A DNA stretch of 45,335 nucleotides from assembly GCA_017475265.1 (NCBI GenBank), contig JAFVFY010000095.1:1-45335 (forward strand), given 5' to 3'. This DNA comes from Prevotella sp. (lineage in GTDB: Bacteria > Bacteroidota > Bacteroidia > Bacteroidales > Bacteroidaceae). The notes under the pieces are model-generated. The model ran no database searches, was not told the DNA's origin, and worked only from the letters and a program-made list of their open reading frames with translations. Of this stretch, positions 1-45,335 are shown piece by piece; position 1 is the first letter of the stretch, and the number at the start of each line of letters is the position of its first letter. The translations under genes and the position numbers were made by a program.

Positions 1-573
1 GTATTTCCCAACCGCGAAAAACGCCAGTTTTGAGCGAAATAGGGGCAAACAAGTGTTAAGTTTATGTAATTTTAAGTCACTTTTTGCACAAAAGAGGGTG
101 ATTTGTGCAGGGTTATGAAGCGCGATTCCTGCAAAAAACAGCCGGTTTGGGCCGGTTCTTGCGCTAGATGCTCAACTTTTAGGAACACTTTTTTCTGTAC
201 TTTTTCTTTACATTTCAGCAAAATAGGCGGGTAAACTTTTCCTATAGTCGCTTCGCTCAAAATTATAAAAAAATTAACCTGAATTATTCATAAGAATTAC
301 GAGGATCAATCTAATGGCTTTGATTCTTAACACGAATTACCACGAATTAAACACAAATTATTCAAAAATTAAATTAATGAGTAATTAGTGTCTCAAAAAA
401 CTTGGAAGTTAAAAGAAAATATGAGTGGTAATCATGAAGACGTGCCTCCCCATCTGTTTGCAGCCGCAAGCGATGGGGAGGCTTCTTCAAATATCAATCC
501 TGCTGCAATGTGGTGATGGTTACAAATTCAAGTTAAATTCTTTAATTTTTACCGTTAATTGAAAAAAAAGTTG
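1..573. other. Intergenic region, AT-rich, with one strong hairpin
   Basis: No convincing gene is seen. A 62-codon open frame on the minus strand (72-260) has no recognisable domain or signal and I do not call it. Between about 330 and 360 there are repeated CACGAAT-like words, which recur near 5250. A perfect hairpin lies at 444-482. The left edge may hold the end of a gene outside the window, but I see no protein tail in it. Confidence 0.5.
444..482. terminator. Perfect 11-bp hairpin
   Basis: GCCTCCCCATC (444-454) pairs perfectly with GATGGGGAGGC (472-482) across a 17-base loop. There is no run of T after it on the plus strand, so it is either a weak terminator or a stable RNA/DNA hairpin of a dispersed repeat. 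Confidence 0.4.
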
Positions 574-581
574 TACCTTTG
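574..581 (+). promoter_or_regulatory. Bacteroidetes -7 box TACCTTTG
   Basis: TACCTTTG matches the Bacteroidetes -7 consensus TAnnTTTG. No clear TTTG element sits 19-21 bases upstream; only a T-rich stretch is present. It would drive the 690-857 / GNAT pair with a leader of about 100 bases. Confidence 0.5.
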
Positions 582-689
582 CGGCGTGAACGCCGCTAAA
601 GCGATAAGACAGGAGGCATGAAACAAGCGCTGTTCTCTTTTCGCAATAACGGTCAACATTATAATTGATATACGAAAGATTATATAACT

Positions 690-857
690 ATGGCAACAGC
701 AATAAAAGCAATCCCCACATTGAAAGGCAAGGAGGCACGTGAATTCCTCCGCCATGCAGAGGAGGCTGAACGCAACTACAAGGGAACCAATAACAGGGAC
801 GACCATTCCTTTTGCCAGATGGCTCATGCCATATTGAGCAAGGCTGGTATGCTTTAA
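690..857 (+). CDS. Small 55-residue protein upstream of GNAT acetyltransferase (possible antitoxin or partner)
   Basis: A 55-codon frame (ATG 690, TAA 855-857) encodes a charged, soluble peptide starting MATAIKAIPTLKGKEAREF and rich in Glu, Arg and Lys. It sits about 110 bases after a -7 box and 18 bases before the ATG of the acetyltransferase reading frame, so the two look co-transcribed. From memory, small proteins with this kind of start are often found next to GNAT proteins in Bacteroidales, an arrangement like GNAT toxin/antitoxin pairs. I see no HTH or RHH motif, so an antitoxin role is inferred from position only. Confidence 0.6.
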   Translation: MATAIKAIPTLKGKEAREFLRHAEEAERNYKGTNNRDDHSFCQMAHAILSKAGML

Positions 858-875
858 TATTAGACACATTGTAGC

Positions 876-1474
876 ATGGCGTTTTTATCTGATAGCTGCA
901 CATTCCAGAACTGACAGACGATATTCTTGCCGCCTGTCGACCCTTTTCATGTGGCAATGAAGACCTTGATGACTTCTTCGCTCATGATGCCACACGATAT
1001 GCCCACTTCTTGATGGGCAAGACTTATTGTTTCCGTTCTGGCAGCGATCCTTCAAAGATAGTCTGCGCTCTGACCATATCTAACGACAGTATTCGTATCT
1101 ATGACTTGCCTCGCAGTCGCCGCGATTACATGAAAAGCCTTACTCACCATGAGAAGCCCTTGCGTCGCTATCCTGGTGTGCTGATTGGCCGTCTTGGAGT
1201 GAGTCGTGATTTTGCAGGTCAGGGCATAGGTAGCGAGGCATTGCAGTTCATTAAGGGATGGTTCTTCTCCAGTAGTAACAAAACTGGCTGTCGCTTTGTC
1301 ATCGTAGATGCTGTCAATGAGCCACAAGTTATTGCATTCTATGAGAAAAATGGCTTTCACTGTCTCTTTTCCTCTGAAGAGCAGGAATTCCTTTATACAG
1401 GCGGTAAGAAAGGTCAACCTGTTGTCCTTACTACACGACTAATGTATTACGACTTGCTCGAAATGCGTAAATAA
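876..1474 (+). pseudogene. GNAT family N-acetyltransferase with an N-terminal frameshift
   Basis: The frame from the ATG at 1013 to 1474 encodes the acetyl-CoA-binding core of a GNAT protein, with motif A seen as RLGVSRDFAGQGIGSEAL, followed by a beta strand and the FYEKNGF segment typical of motif B. The same frame stays open upstream to 896 and reads ELTDDILAACRPFSCGNEDLDDFF, the expected N-terminus, but contains no ATG. The likely true start is ATG 876 (MAFLSD) in a different frame. One missing base near 893-896 would join the two. It therefore looks frame-broken, or the base is a sequencing error. Downstream of 1013 the protein would lack about 40 residues. Confidence 0.7.
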
Positions 1475-1846
1475 TTTCCTTTATTTTATGCCACGCAGAG
1501 AGACGTTAAATAATCACAACACAGCGAAAATAATGGCCGAAACATTTGGCCGATACAATATTTTGCTACTCTCTCAGGCGCTCGCCTACCTATAAGAGAG
1601 ACAGTATCACCTATTATTTTACGCGCGGGTCGCCCGCGTCAAGGGCAGTGCAAGCCGAGTGCAGAGCCAAGCTTGCTTGGGCTATGCCGAGGCGCAGCCT
1701 GCCCTCGCCCGAAAGGGCAATATACGGCTTTTCTTGCTTTCCAGCAAGAGAAGTCGGCTTGTTTTTTGTTCCCGTCGGACGACTGTGGCGGGGACGCATA
1801 TAACAACAAAAAGTTTTAATTCACAATAAGCTTATTTTAAAACAAA
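1475..1846. other. Intergenic region without a supported gene
   Basis: The open frames on both strands (about 1546-1803) read as low-complexity Arg/Pro-rich translation of a GC-rich stretch and show no domain. The stretch 1640-1700 contains short inverted words around GCCAAGCTTGCTTGGGC and looks like repeat sequence rather than coding. Confidence 0.4.
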
Positions 1847-2068
1847 ATGCAAATGAAAAATTATTTCAATCTCAAGAAGAGCAAACTGCTACTCTTGACG
1901 CTCTTGACGATGCTCGTCGTGGGGACAAGGCCTGCATGGGCACAGAAGTCAATGCCGTACAGCTACGGGTTCGAGGACAACAACCTCGCCACCGACGGAT
2001 GGACTACTCAGAACCCAAGTGGTCGGAACAACAGTGAATTTGGCCTTTGCATGCTTCTTAGTATATAA
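1847..2068 (+). pseudogene. N-terminal fragment of a secreted protein
   Basis: This 73-codon frame begins with a clear signal peptide: basic residues, a Leu-rich core, and a cleavage site after PAWA. It is followed by KSMPYSYGFEDNNLATDGW, a start typical of large secreted Prevotella proteins (often MAM- or jelly-roll-like). It then stops abruptly after SEFGLCMLLSI, far short of any full-length family member. A C-terminal-like piece of such a protein lies at 5018-5146. The gene is therefore probably broken. Whether both pieces come from one gene is inference. Confidence 0.6.
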
Positions 2069-2110
2069 GAAGGAAAAATGTAAATTGATTAATATTACTG
2101 AATACAAACA

Positions 2111-2290
2111 ATGAAGGAAATTAAGACAAGGAAAACGTATGAGAAACCGACGACAACGGTCGTCGTGATGCAACACAGAACACAGCTGCTCACAGGCAGC
2201 GTACAAGCCAAGCGCAATAGCTATGGTAAAGCCAACAATGATGTTAGTCCAGATGAGTTGAACGAGGACAATGAATGGGAATGGAACTAA
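2111..2290 (+). CDS. Small 59-residue protein of fimbrillin-type operons
   Basis: ATG 2111 to TAA 2288-2290. The protein starts MKEIKTRKTYEKPTTTVVVM and ends with an acidic, Trp-containing tail (DNEWEWN). Short proteins with the core YEKPTTTVV and an acidic end recur in Prevotella directly ahead of fimbrillin-like lipoprotein genes; I recognise the type but know no function. It lies 19 bases before the ATG of the lipoprotein gene at 2310, so the two are likely one transcript. Confidence 0.65.
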   Translation: MKEIKTRKTYEKPTTTVVVMQHRTQLLTGSVQAKRNSYGKANNDVSPDELNEDNEWEWN

Positions 2291-2309
2291 ACGGAAGGAG
2301 GATAAGAGC

Positions 2310-3680
2310 ATGATTTCAAGCATCAAGACCCTGGCCGCCCTGCTGATGGCAGGAGCCGCCTTTGCCGCCTGCTCAAGCGAAGACAATATGATCGGCGGGC
2401 AGCCCGCATCACAGCAGACTTACACCATGACCATTGAGGCCAGCAAGGGAGGTGGCAGCGATGCCGCTACCCGTGCACTCTCGATAGACGGTAGTGGCGC
2501 ACTGAACGCCACGTGGGAGACCAGCAACGAGGTGAAGGCGTATAACCACACCCAGTCTTCAGCATTCACCGGCAGTCTGAAGCCCCAGAGCAGTGGCGTG
2601 TCGGCCACGCTCACGGGTTCACTCACGGGCAGCGTCGCCGTTGATGACATCATCTACCTGCGGTGGCCGTCGGTCGATGCCGACTACACCGGGCAGGACG
2701 GCACACTGGAGACCATCGCCCAGCGCTACGACTACACCACGGGCGTCGCCCAGGTGACGAGCGTCGACGGCACGACCATTGGGGCAGAAGACTCCTCTTA
2801 CGGCGGCCCCGTGCTGTTCACCAACAGCCAGGCCATCGTGAAGTTCACGCTGATTGACAAGGCCACCGGCTCGCCCATCAACGCCACCCAGCTCACCATC
2901 GACGCAAAGGTCGGCGTTGAGTCGCGCCTGATACAGAGCCTCACATACCCTGACACTTATACGCTTGGCACCATCACCATCAACCGCACCACACCCACCG
3001 GCAATGTCGTCTATGCAGCGCTGCCGTTCAGCAGCCAGGCCAGTTTCACCTTCGACCTCACCGCCACTGACGGCAAATACACCTACACCTACGAGAAGGC
3101 CGGCGTGACGATGCTCAACGGCAGATACTACGAGATCACGGTGAAGATGACGAGGGCTTACCCCATCGCTCTTAATGAAGTGACGAGTGACTATATCGGA
3201 AGTGTAGTGACAACCGACGGAACCGTTTATGCTACCGTAGCTGATGCAAGCGCTGCAAGCAAGACCGCAGCAGGCATGATAGCATACGTGAGCGGGATTG
3301 GGCAAGGACTGGCTATAGCCCTGGCCGATGAAGGCGAGATTCACTGGAATAATGCCACATCGACATGCGAAGGCAAAGCTGCTATCGGCAGCTATTCATG
3401 GAAGTTCCCCAGTCAGGCCGAGTGGCAGCAGATGTTCAGTGCCAACGGCGGTGACGCTTCAAGCTACAGCGGCCTGAATTCTGCTATCCGCACCGCCGGA
3501 GGCACAGCCTTGGAGGAGAACGAGCACTACTGGTCATCATCGACGGTGTCTGGTAAAGATCACGACACCTACGCCTACGCCGTGTACCTCAAGGATGGCA
3601 GTACCTCCTGGATAGAAAATTCTAAGGCCTTCGCCGAACTTGTCCGTGCCTGCCTCGCGTTCTGCCCTGACGGGCGCTGA
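2310..3680 (+). CDS. Fimbrillin-like lipoprotein with C-terminal DUF1566-like domain
   Basis: Start ATG 2310 is chosen because it follows a purine-rich site (ggaaggaggataag) and gives a clean lipoprotein signal: MISSIKTLAALLMAGAAFAA then Cys and SSEDN. The longer frame from 2271 would add hydrophilic residues ahead of the signal. The first ~290 residues resemble the fimbrillin-like (Mfa-like) family: TRALSIDG, a Thr/Ser-rich beta-sandwich, and ITVKMTRAYP at the end of the domain. The last ~140 residues (WKFPSQAEWQQMF, NEHYWSSSTV, LVRACLAF) resemble the DUF1566/FGE-like modules found on Bacteroidales surface proteins. Likely exported to the outer membrane surface as an adhesin or pilus-like subunit. 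Length 456 residues. Confidence 0.8.
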   Translation: MISSIKTLAALLMAGAAFAACSSEDNMIGGQPASQQTYTMTIEASKGGGSDAATRALSIDGSGALNATWETSNEVKAYNHTQSSAFTGSLKPQSSGVSATLTGSLTGSVAVDDIIYLRWPSVDADYTGQDGTLETIAQRYDYTTGVAQVTSVDGTTIGAEDSSYGGPVLFTNSQAIVKFTLIDKATGSPINATQLTIDAKVGVESRLIQSLTYPDTYTLGTITINRTTPTGNVVYAALPFSSQASFTFDLTATDGKYTYTYEKAGVTMLNGRYYEITVKMTRAYPIALNEVTSDYIGSVVTTDGTVYATVADASAASKTAAGMIAYVSGIGQGLAIALADEGEIHWNNATSTCEGKAAIGSYSWKFPSQAEWQQMFSANGGDASSYSGLNSAIRTAGGTALEENEHYWSSSTVSGKDHDTYAYAVYLKDGSTSWIENSKAFAELVRACLAFCPDGR

Positions 3681-3952
3681 CGCCGAGGGACTGCCGTATA
3701 GTCATGGGGACAGGCACCTGGGTATGGGTGCCTGTTTTCATGGCAATTTTTTTGCTATATTCCTGATGTTCTCGTAATTCATGCAAGTAACTCTTGAGAG
3801 TTGTCTTGGCCTGACATCGAGCGATCGCATAACCTCTTGAAAGGGCGTGATCACGGGGTCGGAGAACCTGATCGTTTCTAAGTGTGTCACGTACCAGGAC
3901 CGATGACACTTTAGCTTAATAATCAGGATGGCATAGGGTCCCCCCGAGCGAA
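3681..3952. other. Intergenic region between convergent genes
   Basis: Holds a hairpin just after the fimbrillin-like gene (3710-3735) and about 200 bases in which I see no gene, repeat or promoter. Confidence 0.4.
3710..3735 (+). terminator. Hairpin terminator after fimbrillin-like gene
   Basis: ACAGGCACC (3710-3718) pairs perfectly with GGTGCCTGT (3727-3735) across an 8-base loop, 30 bases after the stop codon. It is followed by TTTTCATGGCAATTTTTTT, an interrupted T tract. Confidence 0.7.
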
Positions 3953-4912
3953 TTAGTGTGTGGCGAGCCAGCGGGCGGCGCGGCGGGCTATGTTCTCGCG
4001 GAGCTGGTCGCGGTAGAGCCAGATCTCGCGGGTGTGGTAGTTGCCGTCGACACCGAGCAGCGGGAGGATGTAGTCCTGGGCGGTGAAGCCCTGCACGAGG
4101 AGCAGTCCTGAAGCGGTGTCGAGGCGGACGGTCATGGTGTCCTTCTGCTGTTCGGCGACGGGGAGCAGGGGCGAGGGCTCGGTGACGAGGGTGGCCGCGG
4201 TGCTGTCGGTACGCCAGTTGACGGGGTTGATGGCGACGTCGCTCTTACCCCACCCCGGTAGTGTGCAGGCGGTGCCGCGGACGGAGTTGTAGCAGATGGT
4301 GACGCCGGTGTCGTCGGCGCCTCGTGCCGGCACCATGTGGGCGATGGTGTCGTTGATGGCGATGCCGATGGCGTAGGCGGCAATGAGGCGGCTATAGGTG
4401 TCGTCGTCCATCTCGCGCAGCAGCTCGAGGAGGATGTGTGCGCCCTGGCTGAAGCCTGCGAGGACGAAGGGTCGTCCGCCGTTCTGGTGGTCGAGGTAGT
4501 AGCGGAAGGCGCGTCGCACGTCGCCGAGGGCCACCGGCAGTCGTGTGGCGGCGAGGCTGTCGCTCTGGAACGACTGCAGGGAGCACTGGCGGTAGTAGGG
4601 TGCGTAGTAGTTCAGGCGTCCGCTGATGAGGGTGTCGACGCCGAGCATCTCGCCGTAGAGGGGTGCACGCAGGCTGTCGACATAGGTGTCGGCATAGTGG
4701 CACACCTGTCCGCCGGGCAGCTGGTAGTCGCCGGTCTCGGTGGAGATGATGTAGAATACGTCGGCCGGGGCCTGACGGTTGGTGACGTACCACTGCGTGG
4801 AGTCGCTGTAGTCGGGCTCTGCGGGAAGGGGTTCACTCAGCGCCAGCCCCTCGTGGCAGGCTGACAGCATGGCCGTTGCACAGATGGCGATGACGGCAAG
4901 GTATTTTCTCAT
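3953..4912 (-). CDS. DUF3089-type alpha/beta hydrolase lipoprotein
   Basis: The start is set at ATG 4912 (MRKYLAVIAICATAMLSAC), giving a lipoprotein signal with lipobox LSAC and a 319-residue product; ATG 4918 is also possible. The longer frame from 5017 would begin upstream of the promoter and is rejected. The sequence carries PLYGEMLGVDTLISGRLNYYAPYYRQ and the nucleophile elbow GFSQGA (Ser) with a preceding VLAG strand, plus YAIGIAI and a downstream Asp/His region. These match DUF3089, a family of alpha/beta-fold serine hydrolases. Likely a membrane-anchored esterase or lipase facing the periplasm; substrate unknown. Convergent with the fimbrillin-like gene. Confidence 0.8.
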   Translation of the reverse strand: MRKYLAVIAICATAMLSACHEGLALSEPLPAEPDYSDSTQWYVTNRQAPADVFYIISTETGDYQLPGGQVCHYADTYVDSLRAPLYGEMLGVDTLISGRLNYYAPYYRQCSLQSFQSDSLAATRLPVALGDVRRAFRYYLDHQNGGRPFVLAGFSQGAHILLELLREMDDDTYSRLIAAYAIGIAINDTIAHMVPARGADDTGVTICYNSVRGTACTLPGWGKSDVAINPVNWRTDSTAATLVTEPSPLLPVAEQQKDTMTVRLDTASGLLLVQGFTAQDYILPLLGVDGNYHTREIWLYRDQLRENIARRAARWLATH

Positions 4913-4923
4913 TCTCATGGTTG

Positions 4924-4955
4924 CAAAGGTAATGAAAATCATTAACATACGCAAA
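4924..4955 (-). promoter_or_regulatory. Promoter for DUF3089 hydrolase, near-leaderless
   Basis: On the minus strand, TACCTTTG lies at 4924-4931 and TTTG at 4952-4955, separated by 20 bases: a consensus Bacteroidetes promoter. Transcription should start about 4-8 bases past 4924, at or next to the candidate start codons at 4918 and 4912, leaving almost no leader. Confidence 0.75.
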
Positions 4956-5017
4956 TTTTTCTGTTTTTTCGCAGAGATTTTGGTTATATCAGCATTTTTT
5001 CGCACTTTTGTGGCCAA

Positions 5018-5146
5018 ATTACGATAAATATAGAAGAGAAGAATAAGGCTGGCGCGTGGTACACCATAGACGGTGTGCGCCTCGACGGGAAACCGACGAA
5101 GAAGGGACTATACATCCACGGAGGCAAGAAGGTCGTTATCCCCTAA
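5018..5146 (+). pseudogene. C-terminal fragment of a secreted protein
   Basis: The plus-strand frame reads ITINIEEKNKAGAWYTIDG and continues VRLDGKPTKKGLYIHGGKK VVIP before TAA at 5144-5146. WYTIDGxxLxGKPxxKGxYIxxGKKVVI is a very common C-terminal tail of large secreted Prevotella proteins (a sorting-tail-like end). No start codon or remaining body is present; upstream lies the promoter of the divergent hydrolase. It may be the tail of the gene whose start remains at 1847-2068. Confidence 0.65.
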
Positions 5147-5257
5147 GGAATAATTTATGTCTACGGAGATATGGAGATAAGGAGAATCCACGCGCAGCCC
5201 TCCTAAACTCCTAAACTCCGTAGAAAAAATAGTCCGTAGAGTTTAACACGAATTTCC

Positions 5258-5313
5258 ACGAATGGCCCACGAATGTCTCATATAATATTAATGATAATTC
5301 GTGGGTCATTCGT
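5258..5313. repeat. Inverted repeat of CACGAAT words
   Basis: ACGAATGGCCCACGAAT (5258-5274) is matched on the other strand by 5297-5313 with one mismatch, leaving a 22-base AT-rich loop. Related single CACGAAT words occur near 330-360. Confidence 0.65.
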
Positions 5314-5533
5314 GGCCATTACATGTTAAATATAAAACCTCCGCAGAAGAAATGGTCTAAGGAGTCAAGGAGTCAAGGAGTGGCTGCGCGCAGCTTCCTA
5401 AATTCTTGCTTTGGCAAGCGTCCCTTTGGGCCGAGCGCCTAAATTCCTTAGACAACAGCCCCGCAAGGAAAAACTCCTAAACTCCCGAACTCCTTAGAAA
5501 GATTATAGTCCGTAGCGTGAAGTGAACACGAAG

Positions 5534-5566
5534 TTTAATCCGTGAAATCCGTTTTAATCCGTTGTT
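5534..5566. repeat. Partial copy of the AACAACGGATT dispersed repeat
   Basis: The words TTAATCCGTGAAATCC and TTTTAATCCGTTGTTG match one end of the ~170-bp repeat found in full at 14533, 36443 and 42799. Confidence 0.65.
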
Positions 5567-5578
5567 GTACAGCAAAAG

Positions 5579-7123
5579 CTATGGTTTGTTCAACAAAAGT
5601 ACTGCCCTCAGCCATCCGGCGTAGAGGGCTTCGTGGTTGTCGGGGCCGGGAGTGAAGACCTGGGTGACCTTGCGGAGGGGTTTCACCTCGTCGAAGGTGT
5701 GCCAAATACCGGTGGCAAAGCCGCTCATGATGGCGGCGCCAAGGGCAGAGGCATCCTCCACCTCGGTACAGACGACGGGTGTCTGCAGGAGGTCGGCCTG
5801 TAGCTGCATGAGCAGCTGGTTCTTTGTAGGTCCGCCGTCGGCGGCAATCTCGCGCAGCGGTGCTCCCGTAGCACGGGTCATGGCGTCTACCAAGTCTTTT
5901 ATTTGCAGGGCTATCGACTCCAAGGCAGCACGCAAGAAGTGAGCACGGGTCGTGGCGAAGGTGAGGCCGAACACGGCTCCACGCACGTCACTCTGCCACC
6001 AAGGGGCTCCCAGACCGCTAAAGGCCGGTACAATGTAGACCCCTCCCGACGACTCCACGCTGCGGGCCTCGGCCTCGATGTCGCGTGGGTGGGCAATCAT
6101 CTTCATTTGGTCTGCAAGCCATTTCAGTGTTGCCCCCGTGCTGTAGATGTTTCCTTCGTAACCGTAATAGTGGCTGCCGAGGGCTGAGAAGGCCACACTG
6201 GTGACGAGACCCTTGGGGGCAGGTAGAGGTTTAGTGCCTATGTTCACCATCACGCTGGAGCCCGTGCCGTAGGTCACCTTTCCCATGCCCTCGGCGAAGC
6301 ACATCTGCCCCACCAGTGCACCGTGGCTGTCGCCCAGCACACCTGCAATCTTGATGGGCGAAGGGAAGAGTCCCTCGATGGTAGTCTCTCCATAGACAGC
6401 ATCGCAGGGCAGCACCTGGGGCATCATCGTGCGGGGTATGCGGAAGAGCCGCAGCAGGTCGTCATCCCAATCCATCGTGTGAATATTGAAGAGCATGGTG
6501 CGCGAGGCGTTCGTCGTGTCCGTGGCATGAACTTTTCCCCCCGTGAGTTTCCAGATGAGCCAGGTGTCGATGGTTCCCATCAGCAGGTCGCCATGCTCTG
6601 CAGCCTCGCGTGCACCGGGGATATTGTCGAGCAGCCATGCCACGCCAGAAGCTGAGAAGTTGGGGTCGATGAGCAGACCGGCACGCTCCATCACCAGTGG
6701 CCCGTAGCCCTCCCCTTGAAGACGGTTGCAGAGGTCGCGGCCACGGGTGTCCTGCCACACCACGGCACGCGCTATAGGACAACCTGTATGGCGGTTCCAC
6801 ACGACGGCCGTCTCCCGCTGGTTGGTGAGGGCTATTGAACATTGAACATTGAACATTGAACATTGACCATTATTGCTGCGCATAGCTGAATGTTCAATGG
6901 TCAATGGTGAATGGTCAATGACTTTCCGTATGACCTCCACCATATTTTCATAGATCTCCTCTGCATCGTGTTCTACCCATCCTTCCTGAGGGTAGTACTG
7001 CTGGTGCTCCTTGTCGGCGCGGGCCAGCAGTCGGAACGGGCTGACACTAGCGTCTGCCCCTACTTCGAAGAGCATGGCCTTCGTGGCGCTCGTGCTCTGG
7101 TCGATGGCAATGATATAGTTCAT
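5579..7123 (-). CDS. glpK: Glycerol kinase with an in-frame repeat insertion
   Basis: FGGY-family kinase that phosphorylates glycerol to glycerol 3-phosphate with ATP, in the cytosol. Visible features: N-terminal IAIDQSTSATKAMLFE, GWVEHDAEEI, TNQRETAVVWNRHTG, WLIWKLTGGKVHATDTTNASRTMLFNI, the ATP-site GYEGNIYSTGATLKW, and VPAFSGLGAPWW. Start ATG 7123 fits the family. Length 514 residues is a little above the usual ~500. The excess is at residues ~70-96, where DNA made of heptamer repeats (6835-6913) is translated as IEHSAMRSNNGQCSMFNVQ instead of the expected short linker before ALTNQRE. Lies 58 bases after mdh, separated by a terminator-like hairpin. Confidence 0.95.
   Translation of the reverse strand: MNYIIAIDQSTSATKAMLFEVGADASVSPFRLLARADKEHQQYYPQEGWVEHDAEEIYENMVEVIRKVIDHSPLTIEHSAMRSNNGQCSMFNVQCSIALTNQRETAVVWNRHTGCPIARAVVWQDTRGRDLCNRLQGEGYGPLVMERAGLLIDPNFSASGVAWLLDNIPGAREAAEHGDLLMGTIDTWLIWKLTGGKVHATDTTNASRTMLFNIHTMDWDDDLLRLFRIPRTMMPQVLPCDAVYGETTIEGLFPSPIKIAGVLGDSHGALVGQMCFAEGMGKVTYGTGSSVMVNIGTKPLPAPKGLVTSVAFSALGSHYYGYEGNIYSTGATLKWLADQMKMIAHPRDIEAEARSVESSGGVYIVPAFSGLGAPWWQSDVRGAVFGLTFATTRAHFLRAALESIALQIKDLVDAMTRATGAPLREIAADGGPTKNQLLMQLQADLLQTPVVCTEVEDASALGAAIMSGFATGIWHTFDEVKPLRKVTQVFTPGPDNHEALYAGWLRAVLLLNKP
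6834..6915. repeat. Heptamer repeat and inverted repeat inside glpK
   Basis: Four ATTGAAC heptamers in a row (6834-6861) are followed by ATTGACCATT, a short spacer and the inverse words AATGTTCAATGGTCAAT, GGTGAATGGTCAATG. The block can fold back on itself. It lies wholly inside the glpK coding frame and keeps it open. Confidence 0.85.
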
Positions 7124-7133
7124 GATTAATAAT

Positions 7134-7163
7134 AAGTGGCCATGCCGCTGAGCATGACCACTT
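7134..7163 (-). terminator. Terminator hairpin after mdh
   Basis: AAGTGGCCATGC (7134-7145) and GCATGACCACTT (7152-7163) form a 12-bp stem with a 6-base loop. On the plus-strand RNA one pair is a C-A mismatch; on the minus-strand RNA the same pair is a U-G wobble. That supports a minus-strand role ending mdh transcripts ahead of glpK. Confidence 0.6.
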
Positions 7164-7181
7164 TATATTGATGATAGTAAA

Positions 7182-8174
7182 TTACAGATTGGGGTTAATC
7201 TTGCTCCACTCGCTGATGGGCGGCACGATGTTCAAGGTCACCAGCTCGTCGCGCATCTTGCAGAGGTGCTCGTAGGAGGCGTCGAGCTTTGCGTTCTCCT
7301 CGGCTGTTCCCTGAGGAACTTCAAACTTAGCACCATCCTGGGTGAGCGTGGTCTTCATGGCCATCATGATGTGGTCGTACTTGTCGGTCTTGACGTAGGT
7401 ACCAACGGGGAAGCGGAAAGCCTCGCCACCCATGGCAGCACGAATCATCTCGACGCTGAGATATGAAGGACTCTGGAAGGAAGAGCGGCCACGCAGCTTG
7501 ATGATGGCGGCACCACCCTTGGTAACGTCGGTCTTCATCTGCTCCCACTCCTCTGCGGAGAACTCGGGCGTACCGATGATGTCAGTCAGCTTGCGTCCCT
7601 TGATAGTCACGTGACTGCCAAAGACGGCCATCTGCTCACCATGTCCGCCGTAGGTGGCACAGCCCTTAATCTCACTCTGCAGCACACCGAACTTCTTGGC
7701 AAGTGCACTCTGCAGACGGGTGGTGTCGAGACCAGCGAGGGTAGTCACCTGTCCGGGTTTCAGTCCGCTATAAAGCAGGGTTACGAGACCAGTGAGGTCG
7801 GCGGGGTTGAAGATGATGACCACGTGCTTCACGTCGGGGCAGTACTTCTTGATGTTCAGTCCCAGCTCCTCGGCAATCTTGCAGTTGCCAGCCAGCAGGT
7901 CCTCACGGGTCATACCCTCCTTACGGGGAGCACCGCCGGAAGAAATGATGTACTTAGCACCACGGAAAGCCTCCTCAGCATCGGTGGTGGCGGTGATGGT
8001 GGCCTCGTCGAAGCCACTCTGGCGCATCTCCTCGGCCACGCCCTCGGGTGAGAACACGTCGTAGAGACACAGGTTACTTGTAAGGCCCATCATCAGGGCG
8101 CACTGAGCCATGTTACTTCCAATCATGCCGGCTGCGCCGACGATGACCAGTTTGTCGTTTGTGATAAATGCCAT
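7182..8174 (-). CDS. mdh: Malate dehydrogenase
   Basis: Interconverts malate and oxaloacetate with NAD(H) in the cytosol. N-terminal Rossmann motif VIVGAAGMIGSNMA (residues ~10-23) is followed by LYDVFSPEG. The substrate-loop arginines are in APRKEGMTRED, NPADL is the conserved NP segment, the second arginine is in LAGLDTTRLQ, and the catalytic His is in ATYGGHGEQM. 330 residues, as expected for the Bacteroidales enzyme. ATG 8174 is 22 bases after the parB stop, so read-through from parAB is plausible. A hairpin follows the stop. Confidence 0.97.
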   Translation of the reverse strand: MAFITNDKLVIVGAAGMIGSNMAQCALMMGLTSNLCLYDVFSPEGVAEEMRQSGFDEATITATTDAEEAFRGAKYIISSGGAPRKEGMTREDLLAGNCKIAEELGLNIKKYCPDVKHVVIIFNPADLTGLVTLLYSGLKPGQVTTLAGLDTTRLQSALAKKFGVLQSEIKGCATYGGHGEQMAVFGSHVTIKGRKLTDIIGTPEFSAEEWEQMKTDVTKGGAAIIKLRGRSSFQSPSYLSVEMIRAAMGGEAFRFPVGTYVKTDKYDHIMMAMKTTLTQDGAKFEVPQGTAEENAKLDASYEHLCKMRDELVTLNIVPPISEWSKINPNL

Positions 8175-8196
8175 AATACTAATCTTTAAGGTTTAA

Positions 8197-9108
8197 TTAA
8201 TGTATAATGCTTAATAATCGCTTCAGTTCCTCGTCACTGCCGAAGGGAATGCTTATCTTGCCCTTTCCTCCGACACCGTAGGTCACCTGCACCTTGGTCT
8301 GCAGGATGCTGGACAGCTTATCCTTCAGTTGTCCCACCTCATCGGGCAGTTGTGTCTGAGCCACAATTTTCTTCTTAGCCGTCTGCACGTTCTCACCGCT
8401 CTTGAGCATTTGCACCATCTCCTCCACCTTGCGCACAGAGTACTGGTTCTTCTGCACATCGCGGAAGACTTTCAGCTGCATGGAGGGTGAGTCGAGCGAG
8501 AGTAGCGCACGGGCATGTCCCATGTCTATCTCGCGGTTCTTCAGTGCCATCTGTATCTGTGCGGGAAGTTTCAGCAGACGCATGTAGTTGGTCACGGCGG
8601 TGCGGCTCTTGCCCACGCGCTCCGAGATTTTCTCCTGCGTCATGCCGCTGGTCTCGGCCAAGTGCTCGTAGGCCAGTGCAATCTCTATGGCGTTGAGGTC
8701 TTCACGCTGGATATTCTCCACAAGGGCCAACTCCATGACGCTCTCGTCATCGGCAGTGCGTATGTATGCCGGGATGGTTGTCAAGCCAGCCATCTGTGAT
8801 GCCCTCCAGCGTCGCTCTCCTGCAATAATCTGGTAATGGTCAGGACTCACCTCGCGCAGCGTGATGGGTGCAATGATACCCATGGTCTTAATACTGCCGG
8901 CAAGCTCCTCCATCGCCTCGGGGTCGAACTCCCGACGCGGTTGGTCAGGATTGGGCTCTATCTGACTGATGGGAATCTCATTGAGGTTCGATGACCCCTG
9001 TGTCTTTACTTCGCTCGTGTCTATCAGCGCATCCAGCCCACGGCCACTACCAATGTCATCAAGGCCGCGGCCTAGTACGCTCTTATCGTATTTCTTTCTT
9101 ACAGCCAT
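8197..9108 (-). CDS. parB: Chromosome-partitioning protein ParB
   Basis: CTP-dependent sliding clamp that binds parS sites and works with ParA in origin segregation. The N-terminal domain shows IEPNPDQPRREFD and the CTP-binding box IIAGERRWRASQMAGL (residues ~95-115). A central HTH follows with MTQEKISERVGKSRTAVTNYMRLLKLP, and a C-terminal dimerisation domain after a Lys-rich linker. 303 residues; ATG 9108. Downstream of parA on the same strand, but separated by an unusual 263-base spacer that holds an inverted repeat. I did not find a consensus parS palindrome in the window. Confidence 0.95.
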   Translation of the reverse strand: MAVRKKYDKSVLGRGLDDIGSGRGLDALIDTSEVKTQGSSNLNEIPISQIEPNPDQPRREFDPEAMEELAGSIKTMGIIAPITLREVSPDHYQIIAGERRWRASQMAGLTTIPAYIRTADDESVMELALVENIQREDLNAIEIALAYEHLAETSGMTQEKISERVGKSRTAVTNYMRLLKLPAQIQMALKNREIDMGHARALLSLDSPSMQLKVFRDVQKNQYSVRKVEEMVQMLKSGENVQTAKKKIVAQTQLPDEVGQLKDKLSSILQTKVQVTYGVGGKGKISIPFGSDEELKRLLSIIH

Positions 9109-9126
9109 TTCTATTTAGGGGAGTTA

Positions 9127-9382
9127 AAGGGAGTTAGAGGGAGTTATGGGGGAGTTAAAGGACGTCACTTTAGTAATCAATGTATTTGGTAATCAACGTA
9201 CTTCACTATTCCCCTCTGCCCTTCACTCTTCTTTCACTCCGTTGTTATTGATAATTCCTTTACAATATGAATTTAAAAACATACTCGTCTCTTCCAGCGA
9301 CTTACGTAATTCTTCAAATTGAGGTAGGGAGATATGTCTTTTAACTCCCTTTGACTCCCCCATAACTCCCTTTAACTCCCTT
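9127..9382. repeat. 35-bp inverted repeat between parA and parB
   Basis: The segment 9127-9161 (AAGGGAGTTAGAGGGAGTTA and on) is the reverse complement of 9348-9382 with two mismatches, leaving a 186-base centre. Each arm is itself built of GGGAGTTAAA units. Confidence 0.8.
9223..9363 (-). CDS. Possible 46-residue small protein between parA and parB
   Basis: ATG 9363 to TGA 9223-9225, preceded by the purine-rich AAAGGGAGTT. The peptide reads MGESKGVKRHISLPQFEELR and then a Glu/Ser/Asn-rich segment ending GVKEE; it looks amphipathic and helical. Its start lies inside the right arm of the inverted repeat. There is no recognised family, so this could be a chance frame or a remnant of a four-helix-bundle-type protein. 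Confidence 0.25.
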   Translation of the reverse strand: MGESKGVKRHISLPQFEELRKSLEETSMFLNSYCKGIINNNGVKEE

Positions 9383-10136
9383 TCGATATTATTTCCTTCG
9401 CCAGGGCGAGGTGGTTCTTCGAACCCGTGGACTCTGCATCGTAAAGAATCACGGGCAGACCGTGCGAGGGACTTTCGGAGAGTTTCACGTTACGCTGGAT
9501 GACGGTTTTGAATACCAGCTCCTGGAAATGACGCTTTACCTCATCGTAAATCTGGTTAGCCAGACGGAGACGCGAATCGTACATGGTGAGAAGGAAGCCC
9601 TCAATCTCCAGCTTCGGGTTCAGCTTCGACTTTATTATCTTAATGGTATTGAGCAACTTGGATATTCCCTCAAGGGCGAAATACTCGCACTGCACGGGAA
9701 TAATGACTGAGTCGGCTGCCGTCAGCGAGTTCACCGTGATAAGCCCCAGTGACGGCGAGCAGTCTATGAGTATGTAGTCGTATTCGGCACGAATAGGCTC
9801 CAGCAGTTTCTTGATGACGCGCTCACGGTTGTCCAGGTTGAGCATCTCAATCTCAGCTCCCACGAGGTCTATGTGACTTGGAATGATGTCCAGTCCCTCG
9901 ATGTCTGTGGTGTAAATGGCCTCACGCACATCGGTATGGTTGATGATACACTCGTAGAGCGAGCTTTCCACCTCCTTGATATCCACTCCGAGACCACTGG
10001 AGGCGTTGGCCTGGGGGTCAGCATCCACCACCAGCACGGTCTTTTCGAGCGTTGCCAGCGAGGCTGCCAGGTTGATGGTGGTAGTGGTCTTCCCCACCCC
10101 ACCTTTCTGATTGGCTAATGCAATGATTTTACCCAT
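9372..10136 (-). CDS. parA: Chromosome-partitioning ATPase ParA (Soj)
   Basis: Deviant Walker A ATPase that binds DNA nonspecifically and is released by ParB, moving origins. Signature Lys and P-loop in ANQKGGVGKTTTTINLAASLA (residues ~8-27), Walker A' in VLVVDADPQANASSGLG, Walker B in YDYILIDCSPSLG, and PVQCEYFALEG. 254 residues, normal length. ATG 10136 lies about 30 bases past a consensus promoter. Shares its upstream region divergently with the metalloprotease gene. Confidence 0.97.
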   Translation of the reverse strand: MGKIIALANQKGGVGKTTTTINLAASLATLEKTVLVVDADPQANASSGLGVDIKEVESSLYECIINHTDVREAIYTTDIEGLDIIPSHIDLVGAEIEMLNLDNRERVIKKLLEPIRAEYDYILIDCSPSLGLITVNSLTAADSVIIPVQCEYFALEGISKLLNTIKIIKSKLNPKLEIEGFLLTMYDSRLRLANQIYDEVKRHFQELVFKTVIQRNVKLSESPSHGLPVILYDAESTGSKNHLALAKEIISKGS

Positions 10137-10165
10137 ATCAATCTTTTTCCTTTAAATATTGGGTG

Positions 10166-10197
10166 CAAAGTTACATCTATTTCGCGAAATGACAAAA
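10166..10197 (-). promoter_or_regulatory. parA promoter
   Basis: Minus strand: TAACTTTG at 10166-10173 and TTTTG at 10193-10197, 19 bases apart, the Bacteroidetes consensus layout. Confidence 0.75.
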
Positions 10198-10233
10198 CTT
10201 TTCGCATACTTTCACTATAAAATCCCTTAATTA

Positions 10234-10265
10234 TTTGGTCATATATGCAAAAAACCGTATCTTTG
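10234..10265 (+). promoter_or_regulatory. Promoter of the metalloprotease gene
   Basis: TTTG at 10234-10237 and TATCTTTG at 10258-10265, 20 bases apart. It rules out the ATG at 10245 as start and points to 10293 or 10299. It is back to back with the parA promoter, with about 40 bases between the two -33 elements. Confidence 0.8.
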
Positions 10266-10298
10266 CACCAATTAACAATAAATATTACTAACATGACT

Positions 10299-13268
10299 AT
10301 GAAAAGACACTTTATGACTGCCATTGTTGCAGCATTGGCACTAGCCACCGCCGAGGCACAAGAATTCTACGACATCACCGAGAACTACATCCAGAACGCC
10401 GACTTTACGGCCAATGTGGACTACGGCATCGATGCCGCCGCCGAGAATGTAAAGAACAATACACTTAACACCCCAGAGGGGTGGAAAAAGGATGACGGTG
10501 CCAAGGCTACCCTTGCCGTGGCTGCTACGTTCCAGTATGGCACAAAGGCAACGTTTGGAAACCAGAACATCCCGGCCTTAGGTCCCGACGGAACGACCAA
10601 CGGTGCCTGCCTGACACTCTGTGCTTCTTTCGGTAACTACATGGCTTTCTATCAGAAAGCAAAGATGCCTGCGGGCAACTACAAGATGCTCGTCACCTAC
10701 TACAACTGCAACCCTGACGCCGAGACGGTTGTAAGTAATATGTGCGGATGGTATGTCTCGAAGGATGACAACATCTTATCGGAGACCACAACCTTTGGTT
10801 TCTCAGAGTGGCGCACCGACACCATCGCCTTCACCCTCGATGATGTCACCAATGGTCAGCTGCAAATAGGCATCAAATGCACAGGCACCACGACAAAGAA
10901 CGCCATGCTTGCCGTGGACAATGTGCGTCTGCTGCGCGACACCCCTTACGGCCCGCAGGATGACTTAGTGCCCGCTCCAGAGATTATAAGCGACATGCGC
11001 TTTGCACGCGGTGCCACCATGGCCTTCGGGCGCATCAAGAAGGTCACTGGCGAAAGCATCGCCGAGCAGGGATTCTGCTGGGGAGTGACGCCTGAACCGA
11101 CCATCAACGACAACACGACAACAGAGTATCTGTCAAACAACGGAAACATCTACTGGCTGAAAGACCTCACCCCCGCCACATTATATTATATGCGTGCATA
11201 CGCGAAGAACAGCTATGGTAAGGTGGGCTACGGCGACGTGATAAAGTTCTACACCCTGCCTAAAGGCCAGATAAGGCTAAGCGTGCGCGACGGCGGAGAC
11301 CAAGCCACCTACAATCGTATCAAGAACGCTGCCGAGACGGCTGTTGACTGGTGGAACAACCTGACCGAAATAAAGGACTTCAGTCCCAGTGTGGGCTTCG
11401 TTGATGGCACTCCTACCGCCGACTGCTCTTACGGTGGATGGATTCGCGTGGGTTCTAATTCGAGCTACCAGCGCGCTGGTACCATCATGCACGAGATGCT
11501 CCATGGCGTTGGCGTCATTCCCTGGGCCGACACCGAGTGGAGCCGCCATACCCTCCGCTCTGGTGTTAACGGCGATGGATATGGAACGGGCCAGTGGCTC
11601 GGCGACCGTGTGACGGAAGTGCTGCGTTTCTGGGACAACTCCACGACATCGGTGCTCAACGGTGACTACCAGCACCTATGGCCCTACGGTATCAACGGAG
11701 CCAACGAGGACAATGGCAGCGACGTGCTCTATATAGGCAACTCGCTTGTATGCCAGGCACTGGGCGAGGACGGACTGCAGCACACCTACACTCACTTTGC
11801 AGAACCCTATTACGCCTTCAACCAGGAAGACGACACGAAGTACTACCTGAAGTGTGAGGACGAGGAGCGCGGACTGTACACCAGCTACCTCATGCCCACG
11901 AAGACCGGCACCCTGAAGTGGATTGCCATGTCCGCTGTCGAGGCACAGGCAAACGATAGTGTCGCATGGTACATCACCTTCACGCCCGACAACCAGTACT
12001 ACCAGCTGCGCAATGCTGCCACTGGTCAGTACCTGACCTACGCCAGCGGATTCAAGACCGTGGAACGCACCACAACCACCAATGCCGACAACTTCCATTT
12101 CATGCGAGGACGTATCAACGTGGCTTCAGCTGTTGAGGGTGCTAACCGTGGCTACTGGATCATCCATCCCACCAGCGACTGGACTCCACCCTGTCTGCAA
12201 GCCAATGCCAACGAAAATGTGGGCAGTTCCACCTTCGACATCAAGAACAGTGCCACCAAGCAGCGCTGGCTCATCCTCACCGCCGAGCAGACGACACAGA
12301 TGGAACAAGCCGCCGTCACAGCCATGAAGGAAAGCGTGAAAACCACCCTGGCCAACATCAGACAGCTGGCAATGGTGCCCCACAAAGAACTGGCTAATGG
12401 TACAGACGAGGCATACGCCAATGCTCTCGACGACATAGAGAAGCGAGCCGACGAGGCCACTCAGCTCTCCGATGTGATGACCCTGCAGGACGAGGCCAAC
12501 CAGGCTGCCTTCCAGTTCCTCTGCAACGTCAGTGCCACGGACAAGACAAAGCCCTTCGACCTGACCTACATGATACAAAGTCAAGGTATGGACAGCACCG
12601 ATGGATGGACGGGCAGTCCAACGATAAACCATTCATGTGCAGAGTTCTACGAGAAGACATTCAACTTCTTCCAGAACATCGACAACCTTCCTGGCGGTAG
12701 CTATCAGGTGCTGGCACAAGGCTTCCAGCGTCCCGGTACTTCTGCCGATGCCTATAGCGACTATACCGCTGGCAACAACAAGGTGACGGCCTCGCTCTAC
12801 GCTGGTAATGTCAACAACAATACACAGCTTGCCCATATCATCTACGACGCCCAGACAAAGAAAGTGGGCAAGGGCAGCGAGGCCACCGTGGGCGGCAATC
12901 TGTACATCCCCCAGACCATGGAGGCCGCAGCAGCCTACTTCGCAAAGGGACTCTATGAGAACAGCATTGATGCCACAGTGGAGAAGGACGGCAGCTCGCT
13001 GCGCATAGGCATACGCGCCACCTCGCAGCCCACCTCCTATTGGACCATCTTCGACAACTTCCGCCTACACTTCTTCGGGAAGGAAATCACTGCCGTCAAG
13101 GGTGACGTTAACGGCGATGGCACGGTCGACGTGGCCGACATATCGTCCATCATCAGTGCCATGGCGGGTGATACCAGCGTGGACGAAGCAGCGGCCGACG
13201 TTAACGGCGACGGCACGGTCGACGTGGCCGACATCTCCACTGTAATTAGTATCATGGCAGGAGAATAA
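10299..13268 (+). CDS. Secreted zinc metalloprotease with dockerin-type C-terminus
   Basis: Start ATG 10299 (10293 also possible) lies just after the promoter and gives a signal peptide MKRHFMTAIVAALALATAEA, 989 residues in all. Residues ~20-230 form a jelly-roll-like domain. Residues ~230-325 look like a fibronectin III-like module (AEQGFCWGVTPEPT, LTPATLYYMRAYAKN). The protease core carries HEMLHGVGVIPW at 398-402 onward, an HExxHxxG zinc site. A lectin-like segment follows (YYLKCEDEERG, YQLRNAATGQYLTY). The last ~55 residues hold two type I dockerin repeats, each GDVNGDGTVDVADIS or nearly so, encoded by nearly identical DNA. Ten bases ahead of the glycosyltransferase gene. Substrate unknown. 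Confidence 0.85.
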   Translation: MKRHFMTAIVAALALATAEAQEFYDITENYIQNADFTANVDYGIDAAAENVKNNTLNTPEGWKKDDGAKATLAVAATFQYGTKATFGNQNIPALGPDGTTNGACLTLCASFGNYMAFYQKAKMPAGNYKMLVTYYNCNPDAETVVSNMCGWYVSKDDNILSETTTFGFSEWRTDTIAFTLDDVTNGQLQIGIKCTGTTTKNAMLAVDNVRLLRDTPYGPQDDLVPAPEIISDMRFARGATMAFGRIKKVTGESIAEQGFCWGVTPEPTINDNTTTEYLSNNGNIYWLKDLTPATLYYMRAYAKNSYGKVGYGDVIKFYTLPKGQIRLSVRDGGDQATYNRIKNAAETAVDWWNNLTEIKDFSPSVGFVDGTPTADCSYGGWIRVGSNSSYQRAGTIMHEMLHGVGVIPWADTEWSRHTLRSGVNGDGYGTGQWLGDRVTEVLRFWDNSTTSVLNGDYQHLWPYGINGANEDNGSDVLYIGNSLVCQALGEDGLQHTYTHFAEPYYAFNQEDDTKYYLKCEDEERGLYTSYLMPTKTGTLKWIAMSAVEAQANDSVAWYITFTPDNQYYQLRNAATGQYLTYASGFKTVERTTTTNADNFHFMRGRINVASAVEGANRGYWIIHPTSDWTPPCLQANANENVGSSTFDIKNSATKQRWLILTAEQTTQMEQAAVTAMKESVKTTLANIRQLAMVPHKELANGTDEAYANALDDIEKRADEATQLSDVMTLQDEANQAAFQFLCNVSATDKTKPFDLTYMIQSQGMDSTDGWTGSPTINHSCAEFYEKTFNFFQNIDNLPGGSYQVLAQGFQRPGTSADAYSDYTAGNNKVTASLYAGNVNNNTQLAHIIYDAQTKKVGKGSEATVGGNLYIPQTMEAAAAYFAKGLYENSIDATVEKDGSSLRIGIRATSQPTSYWTIFDNFRLHFFGKEITAVKGDVNGDGTVDVADISSIISAMAGDTSVDEAAADVNGDGTVDVADISTVISIMAGE

Positions 13269-13278
13269 TGTCAGACTT

Positions 13279-14499
13279 ATGCTCACACTGAAAATCATTT
13301 TCTGGATTTGCATTGTCCTCGTGGTCTACACATACGTAGGCTACGGGGCATTGCTTTGGTTCATCATACGCATCAAGCGGCTGTTTTCTCCCTCTGGAGG
13401 GGCAGACAGCGTGACCGTCACCGACGAAGAGCTGCCGCAGATGACCCTCATGATTTGTGCCTACAACGAGGAAGAGGTCATCCATGAGAAGATGGAGAAC
13501 ATCCGCCAGCTGGACTATCCTCGTGAGAAACTCTGCGTGATGTGGATCACCGATGGCTCGACCGACCATACCAACGAGCTGCTCCGTCAGTACCCAGAGG
13601 TGACGCTGGTGTTCTCTCCAGAGCGACGCGGCAAGGCCGCAGCCCTGGAACATGGCCTGAGTGTGAACACCTCCCCCTTCGTAACTTTCACCGACGCCAA
13701 CACCATGCTCAATGCCGGAGCCCTGCGCGAGATTGCCCGTCAGTTTATGAAGCCCGGCGTCAGCTGCGTGGCGGGTGAGAAGCGCGTCACCGCCCGTACC
13801 GTAGTAGCCCACGCTTCCCAGCGTGGAGAGGTTGCAGCTCAGACCGCTGCCGAGGGCGAAGGTCTCTACTGGCGCTACGAGAGCGCTCTCAAGCAGTGGG
13901 ACAGTGACCTCTACTCCGCCATGGGAGCCGCCGGAGAGCTCTTCGCCGTGCGCATGGAGCACTATCGCCGTCCTCCCCAGAACGCCTTGCTTGATGACTT
14001 CATGATGTCGATGCTCATCGTCAAGGACGGCCACCGCATCGCTTATACCAGCGATGCCTACGCCACGGAATATGGCTCGGCAAACCTCCAAGAGGAGTCG
14101 AAGCGCAAGCGCCGCATCGCTGCCGGTGGACTGCAGAGCTCATGGTGGCTACGCAGTCTGATGAACCCCTTCCGCTATCCTAAGGTGGCCTTCCAGTTCG
14201 TCTCCCACCGTGTGCTACGCTGGACCATCACGCCCTTCGCCATGCTCGCCCTCATCCCGCTGAACATCGCCCTCGTGGCCATGGGTGCAGGAACCCTCTA
14301 CACCGTCATCCTTGTCCTTCAGTTGCTCTTCTACCTCGCCGCCCTCACCGGCTGGTTCCTCGCCCGAAGCGGTCACCAGAACAAGCTGCTCAACGTCCCC
14401 TCCTATTTCCTCTTCATGAACTTCAACGTATTCCTCGGCATCCGCTACCTTATGACCCACAGCAAAAGCGGTACATGGGAAAAGGCTTCCCGTGGCTAA
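13279..14499 (+). CDS. Family 2 glycosyltransferase, membrane-bound
   Basis: 406 residues. An N-terminal membrane segment (residues ~5-30) is followed by the GT-A fold: MTLMICAYNEEEVIHEKMEN, WITDGSTDHTNELL, RGKAAALEHGL, FTDANTMLNAGAL (DxD-like), GAAGELFAVR, LLDDFMMSM and a QxxRW-like HRVLRW. At least two more membrane segments lie at the C-terminus (residues ~310-365). This is the layout of processive or polysaccharide-type GT2 enzymes using nucleotide sugars. The ATG is 10 bases after the metalloprotease stop, so they share a transcript. The acceptor cannot be told from sequence. Confidence 0.9.
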   Translation: MLTLKIIFWICIVLVVYTYVGYGALLWFIIRIKRLFSPSGGADSVTVTDEELPQMTLMICAYNEEEVIHEKMENIRQLDYPREKLCVMWITDGSTDHTNELLRQYPEVTLVFSPERRGKAAALEHGLSVNTSPFVTFTDANTMLNAGALREIARQFMKPGVSCVAGEKRVTARTVVAHASQRGEVAAQTAAEGEGLYWRYESALKQWDSDLYSAMGAAGELFAVRMEHYRRPPQNALLDDFMMSMLIVKDGHRIAYTSDAYATEYGSANLQEESKRKRRIAAGGLQSSWWLRSLMNPFRYPKVAFQFVSHRVLRWTITPFAMLALIPLNIALVAMGAGTLYTVILVLQLLFYLAALTGWFLARSGHQNKLLNVPSYFLFMNFNVFLGIRYLMTHSKSGTWEKASRG

Positions 14500-14830
14500 C
14501 TATACCAACACAGTCTAAGTTCTAACCTACATTATTCACGGCAATATGGATAAACAACGGATTAAAACTGATTTCACGGATTTTCACGGATTATTTTTTA
14601 TCTTCCCATCGAATCTGGAAGAAATCTGTGAAATCAATTATAATCTGTATAATCCGTGTAATCCGTAAAATCCGTTGTTGAAAAGAGTATGAATAATCCA
14701 AGCTAAGGTCAATCGTCTAAGGTCTAAAGTCTGAGGTCTATAGTCTAAGGTCTAAAGTCTAAGTTCTAAAGTCTAAGGTCTAAAGTCTATAGTCTAAGGT
14801 CTATAGTCTAAGGTCAATCGTCTATGGTCA
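14500..14830. other. Repeat-filled spacer between GT2 and tilS
   Basis: Consists almost wholly of one full copy of the AACAACGGATT repeat (14533-14706) followed directly by an 18-unit heptamer array. No gene and no consensus promoter seen. Confidence 0.6.
14533..14706 (+). repeat. Dispersed ~170-bp repeat, copy A
   Basis: Starts TATTCACGGCAATATG, continues AACAACGGATTAAAACTGAT, and ends TAAAATCCGTTGTTG followed by AAAAGAGTATGAATAATCCA. The ends AACAACGGATT and AATCCGTTGTT are inverted repeats, and the inside is an imperfect palindrome of GGATT/AATCC words. Near-identical to copies at 36443-36606 (inverted) and 42799-42970. Confidence 0.9.
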
Positions 14831-14833
14831 ATG
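14708..14833. repeat. Heptamer tandem array running into the tilS start codon
   Basis: Eighteen consecutive 7-bp units, consensus GTCTAAR with GTCTATA, GTCAATC and similar variants, are in unbroken 7-bp phase from 14708. The last unit, GTCAATG (14827-14833), contains the ATG of tilS. Confidence 0.9.
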
Positions 14834-16153
14834 GAAAAACGTGTTTCTGATTTCATCCTCCGTCATCATCTTCTCGACCCTGACGTCCTGCACCTCGTCG
14901 CCCTCAGCGGCGGTGCCGACAGTGTGTGTCTGCTGTTGTTATTGCTGCGCTTGGGCTACCGTGTGGAGGCCATGCACTGCAACTTCCACCTGCGGGGGGA
15001 GGAAAGCGACCGCGACGAGGCTTTCGTGGAGTCTTTATGTCAAGATAAAGGCGTGCCCCTCCACCTGGCACACTTCGACACCCGTGCCTACGCCGACCTT
15101 CACCACGTGAGCATTGAGATGGCGGCCCGCGAATTGCGCTATTCCTGGTTCGAACAGTTGCGGCGAGACCTAGGGGCAGCGACCATCTGCGTGGCCCACC
15201 ATAGCGATGACAATGTAGAAACAATACTCATGAACCTCCTGCGGGGCACTGGTCTTCGTGGTCTGCAGGGCATACAGCCCCGGCGTGGCCACATCGTCCG
15301 CCCCCTGCTCTGCGTCAGCCGCGAAGAGATAGAGCAGTGGCTGCACGAACAGGGCCAGCCCTTCGTCACCGACTCCACAAACACCGTGGCCGACGTGGTT
15401 CGCAACAAACTCCGCCTCGACATCATCCCCCGCCTGAAAGACGTCTTCCCACAAGCCAACAGCAACATCCTTTCCACGGCCCATCTCGTCAGTGAGGCCC
15501 TACGCGTCTACGACCATGCCATCAGCGAGCAACTACGCCTTATAGCTGGTGACGGTTCTTCCATCAGCATTGACGAACTGTTGCACGAGCCCTCGCCAGA
15601 GAGCCTCCTCTTCGAGTGGCTCAGCCCCAAAGGCTTCTCTTCGCACACCATTCTCCAATTAAGCCAGATGCTCCCCACTATCAGCTCTGGTCGCGAATGG
15701 TCATCGGCCACCCACACCCTCGTCTGTCACTCCGGCCATCTCCTTCTCTCTGCCATAGAAGAGCAAAGAGGCCCCCTGCTCATACCAGAGCCGGGGACCT
15801 ACGTCTACGATGACAAGACGAAGTTCCGCCTCACCATCCATGAAGGCCAGCACATAGAGCGCGACAATCCCAACGTCTGCTGTGCCGACGCTTCCACCAT
15901 CGCCTTCCCCCTGGAGCTTCGTCACATTCGCCAGGGCGATCGTTTCCGTCCCCTAGGCATGAAGGGCACCCGACTGGTAAGCGATTTCCTTACCGACCTG
16001 CACCTCTCCATCATCGACAAGCGCCGTCAGCTCGTTCTCTGCGATGCCCACGGCAACATCATCTGGCTCATCGGCCGCCGCATGGACGACCGCTTTAAGG
16101 TAACGGAAAAAACAACAAAGACCTTAGTAGTCTCTTCAGTAGACGCGATCTAA
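14831..16153 (+). CDS. tilS: tRNA(Ile)-lysidine synthase
   Basis: Converts the wobble C34 of tRNA-Ile(CAU) to lysidine using ATP and lysine, so the tRNA reads AUA. The PP-loop motif VALSGGADS is at residues 23-31, followed by MHCNFHLRGEESDRDEAFV, the AREL(R)YSWF region, HHSDDNVETILMNLLRGTGLRGLQGI and VTDSTN. C-terminal TilS domain shows FRPLGMKGTRLVSDFLTDLHLS near the end. 440 residues, normal for the family. ATG 14831 is embedded in the last unit of a heptamer array, with no recognisable ribosome-binding site. No promoter seen nearby. Confidence 0.95.
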   Translation: MEKRVSDFILRHHLLDPDVLHLVALSGGADSVCLLLLLLRLGYRVEAMHCNFHLRGEESDRDEAFVESLCQDKGVPLHLAHFDTRAYADLHHVSIEMAARELRYSWFEQLRRDLGAATICVAHHSDDNVETILMNLLRGTGLRGLQGIQPRRGHIVRPLLCVSREEIEQWLHEQGQPFVTDSTNTVADVVRNKLRLDIIPRLKDVFPQANSNILSTAHLVSEALRVYDHAISEQLRLIAGDGSSISIDELLHEPSPESLLFEWLSPKGFSSHTILQLSQMLPTISSGREWSSATHTLVCHSGHLLLSAIEEQRGPLLIPEPGTYVYDDKTKFRLTIHEGQHIERDNPNVCCADASTIAFPLELRHIRQGDRFRPLGMKGTRLVSDFLTDLHLSIIDKRRQLVLCDAHGNIIWLIGRRMDDRFKVTEKTTKTLVVSSVDAI

Positions 16154-16542
16154 TTTATTAATTGTGCCGAATTCGACATTGCTGCAAGTTGACTGTAACT
16201 TGAAACGCCATAGCCCGTTGTTGACCTAAATCACAAAAAGGCACCATATAGACAGGCACCCATTGCACTTTCATTTACCATAGTGAATCAGATGGACCGT
16301 CCCCGCGATTCCGCGAACTCCCTTTGTGATGCGCCTAACTTCTTTTGTGATGTATTATCACTCTTTTGTGATGCTGACCCATCCTTTTGTGATGGCATTT
16401 GTGATGCTTCATCCTTCTTTTGTGCTGATTTCCAAAACAAAATTATAGTATATCTGCGTCCTTTCAATAGTTACTCACTCACCTGTAAGCAATGGCTCTT
16501 CTGTTGAATAAGTTAACGAGACATTGCCCGGCAAGCTTGAAC
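16154..16542. other. Intergenic region with a 21-bp periodic repeat
   Basis: Between tilS and the convergent AlbA_2-like remnant. Apart from the repeat at 16323-16425 I see no promoter. A plus-strand frame (ATG 16292 or upstream, to 16507) runs through the repeat but resembles no family. Confidence 0.45.
16323..16425. repeat. 21-bp periodic TTTGTGATG repeat
   Basis: The word TTTGTGATG or a one-base variant occurs six times; its first G falls at 16326, 16347, 16368, 16389, 16401 and 16422, i.e. steps of 21, 21, 21, 12 and 21. On the plus strand it reads as the heptad-like peptide FFCDxxx. Confidence 0.85.
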
Positions 16543-17064
16543 TTAAACTTCATTGTTGTTTAGCAATTCTTTTCCTTTTTCTGTAAGTGAATAACTTTGT
16601 TTAGGACTACTTGGCGCATCTGTCAACGTTGGAACAACCAATTCTGCGTCTATCAGATGTGATAATAAGTTACGTTTGAATCTGTTCCTATTTTTTTCGT
16701 TGACCAGTTTCATTAATGCAGTCGTAGGTAAAGCCTCTAGTTTTACCGCACGCATTATAGCTATAGCATCTTCCCTATGCCTAAAAAACATCTTAGGACA
16801 AACTTGGGACAAAGCGACAAGCTTAGGACAGCTTGGGACAAATCTGTGTTTGCGACATTCTTTACGACATCTCCGACATTGGCTGTCACATCTACCATCC
16901 TCTCCCTTAAACTTAACATACTGCACATACAGGCCAGGCATGAAACGACGGGGATGTTTACAAAACAATACCATAGCGGCATACGTGGGGCATTGGTGCT
17001 CCATATCATACATACCTACTGCGGCCATCTGCTCCTCAATAGGGCGGCTGTCAGTATCAACCAT
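16543..17064 (-). pseudogene. Degenerate C-terminal part of an AlbA_2-type (Schlafen-like) ATP-binding protein
   Basis: The 173-codon frame begins with RPIEEQMAAVGMYDMEHQCP and CPTYAAMVLFCKHPRRFMPG, then LYVQYVKFKGED, which resembles the middle of AlbA_2/AAA_4 proteins (normally ~400-500 residues). It then passes through a Cys/Arg/Lys-rich stretch encoded by GACAT and CTTAGGACA / TTGGGACAA repeats, and ends in a winged-helix-like segment (ALMKLVNEKNRNRFKRNLLS, YSLTEKGKELL). The N-terminal AlbA_2 domain is missing: upstream the DNA switches to the start of a different gene, rhuM-like. I read it as a deletion remnant, though it could still be expressed. Confidence 0.5.
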
Positions 17065-17147
17065 ATCCTTAGCTTCACCTCAATACGTGCCTCACCGTCT
17101 GGCGTCTGGTATAATAGTAATTGTCCTTTGTCTGTTTCCATATTCAT
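17016..17147 (-). pseudogene. RhuM-like N-terminal stub joined to the AlbA_2 remnant
   Basis: From ATG 17147 the minus strand reads MNMETDKGQLLLYQTPDGEA then RIEVKL, the typical start of RhuM-type virulence proteins (usually ~330 residues with WLTQAQMAELF next). After about 26 residues the match ends near 17070 and the frame runs on without similarity to a TAG at 17016-17018, while the AlbA_2 remnant is read in another frame. It marks a deletion junction between two genes. RhuM genes are often found beside restriction systems in Bacteroidales. Confidence 0.6.
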
Positions 17148-17732
17148 ATTGCGTTTGCAAAGTTCTTTCTTTATGAAAGCGACCAAAGGTCGAGCGAATC
17201 AATTATTCCGTAATGGTTTGTTTATCTGCCCTTTTATCTGCCCTTTCATATTAGCTGATTTTCAGCTGGTTAAAAACAATTTGCTTACTTGCTTGTTTGC
17301 TTATTTATCCGCCCTTTTATCTGCGCAGATGAACGCACTATTGGCCAGGGTATTATTGCCCAATGCCATATTAATGGTCTCAATCCTTACCAAGAGTCTG
17401 ATCGTATAAAGGCTGCAAATGATATCGCTGATATGGCAGATTCCATTGTCGGCAGTATCGGCAGATTCCAATGGGACATCGCTGTAACACGTATAGGCCA
17501 GCTTGCATCAGAAATGATACTCTCAACGGGCTTGAAATCACACACAAGTCCGTCTATTCTCGTCTAATCTCGTCTAAATTCTCGCTTAAATCTCGCTTAA
17601 AGTCGCTTAAATTTTCTCAGTGCAAATGTCCTATATAAAGGGCTTTCCAAGGATTCTCGCTTAAAATTCCACTTAAAGTCACTTAAATTCTCACTTAAAG
17701 TCGCTTAAATCTTACTTAAAGTCGCTTAAATC
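17148..17732. other. Decayed region with short repeats
   Basis: A plus-strand frame around 17335-17567 (reads DERTIGQGIIAQCHINGLNP and on) looks protein-like but matches no family I know and has no own start; it may be a fragment. From 17560 to 17745 the sequence is made of CTTAAA-type repeats, including the 21-bp unit TCGCTTAAATCTTACTTAAAG near 17700-17740. No promoter seen. Confidence 0.4.
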
Positions 17733-17745
17733 TTACTTAAATGCC
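17560..17745. repeat. CTTAAA-type tandem repeats ending in the DUF1016 gene
   Basis: Successive words TCTCGTCTAA, TCTCGCTTAAA, GTCGCTTAAA, TTCTCACTTAAA and TCTTACTTAAA fill the stretch, with a 21-bp unit repeated at its right end. The last unit supplies the stop codon of the DUF1016 protein. Confidence 0.8.
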
Positions 17746-18224
17746 TCGTTTATGTCCTTTGTCTTATGCAAAATCTCCATGTGGTGCGAGAAACTGATAC
17801 CAAGAAACTCTTCGCGATTGATTTCGGTCGCCGTCGGCGACCATTTTGTCAACGAGAAATAATCATGTGTTATGGATTCTCTTGCGCTGTCCAATGTCAA
17901 TTCGGTCGCCATTGGCGAGCGATTTAGGTATTGTGACCAAAACTCTGCAAACATACGCATCTTTTTGATGCTTTCTTCTGAGAATCCTCGCAAACCCGGC
18001 AGTTCTCTTCGCAGTTGTTCGCTGATTACCTTGATGGCTCCTGTACCCCATGTTCCTTTACGAGAGTTTGCTGAAACATAAAGTCCTACACCAAAATACA
18101 GTGATAGTTGCGTACCGCTAATCATTCTTGCAGCACGCGACTGGCTCTGTAGAATAGCCCCTTTGATAGTTTGAACAGCTTGTTTTAATTCTGCTGTCAG
18201 TATGCTTTTATTCTCTGCGTTCAT
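17733..18224 (-). CDS. DUF1016 N-terminal domain protein, nuclease half missing
   Basis: Start ATG 18224 (MNAENKSIL); the longer frame from 18233 would use TTG. 163 residues. Sequence SRAARMISGTQLSLYFGVGL YVSANSRKGTWGTGAIKVIS, with ELRRELPGLRGFSEESIKKM RMFAEFW, matches the N-terminal domain of DUF1016/YhcG proteins, and FLGISFSHHMEILHKT is the usual junction to the PD-(D/E)XK nuclease domain. The frame stops there, inside a tandem repeat, so the ~180-residue nuclease half is absent. Two 17-bp GGTCGC palindromes lie inside the gene. Last gene of the defence operon, 27 bases after the methyltransferase stop. Confidence 0.75.
   Translation of the reverse strand: MNAENKSILTAELKQAVQTIKGAILQSQSRAARMISGTQLSLYFGVGLYVSANSRKGTWGTGAIKVISEQLRRELPGLRGFSEESIKKMRMFAEFWSQYLNRSPMATELTLDSARESITHDYFSLTKWSPTATEINREEFLGISFSHHMEILHKTKDINEAFK
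17826..17842. repeat. GGTCGC-N5-GCGACC palindrome, copy 1
   Basis: GGTCGCCGTCGGCGACC, a perfect palindrome with a 5-base centre, inside the DUF1016 gene and read as WSPTAT. Confidence 0.9.
17904..17920. repeat. GGTCGC-N5-GCGAGC palindrome, copy 2
   Basis: GGTCGCCATTGGCGAGC, the same architecture with one mismatch, 78 bases from copy 1 in the DUF1016 gene and read as RSPMAT. Confidence 0.85.
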
Positions 18225-18251
18225 ATTCTTCAAACGACACTTAATGATTGA

Positions 18252-21200
18252 TTATTGCTCCTTTTCGTATTCCTCTCGTGTAATTGGAGTCTCTGGATCT
18301 ACAATGAGGACTTCATCGTAGGTCAGGCCGTAGAGGTGATAGACGAGAAGGTCGATTTCTGATTCCAAAGCATATGTGTCTCTATTTTCAGAAGTTTTGG
18401 CTTCAATTATTTCACAAACTAGTGAAATGAGGTTAGCTTGAATATCAATATTAGGAATGGCAATAGGCAAAGACTCCAAAGGTCTTTTCTTAATTTTGGG
18501 GAACGTCTTTTTTGAATCAGAGAATCTAACTTTCCAATAATAGTGCATAACTTTTGAATTAATAATGCCCAAAAGATATTTAATGTCTATTTTATCATTC
18601 TTAAGATAAATATTGTAAATGGTGTTCATTGTATATATATGTGGCGGGCATAAACATCCATCGGGATATTCTCCAATTTGGCGAACAAGAATACGTTCTT
18701 TTGAGTAGACAATAGGGTTCCCTCCACTCTTTATTGCTTCGGGGTGGAAATTGACATATTCGTTATGAGGCAGAAGGCAATAATGTTTAACATTCACCCC
18801 ATCTACCACAGGAACAAACTCACTGTTTACTTTGTATGTCGCCACATAAGTTTTCCTATCAAAAGTTTGTATTCCAAAATAGGCTGATGCAAATTCACAT
18901 AGTAGTGGGTGTTTGTTTATCTTTTTTATTATAAAATCACTATTATATCCATTATTTGTATTAAATTCATAAAAATATTTTGGCGGTTGTATCATCATTT
19001 GATTGTATTCAGAGAATACAGGGTCGTTTATTTCAGTAACAGACTTTTTTATATCTACGACTTTAATTGCACATTTAGTGTTGAAACATTTTTGGCCTAT
19101 AAAAATAGCATTGTCAACAGATGCGTTTTCAAACAAAGAAATGTGAAATCTTACCAACCATAGAATGGAAGTTTGAGAAACTAATATATTGCGTAACTTA
19201 TCATTATGTTCATTCATCAAGTATGAAATTGGAGTAATCAATGTAATAATGCCATTTTTCGAACACAAATAACAAGACTGTTCCATGAACAGATGGTATA
19301 GATCTACTTTATATTGAGGGCACTTATATAAAGCTAAATATTTGTTTTGTATCTCTGAAGGGATAGATGAGTTCTGTAGTAACACATAAGGAGGATTACC
19401 TATAATAATATCAAATCCCGTAAAGTTCCCCTCCTCATCCAATAATGCAGGAAACTCAAAACGCCACTCAAAAGCTTGGTCATAGATTTTGTTGGACTCT
19501 ATTTCTTCACGCTGTTGCTCTAATACTTTGAGCTCTTTCTGGAGAGCCCTGATTTTCTTCTCGTTCTCTTTCTTTTTATTACCGAAGAAATCACCCATCT
19601 GCAAGTTATCTATGGCTCCGCGAACTTTTGCAATCTTTCCCATTTCTTCTTTGCTGAGTTTGGTTTTGACAGCCCGCTTGATGTCTTCAATTCTCTGGCG
19701 GAAATCGTCTTTCTGTGTATGGTCAGAAATGTTCGTGTAGTCATATACCCACTGGCGATAGTCATCCAAGGTGTAGTTTGTGCCGTTCTTTTGGTTGTAG
19801 TCTTTCAGTACATTCTGGAATGGGGCATCTAATGGGAAACGATGGAGCAGGGAGTCACCACACATAATCTTATAATCGAGGTTGGGTAGTGGCTGCGGCT
19901 CGTTCTCGTCAACAACCAGTGCCAACCAGAAGCGCAAGCGGGCTATATCTACGGCTCCCTTTTCTATATCTACACCATAGATGTTGTTCTGAATGATGTC
20001 ACGTTTTACCTTTGCGTATGAGAAATCTTCATTCTTGCCTATGAAGCCATACAACAGATGACGGCAATCAAACAAGACATTCAGCACACCCATTGGGAAT
20101 GCCCCTGAGCCAATGGCAGGGTCACAGACTTTTACTACAGCCAAGGCTTTGTTGACCAGTCTTGCATTCTCTTTGTTTTGTAGAATCGGCTCCACCACTC
20201 TTTGTTTGATGAGGGAGTCAATGGCGGTATGCAACTCTTCAGGCGTATTGCTTTTCAGATACTGGGCAACACTCTCCTTGCTCATATACTGCACTATCTC
20301 TTTGGGAGTGTAGAAGGCACCTTTGTCTTTATTGTCCTCCAATAAGTTCTCGAAGATGTGGCCAAGCATTTCCGGGTCGATGCCGATTTCTGAGTCTTCA
20401 GGATCGTTTTCGTCAATAGTGAAGTTATACATGGCGAAGAAGTCCATGAGTTCCTTGAAATAGTCGTATGGGAAATCAATGTCTTTCTTGTCTAACTCGT
20501 CCTTGTCGAAAAGTCCACCATTAAGATAAGGAATTTTGATGTTATCACCTAAGCGAGGGTCAGCGAGGTCATTAGTTCTGCGTTCATTGAGGGTGTTGAA
20601 GAAAAGAGGTTCAAGGACATCGCTCAGCAGACGGTCATTACCCTCATAACTTTCTATTAAGTGGTTCAGATAGAACTTGTCGCCACCGTTCCAACCTTGC
20701 TGGTTGGCTGGCACACCCATCCAGCCCTTCTTCTGCAAGAACTGAAGGAATACCAGACGGCCTAAGAGTTTCTTCACATAGTCACGGTTCTCCTTTGTGT
20801 CGTCATTGATGTGCTTGAGGAACTTCACATAACGCTCCTTGTAGCCATTGAAGAAATCCTTGTTTAGGCGTTCCACCGAGAAGGCATCCTTGATGTTCTC
20901 AAACGAGATGCCGTTGCGCTGTAGGGCATCGAAGCGTCCGACAGGGGTATTATAGTAGTTGTCACTTTCTCCGAATACGTAAGTAAAACGTTTTGCAGCA
21001 GTGTTCTCGCCCTTGATGTCGCAGACAAAAGACAAACGCCAAGTAAATTTACTATTTACGAATTTACTATTTACGATTTTGGCGGAGCTGCTGTCAAAGA
21101 CTACGAGGGCAGCATCAAACTCACCCCAATTGGGATTGATGAATGACTTGACAAGATTGCGCAAGCCGACACGTTTGCGGGCTACATTGCCATGCTGAAT

Positions 21201-21410
21201 CTGATAATAGAACAAGCCGATACGGTAGCTGTCGGTGGTGTCGATGGCTCCAAGGTAGTAGCCTTGCTCGTCATCGGCAGTTCCTTCAATGCGCTCAGGT
21301 GCTGCTTTCAACTCCGTAGCGTGGAAATAGCTGCGCAGCATGGTCTGCCATTCCTGCTGATTGAACGGCTGCTGGAATATCTGTCGGAGGTTGTCTTTTG
21401 TATAGGTCAT
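18252..21410 (-). CDS. Eco57I-type adenine DNA methyltransferase (restriction/defence)
   Basis: 1052 residues, ATG 21410. Predicted N6-adenine DNA methyltransferase of the Eco57I/PglX-like class: GHIFENLLEDNKDKGAFYTP K (about 350-370), AdoMet motif I CDPAIGSGAFPMGVL (429-443), YGVDIEKGAVDIARLR, and catalytic motif IV IIIGNPPYVLL (669-678). The C-terminal ~370 residues look like a TaqI-type target-recognition domain (YLLGIINSKVMHYYWK, KTFPKIKKRPLESLPI). I see no clear nuclease motif in the N-terminus, so cleavage may rest with the PLD-helicase partner. Residues ~108-122 (NSKFVNSKF) are encoded by inserted TTTACGAATTTAC-type repeats. The target-recognition part is visibly more AT-rich than the rest. 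15 bases after the ORF6N gene. Confidence 0.85.
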   Translation of the reverse strand: MTYTKDNLRQIFQQPFNQQEWQTMLRSYFHATELKAAPERIEGTADDEQGYYLGAIDTTDSYRIGLFYYQIQHGNVARKRVGLRNLVKSFINPNWGEFDAALVVFDSSSAKIVNSKFVNSKFTWRLSFVCDIKGENTAAKRFTYVFGESDNYYNTPVGRFDALQRNGISFENIKDAFSVERLNKDFFNGYKERYVKFLKHINDDTKENRDYVKKLLGRLVFLQFLQKKGWMGVPANQQGWNGGDKFYLNHLIESYEGNDRLLSDVLEPLFFNTLNERRTNDLADPRLGDNIKIPYLNGGLFDKDELDKKDIDFPYDYFKELMDFFAMYNFTIDENDPEDSEIGIDPEMLGHIFENLLEDNKDKGAFYTPKEIVQYMSKESVAQYLKSNTPEELHTAIDSLIKQRVVEPILQNKENARLVNKALAVVKVCDPAIGSGAFPMGVLNVLFDCRHLLYGFIGKNEDFSYAKVKRDIIQNNIYGVDIEKGAVDIARLRFWLALVVDENEPQPLPNLDYKIMCGDSLLHRFPLDAPFQNVLKDYNQKNGTNYTLDDYRQWVYDYTNISDHTQKDDFRQRIEDIKRAVKTKLSKEEMGKIAKVRGAIDNLQMGDFFGNKKKENEKKIRALQKELKVLEQQREEIESNKIYDQAFEWRFEFPALLDEEGNFTGFDIIIGNPPYVLLQNSSIPSEIQNKYLALYKCPQYKVDLYHLFMEQSCYLCSKNGIITLITPISYLMNEHNDKLRNILVSQTSILWLVRFHISLFENASVDNAIFIGQKCFNTKCAIKVVDIKKSVTEINDPVFSEYNQMMIQPPKYFYEFNTNNGYNSDFIIKKINKHPLLCEFASAYFGIQTFDRKTYVATYKVNSEFVPVVDGVNVKHYCLLPHNEYVNFHPEAIKSGGNPIVYSKERILVRQIGEYPDGCLCPPHIYTMNTIYNIYLKNDKIDIKYLLGIINSKVMHYYWKVRFSDSKKTFPKIKKRPLESLPIAIPNIDIQANLISLVCEIIEAKTSENRDTYALESEIDLLVYHLYGLTYDEVLIVDPETPITREEYEKEQ
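21041..21085. repeat. TTTACTA/TTTACGA repeat inside the methyltransferase gene
   Basis: AATTTACTATTTACG occurs twice in a row and continues into ATTTTGGCGG. The words resemble the repeat inside hisF (TTTACGATTTACGAATTTTC). In frame, read as NSKFVNSKF. Confidence 0.75.
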
Positions 21411-21425
21411 AGCGGTAATTACTTT

Positions 21426-22088
21426 TTATTGATTGTCGTCTTGTATAAAGCCTATTTTCCGTCGCGGTTTCTGACGAGGCTCTTTGGATTGAAGTTCTGC
21501 CAGTGCTAATGTAATATTGTCGAGTTGCATACGAGTACTCTCGTTGATGTCGTTCTGGTCATGAAGGATGTCTTCAATGTCAAGTTTCAGTTCTTCGAAG
21601 TCCTTACGCAACTGGGCGATGTCGGCATTTGAATTGGGCAAAGCAAGAGAGGTGGCCATGTGGCGGAACTCAACAAAGGCTCGCATAATCTCACGATTTA
21701 TATGGATAGCGGTCTCGGAATTAAGCACACTGCTGAGCATAGCTACGCCAAGTTCAGTAAAAGCGTATGGAAGATATTTCGAATGTTGTCCTCTCCCTTT
21801 GTTTAAGGTCGCATTTTGCGACCTTAAACGAATAGAATCGTCCAAATCCCCTGTTTCTAAAGGCGTTTCTAAGGTCGCAAAATGCGACCTCAATGCAATC
21901 CGTTCTGTTTCATCTTTTGTCAAACGAAACATAAAGTCATCACCTTCGAAACGTTTGTCATTTCGTCTTACAGCCTCGTTCAAGCGCTTGGTCTCTACAC
22001 CATACAAGGCTGCCAAATCGCGATCAAGCATGACGCGCTGACCACGTATTTCAAATATCTTGTTTTGTATTAGTTGTAGGTCTGTCAT
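21426..22088 (-). CDS. ORF6N domain protein in the defence operon
   Basis: 220 residues, ATG 22088. The N-terminal ~90 residues match the ORF6N DNA-binding domain: NKIFEIRGQRVMLDRDLAAL YGVETKRLNEAVRRN, then FEGDDFMFRLTKDE. Next come PYAFTELGVAMLSSVLNSE and INREIMRAFVEFRHM, then a coiled-coil-like C-terminus (about 155-205) with a basic end. Such KilA-N/ORF6N proteins are known from phages and mobile elements and may act as regulators. The middle (residues ~66-95) is encoded by two GGTCGC palindromes and reads RSHFAT and RSQNAT. 45 bases after the helicase stop and 15 before the methyltransferase ATG. Confidence 0.85.
   Translation of the reverse strand: MTDLQLIQNKIFEIRGQRVMLDRDLAALYGVETKRLNEAVRRNDKRFEGDDFMFRLTKDETERIALRSHFATLETPLETGDLDDSIRLRSQNATLNKGRGQHSKYLPYAFTELGVAMLSSVLNSETAIHINREIMRAFVEFRHMATSLALPNSNADIAQLRKDFEELKLDIEDILHDQNDINESTRMQLDNITLALAELQSKEPRQKPRRKIGFIQDDNQ
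21801..21829. repeat. GGTCGC-N5-GCGACC palindrome, copy 3 (extended)
   Basis: A perfect 13-bp stem, GTTTAAGGTCGCA (21801-21813) against 21817-21829, with a TTT centre. The shared 17-bp core is 21807-21823. Lies within the ORF6N gene and is read as RSQNAT. Confidence 0.9.
21872..21890. repeat. GGTCGC-N5-GCGACC palindrome, copy 4
   Basis: AGGTCGCAAAATGCGACCT, perfect 8-bp stem with an AAA centre; core 21873-21889, 66 bases from copy 3. Read as RSHFAT in the ORF6N protein. Confidence 0.9.
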
Positions 22089-22133
22089 AGGTTTCTTTTA
22101 TTTCAGTAACCATTAGTTGCCGATTTTAGGGGG

Positions 22134-25100
22134 TTATATAAATGTTTCGGAAATAATGATTTGCGGGTCGCTGACCTTTGGAACTGCCTGTTCTTGCATT
22201 TGTTCACTCATGGTCTGGTATTCGCCAATCAGTTCTGACAGCGTTTTCTTCAGTTTTGCCTCGTCGGTCTTGATTTGCACTTTGTCGCCTTTGTAAGGTT
22301 TTGACAAGTCACGCAAACGGCGAGGTAACTGGGTGTATATACCTTTATTAATATAGTCAGTAAGAATATGGCACTGCACCTTTGTTGTATTGTCTGGAAT
22401 TACCTGAGTAATCTTACGAAGGAAGTTGAGGGCAGTCTTTGAGATGTTATCAAGGTCAGTACGATTGATGGATGACTCATCGGCAGCCTCTACATATTCC
22501 TTGGTGTATCTGCTCAAAGCACGATTCACATGTTCGTAATTCTTACTGTCAGCCAGGAACGGAGCGGCTTGTTCTTCCGGCTTTGCCTTCAGATACTTGA
22601 TGGCCTCCAAGAAATCGATAGGCTTTACGGTCTTATCGGTAGCAAGATAGAACTCAGTCTTGACATCGGACGAGACATAGACAATAGACTTATCCGTATG
22701 TTTGTCTGTGCTGCGGGCCACGCGACTCTTCAACGGCAATTGCTTAACCTTGTCGTATAGTTCGCGGTTGTTGTGATAGACCTCACGTAGTTCACGTATC
22801 AATGCTAACTTCTCGTCCATGCTGTCCTTCACGTTGCTGTCGAACATCTGGAACTGCTTGACGATTTCTTCCTTGGAATAGATCTGCACATCTTCGCCAA
22901 AAGCAGAATGGAAACCCTGTAACTTGACAAGCGCATTTTCATAGAGTTTAATCTGCTCATTACCCTGGGGAGAGGGGTAGAACATATAATTATAGATAAA
23001 CTCTGCCACAGAGCCAATACGATTCACACGTCCAATGCGCTGCATCAACCGGGAGGCATTCCACGGAGAATCATAGTTGACAATGATATGAGAACGATGC
23101 AGGTTTACACCTTCTGCCAAAACATCAGAAGTGAGAATGATGTTGTATTGGTCGTCCTGCACTTCGCTATTGGCATCGAAATTCTCCTTGATGATAGAGG
23201 CCTTCTTGTCGCGATTGTCAGCAGTAATGGTCAGTATGTCTTTCCTTCCCAATTCATTTTCTAATCGGCCTTTGAGGTAATTCAGGGTATCAACACTTTC
23301 AGAGAATACCACCAACTTTCCTGATACGTTCCGGCTGTCGAAGAATTCTGTTTCAAGTTTCTTACGGAACAGGTCATATTTCTGGTCATCGTGTTCTTTC
23401 TGCCAATCGTCATTCAAGGCTTCAAGTACCTGTTTGTCGTGACGGAGCATTTCGATGAAATCAGGTTCGAAATCGTCAGACTTATAAAGAATATCGCTTT
23501 CTTGATAGCCTTTCTTCATGGCCAGTTCAATAATCTGGTCTAATTCCATACCTTTTGCCTGTAACTCCTTCACATTCAATTCTGGTGCAATAATCACCTT
23601 GTTTTCGGCAAACATCTTCAGCATATCGTTGGTGATACGAAGTAAGGTAGCCAACGAGAGCTTGAAGGCATGGAAACTACTTTCCAGACGCTTCACCATG
23701 TGAACACGATAGATACCTGCCAACGTCTGGCCAACATGAACTGCGTTGCGATACTTGGCGCGATATTCAGGTTTTAGGAACTCCACCGCACGATAACGAG
23801 CATAATACAGATGCGGATCAAACTTGTCATCCGAAAGGACGTTCAAGGTATAAAAGAATCGTTGACTTGTATCAGCATCCATCTTATACTCAAGCGAGAT
23901 TGGAGGCTGTGGCTTTGGGAAGATGATACCCTGCGCCTGTAAGTCTTTCTTGTATTCCGGGTCGTTCTCGATGTTATGACGAGTTCGACGAACCGTCACC
24001 TTGTCAATCACCCTCCCACGAATAGCCTCATAGATCTTGTCCACGTCAGCGGTCACATCGCGTGTCTCGCGTTCCTTCATTAACAGGTTGTATGCCTTGA
24101 TATGCTCTGCAAAAAAGCCTTTCAGATTGGGAATACCATCGATGGTACAGTTTTGACTGTCTTGGAATAACAATAGCAAATTAAGTAAGTCATCAGGACG
24201 ATTGTTAAGAGGTGTTGCAGAAAGCAGCATCACTTTCTTACGTTGGTTCTTCAGAAGACCAGCGTTTACGCAATCAGCTTTACATATCTTTTGTAGTTCG
24301 TCGTACTTACCAGCACCATCGTTACGGAAACCATGTGCTTCATCGACGATAATCAAATCGTATTCTTCCTTTGCCTTGTATTGTTCCTTACCATCTAATA
24401 CACACGATAGTTTACCATTGGTAATAAACTGTGCTTTATGCTTAATACCAAACAACTTGAAAGTGTTCTCCCAGTTTTCTCGCAAAGCAGGAGGAAATAT
24501 CACCAGAATGCTGGTATTCTTACCATTGGCCTCTATGAATCGCTTGGCTATCATGGTGGCTATCATAGTCTTGCCAAGACCTACCACATCAGCAAGGAAC
24601 AGACCATTATGACGCATGAGCATCTGGAATCCTTGTATCACTGCGTCCGTTTGGTACTTCAATTCCATCACGCCATTGGGCAACTGAATGGAGAAATCAT
24701 CTTCAATTTGGTCTCCGAAAGTATCAATGAGTACCTTTAAATATATTTCGTATGGTGTAGGCTGATAACCTAAGTAGGTCTTTTGCTTGATACTTTCAAC
24801 ATCATCGATAGTCAATGTGATGGCCTCTTCCCATAATTTCTTAAACTCAGAATGGCAATAGTCAACATCATCGAAGTCCTTCATGGCTACATTCAACTCG
24901 TATCGGGGTGACTGTGTGGTGCCAAGTCCAGAATCTGAAATATTGGAAGAGCCCATGATAACCCAACCATCAGTATTCTCATTGTGATTATGGGGAAGAC
25001 AGAGGTAGAACTTTGCGTGGAGATTCTTGGTGGCGTGAATCTTCATCTGGAGTCTGCCATCTATGAGGTCTTGGCACATCTGCAAGATACCTTCCTCCAC

Positions 25101-25412
25101 TTCTGGAGCATACCGGGCATTGACAATATCCTGACGGAATTCCTCATCATAGACCATCTTTGCTTTTTCCTCGTTTTCCAGCATCAGCATAGCTTTATTG
25201 TGGCGACGGAAAATATCGTCAATATTAATACCAACTAATATCTTGATCTCTTCGACATCGTTCAACTCTTTGCGTAGTTTGAAATATCCAGAAGAACGGA
25301 AGAAACCCACAACTGCCAGGAAACGGTCGAAGTTGGCCATGTTTGTGGCAATACCCTTCAACTTGTCGAAAAGGGTATGACCTGTATCGTTATTGAAAAA
25401 TTTACTTCTCAT
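22134..25412 (-). CDS. PLD-nuclease / SNF2 helicase fusion (defence)
   Basis: 1092 residues, ATG 25412. Residues ~20-200 form a phospholipase D-like nuclease domain with one HxK site, NLHAKFYLC (H132, K134), and IMGSSNISDSGL (GSSN 154-157). An SNF2/HepA-type helicase follows: Walker A LADVVGLGKT (273-282), DEAH box LIIVDEAHGFRND (357-360), LLSATPLNNRPDD (398 on), and in the second RecA lobe SDVLAEGVNLHRSHIIVNYD with RLMQRIGRVNRIGS. The C-terminal ~250 residues are uncharacterised. Such PLD-helicases occur with Eco57I-type methyltransferases in restriction-like loci, where they are presumed to translocate on and cut unmodified DNA. First gene of the four-gene operon. Confidence 0.88.
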   Translation of the reverse strand: MRSKFFNNDTGHTLFDKLKGIATNMANFDRFLAVVGFFRSSGYFKLRKELNDVEEIKILVGINIDDIFRRHNKAMLMLENEEKAKMVYDEEFRQDIVNARYAPEVEEGILQMCQDLIDGRLQMKIHATKNLHAKFYLCLPHNHNENTDGWVIMGSSNISDSGLGTTQSPRYELNVAMKDFDDVDYCHSEFKKLWEEAITLTIDDVESIKQKTYLGYQPTPYEIYLKVLIDTFGDQIEDDFSIQLPNGVMELKYQTDAVIQGFQMLMRHNGLFLADVVGLGKTMIATMIAKRFIEANGKNTSILVIFPPALRENWENTFKLFGIKHKAQFITNGKLSCVLDGKEQYKAKEEYDLIIVDEAHGFRNDGAGKYDELQKICKADCVNAGLLKNQRKKVMLLSATPLNNRPDDLLNLLLLFQDSQNCTIDGIPNLKGFFAEHIKAYNLLMKERETRDVTADVDKIYEAIRGRVIDKVTVRRTRHNIENDPEYKKDLQAQGIIFPKPQPPISLEYKMDADTSQRFFYTLNVLSDDKFDPHLYYARYRAVEFLKPEYRAKYRNAVHVGQTLAGIYRVHMVKRLESSFHAFKLSLATLLRITNDMLKMFAENKVIIAPELNVKELQAKGMELDQIIELAMKKGYQESDILYKSDDFEPDFIEMLRHDKQVLEALNDDWQKEHDDQKYDLFRKKLETEFFDSRNVSGKLVVFSESVDTLNYLKGRLENELGRKDILTITADNRDKKASIIKENFDANSEVQDDQYNIILTSDVLAEGVNLHRSHIIVNYDSPWNASRLMQRIGRVNRIGSVAEFIYNYMFYPSPQGNEQIKLYENALVKLQGFHSAFGEDVQIYSKEEIVKQFQMFDSNVKDSMDEKLALIRELREVYHNNRELYDKVKQLPLKSRVARSTDKHTDKSIVYVSSDVKTEFYLATDKTVKPIDFLEAIKYLKAKPEEQAAPFLADSKNYEHVNRALSRYTKEYVEAADESSINRTDLDNISKTALNFLRKITQVIPDNTTKVQCHILTDYINKGIYTQLPRRLRDLSKPYKGDKVQIKTDEAKLKKTLSELIGEYQTMSEQMQEQAVPKVSDPQIIISETFI

Positions 25413-25590
25413 ATTCAGTATCTATTAGTCTGTGATATGTTCTTTATTATCACATGCATATTCTCCCAATGTCCAGTCATATTGCTCCCTACTCTAGCGA
25501 TAGCCCCTTCTCCTTCAAATCCGGCAATCGTTTCTTTCCTGTAGTGGGGTGTTGCATGGCTCCTTGTTTTTTCTTTTATAAATGCCACTG

Positions 25591-25618
25591 CAAAGATACA
25601 CAATTCCCCTGATACAAA
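25591..25618 (-). promoter_or_regulatory. Candidate promoter of the defence operon
   Basis: Minus strand: TATCTTTG at 25591-25598, a good -7 box. The nearest TTTG is at 25615-25618, only 16 bases away, shorter than the usual 19-21. It would give a leader of about 170 bases before the helicase ATG. Confidence 0.45.
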
Positions 25619-25698
25619 CGAAGAAATGAAAAGGATTTAATACTTTTTGCGATATAGAGAGGGCGAGTAGCAGAAATAGGGCGTTTAGGTGACAGAAG

Positions 25699-25780
25699 TA
25701 TGATACTTAGGTGACAAAAGTATGATACTTAGGTAGCGCAAATATGATACTTAGGTAGCGTAAGTATGATAGTTAGTCGT
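25699..25780. repeat. Four 22-bp iteron-like direct repeats
   Basis: The word TATGATACTTAGGT (last copy TATGATAGTTAG) starts at 25699, 25721, 25743 and 25765, an exact 22-base step. The units differ in the linker (GACAAAAG, AGCGCAAA, AGCGTAAG). A weaker unit precedes them near 25683 (TTTAGGTGACAGAAG). Confidence 0.9.
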
Positions 25781-25847
25781 TACAAACGGCATAGATTGAT
25801 GGAGAGTTACACATTTTCGTTGTGACAAACGAAGTAAAGAAAAAGGA

Positions 25848-26296
25848 TGCAATTTTTCTCACGAAAAGTATTTGAAAACACTATACATTCCTACATTTTT
25901 GTTGTAACTATCTAAAGATAAAAGATTTAGCTTATGTATAGAGCCTACATTTTTAATAAGCTCTATACATTCATTGAGAAAGGACGTAGGTTGATGGCAA
26001 AAATAGCTTATCTAAGTGTCGGATAATCAGTTTGTTTCACTTTGTTTCTCCCGTGGAAACAAACAGTTTCAACGGTAGAAACTAACAGTTTCCACGGAGG
26101 AAACTGAAACTAAGGTCGGTTATTGTTACTGCTTTCCTCCGTTATGTATGTGGATAAAGTCCATTTACTGCCTATGTATAGTGGCACTATAAAATGTATA
26201 GTCTATACATAAACTAACATTCTGTATATATGTAAGTTACAAGAAAAATGTAGGAATGTATAGTGAAATCAAAAAAAGTTCGTGAGAAAAATTGCA
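25848..26296. mobile_element. 449-bp element with 61-bp inverted ends (MITE-like)
   Basis: Left arm 25848-25908 and right arm 26236-26296 are inverted repeats. The outer 18 bases, TGCAATTTTTCTCACGAA, match exactly; a 13-base stretch of equal length has diverged; and the inner 30 bases differ at one position. Inside lie ATGTATAGAG/CTCTATACAT and CCGTGGAAAC/GTTTCCACGG inverted repeats and many GTATAG words. No frame encodes a transposase. Confidence 0.65.
26052..26110. repeat. GTTTC/GAAAC inverted repeat cluster
   Basis: CCGTGGAAAC and GTTTCCACGG flank an inner series of CAGTTTC and AGAAACTAA words, then GGAGGAAACTGAAAC. A perfect 10-bp outer stem can form, with nested 5-bp stems. It lies inside the 449-bp element. 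Confidence 0.6.
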
Positions 26297-26340
26297 GAGG
26301 TGTCCCTGTTAGTGTATTGACATTGCAGCGCGAGACAATG

Positions 26341-26390
26341 AAAAGGACGGAAAAGGATGGAAATGGACGGAAAAGGACGGAAAAGGAGGG
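26341..26390. repeat. 10-bp purine tandem repeat
   Basis: Five units of AAAAGGACGG with one- or two-base variants (AAAAGGATGG, AAATGGACGG, AAAAGGACGG, AAAAGGAGGG) run from 26341 in exact 10-base steps, all purine except one or two positions per unit. About 60-110 bases upstream of the HAD promoter. Confidence 0.85.
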
Positions 26391-26426
26391 AAATGATAGA
26401 AAGCTGAAAAGAAAAAGGTGGAATAA

Positions 26427-26457
26427 TTGGCTGTGTGGGGAAATCTTCGTACCTTTG
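26427..26457 (+). promoter_or_regulatory. Promoter of HAD phosphatase gene
   Basis: TACCTTTG at 26450-26457 with a TTGG element at 26427-26430 about 20 bases upstream. Transcription would start near 26462, ruling out the ATG at 26427 and leaving 26466 or 26475 as starts with almost no leader. Confidence 0.7.
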
Positions 26458-26465
26458 TCGCCAAA

Positions 26466-27179
26466 ATGCCAGTTATGATTTCAACAAAGGATATAAAAGT
26501 GATTGCTTTCGATGCCGATGACACCCTGTGGGACTGTCAGGGGCATTTCGAGCGCGTCATGCAACGACTCTACGATGAACTTGTACCTTGGACCGACCGC
26601 GAGACGTCGGCCTTGGAGCTGTTTGCCACCGAGCGGAAGAACATGCGGTTGCTGGGCTTCGGCGTGAAAGCCTTCACGCTGTCCATCCTGGAGACGGCTA
26701 TGCGCGTAAGCCATAACGAGATGCCTGCCTCCACCATTAGCAATCTGTTACAGGAGTGCTACACGCTGCTGGAGTTTCCCTGCACACCGCTACCCGAGGT
26801 GGAGGAGACGCTGCAGTGGCTGAAGGCCAACACAAGGTACAGGCTCGTGGTGTTCACCAAGGGAGAACTACTTGACCAGCAGCACAAGCTGGAACGTAGC
26901 GGACTGGAGAAATACTTCTGCTATACAGAAATCACCAGCGATAAAAGCGACGCCGAGTTTCGCCAGTTGTGCACGAAACTCGGCGTGAAGCCTAATGAGA
27001 TGCTCATGGTGGGTAACTCGCTGAAGAGCGACATTGCCCCTGCTCTCGCCATTGGCTGCCCTGCCGTCTACATTCCCTTCCACGTCACCTGGCAGCTGGA
27101 GCATGCCGAGGAGATAAAGCATCCGCAGATGGTGCAGATAGAAAGATTCGGGCAGCTGAAAAATGTCTTAGTTGATTAA
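26466..27179 (+). CDS. HAD-superfamily phosphatase
   Basis: Start set at ATG 26466 (26475 also possible) from the promoter position; about 237 residues. HAD motifs: I IAFDADDTLWD (nucleophile Asp and acid Asp), II LVVFTKG, III Lys around ITSDKSDAEF, IV MLMVGNSLKSDIAPALAIG. An alpha-helical cap lies between I and II (MRLLGFGVKAFTLSILETAM). Resembles the pyrophosphatase/phosphoglycolate-type C1-cap HADs; substrate unknown. Its 3' end overlaps the convergent GH43 gene by 12 bases. Confidence 0.9.
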   Translation: MPVMISTKDIKVIAFDADDTLWDCQGHFERVMQRLYDELVPWTDRETSALELFATERKNMRLLGFGVKAFTLSILETAMRVSHNEMPASTISNLLQECYTLLEFPCTPLPEVEETLQWLKANTRYRLVVFTKGELLDQQHKLERSGLEKYFCYTEITSDKSDAEFRQLCTKLGVKPNEMLMVGNSLKSDIAPALAIGCPAVYIPFHVTWQLEHAEEIKHPQMVQIERFGQLKNVLVD

Positions 27180-29219
27180 GAACACCTTTGTCTTGCCATT
27201 GTATGTAGCCTTAACGGTGGCTCGGTATTCCTTTCCGGTTTCGATAACGGAAGTCACGCCGGGGTTGGTGGCCTTGACCTCTATCTTGGCATTGGCCTTT
27301 CTGGGGGCGTAGCACTGGTAGGTGGTAGCGTCCATATATCCGTTCTGATTGGTAAAGCGGACGGGGGTGTCGGGGATATTAATCTTTTGGCCGTCTACGG
27401 TAATAGTAATCTGCGGCACCTCGGGCACCTTCACGTCCCCTCCTGACCAGTTGAAGCCAATGCCATGAAGGTCGAAGAGTCCCTGCGGACGCTGGGGCTG
27501 CTGCGGACGGCGTCCCCAAGGTCCTTGTGGCTGTTCGGGCTGCTTTACTTCAGGCCCGTCAGCAATGAGATAGATGGCATGTTTGCCAGTAAGTCCTTCA
27601 ACGGCAGGAACTTTAGCCCTAAAGACAGTAGCCTTCCTTTCATCGCTTTCAGGAACAGAGATGGTAGCTATTTCCTCACCCTTCCACGGGTCATCCAGAC
27701 GAATGTGAATCTTGAAAGCACCATGTCGGCCATGTGTCAGGTTGAGGAAGATTTCGGTGCCGTCACCTTTCTTGGTTCCCTGGAATGGCATAACACCCTT
27801 TGAAGTTTCAGAGAGGCCGCCGAAGCCGAAATACTTGAAGCCGATGATGCCGCCATTCTGAATACCGGCAAGGTCCATCGAGTTATTCCACACGTCGTGG
27901 TTGTCCTGCATGTACTGGTTGGCATTGGGACCATACATGTAGCAAGCGATGCCAGCGGAGTAGTAGGCGTAGGGCGGCAGACCGTAAATCTGAAAGCCCT
28001 CACTGGTCACCTCAGCACCCGTGTACTCATTGCCGTCAGAAGCTTTTGCCGTCCACTCATTATTGGGTAGGAAGGGGTCGTAGCCTGTGATGCGCACCTG
28101 TCCGCCTTTGGCCACAGGCTTCTTGTCCCACTCAATCTTCACAGGGGCCACCATAGCCTGACGGGCATTGCCGAAACCACGCGGCGGACGGTGGTAGAAG
28201 ACGTACCACTGACCGTTGATTTCCTGGATGGAGCCGTGGGTGTTGTGGGCGGCGTTGGTCTCTATCAGTTTCGAGCCGTCTGCATTGAGAACAATGCCAC
28301 GGGAGTCAACCAGTACCCCACCCGACCGCCAAGGGCCGAGGGGCGAGTCACCGTAGGCATAGCGCAGAGCGGAGTTCGTATTGCCCAGGCCGTATTCCTT
28401 GCCAGAGTAACCCGAGAACACCATCACGTACTTGTTGCCCACCTGACGGATAGACGAGGCCTCGAAGAAATTGAAGTCCAACGGATTCTGACCCTTGTAG
28501 AGCGCCTTATACTCACTACCCTCCTTGTCGAGCAGACGACCGTCGGCACTACTGGCAGGGATGAAGGGATCTATCAGCTCCGTACCGGGGCGTTTACTGT
28601 ACATCGTGTTCTGGTCTAGCTCACAGGCGGTGCTGTGCTGGAAGCCATAGAACACGTAGGCACGATAACCCTTGTCATAGTCGGGGTCTTTCTTGTCGGT
28701 GATGTTCTCGATGAACACCGAGGGGTCGAAGTCGATGAGCGAACCTTCCACGCAGCGGGTGCCATCGGACGTAAGATTCACGGGTGTGAAAGGACCATTG
28801 GGACGGTCGCCCTTGCAGACCATAGCGATACGGCCAAAGCCACGGCTATGGGGATAGAGCCAGTAGGTTTTCTTACCCGTCTGGCGGTCGGTGGTGCAGA
28901 CTAGGTCGGGGGCATACATCGTGTCCCACTGACCATTGACGTACCACGAGAAGATGGGACCTTCGTCACGCCACTGTGACAAATCCTCAACGGGAGCCGA
29001 CCACATACGGATGTCTGGGCCGCAGTATGCCGTGTAGGTCACGTCATGTGAACCGATGATGTAGGCACGCAGCTTGCCGGGGTTGTCGGGGTCTTCAAAC
29101 ACGCGGGGCTCGCCATCGGGCACATGCTCCCACAGGGGCAAATAGGGGTTCTGCGCCACTGCGTGGCTAACGAATAATGAACAAATAATAAAGGATAATC
29201 CTCGGAATAGTTTATTCAT
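27168..29219 (-). CDS. GH43-type glycoside hydrolase with C-terminal carbohydrate-binding region
   Basis: 683 residues with signal peptide (MNKLFRGLSFIICSLFVSHAVAQ). The five-bladed GH43 propeller is at residues ~25-390: base Asp in PRVFEDPDNPG, Asp in MYAPDLV, and acid Glu in FNFFEASSIRQVGN. Then come a CBM6-like domain (about 410-620; AGIACYMYG, DLAGIQNGGIIGFKYFGFGG) and a short Ig-like tail. The CBM holds a Gln/Pro-rich insert (QPQGPWGRRPQQPQRPQG). Probably acts on arabinose- or xylose-containing polysaccharide in the periplasm or outside. Starts 40 bases after hisF across a TTATTG repeat; no own promoter seen. Confidence 0.85.
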   Translation of the reverse strand: MNKLFRGLSFIICSLFVSHAVAQNPYLPLWEHVPDGEPRVFEDPDNPGKLRAYIIGSHDVTYTAYCGPDIRMWSAPVEDLSQWRDEGPIFSWYVNGQWDTMYAPDLVCTTDRQTGKKTYWLYPHSRGFGRIAMVCKGDRPNGPFTPVNLTSDGTRCVEGSLIDFDPSVFIENITDKKDPDYDKGYRAYVFYGFQHSTACELDQNTMYSKRPGTELIDPFIPASSADGRLLDKEGSEYKALYKGQNPLDFNFFEASSIRQVGNKYVMVFSGYSGKEYGLGNTNSALRYAYGDSPLGPWRSGGVLVDSRGIVLNADGSKLIETNAAHNTHGSIQEINGQWYVFYHRPPRGFGNARQAMVAPVKIEWDKKPVAKGGQVRITGYDPFLPNNEWTAKASDGNEYTGAEVTSEGFQIYGLPPYAYYSAGIACYMYGPNANQYMQDNHDVWNNSMDLAGIQNGGIIGFKYFGFGGLSETSKGVMPFQGTKKGDGTEIFLNLTHGRHGAFKIHIRLDDPWKGEEIATISVPESDERKATVFRAKVPAVEGLTGKHAIYLIADGPEVKQPEQPQGPWGRRPQQPQRPQGLFDLHGIGFNWSGGDVKVPEVPQITITVDGQKINIPDTPVRFTNQNGYMDATTYQCYAPRKANAKIEVKATNPGVTSVIETGKEYRATVKATYNGKTKVFLIN

Positions 29220-29221
29220 AG

Positions 29222-29258
29222 ATTATTGTTTATTGGTTATTGGTTATTGTTTATTGGA
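29222..29258. repeat. TTATTGTTTATTGG repeat between hisF and GH43
   Basis: Words TTATTG and TTTATTGG alternate five times. The same words recur at 39968-39996 between carB and the AraC-type sensor. Confidence 0.75.
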
Positions 29259-29259
29259 G

Positions 29260-30090
29260 TTATAGTCTGACGTTAATGCCCTCACTGTGTAGGTACTGCT
29301 TCAGTTCGGGTATGGGAATCTCGCCGAAGTGGAACACACTGGCAGCCAAAGCCGCGTCGGCATGCCCCAGGGTGAAGGCATCGCGGAAATGCTCCTTGGC
29401 ACCTGCGCCGCCACTGGCGATGATAGGTATGCTAAGGTCGGCAGCCAGACGGGCAAGGGCCTCGTTGGCATAGCCTTGCTTCACGCCGTCATGGTTCATC
29501 GACGTGAAGAGTATCTCGCCCGCTCCACGCTCCTGTGCTTCGTGTGCCCATTCAAAGAGTCCACGCTCTGTGCGCTCGCGGCCACCCTTGAGATAACAAA
29601 ACCATTCTGATTTACGATTTACGAATTTTCGATTTTCGATTTCTTTTCGATTTTCGATTTCTTCGTCCAGGCGAGCGTCGATAGCCACGACACATACCTG
29701 CGAACCGAAACGGCGGGCTACCTCTTCAATCAGCTCCGGGTGGCGGATGGCAGCGCTGTTGATACTCACCTTGTCGGCTCCGGCATAGAGCATGCGCTCC
29801 ACGTCGGCCAGCTCGTTGATGCCACCGCCCACGGTGAACGGGATGTTGATTTCTGCCGCCACGCGCGTCACCATGTCTGTGAACGTCTTGCGCCCTTCAA
29901 AAGAGGCAGTGATGTCAAGGAACACCAGCTCGTCAGCCCCCTGAAGGCTGTATGCCTTGCCCAGCTCCACGGGGTCGCCAGCACTACGCAGACTGACGAA
30001 GTTCACACCCTTCACCGTCTCGCCGTCCTTTACGTCGAGGCAGGGGATGATGCGCTTGGCCAGTGTACCCGTTGTCTTATCGTATTCCAT
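29260..30090 (-). CDS. hisF: Imidazole glycerol phosphate synthase cyclase subunit HisF, with repeat insertion
   Basis: Cyclase half of IGP synthase in histidine biosynthesis; works with HisH. Beta/alpha barrel with [20 protein letters not shown] (catalytic Asp 19), [38 protein letters not shown] (catalytic Asp 138), [14 protein letters not shown] and PIIASGGAG. 276 residues against ~250 usual. About 17 extra residues follow IDAR (~141-162: [13 protein letters not shown]), encoded by TTTTCGATTTC-type repeats. The N-terminus also has about 8 more residues than usual, from ATG 30090. Stands alone, without other his genes. Confidence 0.95.
29605..29670. repeat. TTTTCGATTTC-type repeat inside hisF
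   Basis: Words TTTACGA, TTTACGAA, TTTTCGA, TTTTCGATTTC and TTTTCGATTTTCGATTTC follow each other. The block sits in the hisF frame right after the codons for the catalytic IDAR strand. Confidence 0.85.
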
Positions 30091-30463
30091 ATACTTCTTA
30101 TTGATACCTTGATTTCAGAGGGCAAAGATAAACATAATTTACCGATAAAGCGATATTTTCCTAACAGTTTTACAATACTTTAGGATTTCAGCACAGGCAA
30201 GGAGCTCCGTCATGCTTTAAACCCACCACCATTTAGGTCACTTAGTAGGTGAAGCGATGTTCCAAAACCTATCAAAAATTGACATAAAACAAGTATTTAA
30301 TAACAAAACGACACTTTTTAGCACTTTATTATGATAAAATGTTTGGTAATTCAAATTTTTGCTTTACCTTTGCAAGCGAAAAGAAAAAGGTACTCCCCTA
30401 TTCTTTTTGCAACCAGATACTTTACACATCTTTATATTATTAAACCCTTAAAACAAAAAAATT
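30091..30463. other. Divergent spacer hisF / gdhA
   Basis: Contains a -7-like TATCTTTG on the minus strand (30123-30130) for hisF, with no good -33 partner, and a full consensus promoter for gdhA at 30342-30372. The middle (30180-30300) shows no gene or repeat. Confidence 0.5.
30342..30372 (+). promoter_or_regulatory. gdhA promoter
   Basis: TTTG at 30342-30345 and TACCTTTG at 30365-30372, spaced by 19 bases. It gives a leader of about 85 bases. Confidence 0.8.
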
Positions 30464-31801
30464 ATGAATGCAGCACAAGTAGTAGAGCAGCTGAAACAGC
30501 GCTTTCCTAACGAGCCGGAGTACATCCAGGCCGTGAGTCAGGTTCTCCCCACCATCGAGGAAGAGTACAACAAGCATCCCGAGTTCGAGAAGGCTAACCT
30601 TATCGAGCGTCTTTGCATCCCCGACAGGGTACTGGAGTTCCGTGTGACATGGACAGACGACCAGGGCAAGGTACAGACCAACATGGGTTACCGTATCCAG
30701 CACAACAACGCCATTGGCCCGTACAAAGGCGGACTGCGCTACCACAAGAGTGTTAACCTGGGCATCCTGAAGTTCCTCGCTTTCGAGCAGACCTTCAAGA
30801 ACTCGCTGACCACCCTGCCTATGGGCGGTGCCAAGGGCGGTTCCGACTTCTCGCCCCGTGGCAAGAGCGACGCCGAGGTGATGCGTTTCTGCCAGGCATT
30901 CATGAACGAGCTCTACCGCGTGATTGGTCCCGATGAGGACGTTCCCGCAGGCGACATCGGCGTTGGCGGACGTGAGGTAGGCTATCTCTTCGGACAGTAC
31001 AAGAAGCTCACCCACCAGTTCCAGGGCGTGCTCACCGGTAAGGGAATCCCCTTCGGCGGCTCACTCATCCGTCCCGAGGCTACCGGTTACGGTACTGTAT
31101 ACTTCCTCTGCTCGATGCTCGCTACCCGTGGCATAGAGCTGAAGGGCAAGAAGGTGCTCATCTCTGGTGCCGGTAACGTGGCACAGTATGCCGCTGAGAA
31201 GTGCATCCAGCTGGGAGCCATTCCTATGACCATGTCAGACTCCGACGGTTACATCTATGACCCGGACGGCATCGACCGTGCAAAGCTCGACTACATCATG
31301 GAGCTGAAGAACGTGGAGCGTGGACGTATCAAGGAGTATGTCGAGGAATATCCCACAGCCGTCTATCACGAGGGCAAGCGCCCCTGGTATGAGAAGGCCG
31401 ACATCGCCCTGCCTTGCGCCACCCAGAACGAGATTAACGCTGACGAGGCACAGGCTCTGGTCGACAACGGCATCATCGCCGTGGCCGAGGGTGCCAACAT
31501 GCCCACCCTGCCTGAGGCTATCAAGATCTTCCAGGACGCTAAGCTGCTCTACTCACCGGGCAAGGCATCGAACGCAGGCGGCGTGAGCGTATCAGGTCTC
31601 GAGATGTCGCAGAACTCCGAGCGCCTCTCCTGGACAGCCAAGGAGGTCGACGACTACCTGAAGCGCATCATGAACGACATTCACGAGAACTGCGTGAAAT
31701 ACGGCACGCAGCCCGACGGCTACATCAACTACGTGAAGGGCGCCAATGTCGCCGGCTTCATGAAGGTTGCCAAGGCCATGATGGCACAGGGCATTGTGTA
31801 A
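30464..31801 (+). CDS. gdhA: Glutamate dehydrogenase
   Basis: Hexameric family GDH (about 445 residues), reductive amination of 2-oxoglutarate with NAD(P)H; central to ammonia assimilation in the cytosol. Shows MGYRIQHNNAIGPYKGGLRY, the catalytic region PMGGAKGGSDFSPRGKSDAE, PAGDIGVGGREVGYLFGQY, the nucleotide fold KVLISGAGNVAQYAAEK, and AEGANMPT. Start ATG 30464 after an A-rich leader. Its last codons (ATT GTG TAA) are the first part of a 44-bp tandem repeat that runs on beyond the stop. Confidence 0.97.
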   Translation: MNAAQVVEQLKQRFPNEPEYIQAVSQVLPTIEEEYNKHPEFEKANLIERLCIPDRVLEFRVTWTDDQGKVQTNMGYRIQHNNAIGPYKGGLRYHKSVNLGILKFLAFEQTFKNSLTTLPMGGAKGGSDFSPRGKSDAEVMRFCQAFMNELYRVIGPDEDVPAGDIGVGGREVGYLFGQYKKLTHQFQGVLTGKGIPFGGSLIRPEATGYGTVYFLCSMLATRGIELKGKKVLISGAGNVAQYAAEKCIQLGAIPMTMSDSDGYIYDPDGIDRAKLDYIMELKNVERGRIKEYVEEYPTAVYHEGKRPWYEKADIALPCATQNEINADEAQALVDNGIIAVAEGANMPTLPEAIKIFQDAKLLYSPGKASNAGGVSVSGLEMSQNSERLSWTAKEVDDYLKRIMNDIHENCVKYGTQPDGYINYVKGANVAGFMKVAKAMMAQGIV

Positions 31802-31924
31802 GCTCGGCGAAGCCAAGGTTTACACAATGATGGCACATTGTGTAAGCTCGGCGAAGCCAAGGTCTACGCAATGATGGCACATTGTGTAAGCTCGGCGAAG
31901 CCAAGGTCTACGCAATGATGACCG
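31793..31924. repeat. 44-bp tandem repeat over the gdhA stop codon
   Basis: Three units of 44 bases (31793-31836, 31837-31880, 31881-31924), each starting ATTGTGTAAGCTCGGCGAAG and containing AATGATGGCAC near the end. Units 2 and 3 are almost identical. The first unit begins inside the gdhA coding end; the unit resembles the gene's own 3' end (GCCATGATGGCACAGGG). Confidence 0.9.
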
Positions 31925-31971
31925 CAGGGAATCGTGTAAGCAAAAACACAAACACGATTACATAATTTACA

Positions 31972-32009
31972 AGAAGACCGTCCCCTGTAATTCAGTGGGA
32001 CGGTCTTCT
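31972..32009. terminator. Bidirectional terminator between gdhA and the CotH gene
   Basis: AGAAGACCGTCCC (31972-31984) pairs perfectly with 31997-32009 over a 12-base loop. It lies 2 bases from the stop of the convergent CotH gene. No long T tract on either side. Confidence 0.7.
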
Positions 32010-32010
32010 A

Positions 32011-35000
32011 TTAATCTACCACAAACTTGCACGTGGTCTTGTTGCCATTGCTGTCGCTGACGACGGCCACATAGACACCACGACGCAGCTGGCTGACACC
32101 CACGTCAGCATGTCCACCGTAGACACGCGACGTGACGGCCAGCACTTTCTGTCCCGAGAGGTTCGTCACACCTACCCGCACGTCACCGTCGTAGATGCTT
32201 TCCACCTTCAGACGGCCATTGACATAACGCACGCTAAGACCATCGGTGATGGCCATGTCGCTGATTTCCGTCCAATGGAGCTGTTCCACGACGCTGACAT
32301 AGCTCGACGTGATGTTGGCCTTGCCGATGGTGGGGATGTTCATTGTATAGACGTCGGCAGCACCGTCAGGATAACGACCTGCGGTCTCATCATCCTTCAT
32401 GGGACCGTAGGTGAAGTGGTCTGTCCATGACCCGTCGGCAGCGGTGAGCATCAGCTCGTCACCTTCGGCATCGAGCTTGAACGATGCATGAAGCTGTGTC
32501 AGGGGCTCACGCTGGTCGCACCAGATGATGAGGTAGTCGTGCGGGAGGATGACGGTGCCCTGCTCCGTCTCCATACCGTAGGGGGTGTAGCCCCATAAGT
32601 CTTCGGACGTGAAGAGGGGCGGTTCTATCTGGTACTTCCTGGGCTTGTCGGGATTATCGGAGAGATACATGCCCGCCACGTCGATGGGCTGGTCGGTGGT
32701 GTTATAAAGCTCCACCCAGTCGTTGTGCTTGAAGTACTCATTGACATAGATGGCGTTGGCAGCGCTCACCTCGTTGATGCGCACGGGAACGATATTGCCG
32801 ACGGCGCGCTCTTCGTCGGTCATTGGCCTGAACGTAGCCACAAGCGACAGCTTCGCGTCATCGGGCATGTTGATGACGGGGTCGGAGGACACGAATTCCT
32901 CTTCATCAGCATCGCTAATGGTGGTCTGTAGCAAAGCAGCCCAATAGAGGTCGCTGGAGGTATAGCTCGTGTTGTGAACCTCCACGGCCACTACGTTGTT
33001 GCCTTTATGAAACAGCGAGGCGGACAGCTCAATGTCACCCTCAAAGGGTGTGTCACCGGCGTATGTCTGTGAGAATGTGTCGTAATCCACGTTGCCATTG
33101 GGCATGTTCACGCGACCGGCTTCCTGACCGTTGACATAGACCACAAAACCGTCATCCACCTGATAACTCATGACGAAGCTGTCGTTAGCGGCAGGTGCCT
33201 TGCTAAGGGTCACGCGCTGGCGGAAGTAGGTAGTGGGATGCTTCTGCTGGCTGTCATCACCATAGCTGACGGTGGTGGCGACACCCTTCATGGAGAAGCC
33301 CAGCGGTGCCATCCCTACGCTCCAATTGCTGTCATCGAAGTTGGTGGCCTGCCAGTCGCTAGGAGCCTCACCGTCGTCATAATAGTGCCATTGGGATGAG
33401 TACTCTGAGAGTGTGGTGAGCGATGCCCCACCCTTCTTCCATCCCGTAAAGATATAGCCAGCGGGAGCCTTCGCCTCCAGCGTCACGGGAGCGAAGAGGT
33501 AGCCTTTGAACGAGGAATAGGGAACGGTCAAACCGTTCATCATAAGCGTGGCACCATCGGTGTCGGCACTGAGCTGGACGTTTTGTTTCGTGAGCCCGTC
33601 GATCTGAGCTGGCTTATACGCCCGTAGCTGGTTCATGGCCTCGTCCAAACGAGAACTCAGCCTGTTCTTTATCTCGCTGGCAGAACCGTCGGGGCTACGG
33701 TTTTCAAGCTGTAGCATGGGGCGCATGGCATCGGCCAGCTCGTTGACTATCGACGTGACACGCTGCCGCTCAAAGACGCTGCCGCCCATGAGGCAGAAGG
33801 TGTCGAGGAACTTCTTGCGATACTCATCGTTGTTGAGAAGATTGCGGAAGAGCTTCACCAAAGGGGTGTTAGCAAATTCCTTGTTGGTCTCGAGCGTGGA
33901 GATGCTCGTCATGGCGCAATAATAGTTGAACACCTGGTCGAGGTCGAAGAGGACAAAGCGGAACCGACCGTCCTTCTTGCTGCGATAGCCCTTGACGTTG
34001 TTGTTTGGCCAGTCGCTGTTGCCCAAGTAAAGCTCTGCGGCCATGTAGTTGGTGAACTCATCGATGTCCAACAGCGCCTTCACCTTGTCGTAGACACCTT
34101 CGGCGTTAATGCGCTCGCTCAGCTTTACAAGATAATTATAGACCTCGGCGGTGCCATTCTTGAACTCATCGTTCTCGAAGGCGTCTATCTCCTCGTCGTC
34201 ATATCCCCAGTTGGCATATACGAACTTGTCGTTGTTGGGTTCACGCAGGTTCAGCATGCCTTTGAATTTCCCGTTGACGTATTCCGCCACCTGTACGGTG
34301 CTCTGCACGTCGAGGTCGATGCCGGAGCGTTGCACGATAGTAGTCAGCGCAGGATCCTTGAAACGGCTCCAGGAGTCGTTGCCACCGTTGCGCACGAGAA
34401 GTGCCTTGTTACGGATGTAGGGTTTCTGGGGGAAAAAGGGATAGTCCAGATGGTTAAGCCCATCGAACACCTTACTGCTTTTCAGCTTGAAGGAGCGGGG
34501 AGCGTCCTTGCGCGACCAGCCACCGGAGACGCTGATGTTCACGTCCTGATTGAACAGCATCTTGCCATCGGGGCTGATGTAGCTGAAGTTCACAGGGCGG
34601 TCCCATGGCTGGTTCCAGTTCACCGCATCATCGCGACCGTTGCCAGGAATGCCGTTCTGGCCTTTAACGTCAATGCCCCACATCGGGTCATTGAAGAAAC
34701 GGTCGTCGCCGACAATGGAGACGACGGGGACGGTGTAGTTCTTGTCGTGCTTGATATAGCTGCGCGTCACAGGAGCGCTCGGCAGATAGCCGTCCTTAAA
34801 AAGACGGAACACATAGCTCGAGGTACTCCTTACGGTGAACTTGCCCGTGGTGCTTCTTTTAGCCGTACCATCTCCCTCCACCGTACTCATGGGCAGACTG
34901 CCATCGGTGGTGTACATCAGTATGGCACCATCGGGAATATCTACATTGACGTTGAAAAGCTTGTCAAACAAACAACTGCCTACACTCACTGTGGGTGGGT

Positions 35001-35472
35001 CTAGGCAGGTGTTGGCAAAATGCGCACTGGCATTGCTCGCGCCAGGCGTTACGTCTGCCGTCCATCCCCATTCCTCGCCACCATCGGTAGTACGGGCGTA
35101 GGAGGCGCGACTCAGGCAGGAAGGATAGTCCTGTCTCACGACTAGATTGCCCTGACGGTCGCTCAGGCAGATAGTGCCGCCGTCACAGTCGAGCTTGAAC
35201 GGGGCATGGGTAGAAAGGATGTCATTAGAGCCGAGCCATAAGACCTTAAACCCCTTGGCCGGCACCTTACCAATGTTCGTAGGGAGCTTCCATTGCTTCA
35301 GGTTGTCGGCATCGTAGCTCAGGTACATGCCACCAAGGTCAGCGGCCTCTTCACCAGGATTGTAAACCTCTATCCAGCTGTCGAAATTTGTCGCGGGACT
35401 CATAACGATACCCGCGTTACTAGCCATCAGCTCGTTGATGACTAAGACTACTGAAAGTAACGCCGTTCCCAT
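32011..35472 (-). CDS. CotH-kinase family surface protein with lamin-tail domains
   Basis: 1153 residues. Starts almost directly with a lamin-tail domain (VINELMASNAG, SWIEVYNPGEEAADLGGMYL), then a chitobiase/CotH region: VPVVSIVGDDRFFNDP, the kinase core VRNGGNDSWSRFKDP, EYVNGKFKGMLNLREPN, and FRFVLFDLDQVFNYY (DxD). Beta-rich modules follow (FDDSNWSVGMAPLG; VVAVEVHNTS), then a second lamin-tail domain (RINEVSAANAIYVNEYFKHN) and a type IX-like C-terminal tail (LRRGVYVAVVSDSNGNKTTC). CotH proteins are atypical kinases. Before the lamin-tail start only MGTALLSV remains, so the signal peptide looks truncated. The ATG lies 9 bases after the stop of the LRR gene and in the same frame. Confidence 0.85.
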   Translation of the reverse strand: MGTALLSVVLVINELMASNAGIVMSPATNFDSWIEVYNPGEEAADLGGMYLSYDADNLKQWKLPTNIGKVPAKGFKVLWLGSNDILSTHAPFKLDCDGGTICLSDRQGNLVVRQDYPSCLSRASYARTTDGGEEWGWTADVTPGASNASAHFANTCLDPPTVSVGSCLFDKLFNVNVDIPDGAILMYTTDGSLPMSTVEGDGTAKRSTTGKFTVRSTSSYVFRLFKDGYLPSAPVTRSYIKHDKNYTVPVVSIVGDDRFFNDPMWGIDVKGQNGIPGNGRDDAVNWNQPWDRPVNFSYISPDGKMLFNQDVNISVSGGWSRKDAPRSFKLKSSKVFDGLNHLDYPFFPQKPYIRNKALLVRNGGNDSWSRFKDPALTTIVQRSGIDLDVQSTVQVAEYVNGKFKGMLNLREPNNDKFVYANWGYDDEEIDAFENDEFKNGTAEVYNYLVKLSERINAEGVYDKVKALLDIDEFTNYMAAELYLGNSDWPNNNVKGYRSKKDGRFRFVLFDLDQVFNYYCAMTSISTLETNKEFANTPLVKLFRNLLNNDEYRKKFLDTFCLMGGSVFERQRVTSIVNELADAMRPMLQLENRSPDGSASEIKNRLSSRLDEAMNQLRAYKPAQIDGLTKQNVQLSADTDGATLMMNGLTVPYSSFKGYLFAPVTLEAKAPAGYIFTGWKKGGASLTTLSEYSSQWHYYDDGEAPSDWQATNFDDSNWSVGMAPLGFSMKGVATTVSYGDDSQQKHPTTYFRQRVTLSKAPAANDSFVMSYQVDDGFVVYVNGQEAGRVNMPNGNVDYDTFSQTYAGDTPFEGDIELSASLFHKGNNVVAVEVHNTSYTSSDLYWAALLQTTISDADEEEFVSSDPVINMPDDAKLSLVATFRPMTDEERAVGNIVPVRINEVSAANAIYVNEYFKHNDWVELYNTTDQPIDVAGMYLSDNPDKPRKYQIEPPLFTSEDLWGYTPYGMETEQGTVILPHDYLIIWCDQREPLTQLHASFKLDAEGDELMLTAADGSWTDHFTYGPMKDDETAGRYPDGAADVYTMNIPTIGKANITSSYVSVVEQLHWTEISDMAITDGLSVRYVNGRLKVESIYDGDVRVGVTNLSGQKVLAVTSRVYGGHADVGVSQLRRGVYVAVVSDSNGNKTTCKFVVD

Positions 35473-35481
35473 CTCAAAGGC

Positions 35482-36429
35482 TTACTCCTCTACTATGTGG
35501 GGGAAGTCTTTCCAGTACTTGCTGACGTAGTAGGTGTTGAGCATGCCCTTGGGTACGACGAGCGTGGCAGTGCGGGCATCGAAGGCATCCTCCACAATCG
35601 GGGGATACTTCTTGATGCATACAATACGGTTAAGCGCCGTGCAGTCCTTGAAGGCATCCTTGCGCAGACGTTCCACGCTCTTCGGGAGGGTGATGGATTG
35701 CAGGGACGTGCAGCCCATGAAGGTGCTGTCCTCGACGAAGCGCACTCCCTGGGGAACGGCGAAGGCCGTCAGCCCTGTGCAGTCGCGGAAGGCTTGCACG
35801 CCTATCTCATCCATCTTCTCCGGCAGCGCTATCTCCGTCATCCCGCGTGTGCCGCGGAATGCCTGGGGAGCGAGATAGCGTATGCCGTCGAGGATGCGCG
35901 TGTTTTGGCAGCCGGCGACAAGCATCAGCTTGCCTTTCCACGTACATACGATTCCATTACAGTCCTCTCGTGAGTCATAGTGGGTATTGGCCGTGTCTAC
36001 ACTCAGAGACGTAAGTCCCGGGCAGTCAGCAAAGGCACCATAGTTGATGGTGACAACACTACGGGGAACGGTGATGCTCTCCAAACTGGCAGAGCCAGCG
36101 AAGGTCTCAGGCTGAAGCTCCTGGACACCCAAGAAATAGCGGAACTCGTCAAAGTGCTTCAAGTTGCTGTTCTGGAGAGCGGTGCCAAGGTCTTTCACAT
36201 TGACGGCGTCAATGCTGGTCATCTCCGTTGCATCGGAAGCTATCCAGCCCTGGCTGCGCGCCAAGGCCATCAGCTCCGCATTACTCTGGTCGGTGGCGAT
36301 GACCACTTCCTCAACCTCAATATCATCCGGGTCATCGGGACTACCCACATAATCAATAGCCCAAAAACAAAGCACGAACACGGCAATGATAACCAGACCA
36401 CCAAGAATCCACGGTGATTTTTCTTTCAT
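35482..36429 (-). CDS. BspA-type leucine-rich-repeat protein with N-terminal membrane anchor
   Basis: 315 residues. One membrane segment near the start (WILGGLVIIAVFVLCFWAIDYVG) is followed by an acidic linker and LRR_5 repeats of the BspA type: LESITVPRSVVTINYGAFADCPGL, MTEIALPEKMDEIGVQAFRDCTGL, LQSITLPKSVERLRKDAFKDCTAL. The end reads LVVPKGMLNTYYVSKYWKDF, the usual close of this family. Probably a cell-envelope protein with its repeats outside the inner membrane. Upstream, over 224 bases, lies an inverted copy of the dispersed repeat. Confidence 0.85.
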   Translation of the reverse strand: MKEKSPWILGGLVIIAVFVLCFWAIDYVGSPDDPDDIEVEEVVIATDQSNAELMALARSQGWIASDATEMTSIDAVNVKDLGTALQNSNLKHFDEFRYFLGVQELQPETFAGSASLESITVPRSVVTINYGAFADCPGLTSLSVDTANTHYDSREDCNGIVCTWKGKLMLVAGCQNTRILDGIRYLAPQAFRGTRGMTEIALPEKMDEIGVQAFRDCTGLTAFAVPQGVRFVEDSTFMGCTSLQSITLPKSVERLRKDAFKDCTALNRIVCIKKYPPIVEDAFDARTATLVVPKGMLNTYYVSKYWKDFPHIVEE

Positions 36430-36442
36430 AGTCTCTCAACTC

Positions 36443-36606
36443 TAACTTAGATTATTCATACTCTTTCCAACAACGGATTTTACGGATCACACGGATTTTA
36501 CGGATTATAATTTATTTCACAGATTTCCTCCAGATTCGATGGGGAGAGAAAAATAAATCCGTGAAATCAGTTTTAATCCGTTGTTTTTTCCATATTGCAG
36601 TGTATA
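36443..36606 (-). repeat. Dispersed ~170-bp repeat, copy B (inverted)
   Basis: Reverse-complement copy of the 14533 repeat: AACTTAGATTATTCATACTC, CAACAACGGATTTTACGG, and ending TTTTAATCCGTTGTTTTTTC then CATATTGC. Lies between the LRR gene and carB. Confidence 0.9.
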
Positions 36607-36617
36607 ATGTCTATAGT

Positions 36618-36657
36618 CTCTAAACTCTAATCTCTCAACTCTAAACTCTAAACTCAA
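36618..36657. repeat. CTCTAAA heptamer array after carB
   Basis: CTCTAAA, CTCTAAT, CTCTCAA, CTCTAAA, CTCTAAA and a partial CTCAAG follow in exact 7-base steps and touch the carB stop codon. Confidence 0.8.
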
Positions 36658-39600
36658 GAATTATATTCCTGCCAACTCTTGATTTTGATGTCGTCGATGT
36701 TCAAAGCGGTGAAGGCCTCGATGAAAGCCTTTGCCAGACGGACGTTGGTCATCAGCGGCGTGTTGTGGTCGATGGCTCCACGGCGGATGCGGTAGCCGTT
36801 GGTCAACTCACGCTTGGTGTGGTTCTTCGGCACGTTGATGATGAGATCGAACTTATGGGCGGCAATCATGTCCATCACATTGTTCTCGCCCTCCTCGTCA
36901 GGCCAGCGGACGGGCGTAGCCTCCACGCCGTTATCATTGAAGAACTTGGCCGTTCCACCAGTGGCGTAGACCTTGTAGCCCTTCTTCACCAGCTGTTGAG
37001 CCGGTTCGAGCAAACTCACCTTACCCTTGGCACCGCCCGATGAGATGAGAATAGCGCGACCTGGCTGCGGCAGACGGTAGCCTGTGGCAATGAGGGCATT
37101 GAGCAAAGCCTCGTTGAGGTCGTCGCCCAAACAGCCCACCTCGCCAGTAGAGCTCATGTCCACTCCCAGCACGGGGTCGGCATTCTGTAGACGGGCAAAC
37201 GAGAACTGGCTGGCCTTCACACCAATACGGTCGATGTCGAACTCCGAGCGGTCGGGACGCTCGTAAGGTGCGTCGAGCATAATCTTCGTGGCTGTCTCGA
37301 TGAAGTTGCGCTTCAGAATCTTGCTCACGAAGGGGAAGGAGCGCGAGGCACGCAGGTTGCACTCGATGACCTTCACCTCGCGGTTCTTGGCCAGGAACTG
37401 GATGTTGAACGGACCGCTGATATTCAGTTCCTTGGCAATGGCGCGGGCAATCTTCTTGATTTGACGGATGGTGGAGAAATAAATGTGCTGTGCGGGGAAG
37501 AGCATCGTGGCGTCGCCAGAGTGTACACCGGCATACTCCACATGCTCGGAGATGGCATACTCCACCACCTCGCCCTTATCGGCCACGGCATCGAACTCGA
37601 TTTCCTTGGTCTCGGTCATGAACTTCGAGATAACCACAGGGAACTCCTTGCTCACCTCGGTAGCCATGTTGAGGAAACGATGCAGCTCCTCGTCGTCGTA
37701 GCACACATTCATGGCAGCACCCGAGAGCACGTAGGAAGGACGGACGAGCACGGGATAGCCCACCTGGTTGACGAAGTCCTTCACATCCTCAAACGAGGTG
37801 AGTGCACGCCATGCCGGCTGGTCGATACCAAGCTTGTCGAGCATGGCAGAGAACTTGTCGCGGTTCTCGGCACGGTCGATGTCCACAGGACTGGTACCCA
37901 GCACGGGAACACCCTGACGGTGGAGTTTCATGGCGAGGTTGTTAGGAATCTGACCGCCCACGCTCACTATCACACCACGCGGTTGCTCCAGGTCGATGAC
38001 ATCAAGCACACGCTCCAGTGACAGCTCGTCGAAGTAGAGGCGGTCGCACATGTCGTAGTCGGTGGAGACGGTCTCGGGGTTATAGTTAATCATAATGGAC
38101 TTGTAACCCAGCTTACGCGCCGTCTGGATGGCGTTCACCGAGCACCAGTCGAACTCCACACTGGAGCCGATGCGGTAGGCACCGGAACCAAGAACGACAA
38201 CCGACTTCTCATTGTTATAATAGTTGATGTCGTGCTTGGGCTTGTACTGCTCGCCCTGCTGGTTACCGAAAGCGGGCACGTGAGAGTACGTGAAATAGAG
38301 GTAGTTGGTGAGCTCAGGATGCTCGCTGGCCACGGTGGGGATGCGCTTCACAGATGGCATGATGCCACGCTCCTTACGGTAGCTACGCACCTCCAGGTTC
38401 TCCTTCTCCATGTTGCCACGCTGGGGTTTCAGCACAAAGCGGGCTATCTGGAAGTCGCTGAAGCCGCAACGCTTCACCTCCAAGAGGAAGTCGTCAGGAA
38501 TGTCCTCCAGACGGTCGTAGCCTTGCAGCTGATGCTTCAAATCGACGATATGCTTCAGCCTCTCAAGGAACCACACGTCAATCTTCGTCAACTCCTCGAT
38601 GCGCTCCACGGTGTAGCCTTCCTCCAGAGCCTGGGCGATGGCAAAAATGCGCAGGTCGGTGGGGTTCTGAAGCTCCTCGTCAAGGTTCTCGAACTTCGTG
38701 TGGTCATTGCCCACGAAGCCGTGCATGCCCTGGCCTATCATGCGGAGGCCTTTCTGAATCATTTCCTCAAACGAACGGCCTATCGACATGATTTCGCCCA
38801 CGGACTTCATCGAGGAACCTATCTGGCGCGAGACACCTACAAACTTCGTGAGGTCCCAACGTGGAATCTTGCAAATCATATAGTCGAGGCTCGGAGCCAC
38901 GTATGCCGACGAGGTGGTTCCCATCTCGCCAATCTGGTCGAGGGTGTAGCCCAAGGCAATCTTGGCGGCAACGAAGGCCAAGGGATAACCCGTTGCTTTC
39001 GAGGCCAATGCGCTGGAACGTGAAAGTCGTGCGTTAATCTCGATGATGCGGTAGTCGTTGGTCTCAGCGTTGAAGGCAAACTGTATGTTACACTCGCCCA
39101 CGATGTTCAGATGGCGGACGCATTTAATAGTAAGCTCCTGCAACATCTTCACCTGTTCCTCGGTGAGCGAGCAGGTGGGAGCCACAACGATACTCTCGCC
39201 GGTGTGTATGCCGAGCGGGTCGAAGTTCTCCATCGAGGCTACGGTGAAGCAATGGTCGTTGGCATCACGGATAGTCTCAAACTCTATCTCCTTCCAGCCC
39301 TTCAGGCTCTCTTCCACAAGGATCTGTGGGGCAAAGGTGAAGGCCGACTCTGCCAGTTCACGGAAAGCCTTCTCATCTGGACAGATACCGCTGCCCAGAC
39401 CGCCGAGGGCGTAGGCCGAGCGAATCATGATGGGGAAGCCAATCTCGTGGGCAGCCTTCAGCGCGTCGTCCATGTTCTCCACAGCGTGGCTGACGGGCAC
39501 CTTGAGGTCTATCTCGCCCAGTTTCTTTACGAAGAGGTCACGGTCTTCAGTGTTCATGATAGCCTCGACGCTGGTGCCGAGCACCTCGACGCCGTACTCT

Positions 39601-39923
39601 TTCAGCACGCCTGTCTGGTAAAGCTCTGTACCACAGTTCAGGGCTGTCTGTCCGCCGAAAGCCAAGAGGATGCCGTCGGGGCGCTCCTTCTTGATAATCT
39701 CGGTGACGAAGTGTGTGTTCACGGGTTGGAAATACACCTTGTCAGCGATACCCTCCGATGTCTGGATGGTGGCGATGTTGGGGTTTACGAGCACGCTCTT
39801 GATACCTTCCTCTCGCAGAGCCTTCAGGGCCTGCGAGCCAGAGTAGTCAAATTCACCTGCCTGTCCGATTTTCAGAGCACCCGAGCCCAGCACGAGCACC
39901 TTTTTGAGATTTTGTTTTGCCAT
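36654..39923 (-). CDS. carB: Carbamoyl-phosphate synthase large subunit
   Basis: 1089 residues. Makes carbamoyl phosphate for arginine and pyrimidine synthesis from bicarbonate, ATP and ammonia supplied by CarA. Two homologous ATP-grasp halves: first KVLVLGSGALKIGQAGEFDY SGSQALKAL, IMIRSAYALGGLGSG, IEINARLSRSSALASKATGYP; second SVVVLGSGAYRIGSSVEFDW, VLVRPSYVLSGAAMNVCYDD, VIECNLRASRSFPFVSK. C-terminal MGS-type allosteric domain near VYATGGTAKFFNDNGVEATP. No carA in the window. Only 66 bases separate its start from the upstream AraC-type gene on the same strand, and no promoter is seen there. Confidence 0.97.
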   Translation of the reverse strand: MAKQNLKKVLVLGSGALKIGQAGEFDYSGSQALKALREEGIKSVLVNPNIATIQTSEGIADKVYFQPVNTHFVTEIIKKERPDGILLAFGGQTALNCGTELYQTGVLKEYGVEVLGTSVEAIMNTEDRDLFVKKLGEIDLKVPVSHAVENMDDALKAAHEIGFPIMIRSAYALGGLGSGICPDEKAFRELAESAFTFAPQILVEESLKGWKEIEFETIRDANDHCFTVASMENFDPLGIHTGESIVVAPTCSLTEEQVKMLQELTIKCVRHLNIVGECNIQFAFNAETNDYRIIEINARLSRSSALASKATGYPLAFVAAKIALGYTLDQIGEMGTTSSAYVAPSLDYMICKIPRWDLTKFVGVSRQIGSSMKSVGEIMSIGRSFEEMIQKGLRMIGQGMHGFVGNDHTKFENLDEELQNPTDLRIFAIAQALEEGYTVERIEELTKIDVWFLERLKHIVDLKHQLQGYDRLEDIPDDFLLEVKRCGFSDFQIARFVLKPQRGNMEKENLEVRSYRKERGIMPSVKRIPTVASEHPELTNYLYFTYSHVPAFGNQQGEQYKPKHDINYYNNEKSVVVLGSGAYRIGSSVEFDWCSVNAIQTARKLGYKSIMINYNPETVSTDYDMCDRLYFDELSLERVLDVIDLEQPRGVIVSVGGQIPNNLAMKLHRQGVPVLGTSPVDIDRAENRDKFSAMLDKLGIDQPAWRALTSFEDVKDFVNQVGYPVLVRPSYVLSGAAMNVCYDDEELHRFLNMATEVSKEFPVVISKFMTETKEIEFDAVADKGEVVEYAISEHVEYAGVHSGDATMLFPAQHIYFSTIRQIKKIARAIAKELNISGPFNIQFLAKNREVKVIECNLRASRSFPFVSKILKRNFIETATKIMLDAPYERPDRSEFDIDRIGVKASQFSFARLQNADPVLGVDMSSTGEVGCLGDDLNEALLNALIATGYRLPQPGRAILISSGGAKGKVSLLEPAQQLVKKGYKVYATGGTAKFFNDNGVEATPVRWPDEEGENNVMDMIAAHKFDLIINVPKNHTKRELTNGYRIRRGAIDHNTPLMTNVRLAKAFIEAFTALNIDDIKIKSWQEYNS

Positions 39924-39967
39924 AATTGCTGTTATTATCGTTTAATAAAGTGTCTGTGTCCTGAACG

Positions 39968-39996
39968 TTTATTGTTTATTGGTTATTGTTTATTGT
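39968..39996. repeat. TTTATTG repeat at the end of the AraC-type sensor gene
   Basis: TTTATTG words in series (GTTTATTGTTTATTGG, TTATTGTTTATTG), running into the last codons of the sensor gene. Related to 29222-29258. Confidence 0.7.
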
Positions 39997-42425
39997 CTTT
40001 CGTCGCGATACTCTGCGGGGGTACGCTTATGTTCATGGAAGAAGTTACCCATGAAATAGTTGGGTGTGTAGAACCCGCACTCATCGCTGATTTCTTCTAT
40101 AGTCTTATTGGTGGTGGTAAGCAGCTCTGCGGCTTTGCGCAGCCGGAACTGCTTGACCATGTCACGCGGACTCTTGTAGATGTTGGCCGTCACTACCTCG
40201 TAGAGGTGTACGATATCCACGTTGGCCACGTCACCCAGTTTCCTCATGGTGATGTCCTCCTTCTTATTCTCATGCACGTATGGGATGAGCTTCTCCATGA
40301 TGTCGATGAACTCTGGTGCCAGCTGTTGTTCGCTCGCCGAACCAATCTCGTCAACAGACGGAGAGAGCGGCTCCTTCGAGAAGCTGTCGGCACGTTCTAC
40401 AAACATGCATATCTTGTTGATGACGTCACCCTCCTCATGGTTGCGTTTCACGCGCATGCGCGTATTCCTTATATATAATATGAGGTTGGCGATGAAGAGT
40501 GCCAACAGCACCAAGCCATAGAGTAGATACACACCCCTGGCTTGCCACCACGACTGGTTCACGACGATGATCCAACGATAAGGCTCGCCTTCCCAGAGAT
40601 AAGGGAACAACGATGCCTGTAGCTCGACGACGTATTCGCCCGGTTCCAGGTCGAAAAGTGGCAGGTGGAGCATACCCTCGTCGTCGACATTGTCGGAGTT
40701 GAAGTAGGAGTACATCTGCCACTCCTCCTTGCCCATACCCTTAATGCGTACATTATAGTAAGACTGCAAGGGTCGGAAATAGTTCAGGGCCGAGAAAATC
40801 AGGGACAGGGTTGTCTGGTCGCTGGTCAGGTTGATGGTCAACGCCCTGGCAATAGCCCTGTCTATGACGATATTATCATCCAGCGGCACGTTAGGCTCAA
40901 TGGTGGTACCGTTCACCATGAGTTTTGTCAGCTTGGGGTAGAGCTTGTATGGATGCGGCGTATTCACAGTAAAGGTTTCAGGACGGAAGAGCAGCACGTG
41001 GTCAATGGTCTGCATCACGATCTGACTGTCGGGCAACAGCATGGCCTTGCAGTTGACAAAAGCCTCGCTGGGAACATTATCGTTGGCGTTGAAGCTGTTG
41101 ACGAACTCCACACGCTCGCCCTGGAAACCTATGTACGAGACCCCCGACGACGTGGCTAACCATATATTATGACTGGCATCTTCCACGACAGAGTGTACCA
41201 CGTCATTGTACAAACCCGTTTTCCGCGTGAATACCAACGGCTCCTGATGTGGGTCTTTATACATGTACAAGCCTGTAGTAGTACCTATCCACGACCATCC
41301 ACGGCTGTCGGTGAACATGCAGTTGGCGTTCATGCCTTGGAACTCGGTGATGGTCTGCTCCAGCCCCCGCATCTTGTCTACATACACCTGAGCTTCGGGA
41401 CTTTCTATGGGGATGGTCTTAAAGGGCGACAGGTTGGGCTTGGAGTAGAGCAGTCCGCGACTCTTCGTACCCACCCACATGCCTCCTTGTCGGTCGAAGG
41501 CCAGGGCGTTGCAATCCACGGAAATCTTCTTTCCGTCCAACAATGTCAGCTCGTGTGTCCACTTCTGTTCCTGCGTCGCAATATCATATACGCAATATCC
41601 CTGCTCGGTGGCAATGTATAGATGATTGTCCTTCAGCGCCATGCTATTCATGTGGAATGGCATTTCCATCAGTATCGTCCACTCAAGCTTATGCACGTCA
41701 AAATAAAGCAGCACAGCCTCGCGGTCTCCGTTGCGCAGCTGGAAGTAACCGTCTTTGTAGCGCAGGATGGACGAAGTGTTGGCGTAACGTTGTGCCGTCT
41801 CCCATTCGTATGCCCGAGTACGGTGCACGGTGTTGCCCACGTTAAGGTCCTGCCCCACTTCCTCGCCGTTGTCATAGAAAGTGAGCAACATGTTGTCAAA
41901 CACGTCTACATCCTGTAGGTTACGGTCACGCAGCACATTGTAGAATTTCTTCTGCTCCATGCCGTAGAGCCCCTCGTCGGCAAGCGTCCACACACGACCT
42001 ATGGAATCCACGAAGATGTCAAGCACAGGCATGGGACACCCCATCTGGCGCAACACGCTATCCACATTCTGAGAGAACTGCTCAAGAATGAGGTCGCAGC
42101 AGGTCACGCTGTTGTTAGACTTTAGCCAAAGATGATGGTGACGGTCGAAACGCAACACATCGTTACCACGGTATTGTGCCAATGGATAACGATATTCGCG
42201 ATGGGTGACAATATGAGAGAAAGAAGAGCCGTTGTAGAAATTCAGGTTGCCGAGGGTAGAGATAACCATTCTGCCAGTCTTGGTGCGTAACACCGCCTGA
42301 GCACTGTTGTCGGTCAGTCCACCAGCCGCATTGATAACCCTGAAAGCCCGCTCCTCAGTGGCTTTGACTGAAAGACTTGCCACTGCTAACAACATTAATA
42401 ATATATGTCGTAAGGCGAATTTCAT
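39990..42425 (-). CDS. Membrane sensor with propeller and Y_Y_Y domains fused directly to an AraC-type HTH (no kinase)
   Basis: 811 residues with signal peptide (MKFALRHILLMLLAVASLSVKA). The periplasmic part has two-component propeller repeats (SIGRVWTLADEGLYG, GGMWVGTKSRGLLY, GWSWIGTTTGLYMY, HNIWLATSSGVSYIG) and a Y_Y_Y domain (FDLEPGEYVVELQA). One membrane helix lies at about 630-652. After a short linker the last ~100 residues are an AraC-type DNA-binding domain (MRKLGDVANVDIVHLYEVVT, TIEEISDECGFYTPNYFMGNF). In hybrid two-component systems a histidine kinase and receiver lie between these parts; here both are absent. It could sense a ligand outside and act at the membrane, or pair with other regulators. 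Confidence 0.85.
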   Translation of the reverse strand: MKFALRHILLMLLAVASLSVKATEERAFRVINAAGGLTDNSAQAVLRTKTGRMVISTLGNLNFYNGSSFSHIVTHREYRYPLAQYRGNDVLRFDRHHHLWLKSNNSVTCCDLILEQFSQNVDSVLRQMGCPMPVLDIFVDSIGRVWTLADEGLYGMEQKKFYNVLRDRNLQDVDVFDNMLLTFYDNGEEVGQDLNVGNTVHRTRAYEWETAQRYANTSSILRYKDGYFQLRNGDREAVLLYFDVHKLEWTILMEMPFHMNSMALKDNHLYIATEQGYCVYDIATQEQKWTHELTLLDGKKISVDCNALAFDRQGGMWVGTKSRGLLYSKPNLSPFKTIPIESPEAQVYVDKMRGLEQTITEFQGMNANCMFTDSRGWSWIGTTTGLYMYKDPHQEPLVFTRKTGLYNDVVHSVVEDASHNIWLATSSGVSYIGFQGERVEFVNSFNANDNVPSEAFVNCKAMLLPDSQIVMQTIDHVLLFRPETFTVNTPHPYKLYPKLTKLMVNGTTIEPNVPLDDNIVIDRAIARALTINLTSDQTTLSLIFSALNYFRPLQSYYNVRIKGMGKEEWQMYSYFNSDNVDDEGMLHLPLFDLEPGEYVVELQASLFPYLWEGEPYRWIIVVNQSWWQARGVYLLYGLVLLALFIANLILYIRNTRMRVKRNHEEGDVINKICMFVERADSFSKEPLSPSVDEIGSASEQQLAPEFIDIMEKLIPYVHENKKEDITMRKLGDVANVDIVHLYEVVTANIYKSPRDMVKQFRLRKAAELLTTTNKTIEEISDECGFYTPNYFMGNFFHEHKRTPAEYRDERQ

Positions 42426-42448
42426 CGGCTACGGTTGCAATTCGTCGG

Positions 42449-42480
42449 CAAAGGTACGCAAAAAGCGTGGCGCAACCAAA
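42449..42480 (-). promoter_or_regulatory. Promoter of the AraC-type sensor gene
   Basis: Minus strand: TACCTTTG at 42449-42456 and TTTG at 42477-42480, spaced by 20 bases. Leader of about 20 bases to the ATG at 42425. Confidence 0.8.
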
Positions 42481-42546
42481 TTTTTTATAGAAAATAACAC
42501 AATTAATATGCAGGGGGAAAATAATTTGTGAAATATTGTATATTTT

Positions 42547-42578
42547 TTTGGAGGTTAGGAAAAATGTTAGTACTTTTG
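42547..42578 (+). promoter_or_regulatory. Promoter of tRNA-Ser
   Basis: TTTG at 42547-42550 and TACTTTTG at 42571-42578, spaced by 20 bases, about 48 bases before the tRNA. Confidence 0.75.
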
Positions 42579-42625
42579 CACCCGCATTTGAGAGAAAGTG
42601 CTTTTCAGGGCCTTAAAAGCCGTGA

Positions 42626-42715
42626 GGAAGTTTGGGTGAGTGGCTGAAACCAGCAGTTTGCTAAACTGCCGTGCGGGTAACCGTACCGGGGGTTCGAATC
42701 CCCCAGCTTCCGCCA
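42626..42715 (+). tRNA. tRNA-Ser (anticodon GCT)
   Basis: 90 bases including encoded CCA. Acceptor stem GGAAGTT pairs with AGCTTCC, discriminator G, CCA at 42713-42715. Anticodon stem GCAGT/ACTGC with loop TTGCTAA, anticodon GCT at 42660-42662. The long variable arm (GCGGGTAACCGT region) is typical of tRNA-Ser, and the T loop has GTTCGAATC. Reads AGC/AGU codons. Confidence 0.96.
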
Positions 42716-42721
42716 AGACAG

Positions 42722-42755
42722 AAGAGAAACCTTCAAAAAGGTTTCTCTTTTTTAT
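42722..42755 (+). terminator. Rho-independent terminator after tRNA-Ser
   Basis: AAGAGAAACC (42722-42731) pairs with GGTTTCTCTT (42740-42749), 8-base loop, and is followed by a T run. Seven bases after the tRNA. Confidence 0.9.
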
Positions 42756-42798
42756 TGTCTGAAAAACAAAGCAAGCCCGTACGTAACTGATGACGTAT

Positions 42799-42970
42799 AT
42801 TCACGGCAATATGAAAAAACAACGGATTAAAACTGATTTCACGGATTTTCACGGATTTATTTTTATCTCCCCATCGAATCTAGAAGAAATCTGTGAAATC
42901 CATTATAATCAGTATAATCCGTGTAATCCGTAAAATCCGTTGTTGAAAAGAGTATGAATAATCCAAGTTA
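42799..42970 (+). repeat. Dispersed ~170-bp repeat, copy C
   Basis: Same orientation and nearly the same sequence as the 14533 copy, from ATTCACGGCAATATG through AACAACGGATTAAAACTG to TAAAATCCGTTGTTG and AAAAGAGTATGAATAATCCA. Confidence 0.9.
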
Positions 42971-43548
42971 AAGTTATTTGTCGCGTTCAATAGCGATTTC
43001 TAAAAAATCTATAATTTTGAGGAAGATTTCACGGAAAACACTTACCGATGAAAAAAAAGTCGTACCTTTGTAGCCGATTTCCTATATGCTTCATCTCAGC
43101 GGTGAGTCGGGACGTGTCCTTTTTGCACCAACGAATGATGATGGCTCACGCTGGGCTGAGGGGCGAGACAATCTCCCTGAAGCGGTTGGGTGGGTAGTAG
43201 GCTATCAGACATATTAAGGCGTTTACACGGCGCTTTGTTTGAGACGTATCGGAATCTCGCAAATTATCGATCAGAATCTCGGACATGGCAACGGTAGATG
43301 TCCTCGGGATGTGTTTATACGCATCACTTTACCAAGGAAAGGGGATTAGTGTACCCTTTTCGGTATTGGGAGTATATTCATATCGGCGTGGGCTCTCAAG
43401 TTGTCTGTTCAATTCTGATAGGCAATGCGAGAGCCTCGATACGTGGAACGGGCAACAGCGACGATTCCACGTCTTTTTTATGCCAAAATCGCCAGTATTC
43501 TGGCAGACATAAAATTCATTCAGAAAGTTGTCCTTATTCGGCGCAAGT
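42971..43548. promoter_or_regulatory. Long structured leader of the UpxY/recombinase operon
   Basis: A -7 box TACCTTTG (43063-43070) lies about 480 bases before the UpxY start. The leader between has no convincing frame. It contains an inverted word pair near 43096-43110 (CTCA...GTGAG) and a terminator-like hairpin at 43441-43479. Long leaders of this kind are known in Bacteroides capsule operons, where UpxY proteins act on the 5' leader. Confidence 0.6.
43441..43479 (+). terminator. Attenuator-like hairpin ahead of the upxY-like gene
   Basis: ACGTGGAA (43441-43448) pairs perfectly with TTCCACGT (43465-43472) over a 16-base loop, followed by C and six T (43474-43479). It lies inside the leader, 70 bases before the ATG, so it would stop transcription before the gene unless read through. 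Confidence 0.7.
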
Positions 43549-44268
43549 ATGAATCCGAATCACAAGGCTGCATCCACACAGTCGGTCGCCTGTACTACTT
43601 GTACGGACACACCGAACTATGCACCTGTCCTTTCGTCACTTCTGGAAGCTGAGTATGATTGCAATGAGTCGGAACAATATCTTAGTCTGGCTGACAAGGA
43701 AATCGATGACAATGATGTGACATGGTATCCCATGCACATCTGGCATTCCAACAACAAAAAGGCTTTCTCCATACGCAATGCGCTGTACGCCCTCGGATTC
43801 ACTACCTATCTGCGCTTGGAACACGCTGAGAGAACTGAGGATTACGAGCTAAGGGATGTGTACACCCCCGTATTCCGGAACCTGATTTTCGTCTGTATCA
43901 AGAAAAAGATCATGCGGGAGTTGAAGAGTACGAACAAGGATTTGCTCTCGCTTCGGTTTATGATTAAGCCCAAACGGAACAAAAGTGACAAGGCGGAAAT
44001 CATCTCTGTTCGAGAGAAAGAAATGAGGCTGTTCATAGATGCCGAGACCCGCGATGACCCTCTCAACCAGCGTGTCCGGCTCAAATATGAAGACTACCTT
44101 GCCAAGCCAGGGCGCAAGGTTCGTATCATCCGAGGCCCTTTTGTCGGCATCGAAGGTGAAATAAAGTACATCAAAAGCCATCGCATCGTGACCGTCAAGC
44201 TTCCCACCTTATGCTTGGCAAATGGCATCACGAAGGTTCCTAAAGAAAACCTTGAATTCATCGAATGA
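43549..44268 (+). CDS. UpxY-type NusG-family transcription antiterminator
   Basis: Start ATG 43549 (MNPNHKAAS); an upstream frame start at 43528 would be TTG. 239 residues. NusG N-terminal domain: WYPMHIWHSNNKKAFSIRNA and RDVYTPVFRNLIFVCIKKKI. C-terminal KOW: KPGRKVRIIRGPFVGIEGEIKYIKSHR. The size and spacing match UpxY/loaP-like specialised NusG proteins that prevent early termination in capsule polysaccharide operons. It overlaps the recombinase start by four bases (ATGA), so the two are translationally coupled. The hairpin in its own leader suggests it may act on its own transcript. Confidence 0.85.
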   Translation: MNPNHKAASTQSVACTTCTDTPNYAPVLSSLLEAEYDCNESEQYLSLADKEIDDNDVTWYPMHIWHSNNKKAFSIRNALYALGFTTYLRLEHAERTEDYELRDVYTPVFRNLIFVCIKKKIMRELKSTNKDLLSLRFMIKPKRNKSDKAEIISVREKEMRLFIDAETRDDPLNQRVRLKYEDYLAKPGRKVRIIRGPFVGIEGEIKYIKSHRIVTVKLPTLCLANGITKVPKENLEFIE

Positions 44269-45335
44269 AAGCAACATCATTTAAAGTAAAGTTCAGGGCA
44301 TCCACCGTTGAGGGTAAAGAGGGTAGCGTCTACTACCAAGTCATTCACAACCGCACCGTGCGGCAGATAAGCACCGCATACAAGCTGTTCACGTCGGAGT
44401 GGGACTCAGAGGCGGGAAAAGTCATTACCCACCAAGGAACGGAGGAACGAATCAGCATGTTGAAATCTGTCGCTGAGGGCATCCGCTGTGACATGCAGCG
44501 GCTACGTCAGGTTGCCGACACATTGGCCGCTTCACCGTCAGGCTACACATCCGACGATGTGGTGGTGGCTTTTCGTGCTCGCAGGACCGATGCCTCGCTG
44601 CAGAACTTCATGCAGCAATGCATCGCCAAACTCATCAGGATGGGGAGAACGGGCACTGCCAATGGTTACAAGTCGACACTTAACAGCTTTATGCGATTCC
44701 GCAAAGGCCAGGACATCATGCTCAATGCCATCGACAGCGACGTGATACAGCTCTATGAGGCACATCTCCGGCTGACGAACGTAGCCCGCAACAGCAGCTC
44801 GTTCTACATGCGCAACCTACGCACCGTCTATAACATGGCCATCGAGCAGCAGCTGACACCGCAGCGCACTCCCTTCGCCCATGTCTATACAGGCATCGAC
44901 AAGACCGTGAAGCGGGCCTTATCCCTCAGTCAGATACGCCAGCTGAAGAACGCCGACCTGACCGACAACCCCGCCCAGGCCCTCGCCCGTGACATGTTCA
45001 TGTTCAGCTTCTACACCCGCGGCATGGCCTTAGCCGATATGGCCAACCTCACAACGGCCAACCTGCGTAATGGCTACCTCGTCTATCGTAGACAGAAGCC
45101 CCGTCAGGAACTGCACGTCAAATGGGAGCCGTGCATGCAGGAGATTGTCGACCGCTATCCCCGGCAGTCACCATTTCTGCTGCCACTCATCAAAAGTGAG
45201 GAGGATAAACGCGACCAGTACAAGCTGACACAGCAGCGCGTCAACCACAACCTGAAGAAGCTTTCCGAACGGCTTGGCCTCCCTCATCCCCTCACCATGT
45301 CTATGGCACGCCACTCCTGGGCCAGCATCGCCAAC
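44265..45335 (+). CDS. Tyrosine recombinase/integrase, partial at window end
   Basis: ATG 44265 overlaps the UpxY stop; 357 codons are open to the window edge, so the C-terminus is missing. Layout as in Bacteroidetes integrases: an N-terminal arm-binding part (FKVKFRASTVEGKEGSVYYQ), a SAM-like core-binding domain (LQNFMQQCIAKLIRMGRTGT, YKSTLNSFMRF), then the catalytic domain with SFYTRGMALADMANL (first Arg) and MARHSWASIAN (the HxxR-equivalent ARHSW box). The catalytic Tyr lies beyond the window. Such recombinases often stand beside UpxY genes at the head of capsule loci and may control DNA inversion or integration. Confidence 0.9.
   Translation, partial: MKATSFKVKFRASTVEGKEGSVYYQVIHNRTVRQISTAYKLFTSEWDSEAGKVITHQGTEERISMLKSVAEGIRCDMQRLRQVADTLAASPSGYTSDDVVVAFRARRTDASLQNFMQQCIAKLIRMGRTGTANGYKSTLNSFMRFRKGQDIMLNAIDSDVIQLYEAHLRLTNVARNSSSFYMRNLRTVYNMAIEQQLTPQRTPFAHVYTGIDKTVKRALSLSQIRQLKNADLTDNPAQALARDMFMFSFYTRGMALADMANLTTANLRNGYLVYRRQKPRQELHVKWEPCMQEIVDRYPRQSPFLLPLIKSEEDKRDQYKLTQQRVNHNLKKLSERLGLPHPLTMSMARHSWASIAN

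Follow-up and report, generated by a model that had tools for sequence, protein, structure and literature searches.

Why should two different genes at one locus carry the same short palindrome inside their codons, and each of them twice? The question arises in a 45,335-nucleotide stretch of a Prevotella sp. contig (JAFVFY010000095.1; this whole stretch is the window). In strand order, its locus begins with a PLD (HKD) and SNF2-type helicase gene (22134..25412, minus strand; gene 1 of 4) and continues on the same strand with an ORF6N-domain gene (21426..22088; 220 aa; PF10543; PADLOC candidate PDC-S05), a Type IIG/PglX-like DNA methyltransferase gene downstream of it (18252..21410; Eco57I, N6_Mtase, TaqI_C) and a short DUF1016_N gene (17733..18233; 166 aa; PF17761; PADLOC candidate PDC-S02). 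The ORF6N protein scored 113.4 bits against PF10543, above the curated Pfam cut-off of 27.8; the 166-aa DUF1016 protein scored 57.2 bits against PF17761 (cut-off 32.8), its match being to the N-terminal domain only.

The four copies lie where the original prediction placed them, three perfect and one with a single mismatch. In the ORF6N gene, copy 1 (21872..21890; plus strand AGGTCGC-AAAAT-GCGACCT) encodes RSHFAT (aa 67-72), and copy 2, a 29-bp palindrome (GTTTAAGGTCGC-ATTTT-GCGACCTTAAAC; 21801..21829), encodes RSQNAT (aa 89-94) at the canonical place before KYLPYAFTE. In the DUF1016 gene, the mismatched copy 1 (17904..17920) encodes RSPMAT (aa 105-110) and the perfect copy 2 (17826..17842) encodes WSPTAT (aa 131-136). 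Further details of the prediction also held: all four copies share one codon phase, the peptides fit (R/W)S-x-x-AT, and the start-to-start distances within pairs are 78 and 66. Both host genes are on the minus strand.

At up to two mismatches the window holds 6 matches to the motif, against a mean of 1.65 and a maximum of 5 in 100 shuffles. The exact pattern GGTCGC-N5-GCGACC exceeds chance genome-wide, with 4 occurrences in 4,750,954 bases against 1 for the reversed control; with one mismatch allowed, the count is at or below control (15 sites versus 24). Three exact sites are in the window and the fourth is in the genome's other ORF6N gene, where it is read in a different codon phase and encodes AVANCDL: the DNA palindrome is kept and the peptide is not. 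A peptide preserved without its palindrome, the pattern expected if the protein required it, was not what we found, since peptides at ORF6N sites vary (RCQIG, RFQFG, VANCD, VENFD) and palindromicity is retained across genes. The GGTCGC arm common to the window's ORF6N and DUF1016 genes may reflect cross-recognition or simple chance; of 75 DUF1016 sites, 2 have TCGC at arm positions 6-3, and the window's gene supplies one of these.

The phenomenon extends well beyond this locus. Among 238 non-redundant ORF6N genes (246 before redundancy removal), 83 contain an inverted repeat inside the gene that is perfect over arms of at least 11, where synonymous codon shuffles expect 0.2; in HsdS control genes of the same genomes, 0 of 28 had an arm of at least 10. 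Chance origin was rejected on the shuffle, own-genome and synonymous-shuffle counts. DUF1016, RhuM, Bro-N/DinD and KilA-N genes also carry palindromes of their own; the surveys behind these statements covered 80 loci less L096 and L123 for in-gene copies, 29 of 30 loci for RhuM, and 800 kb chosen to contain known DUF1016 and Bro-N genes. Within each family the place is mostly fixed, as it is in ORF6N, and the core differs by family; ORF6N arms vary by gene yet remain self-complementary. ORF6N sites occur in two codon phases, and some ORF6N and DUF1016 genes hold two to three copies. Extra copies near ORF6N sites differ from their own gene's site at a mean of 5.7 of 15 positions, versus 5.9 from other genes' sites. 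Genes with own palindromes are often multi-copy and are found on plasmids and phages.

ORF6N, RhuM and DUF1016 sites share a geometry in which arms of about 10 bp flank a 5-bp centre. At least 9 of 10 pairs are formed in 55 of 71 RhuM genes (null 3.2) and 49 of 94 DUF1016 genes (null 2.4), and near-perfect pairing in this geometry set is partly built in, because its sites were kept at that threshold. Sites were also placed by protein alignment alone, free of this selection (227 of 238 ORF6N and 70 of 71 RhuM genes). ORF6N pairs 4 and 10 are each Watson-Crick in 200 of 227 genes, with 76 and 120 expected under column independence, and RhuM pairs 3-7 in 65-66 of 70, with 19-37 expected; pairs 1-2 and 16 carry little or no pairing signal. 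In RhuM, pairing is looser at positions 8-9 (46 and 48 of 70) than in the blocks on either side (60-66). Many palindromes have one or two mismatches: the ORF6N score was 9/10 in 105 of these 227 genes, 8/10 in 27 and at most 5 in 22. In the Sulfuricurvum ORF6N gene no long perfect palindrome was found, its site pairing 7/8. A loop survey of 218 of the 238 ORF6N genes used the best phase-0 centre with at least 6 of pairs 3-10, so that its pair counts lean upwards. Most loops also occur as their reverse complement, and the two G045 paralogues of DUF1016 differ by a loop inversion plus a compensating pair; this inversion symmetry is suggestive only.

The arms also track a residue encoded elsewhere in the gene. 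We scanned columns in the 211 of 238 ORF6N genes with at least 8/10 pairs (194 at the main alignment column). In the 205 carrying Q, E, R or K at the recognition-helix residue, arm position 4 follows that residue in 199: Gln with A (87/90), Glu with G (57/60), Arg with C (38/38) and Lys with C (17/17). This column ranks top of 119 (z 8.6), and its codon lies roughly 20 to 50 codons upstream of the palindrome and outside it. With placement by protein alignment only and no pairing selection, the rule held for the left arm in 204, the right arm in 191 and both in 190 of 221 genes; it also held in 11 of 13 phase-1 ORF6N sites, which encode other peptides and were unused in finding it. The window's ORF6N gene conforms: its putative recognition helix (ETKRLNEAVRRN, aa 32-43; codons 21960..21995, minus strand) has R35 and E38 (codon 21975-21977), the class paired with arm state CGC at positions 5, 4 and 3, and CGC is present at both of its sites.

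The same rule operates in RhuM, where position 4 gave E with G in 17/17, K with C in 11/11 and R with C in 7/7, so that the ORF6N rule predicts RhuM in 35 of 35; L/M went with A in 13/13 (these counts omit residues seen once). Helix R is accompanied by G at position 7 in 8 of 8 RhuM cases and, in DUF1016 (75 of 94 genes analysed), in 19 of 19 sites of at least 9 pairs; over the full 75 sites the figure is 24 of 28. In the window's DUF1016 gene the helix residue is E, which has too few cases in the family to give a rule. For RhuM in other phyla and phages, 15 genes were taken from the 100 listed of 170 matching records. Of these 15, 11 score at least 9/10, and the RhuM rule, in whose derivation these genes had no part, held in 10 of 10 scorable genes. 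L461, L464 and L468 reach 8 at the shared place, as do 8-14 of 50 shuffles, and L467 has its best centre elsewhere; L458 (uncoded residue) and L460, L462 and L465 (helix not parsed) could not be scored.

Residue and base also change together. On the ORF6N tree, residue changes number 66 and base changes 67, with 53 falling on a shared branch versus 10.8 expected; 13 residue changes occurred without a base change and 14 base changes without a residue change. In 96 disjoint close pairs of unlike residue (R-K pairs excluded, because both predict C), the base differs in 94 and both sides fit the rule in 91, against a base difference in 5 of 97 close pairs with equal residue. The corresponding contrasts are 16/26 versus 0/23 in RhuM and 16/22 versus 4/20 in DUF1016. 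DUF1016 is the weakest case, because its pair test has too few pairs and non-helix columns score similarly to the helix column. Recombination moving helix and palindrome together could account for part of the co-change.

Exceptions were collected as well. Three helix-Q genes have an in-gene site not of class A; in one of them, L056, a palindrome that fits lies some 10 nt ahead of the presumed ATG. Several upstream copies, those of L019 and L057 among them, code for the canonical peptide and could be part of an adjacent ORF6N gene or fragment, so upstream copies were kept out of the evidence; L056 and L156 were the two examined in detail. In L001 (helix Q), a single in-gene site is of the CGC class amid CAC sites. 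A further 31 palindromes, inside ORF6N genes or close to them, have a coded residue: the rule fits 19 and fails in 12, with 14 of 15 fitting inside the open frame and 5 of 16 outside it. Some of those outside are AT-rich or come from genes next to ORF6N, and a handful of the fits look coincidental.

Taken together, the palindromes exceed synonymous shuffles, share a common geometry and have arms that track a helix residue; this is the computed support for reading an in-gene palindrome as, very probably, a binding site for its own gene's protein. Judged from sequence, it is likely to be an operator, written within the codons, of the HTH protein that the same gene encodes. It follows the codons for the recognition helix and sits in what appears to be the domain's wing; a sequence search for a solved structure gave none convincing (best E 0.57). 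Of the options that the original prediction listed, a binding site of the system itself is thus retained and sharpened to a site of the gene's own protein by the helix-arm rule. In-frame spreading of a peptide-coding palindrome is at most a side feature, as copies do multiply inside some genes, and the anatomy lends no support to a recombination site.

As to use, the balance tips slightly towards autorepression at the predicted own site. A dimer would bind the palindrome and repress or road-block transcription both of the gene that encodes it and of later operon genes, here those for the methyltransferase and DUF1016, and in some other loci hsdS behind rhuM. Being inside the reading frame, the site would carry self-control with the gene to any new promoter, and drifting specificity would leave relatives recognising different sites.

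The strongest alternative use, unlikely but worth weighing, is self/non-self recognition, in which own-gene binding would serve to bind an incoming element of the same allele (exclusion or immunity) or to mark or target DNA of related elements. The frequent multi-copy state of the genes and their occurrence on plasmids and phages fit it, as do the PADLOC defence candidacy of DUF1016 and ORF6N and the restriction of the exact motif elsewhere in this genome to the other ORF6N gene. Neighbouring ORF6N paralogues moreover share a helix class in 4 of 25 pairs versus 0.32 expected, but this effect is weak and the pairs are non-independent, and the copies right before the start codon in L056 and L156 resemble ordinary operators.

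Hairpin-templated mutation (template switching), which would maintain perfect palindromes without function, is very improbable. The G045 paralogues and the reverse-complement loops would suit it, but it would not couple the arms to helix residues encoded beyond the palindrome; nor does it suit the relaxed RhuM positions 8-9 between well-paired blocks, or the absence of such palindromes from HsdS genes of the same genomes. Mutational concerted evolution alone was rejected.

Still less credit is due to a selfish peptide-coding element inserted in frame. Rickettsia palindromic elements are palindromic DNA in protein-coding genes, longer inserts in unrelated genes. Multiple in-gene copies, two codon phases and the exact motif outside ORF6N genes in 7 of 13 genomes recall them. 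The self-sites are likewise in-gene, but are short, mostly keep to one position and are coupled to the protein encoded, with diverse arms and a family-specific core, unlike one element inserted at different places in unrelated genes; selfish spreading is disfavoured by the two codon phases together with the arm coupling, and was rejected.

An mRNA hairpin for translation control or processing is scarcely credible: long complementary stems with loops of about 5 nt in coding sequence would allow it, but G.T mismatches are no more frequent than A.C ones (47 versus 94 in ORF6N, 19 versus 23 in RhuM; pairs 3-12, alignment-placed), window positions 15000-26000 gave no Rfam match at gathering threshold, and a sense-strand hairpin, rejected on these two counts, gives no reason for helix coupling. 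Equally far-fetched is helix-wing co-variation at protein level with the palindrome as by-product, because, although the palindrome's codons encode residues beside the domain's conserved core, the rule persists at other-phase sites encoding unrelated peptides and in the two copies before start codons, and protein constraints do not produce complementary arms.

If the own-site reading is true, a testable function follows for many uncharacterised genes in defence loci and on mobile elements, namely sequence-specific binding to a site readable from the gene. With reader and address in one gene, gene comparison would yield a natural, readable protein-DNA recognition code, a data set connecting recognition-helix residues with DNA bases. 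The operator, written in its gene's codons, would be inseparable from it, preserving self-control through horizontal transfer. We lean towards regarding ORF6N, RhuM, KilA-N, Bro-N, DinD and DUF1016 as self-addressed mobile HTH families, each gene encoding reader and address and each allele forming its own recognition group, much as alleles of phage immunity repressors define recognition groups.

In the open-licence literature, consulted mainly as titles and abstracts, nothing was found on in-gene self-sites. The domain-swapping "Bro network" of phage-type proteins includes ORF6N, KilA-N and Bro-N, but the portion of that paper drawn on here does not mention an in-gene self-site (PMC10111431). 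RhuM proteins of R-M loci, the same family and setting as the RhuM genes here, were proposed to contain a toxin domain in the part of the account used (PMC3710099); co-variation points instead to a domain that binds DNA sequence-specifically and has a self-site, and other parts of the protein may be toxic. A further close parallel is RptR, the autorepressor of type I R-M defence islands, a small DNA-binding protein that recognises palindromes and keeps its own island repressed. According to the sections of its description considered here, however, it acts at short promoter sites (TAGCTA), both the site and the recognition helix show conservation instead of diversification, and it is described without kinship to these families (PMC12255303).

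Re-reading the window sequence placed the four GGTCGC-N5-GCGACC palindromes at 17826-17842 and 17904-17920 in the DUF1016 gene and at 21807-21823 and 21873-21889 in the ORF6N gene. As originally predicted, three are perfect, one has a single mismatch, and all four share one codon phase across the two minus-strand genes. The ORF6N and DUF1016 families are the PADLOC defence candidates PDC-S05 and PDC-S02, respectively; genes for a PLD+SNF2 helicase and for a methyltransferase of type IIG/PglX-like kind are their neighbours on the same strand. TTTAAGCGACTTTAAG(T) occurs four times directly 3' of the DUF1016 gene (17595-17730, minus), twice exactly and twice with a single mismatch, with 0.05 expected in shuffles. 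A 173-aa ORF beside the operon (16543-17064, minus) is a hit to PF21247, the C-terminal domain found in Fic-like proteins, and is possibly the remnant of a larger gene.

A genome search for the exact pattern, the check called for in the original prediction, returned four sites versus one for the reversed control; with one mismatch allowed, the own-genome count did not exceed the reversed control (15 vs 24). Three exact sites are in the window, and the fourth is in the sole further gene that the ORF6N model picks out, where it occupies a different reading frame and encodes AVANCDL. Exact matches were found in 13 of 100 genomes (this one and 99 relatives): in six, this one included, a viewed match lies inside an ORF6N gene, and in seven the viewed matches are in other ORFs or intergenic. 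One of these seven, G069, holds 27 pattern sites (e.g. loci L014 and L017), apparently intergenic; those listed read GGTCGCT-NNN-AGCGACC, the three viewed ones sit inside a longer AACGGGGTCGCT...AGCGACCCCGTT repeat, and they are a different repeat family.

Many palindromes of up to 35 bp, with differing arms, were found in ORF6N loci (78 of 80 loci read), their centres at the same codon position immediately upstream of the motif KYLPYAFTE. Among 238 non-redundant ORF6N genes, perfect arms of at least 11 bases occurred in 83 and of at least 9 in 100, versus 0.2 and 4.4 in synonymous codon shuffles. The centre falls on codon base one in 96 of 111 palindromes with arms of at least 9 and on base two in 14; of these 14, seven encode an unrelated peptide at the canonical place, and the others are close to the start, ahead of it or elsewhere. 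With the site placed from the protein alignment alone in 227 genes, an unselected count, pairs 3 to 13 were complementary in 168 to 201 genes (pair 4 in 200, vs 76 expected from independent columns), pairs 14-15 showed a weak excess, and pairs 1, 2 and 16 none; selected sites gave the same picture. A 2,955-base Segatella copri plasmid (L159) is annotated with just two genes, one for replication and one of the ORF6N family.

Arms of at least 11 were also frequent in DUF1016 (18/50 genes vs 0.1 expected), RhuM (10/29 vs 0.1), Bro-N including DinD-like (6/30 vs 0.05) and KilA-N genes (7/27 vs 0.05). An even centre sets the KilA-N and DinD palindromes apart from those of ORF6N, RhuM and DUF1016. 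In the HsdS control, drawn from the same genome group, arms of at least 10 occurred in none of 28 genes (0.1 expected) and of at least 9 in two (1.05 expected). In larger sets, at least 9 of 10 pairs were complementary in 55 of 71 RhuM genes (3.2 in shuffles) and 49 of 94 DUF1016 genes (2.4). An 800-kb chromosome stretch, picked to contain known DUF1016 and Bro-N genes, yielded 17 palindromes with arms of at least 10 inside its 623 ORFs and 31 outside them; of the 17, three DUF1016 genes and a Bro-N gene together hold seven, and the remaining ten are in different or doubtful ORFs. Upstream of a DUF1016 gene at locus L012 (around 1380-1620), an apparently non-coding stretch carries at least four ORF6N- and DUF1016-type palindromes and has the look of a graveyard for genes or sites of this kind. 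The palindromes of two DUF1016 paralogues in relative G045 (C1:685846 and C1:698359; L344) differ by an inverted 3-base loop and one compensating pair, a difference suggestive of change by template switching.

Protein columns lying outside the palindrome were ranked by how far they vary together with it. The top two of 119 ORF6N columns (z 8.6 and 5.1) lie inside ETKRLNQAVKRN, and the top six of 116 RhuM columns inside VSKSNISE; by place and sequence, both are putative helix-turn-helix recognition helices. At arm position 4, ORF6N pairs Q with A (87/90), E with G (57/60), R with C (38/38) and K with C (17/17), and RhuM pairs E with G (17/17), K and R with C (18/18), and L and M with A (13/13). 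The ORF6N rule thus predicts RhuM in 35 of 35 cases with shared residues. Textbook contacts join Gln to adenine, Arg or Lys to guanine and Glu to cytosine, with the Arg/Lys and Glu contacts falling on the opposite strand here; the helix-arm rule is chemical in kind. At 221 alignment-placed ORF6N sites, without pairing selection, it held for 204 left arms, 191 right arms and 190 of both. The window ORF6N helix (R35, E38) agrees with its own sites, as does the L159 helix with its in-gene site. In DUF1016, R goes with G at position 7, like RhuM, but certain columns outside the helix score equally high in this family. Adjacent ORF6N paralogues (L129, L137, L224 and others) tend to differ in recognition residue; it is equal in 4 of 25 same-locus pairs, which are not independent (0.32 expected).

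Several checks bear on the rule. ORF6N sites in the other codon phase, which played no part in its derivation, obeyed it in 11 of 13 cases; of the two misses, L253 fits via its other half-site and L223 looks mis-centred. In 14 of 15 outside RhuM genes, from Campylobacterota, Pseudomonadota, Bacillota and Actinomycetota plasmids or phages and a Wolbachia phage, the best palindrome agreed in codon phase and place; 11 of the 14 reach at least 9 of 10 pairs and three reach 8, a score often obtained in shuffles. The RhuM rule was obeyed in 10/10 of the same-place sites with a coded residue. On an ORF6N tree for which the helix and palindrome columns were left out, 53 of 66 residue changes fall on a branch that also has a base change (10.8 expected), and 50 of the 53 meet the rule. 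Between close ORF6N pairs, the base differs in 94 of 96 with a residue difference versus 5 of 97 with equal residues. At L056 the in-gene site misfits the helix and a fitting palindrome lies about 10 nt before the presumed start codon, after an unrelated gene; a Butyrivibrio locus (L156) has a fitting 29-bp copy shortly 5' of the start.

As counter-evidence, some sites have mismatches, the ORF6N tree has unmatched changes, and 12 of 31 further coded-residue palindromes in or near ORF6N genes misfit, nearly all outside the frame; extra ORF6N copies showed no clear likeness to their own site. The pairwise contrast is weaker in RhuM (base differing in 16/26 residue-differing vs 0/23 residue-equal pairs) and in DUF1016 (16/22 vs 4/20).

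Judged from sequence, the favoured reading is binding of each protein to its own gene. Autorepression, the usual use of such binding, is also its putative role here. A road-block inside a rhuM or ORF6N gene could set the level of downstream genes. R-M genes follow the self-site in some loci: of six plasmid loci with R-M neighbours (Pseudomonadota or Campylobacterota), five have rhuM between methyltransferase and specificity-subunit genes, overlapping or abutting the former, and in the sixth it precedes a helicase gene. The other nine rhuM records had no such setting annotated within the stretch viewed. Binding might alternatively serve to recognise incoming relatives with the same allele. That the palindromes act as a sense-strand RNA hairpin is very improbable: G.T mismatches are not commoner than A.C (ORF6N 47 vs 94, RhuM 19 vs 23), which gives no sign of an RNA helix, and we hold the hairpin only a shade less improbable than otherwise because the low mismatch count in the RhuM and DUF1016 sets with at least 9 of 10 pairs is partly built in by site selection. 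At 70 alignment-placed RhuM sites, pairs 3-7 are complementary in 65-66 and pairs 11-12 in 65, pairs 8-9 are looser (46 and 48), and complementarity ends at 13-14; this strict-loose-strict pattern fits a protein in contact with two faces of one half-site better than a hairpin.

A search of open-licence full texts, covering titles, listed abstracts and selected passages, brought up no account of palindromes inside genes of these families. RhuM has been proposed as a toxin domain (PMC3710099), and the Bro network is named in PMC10111431. Within that search, the system nearest in role is RptR (PMC12255303).
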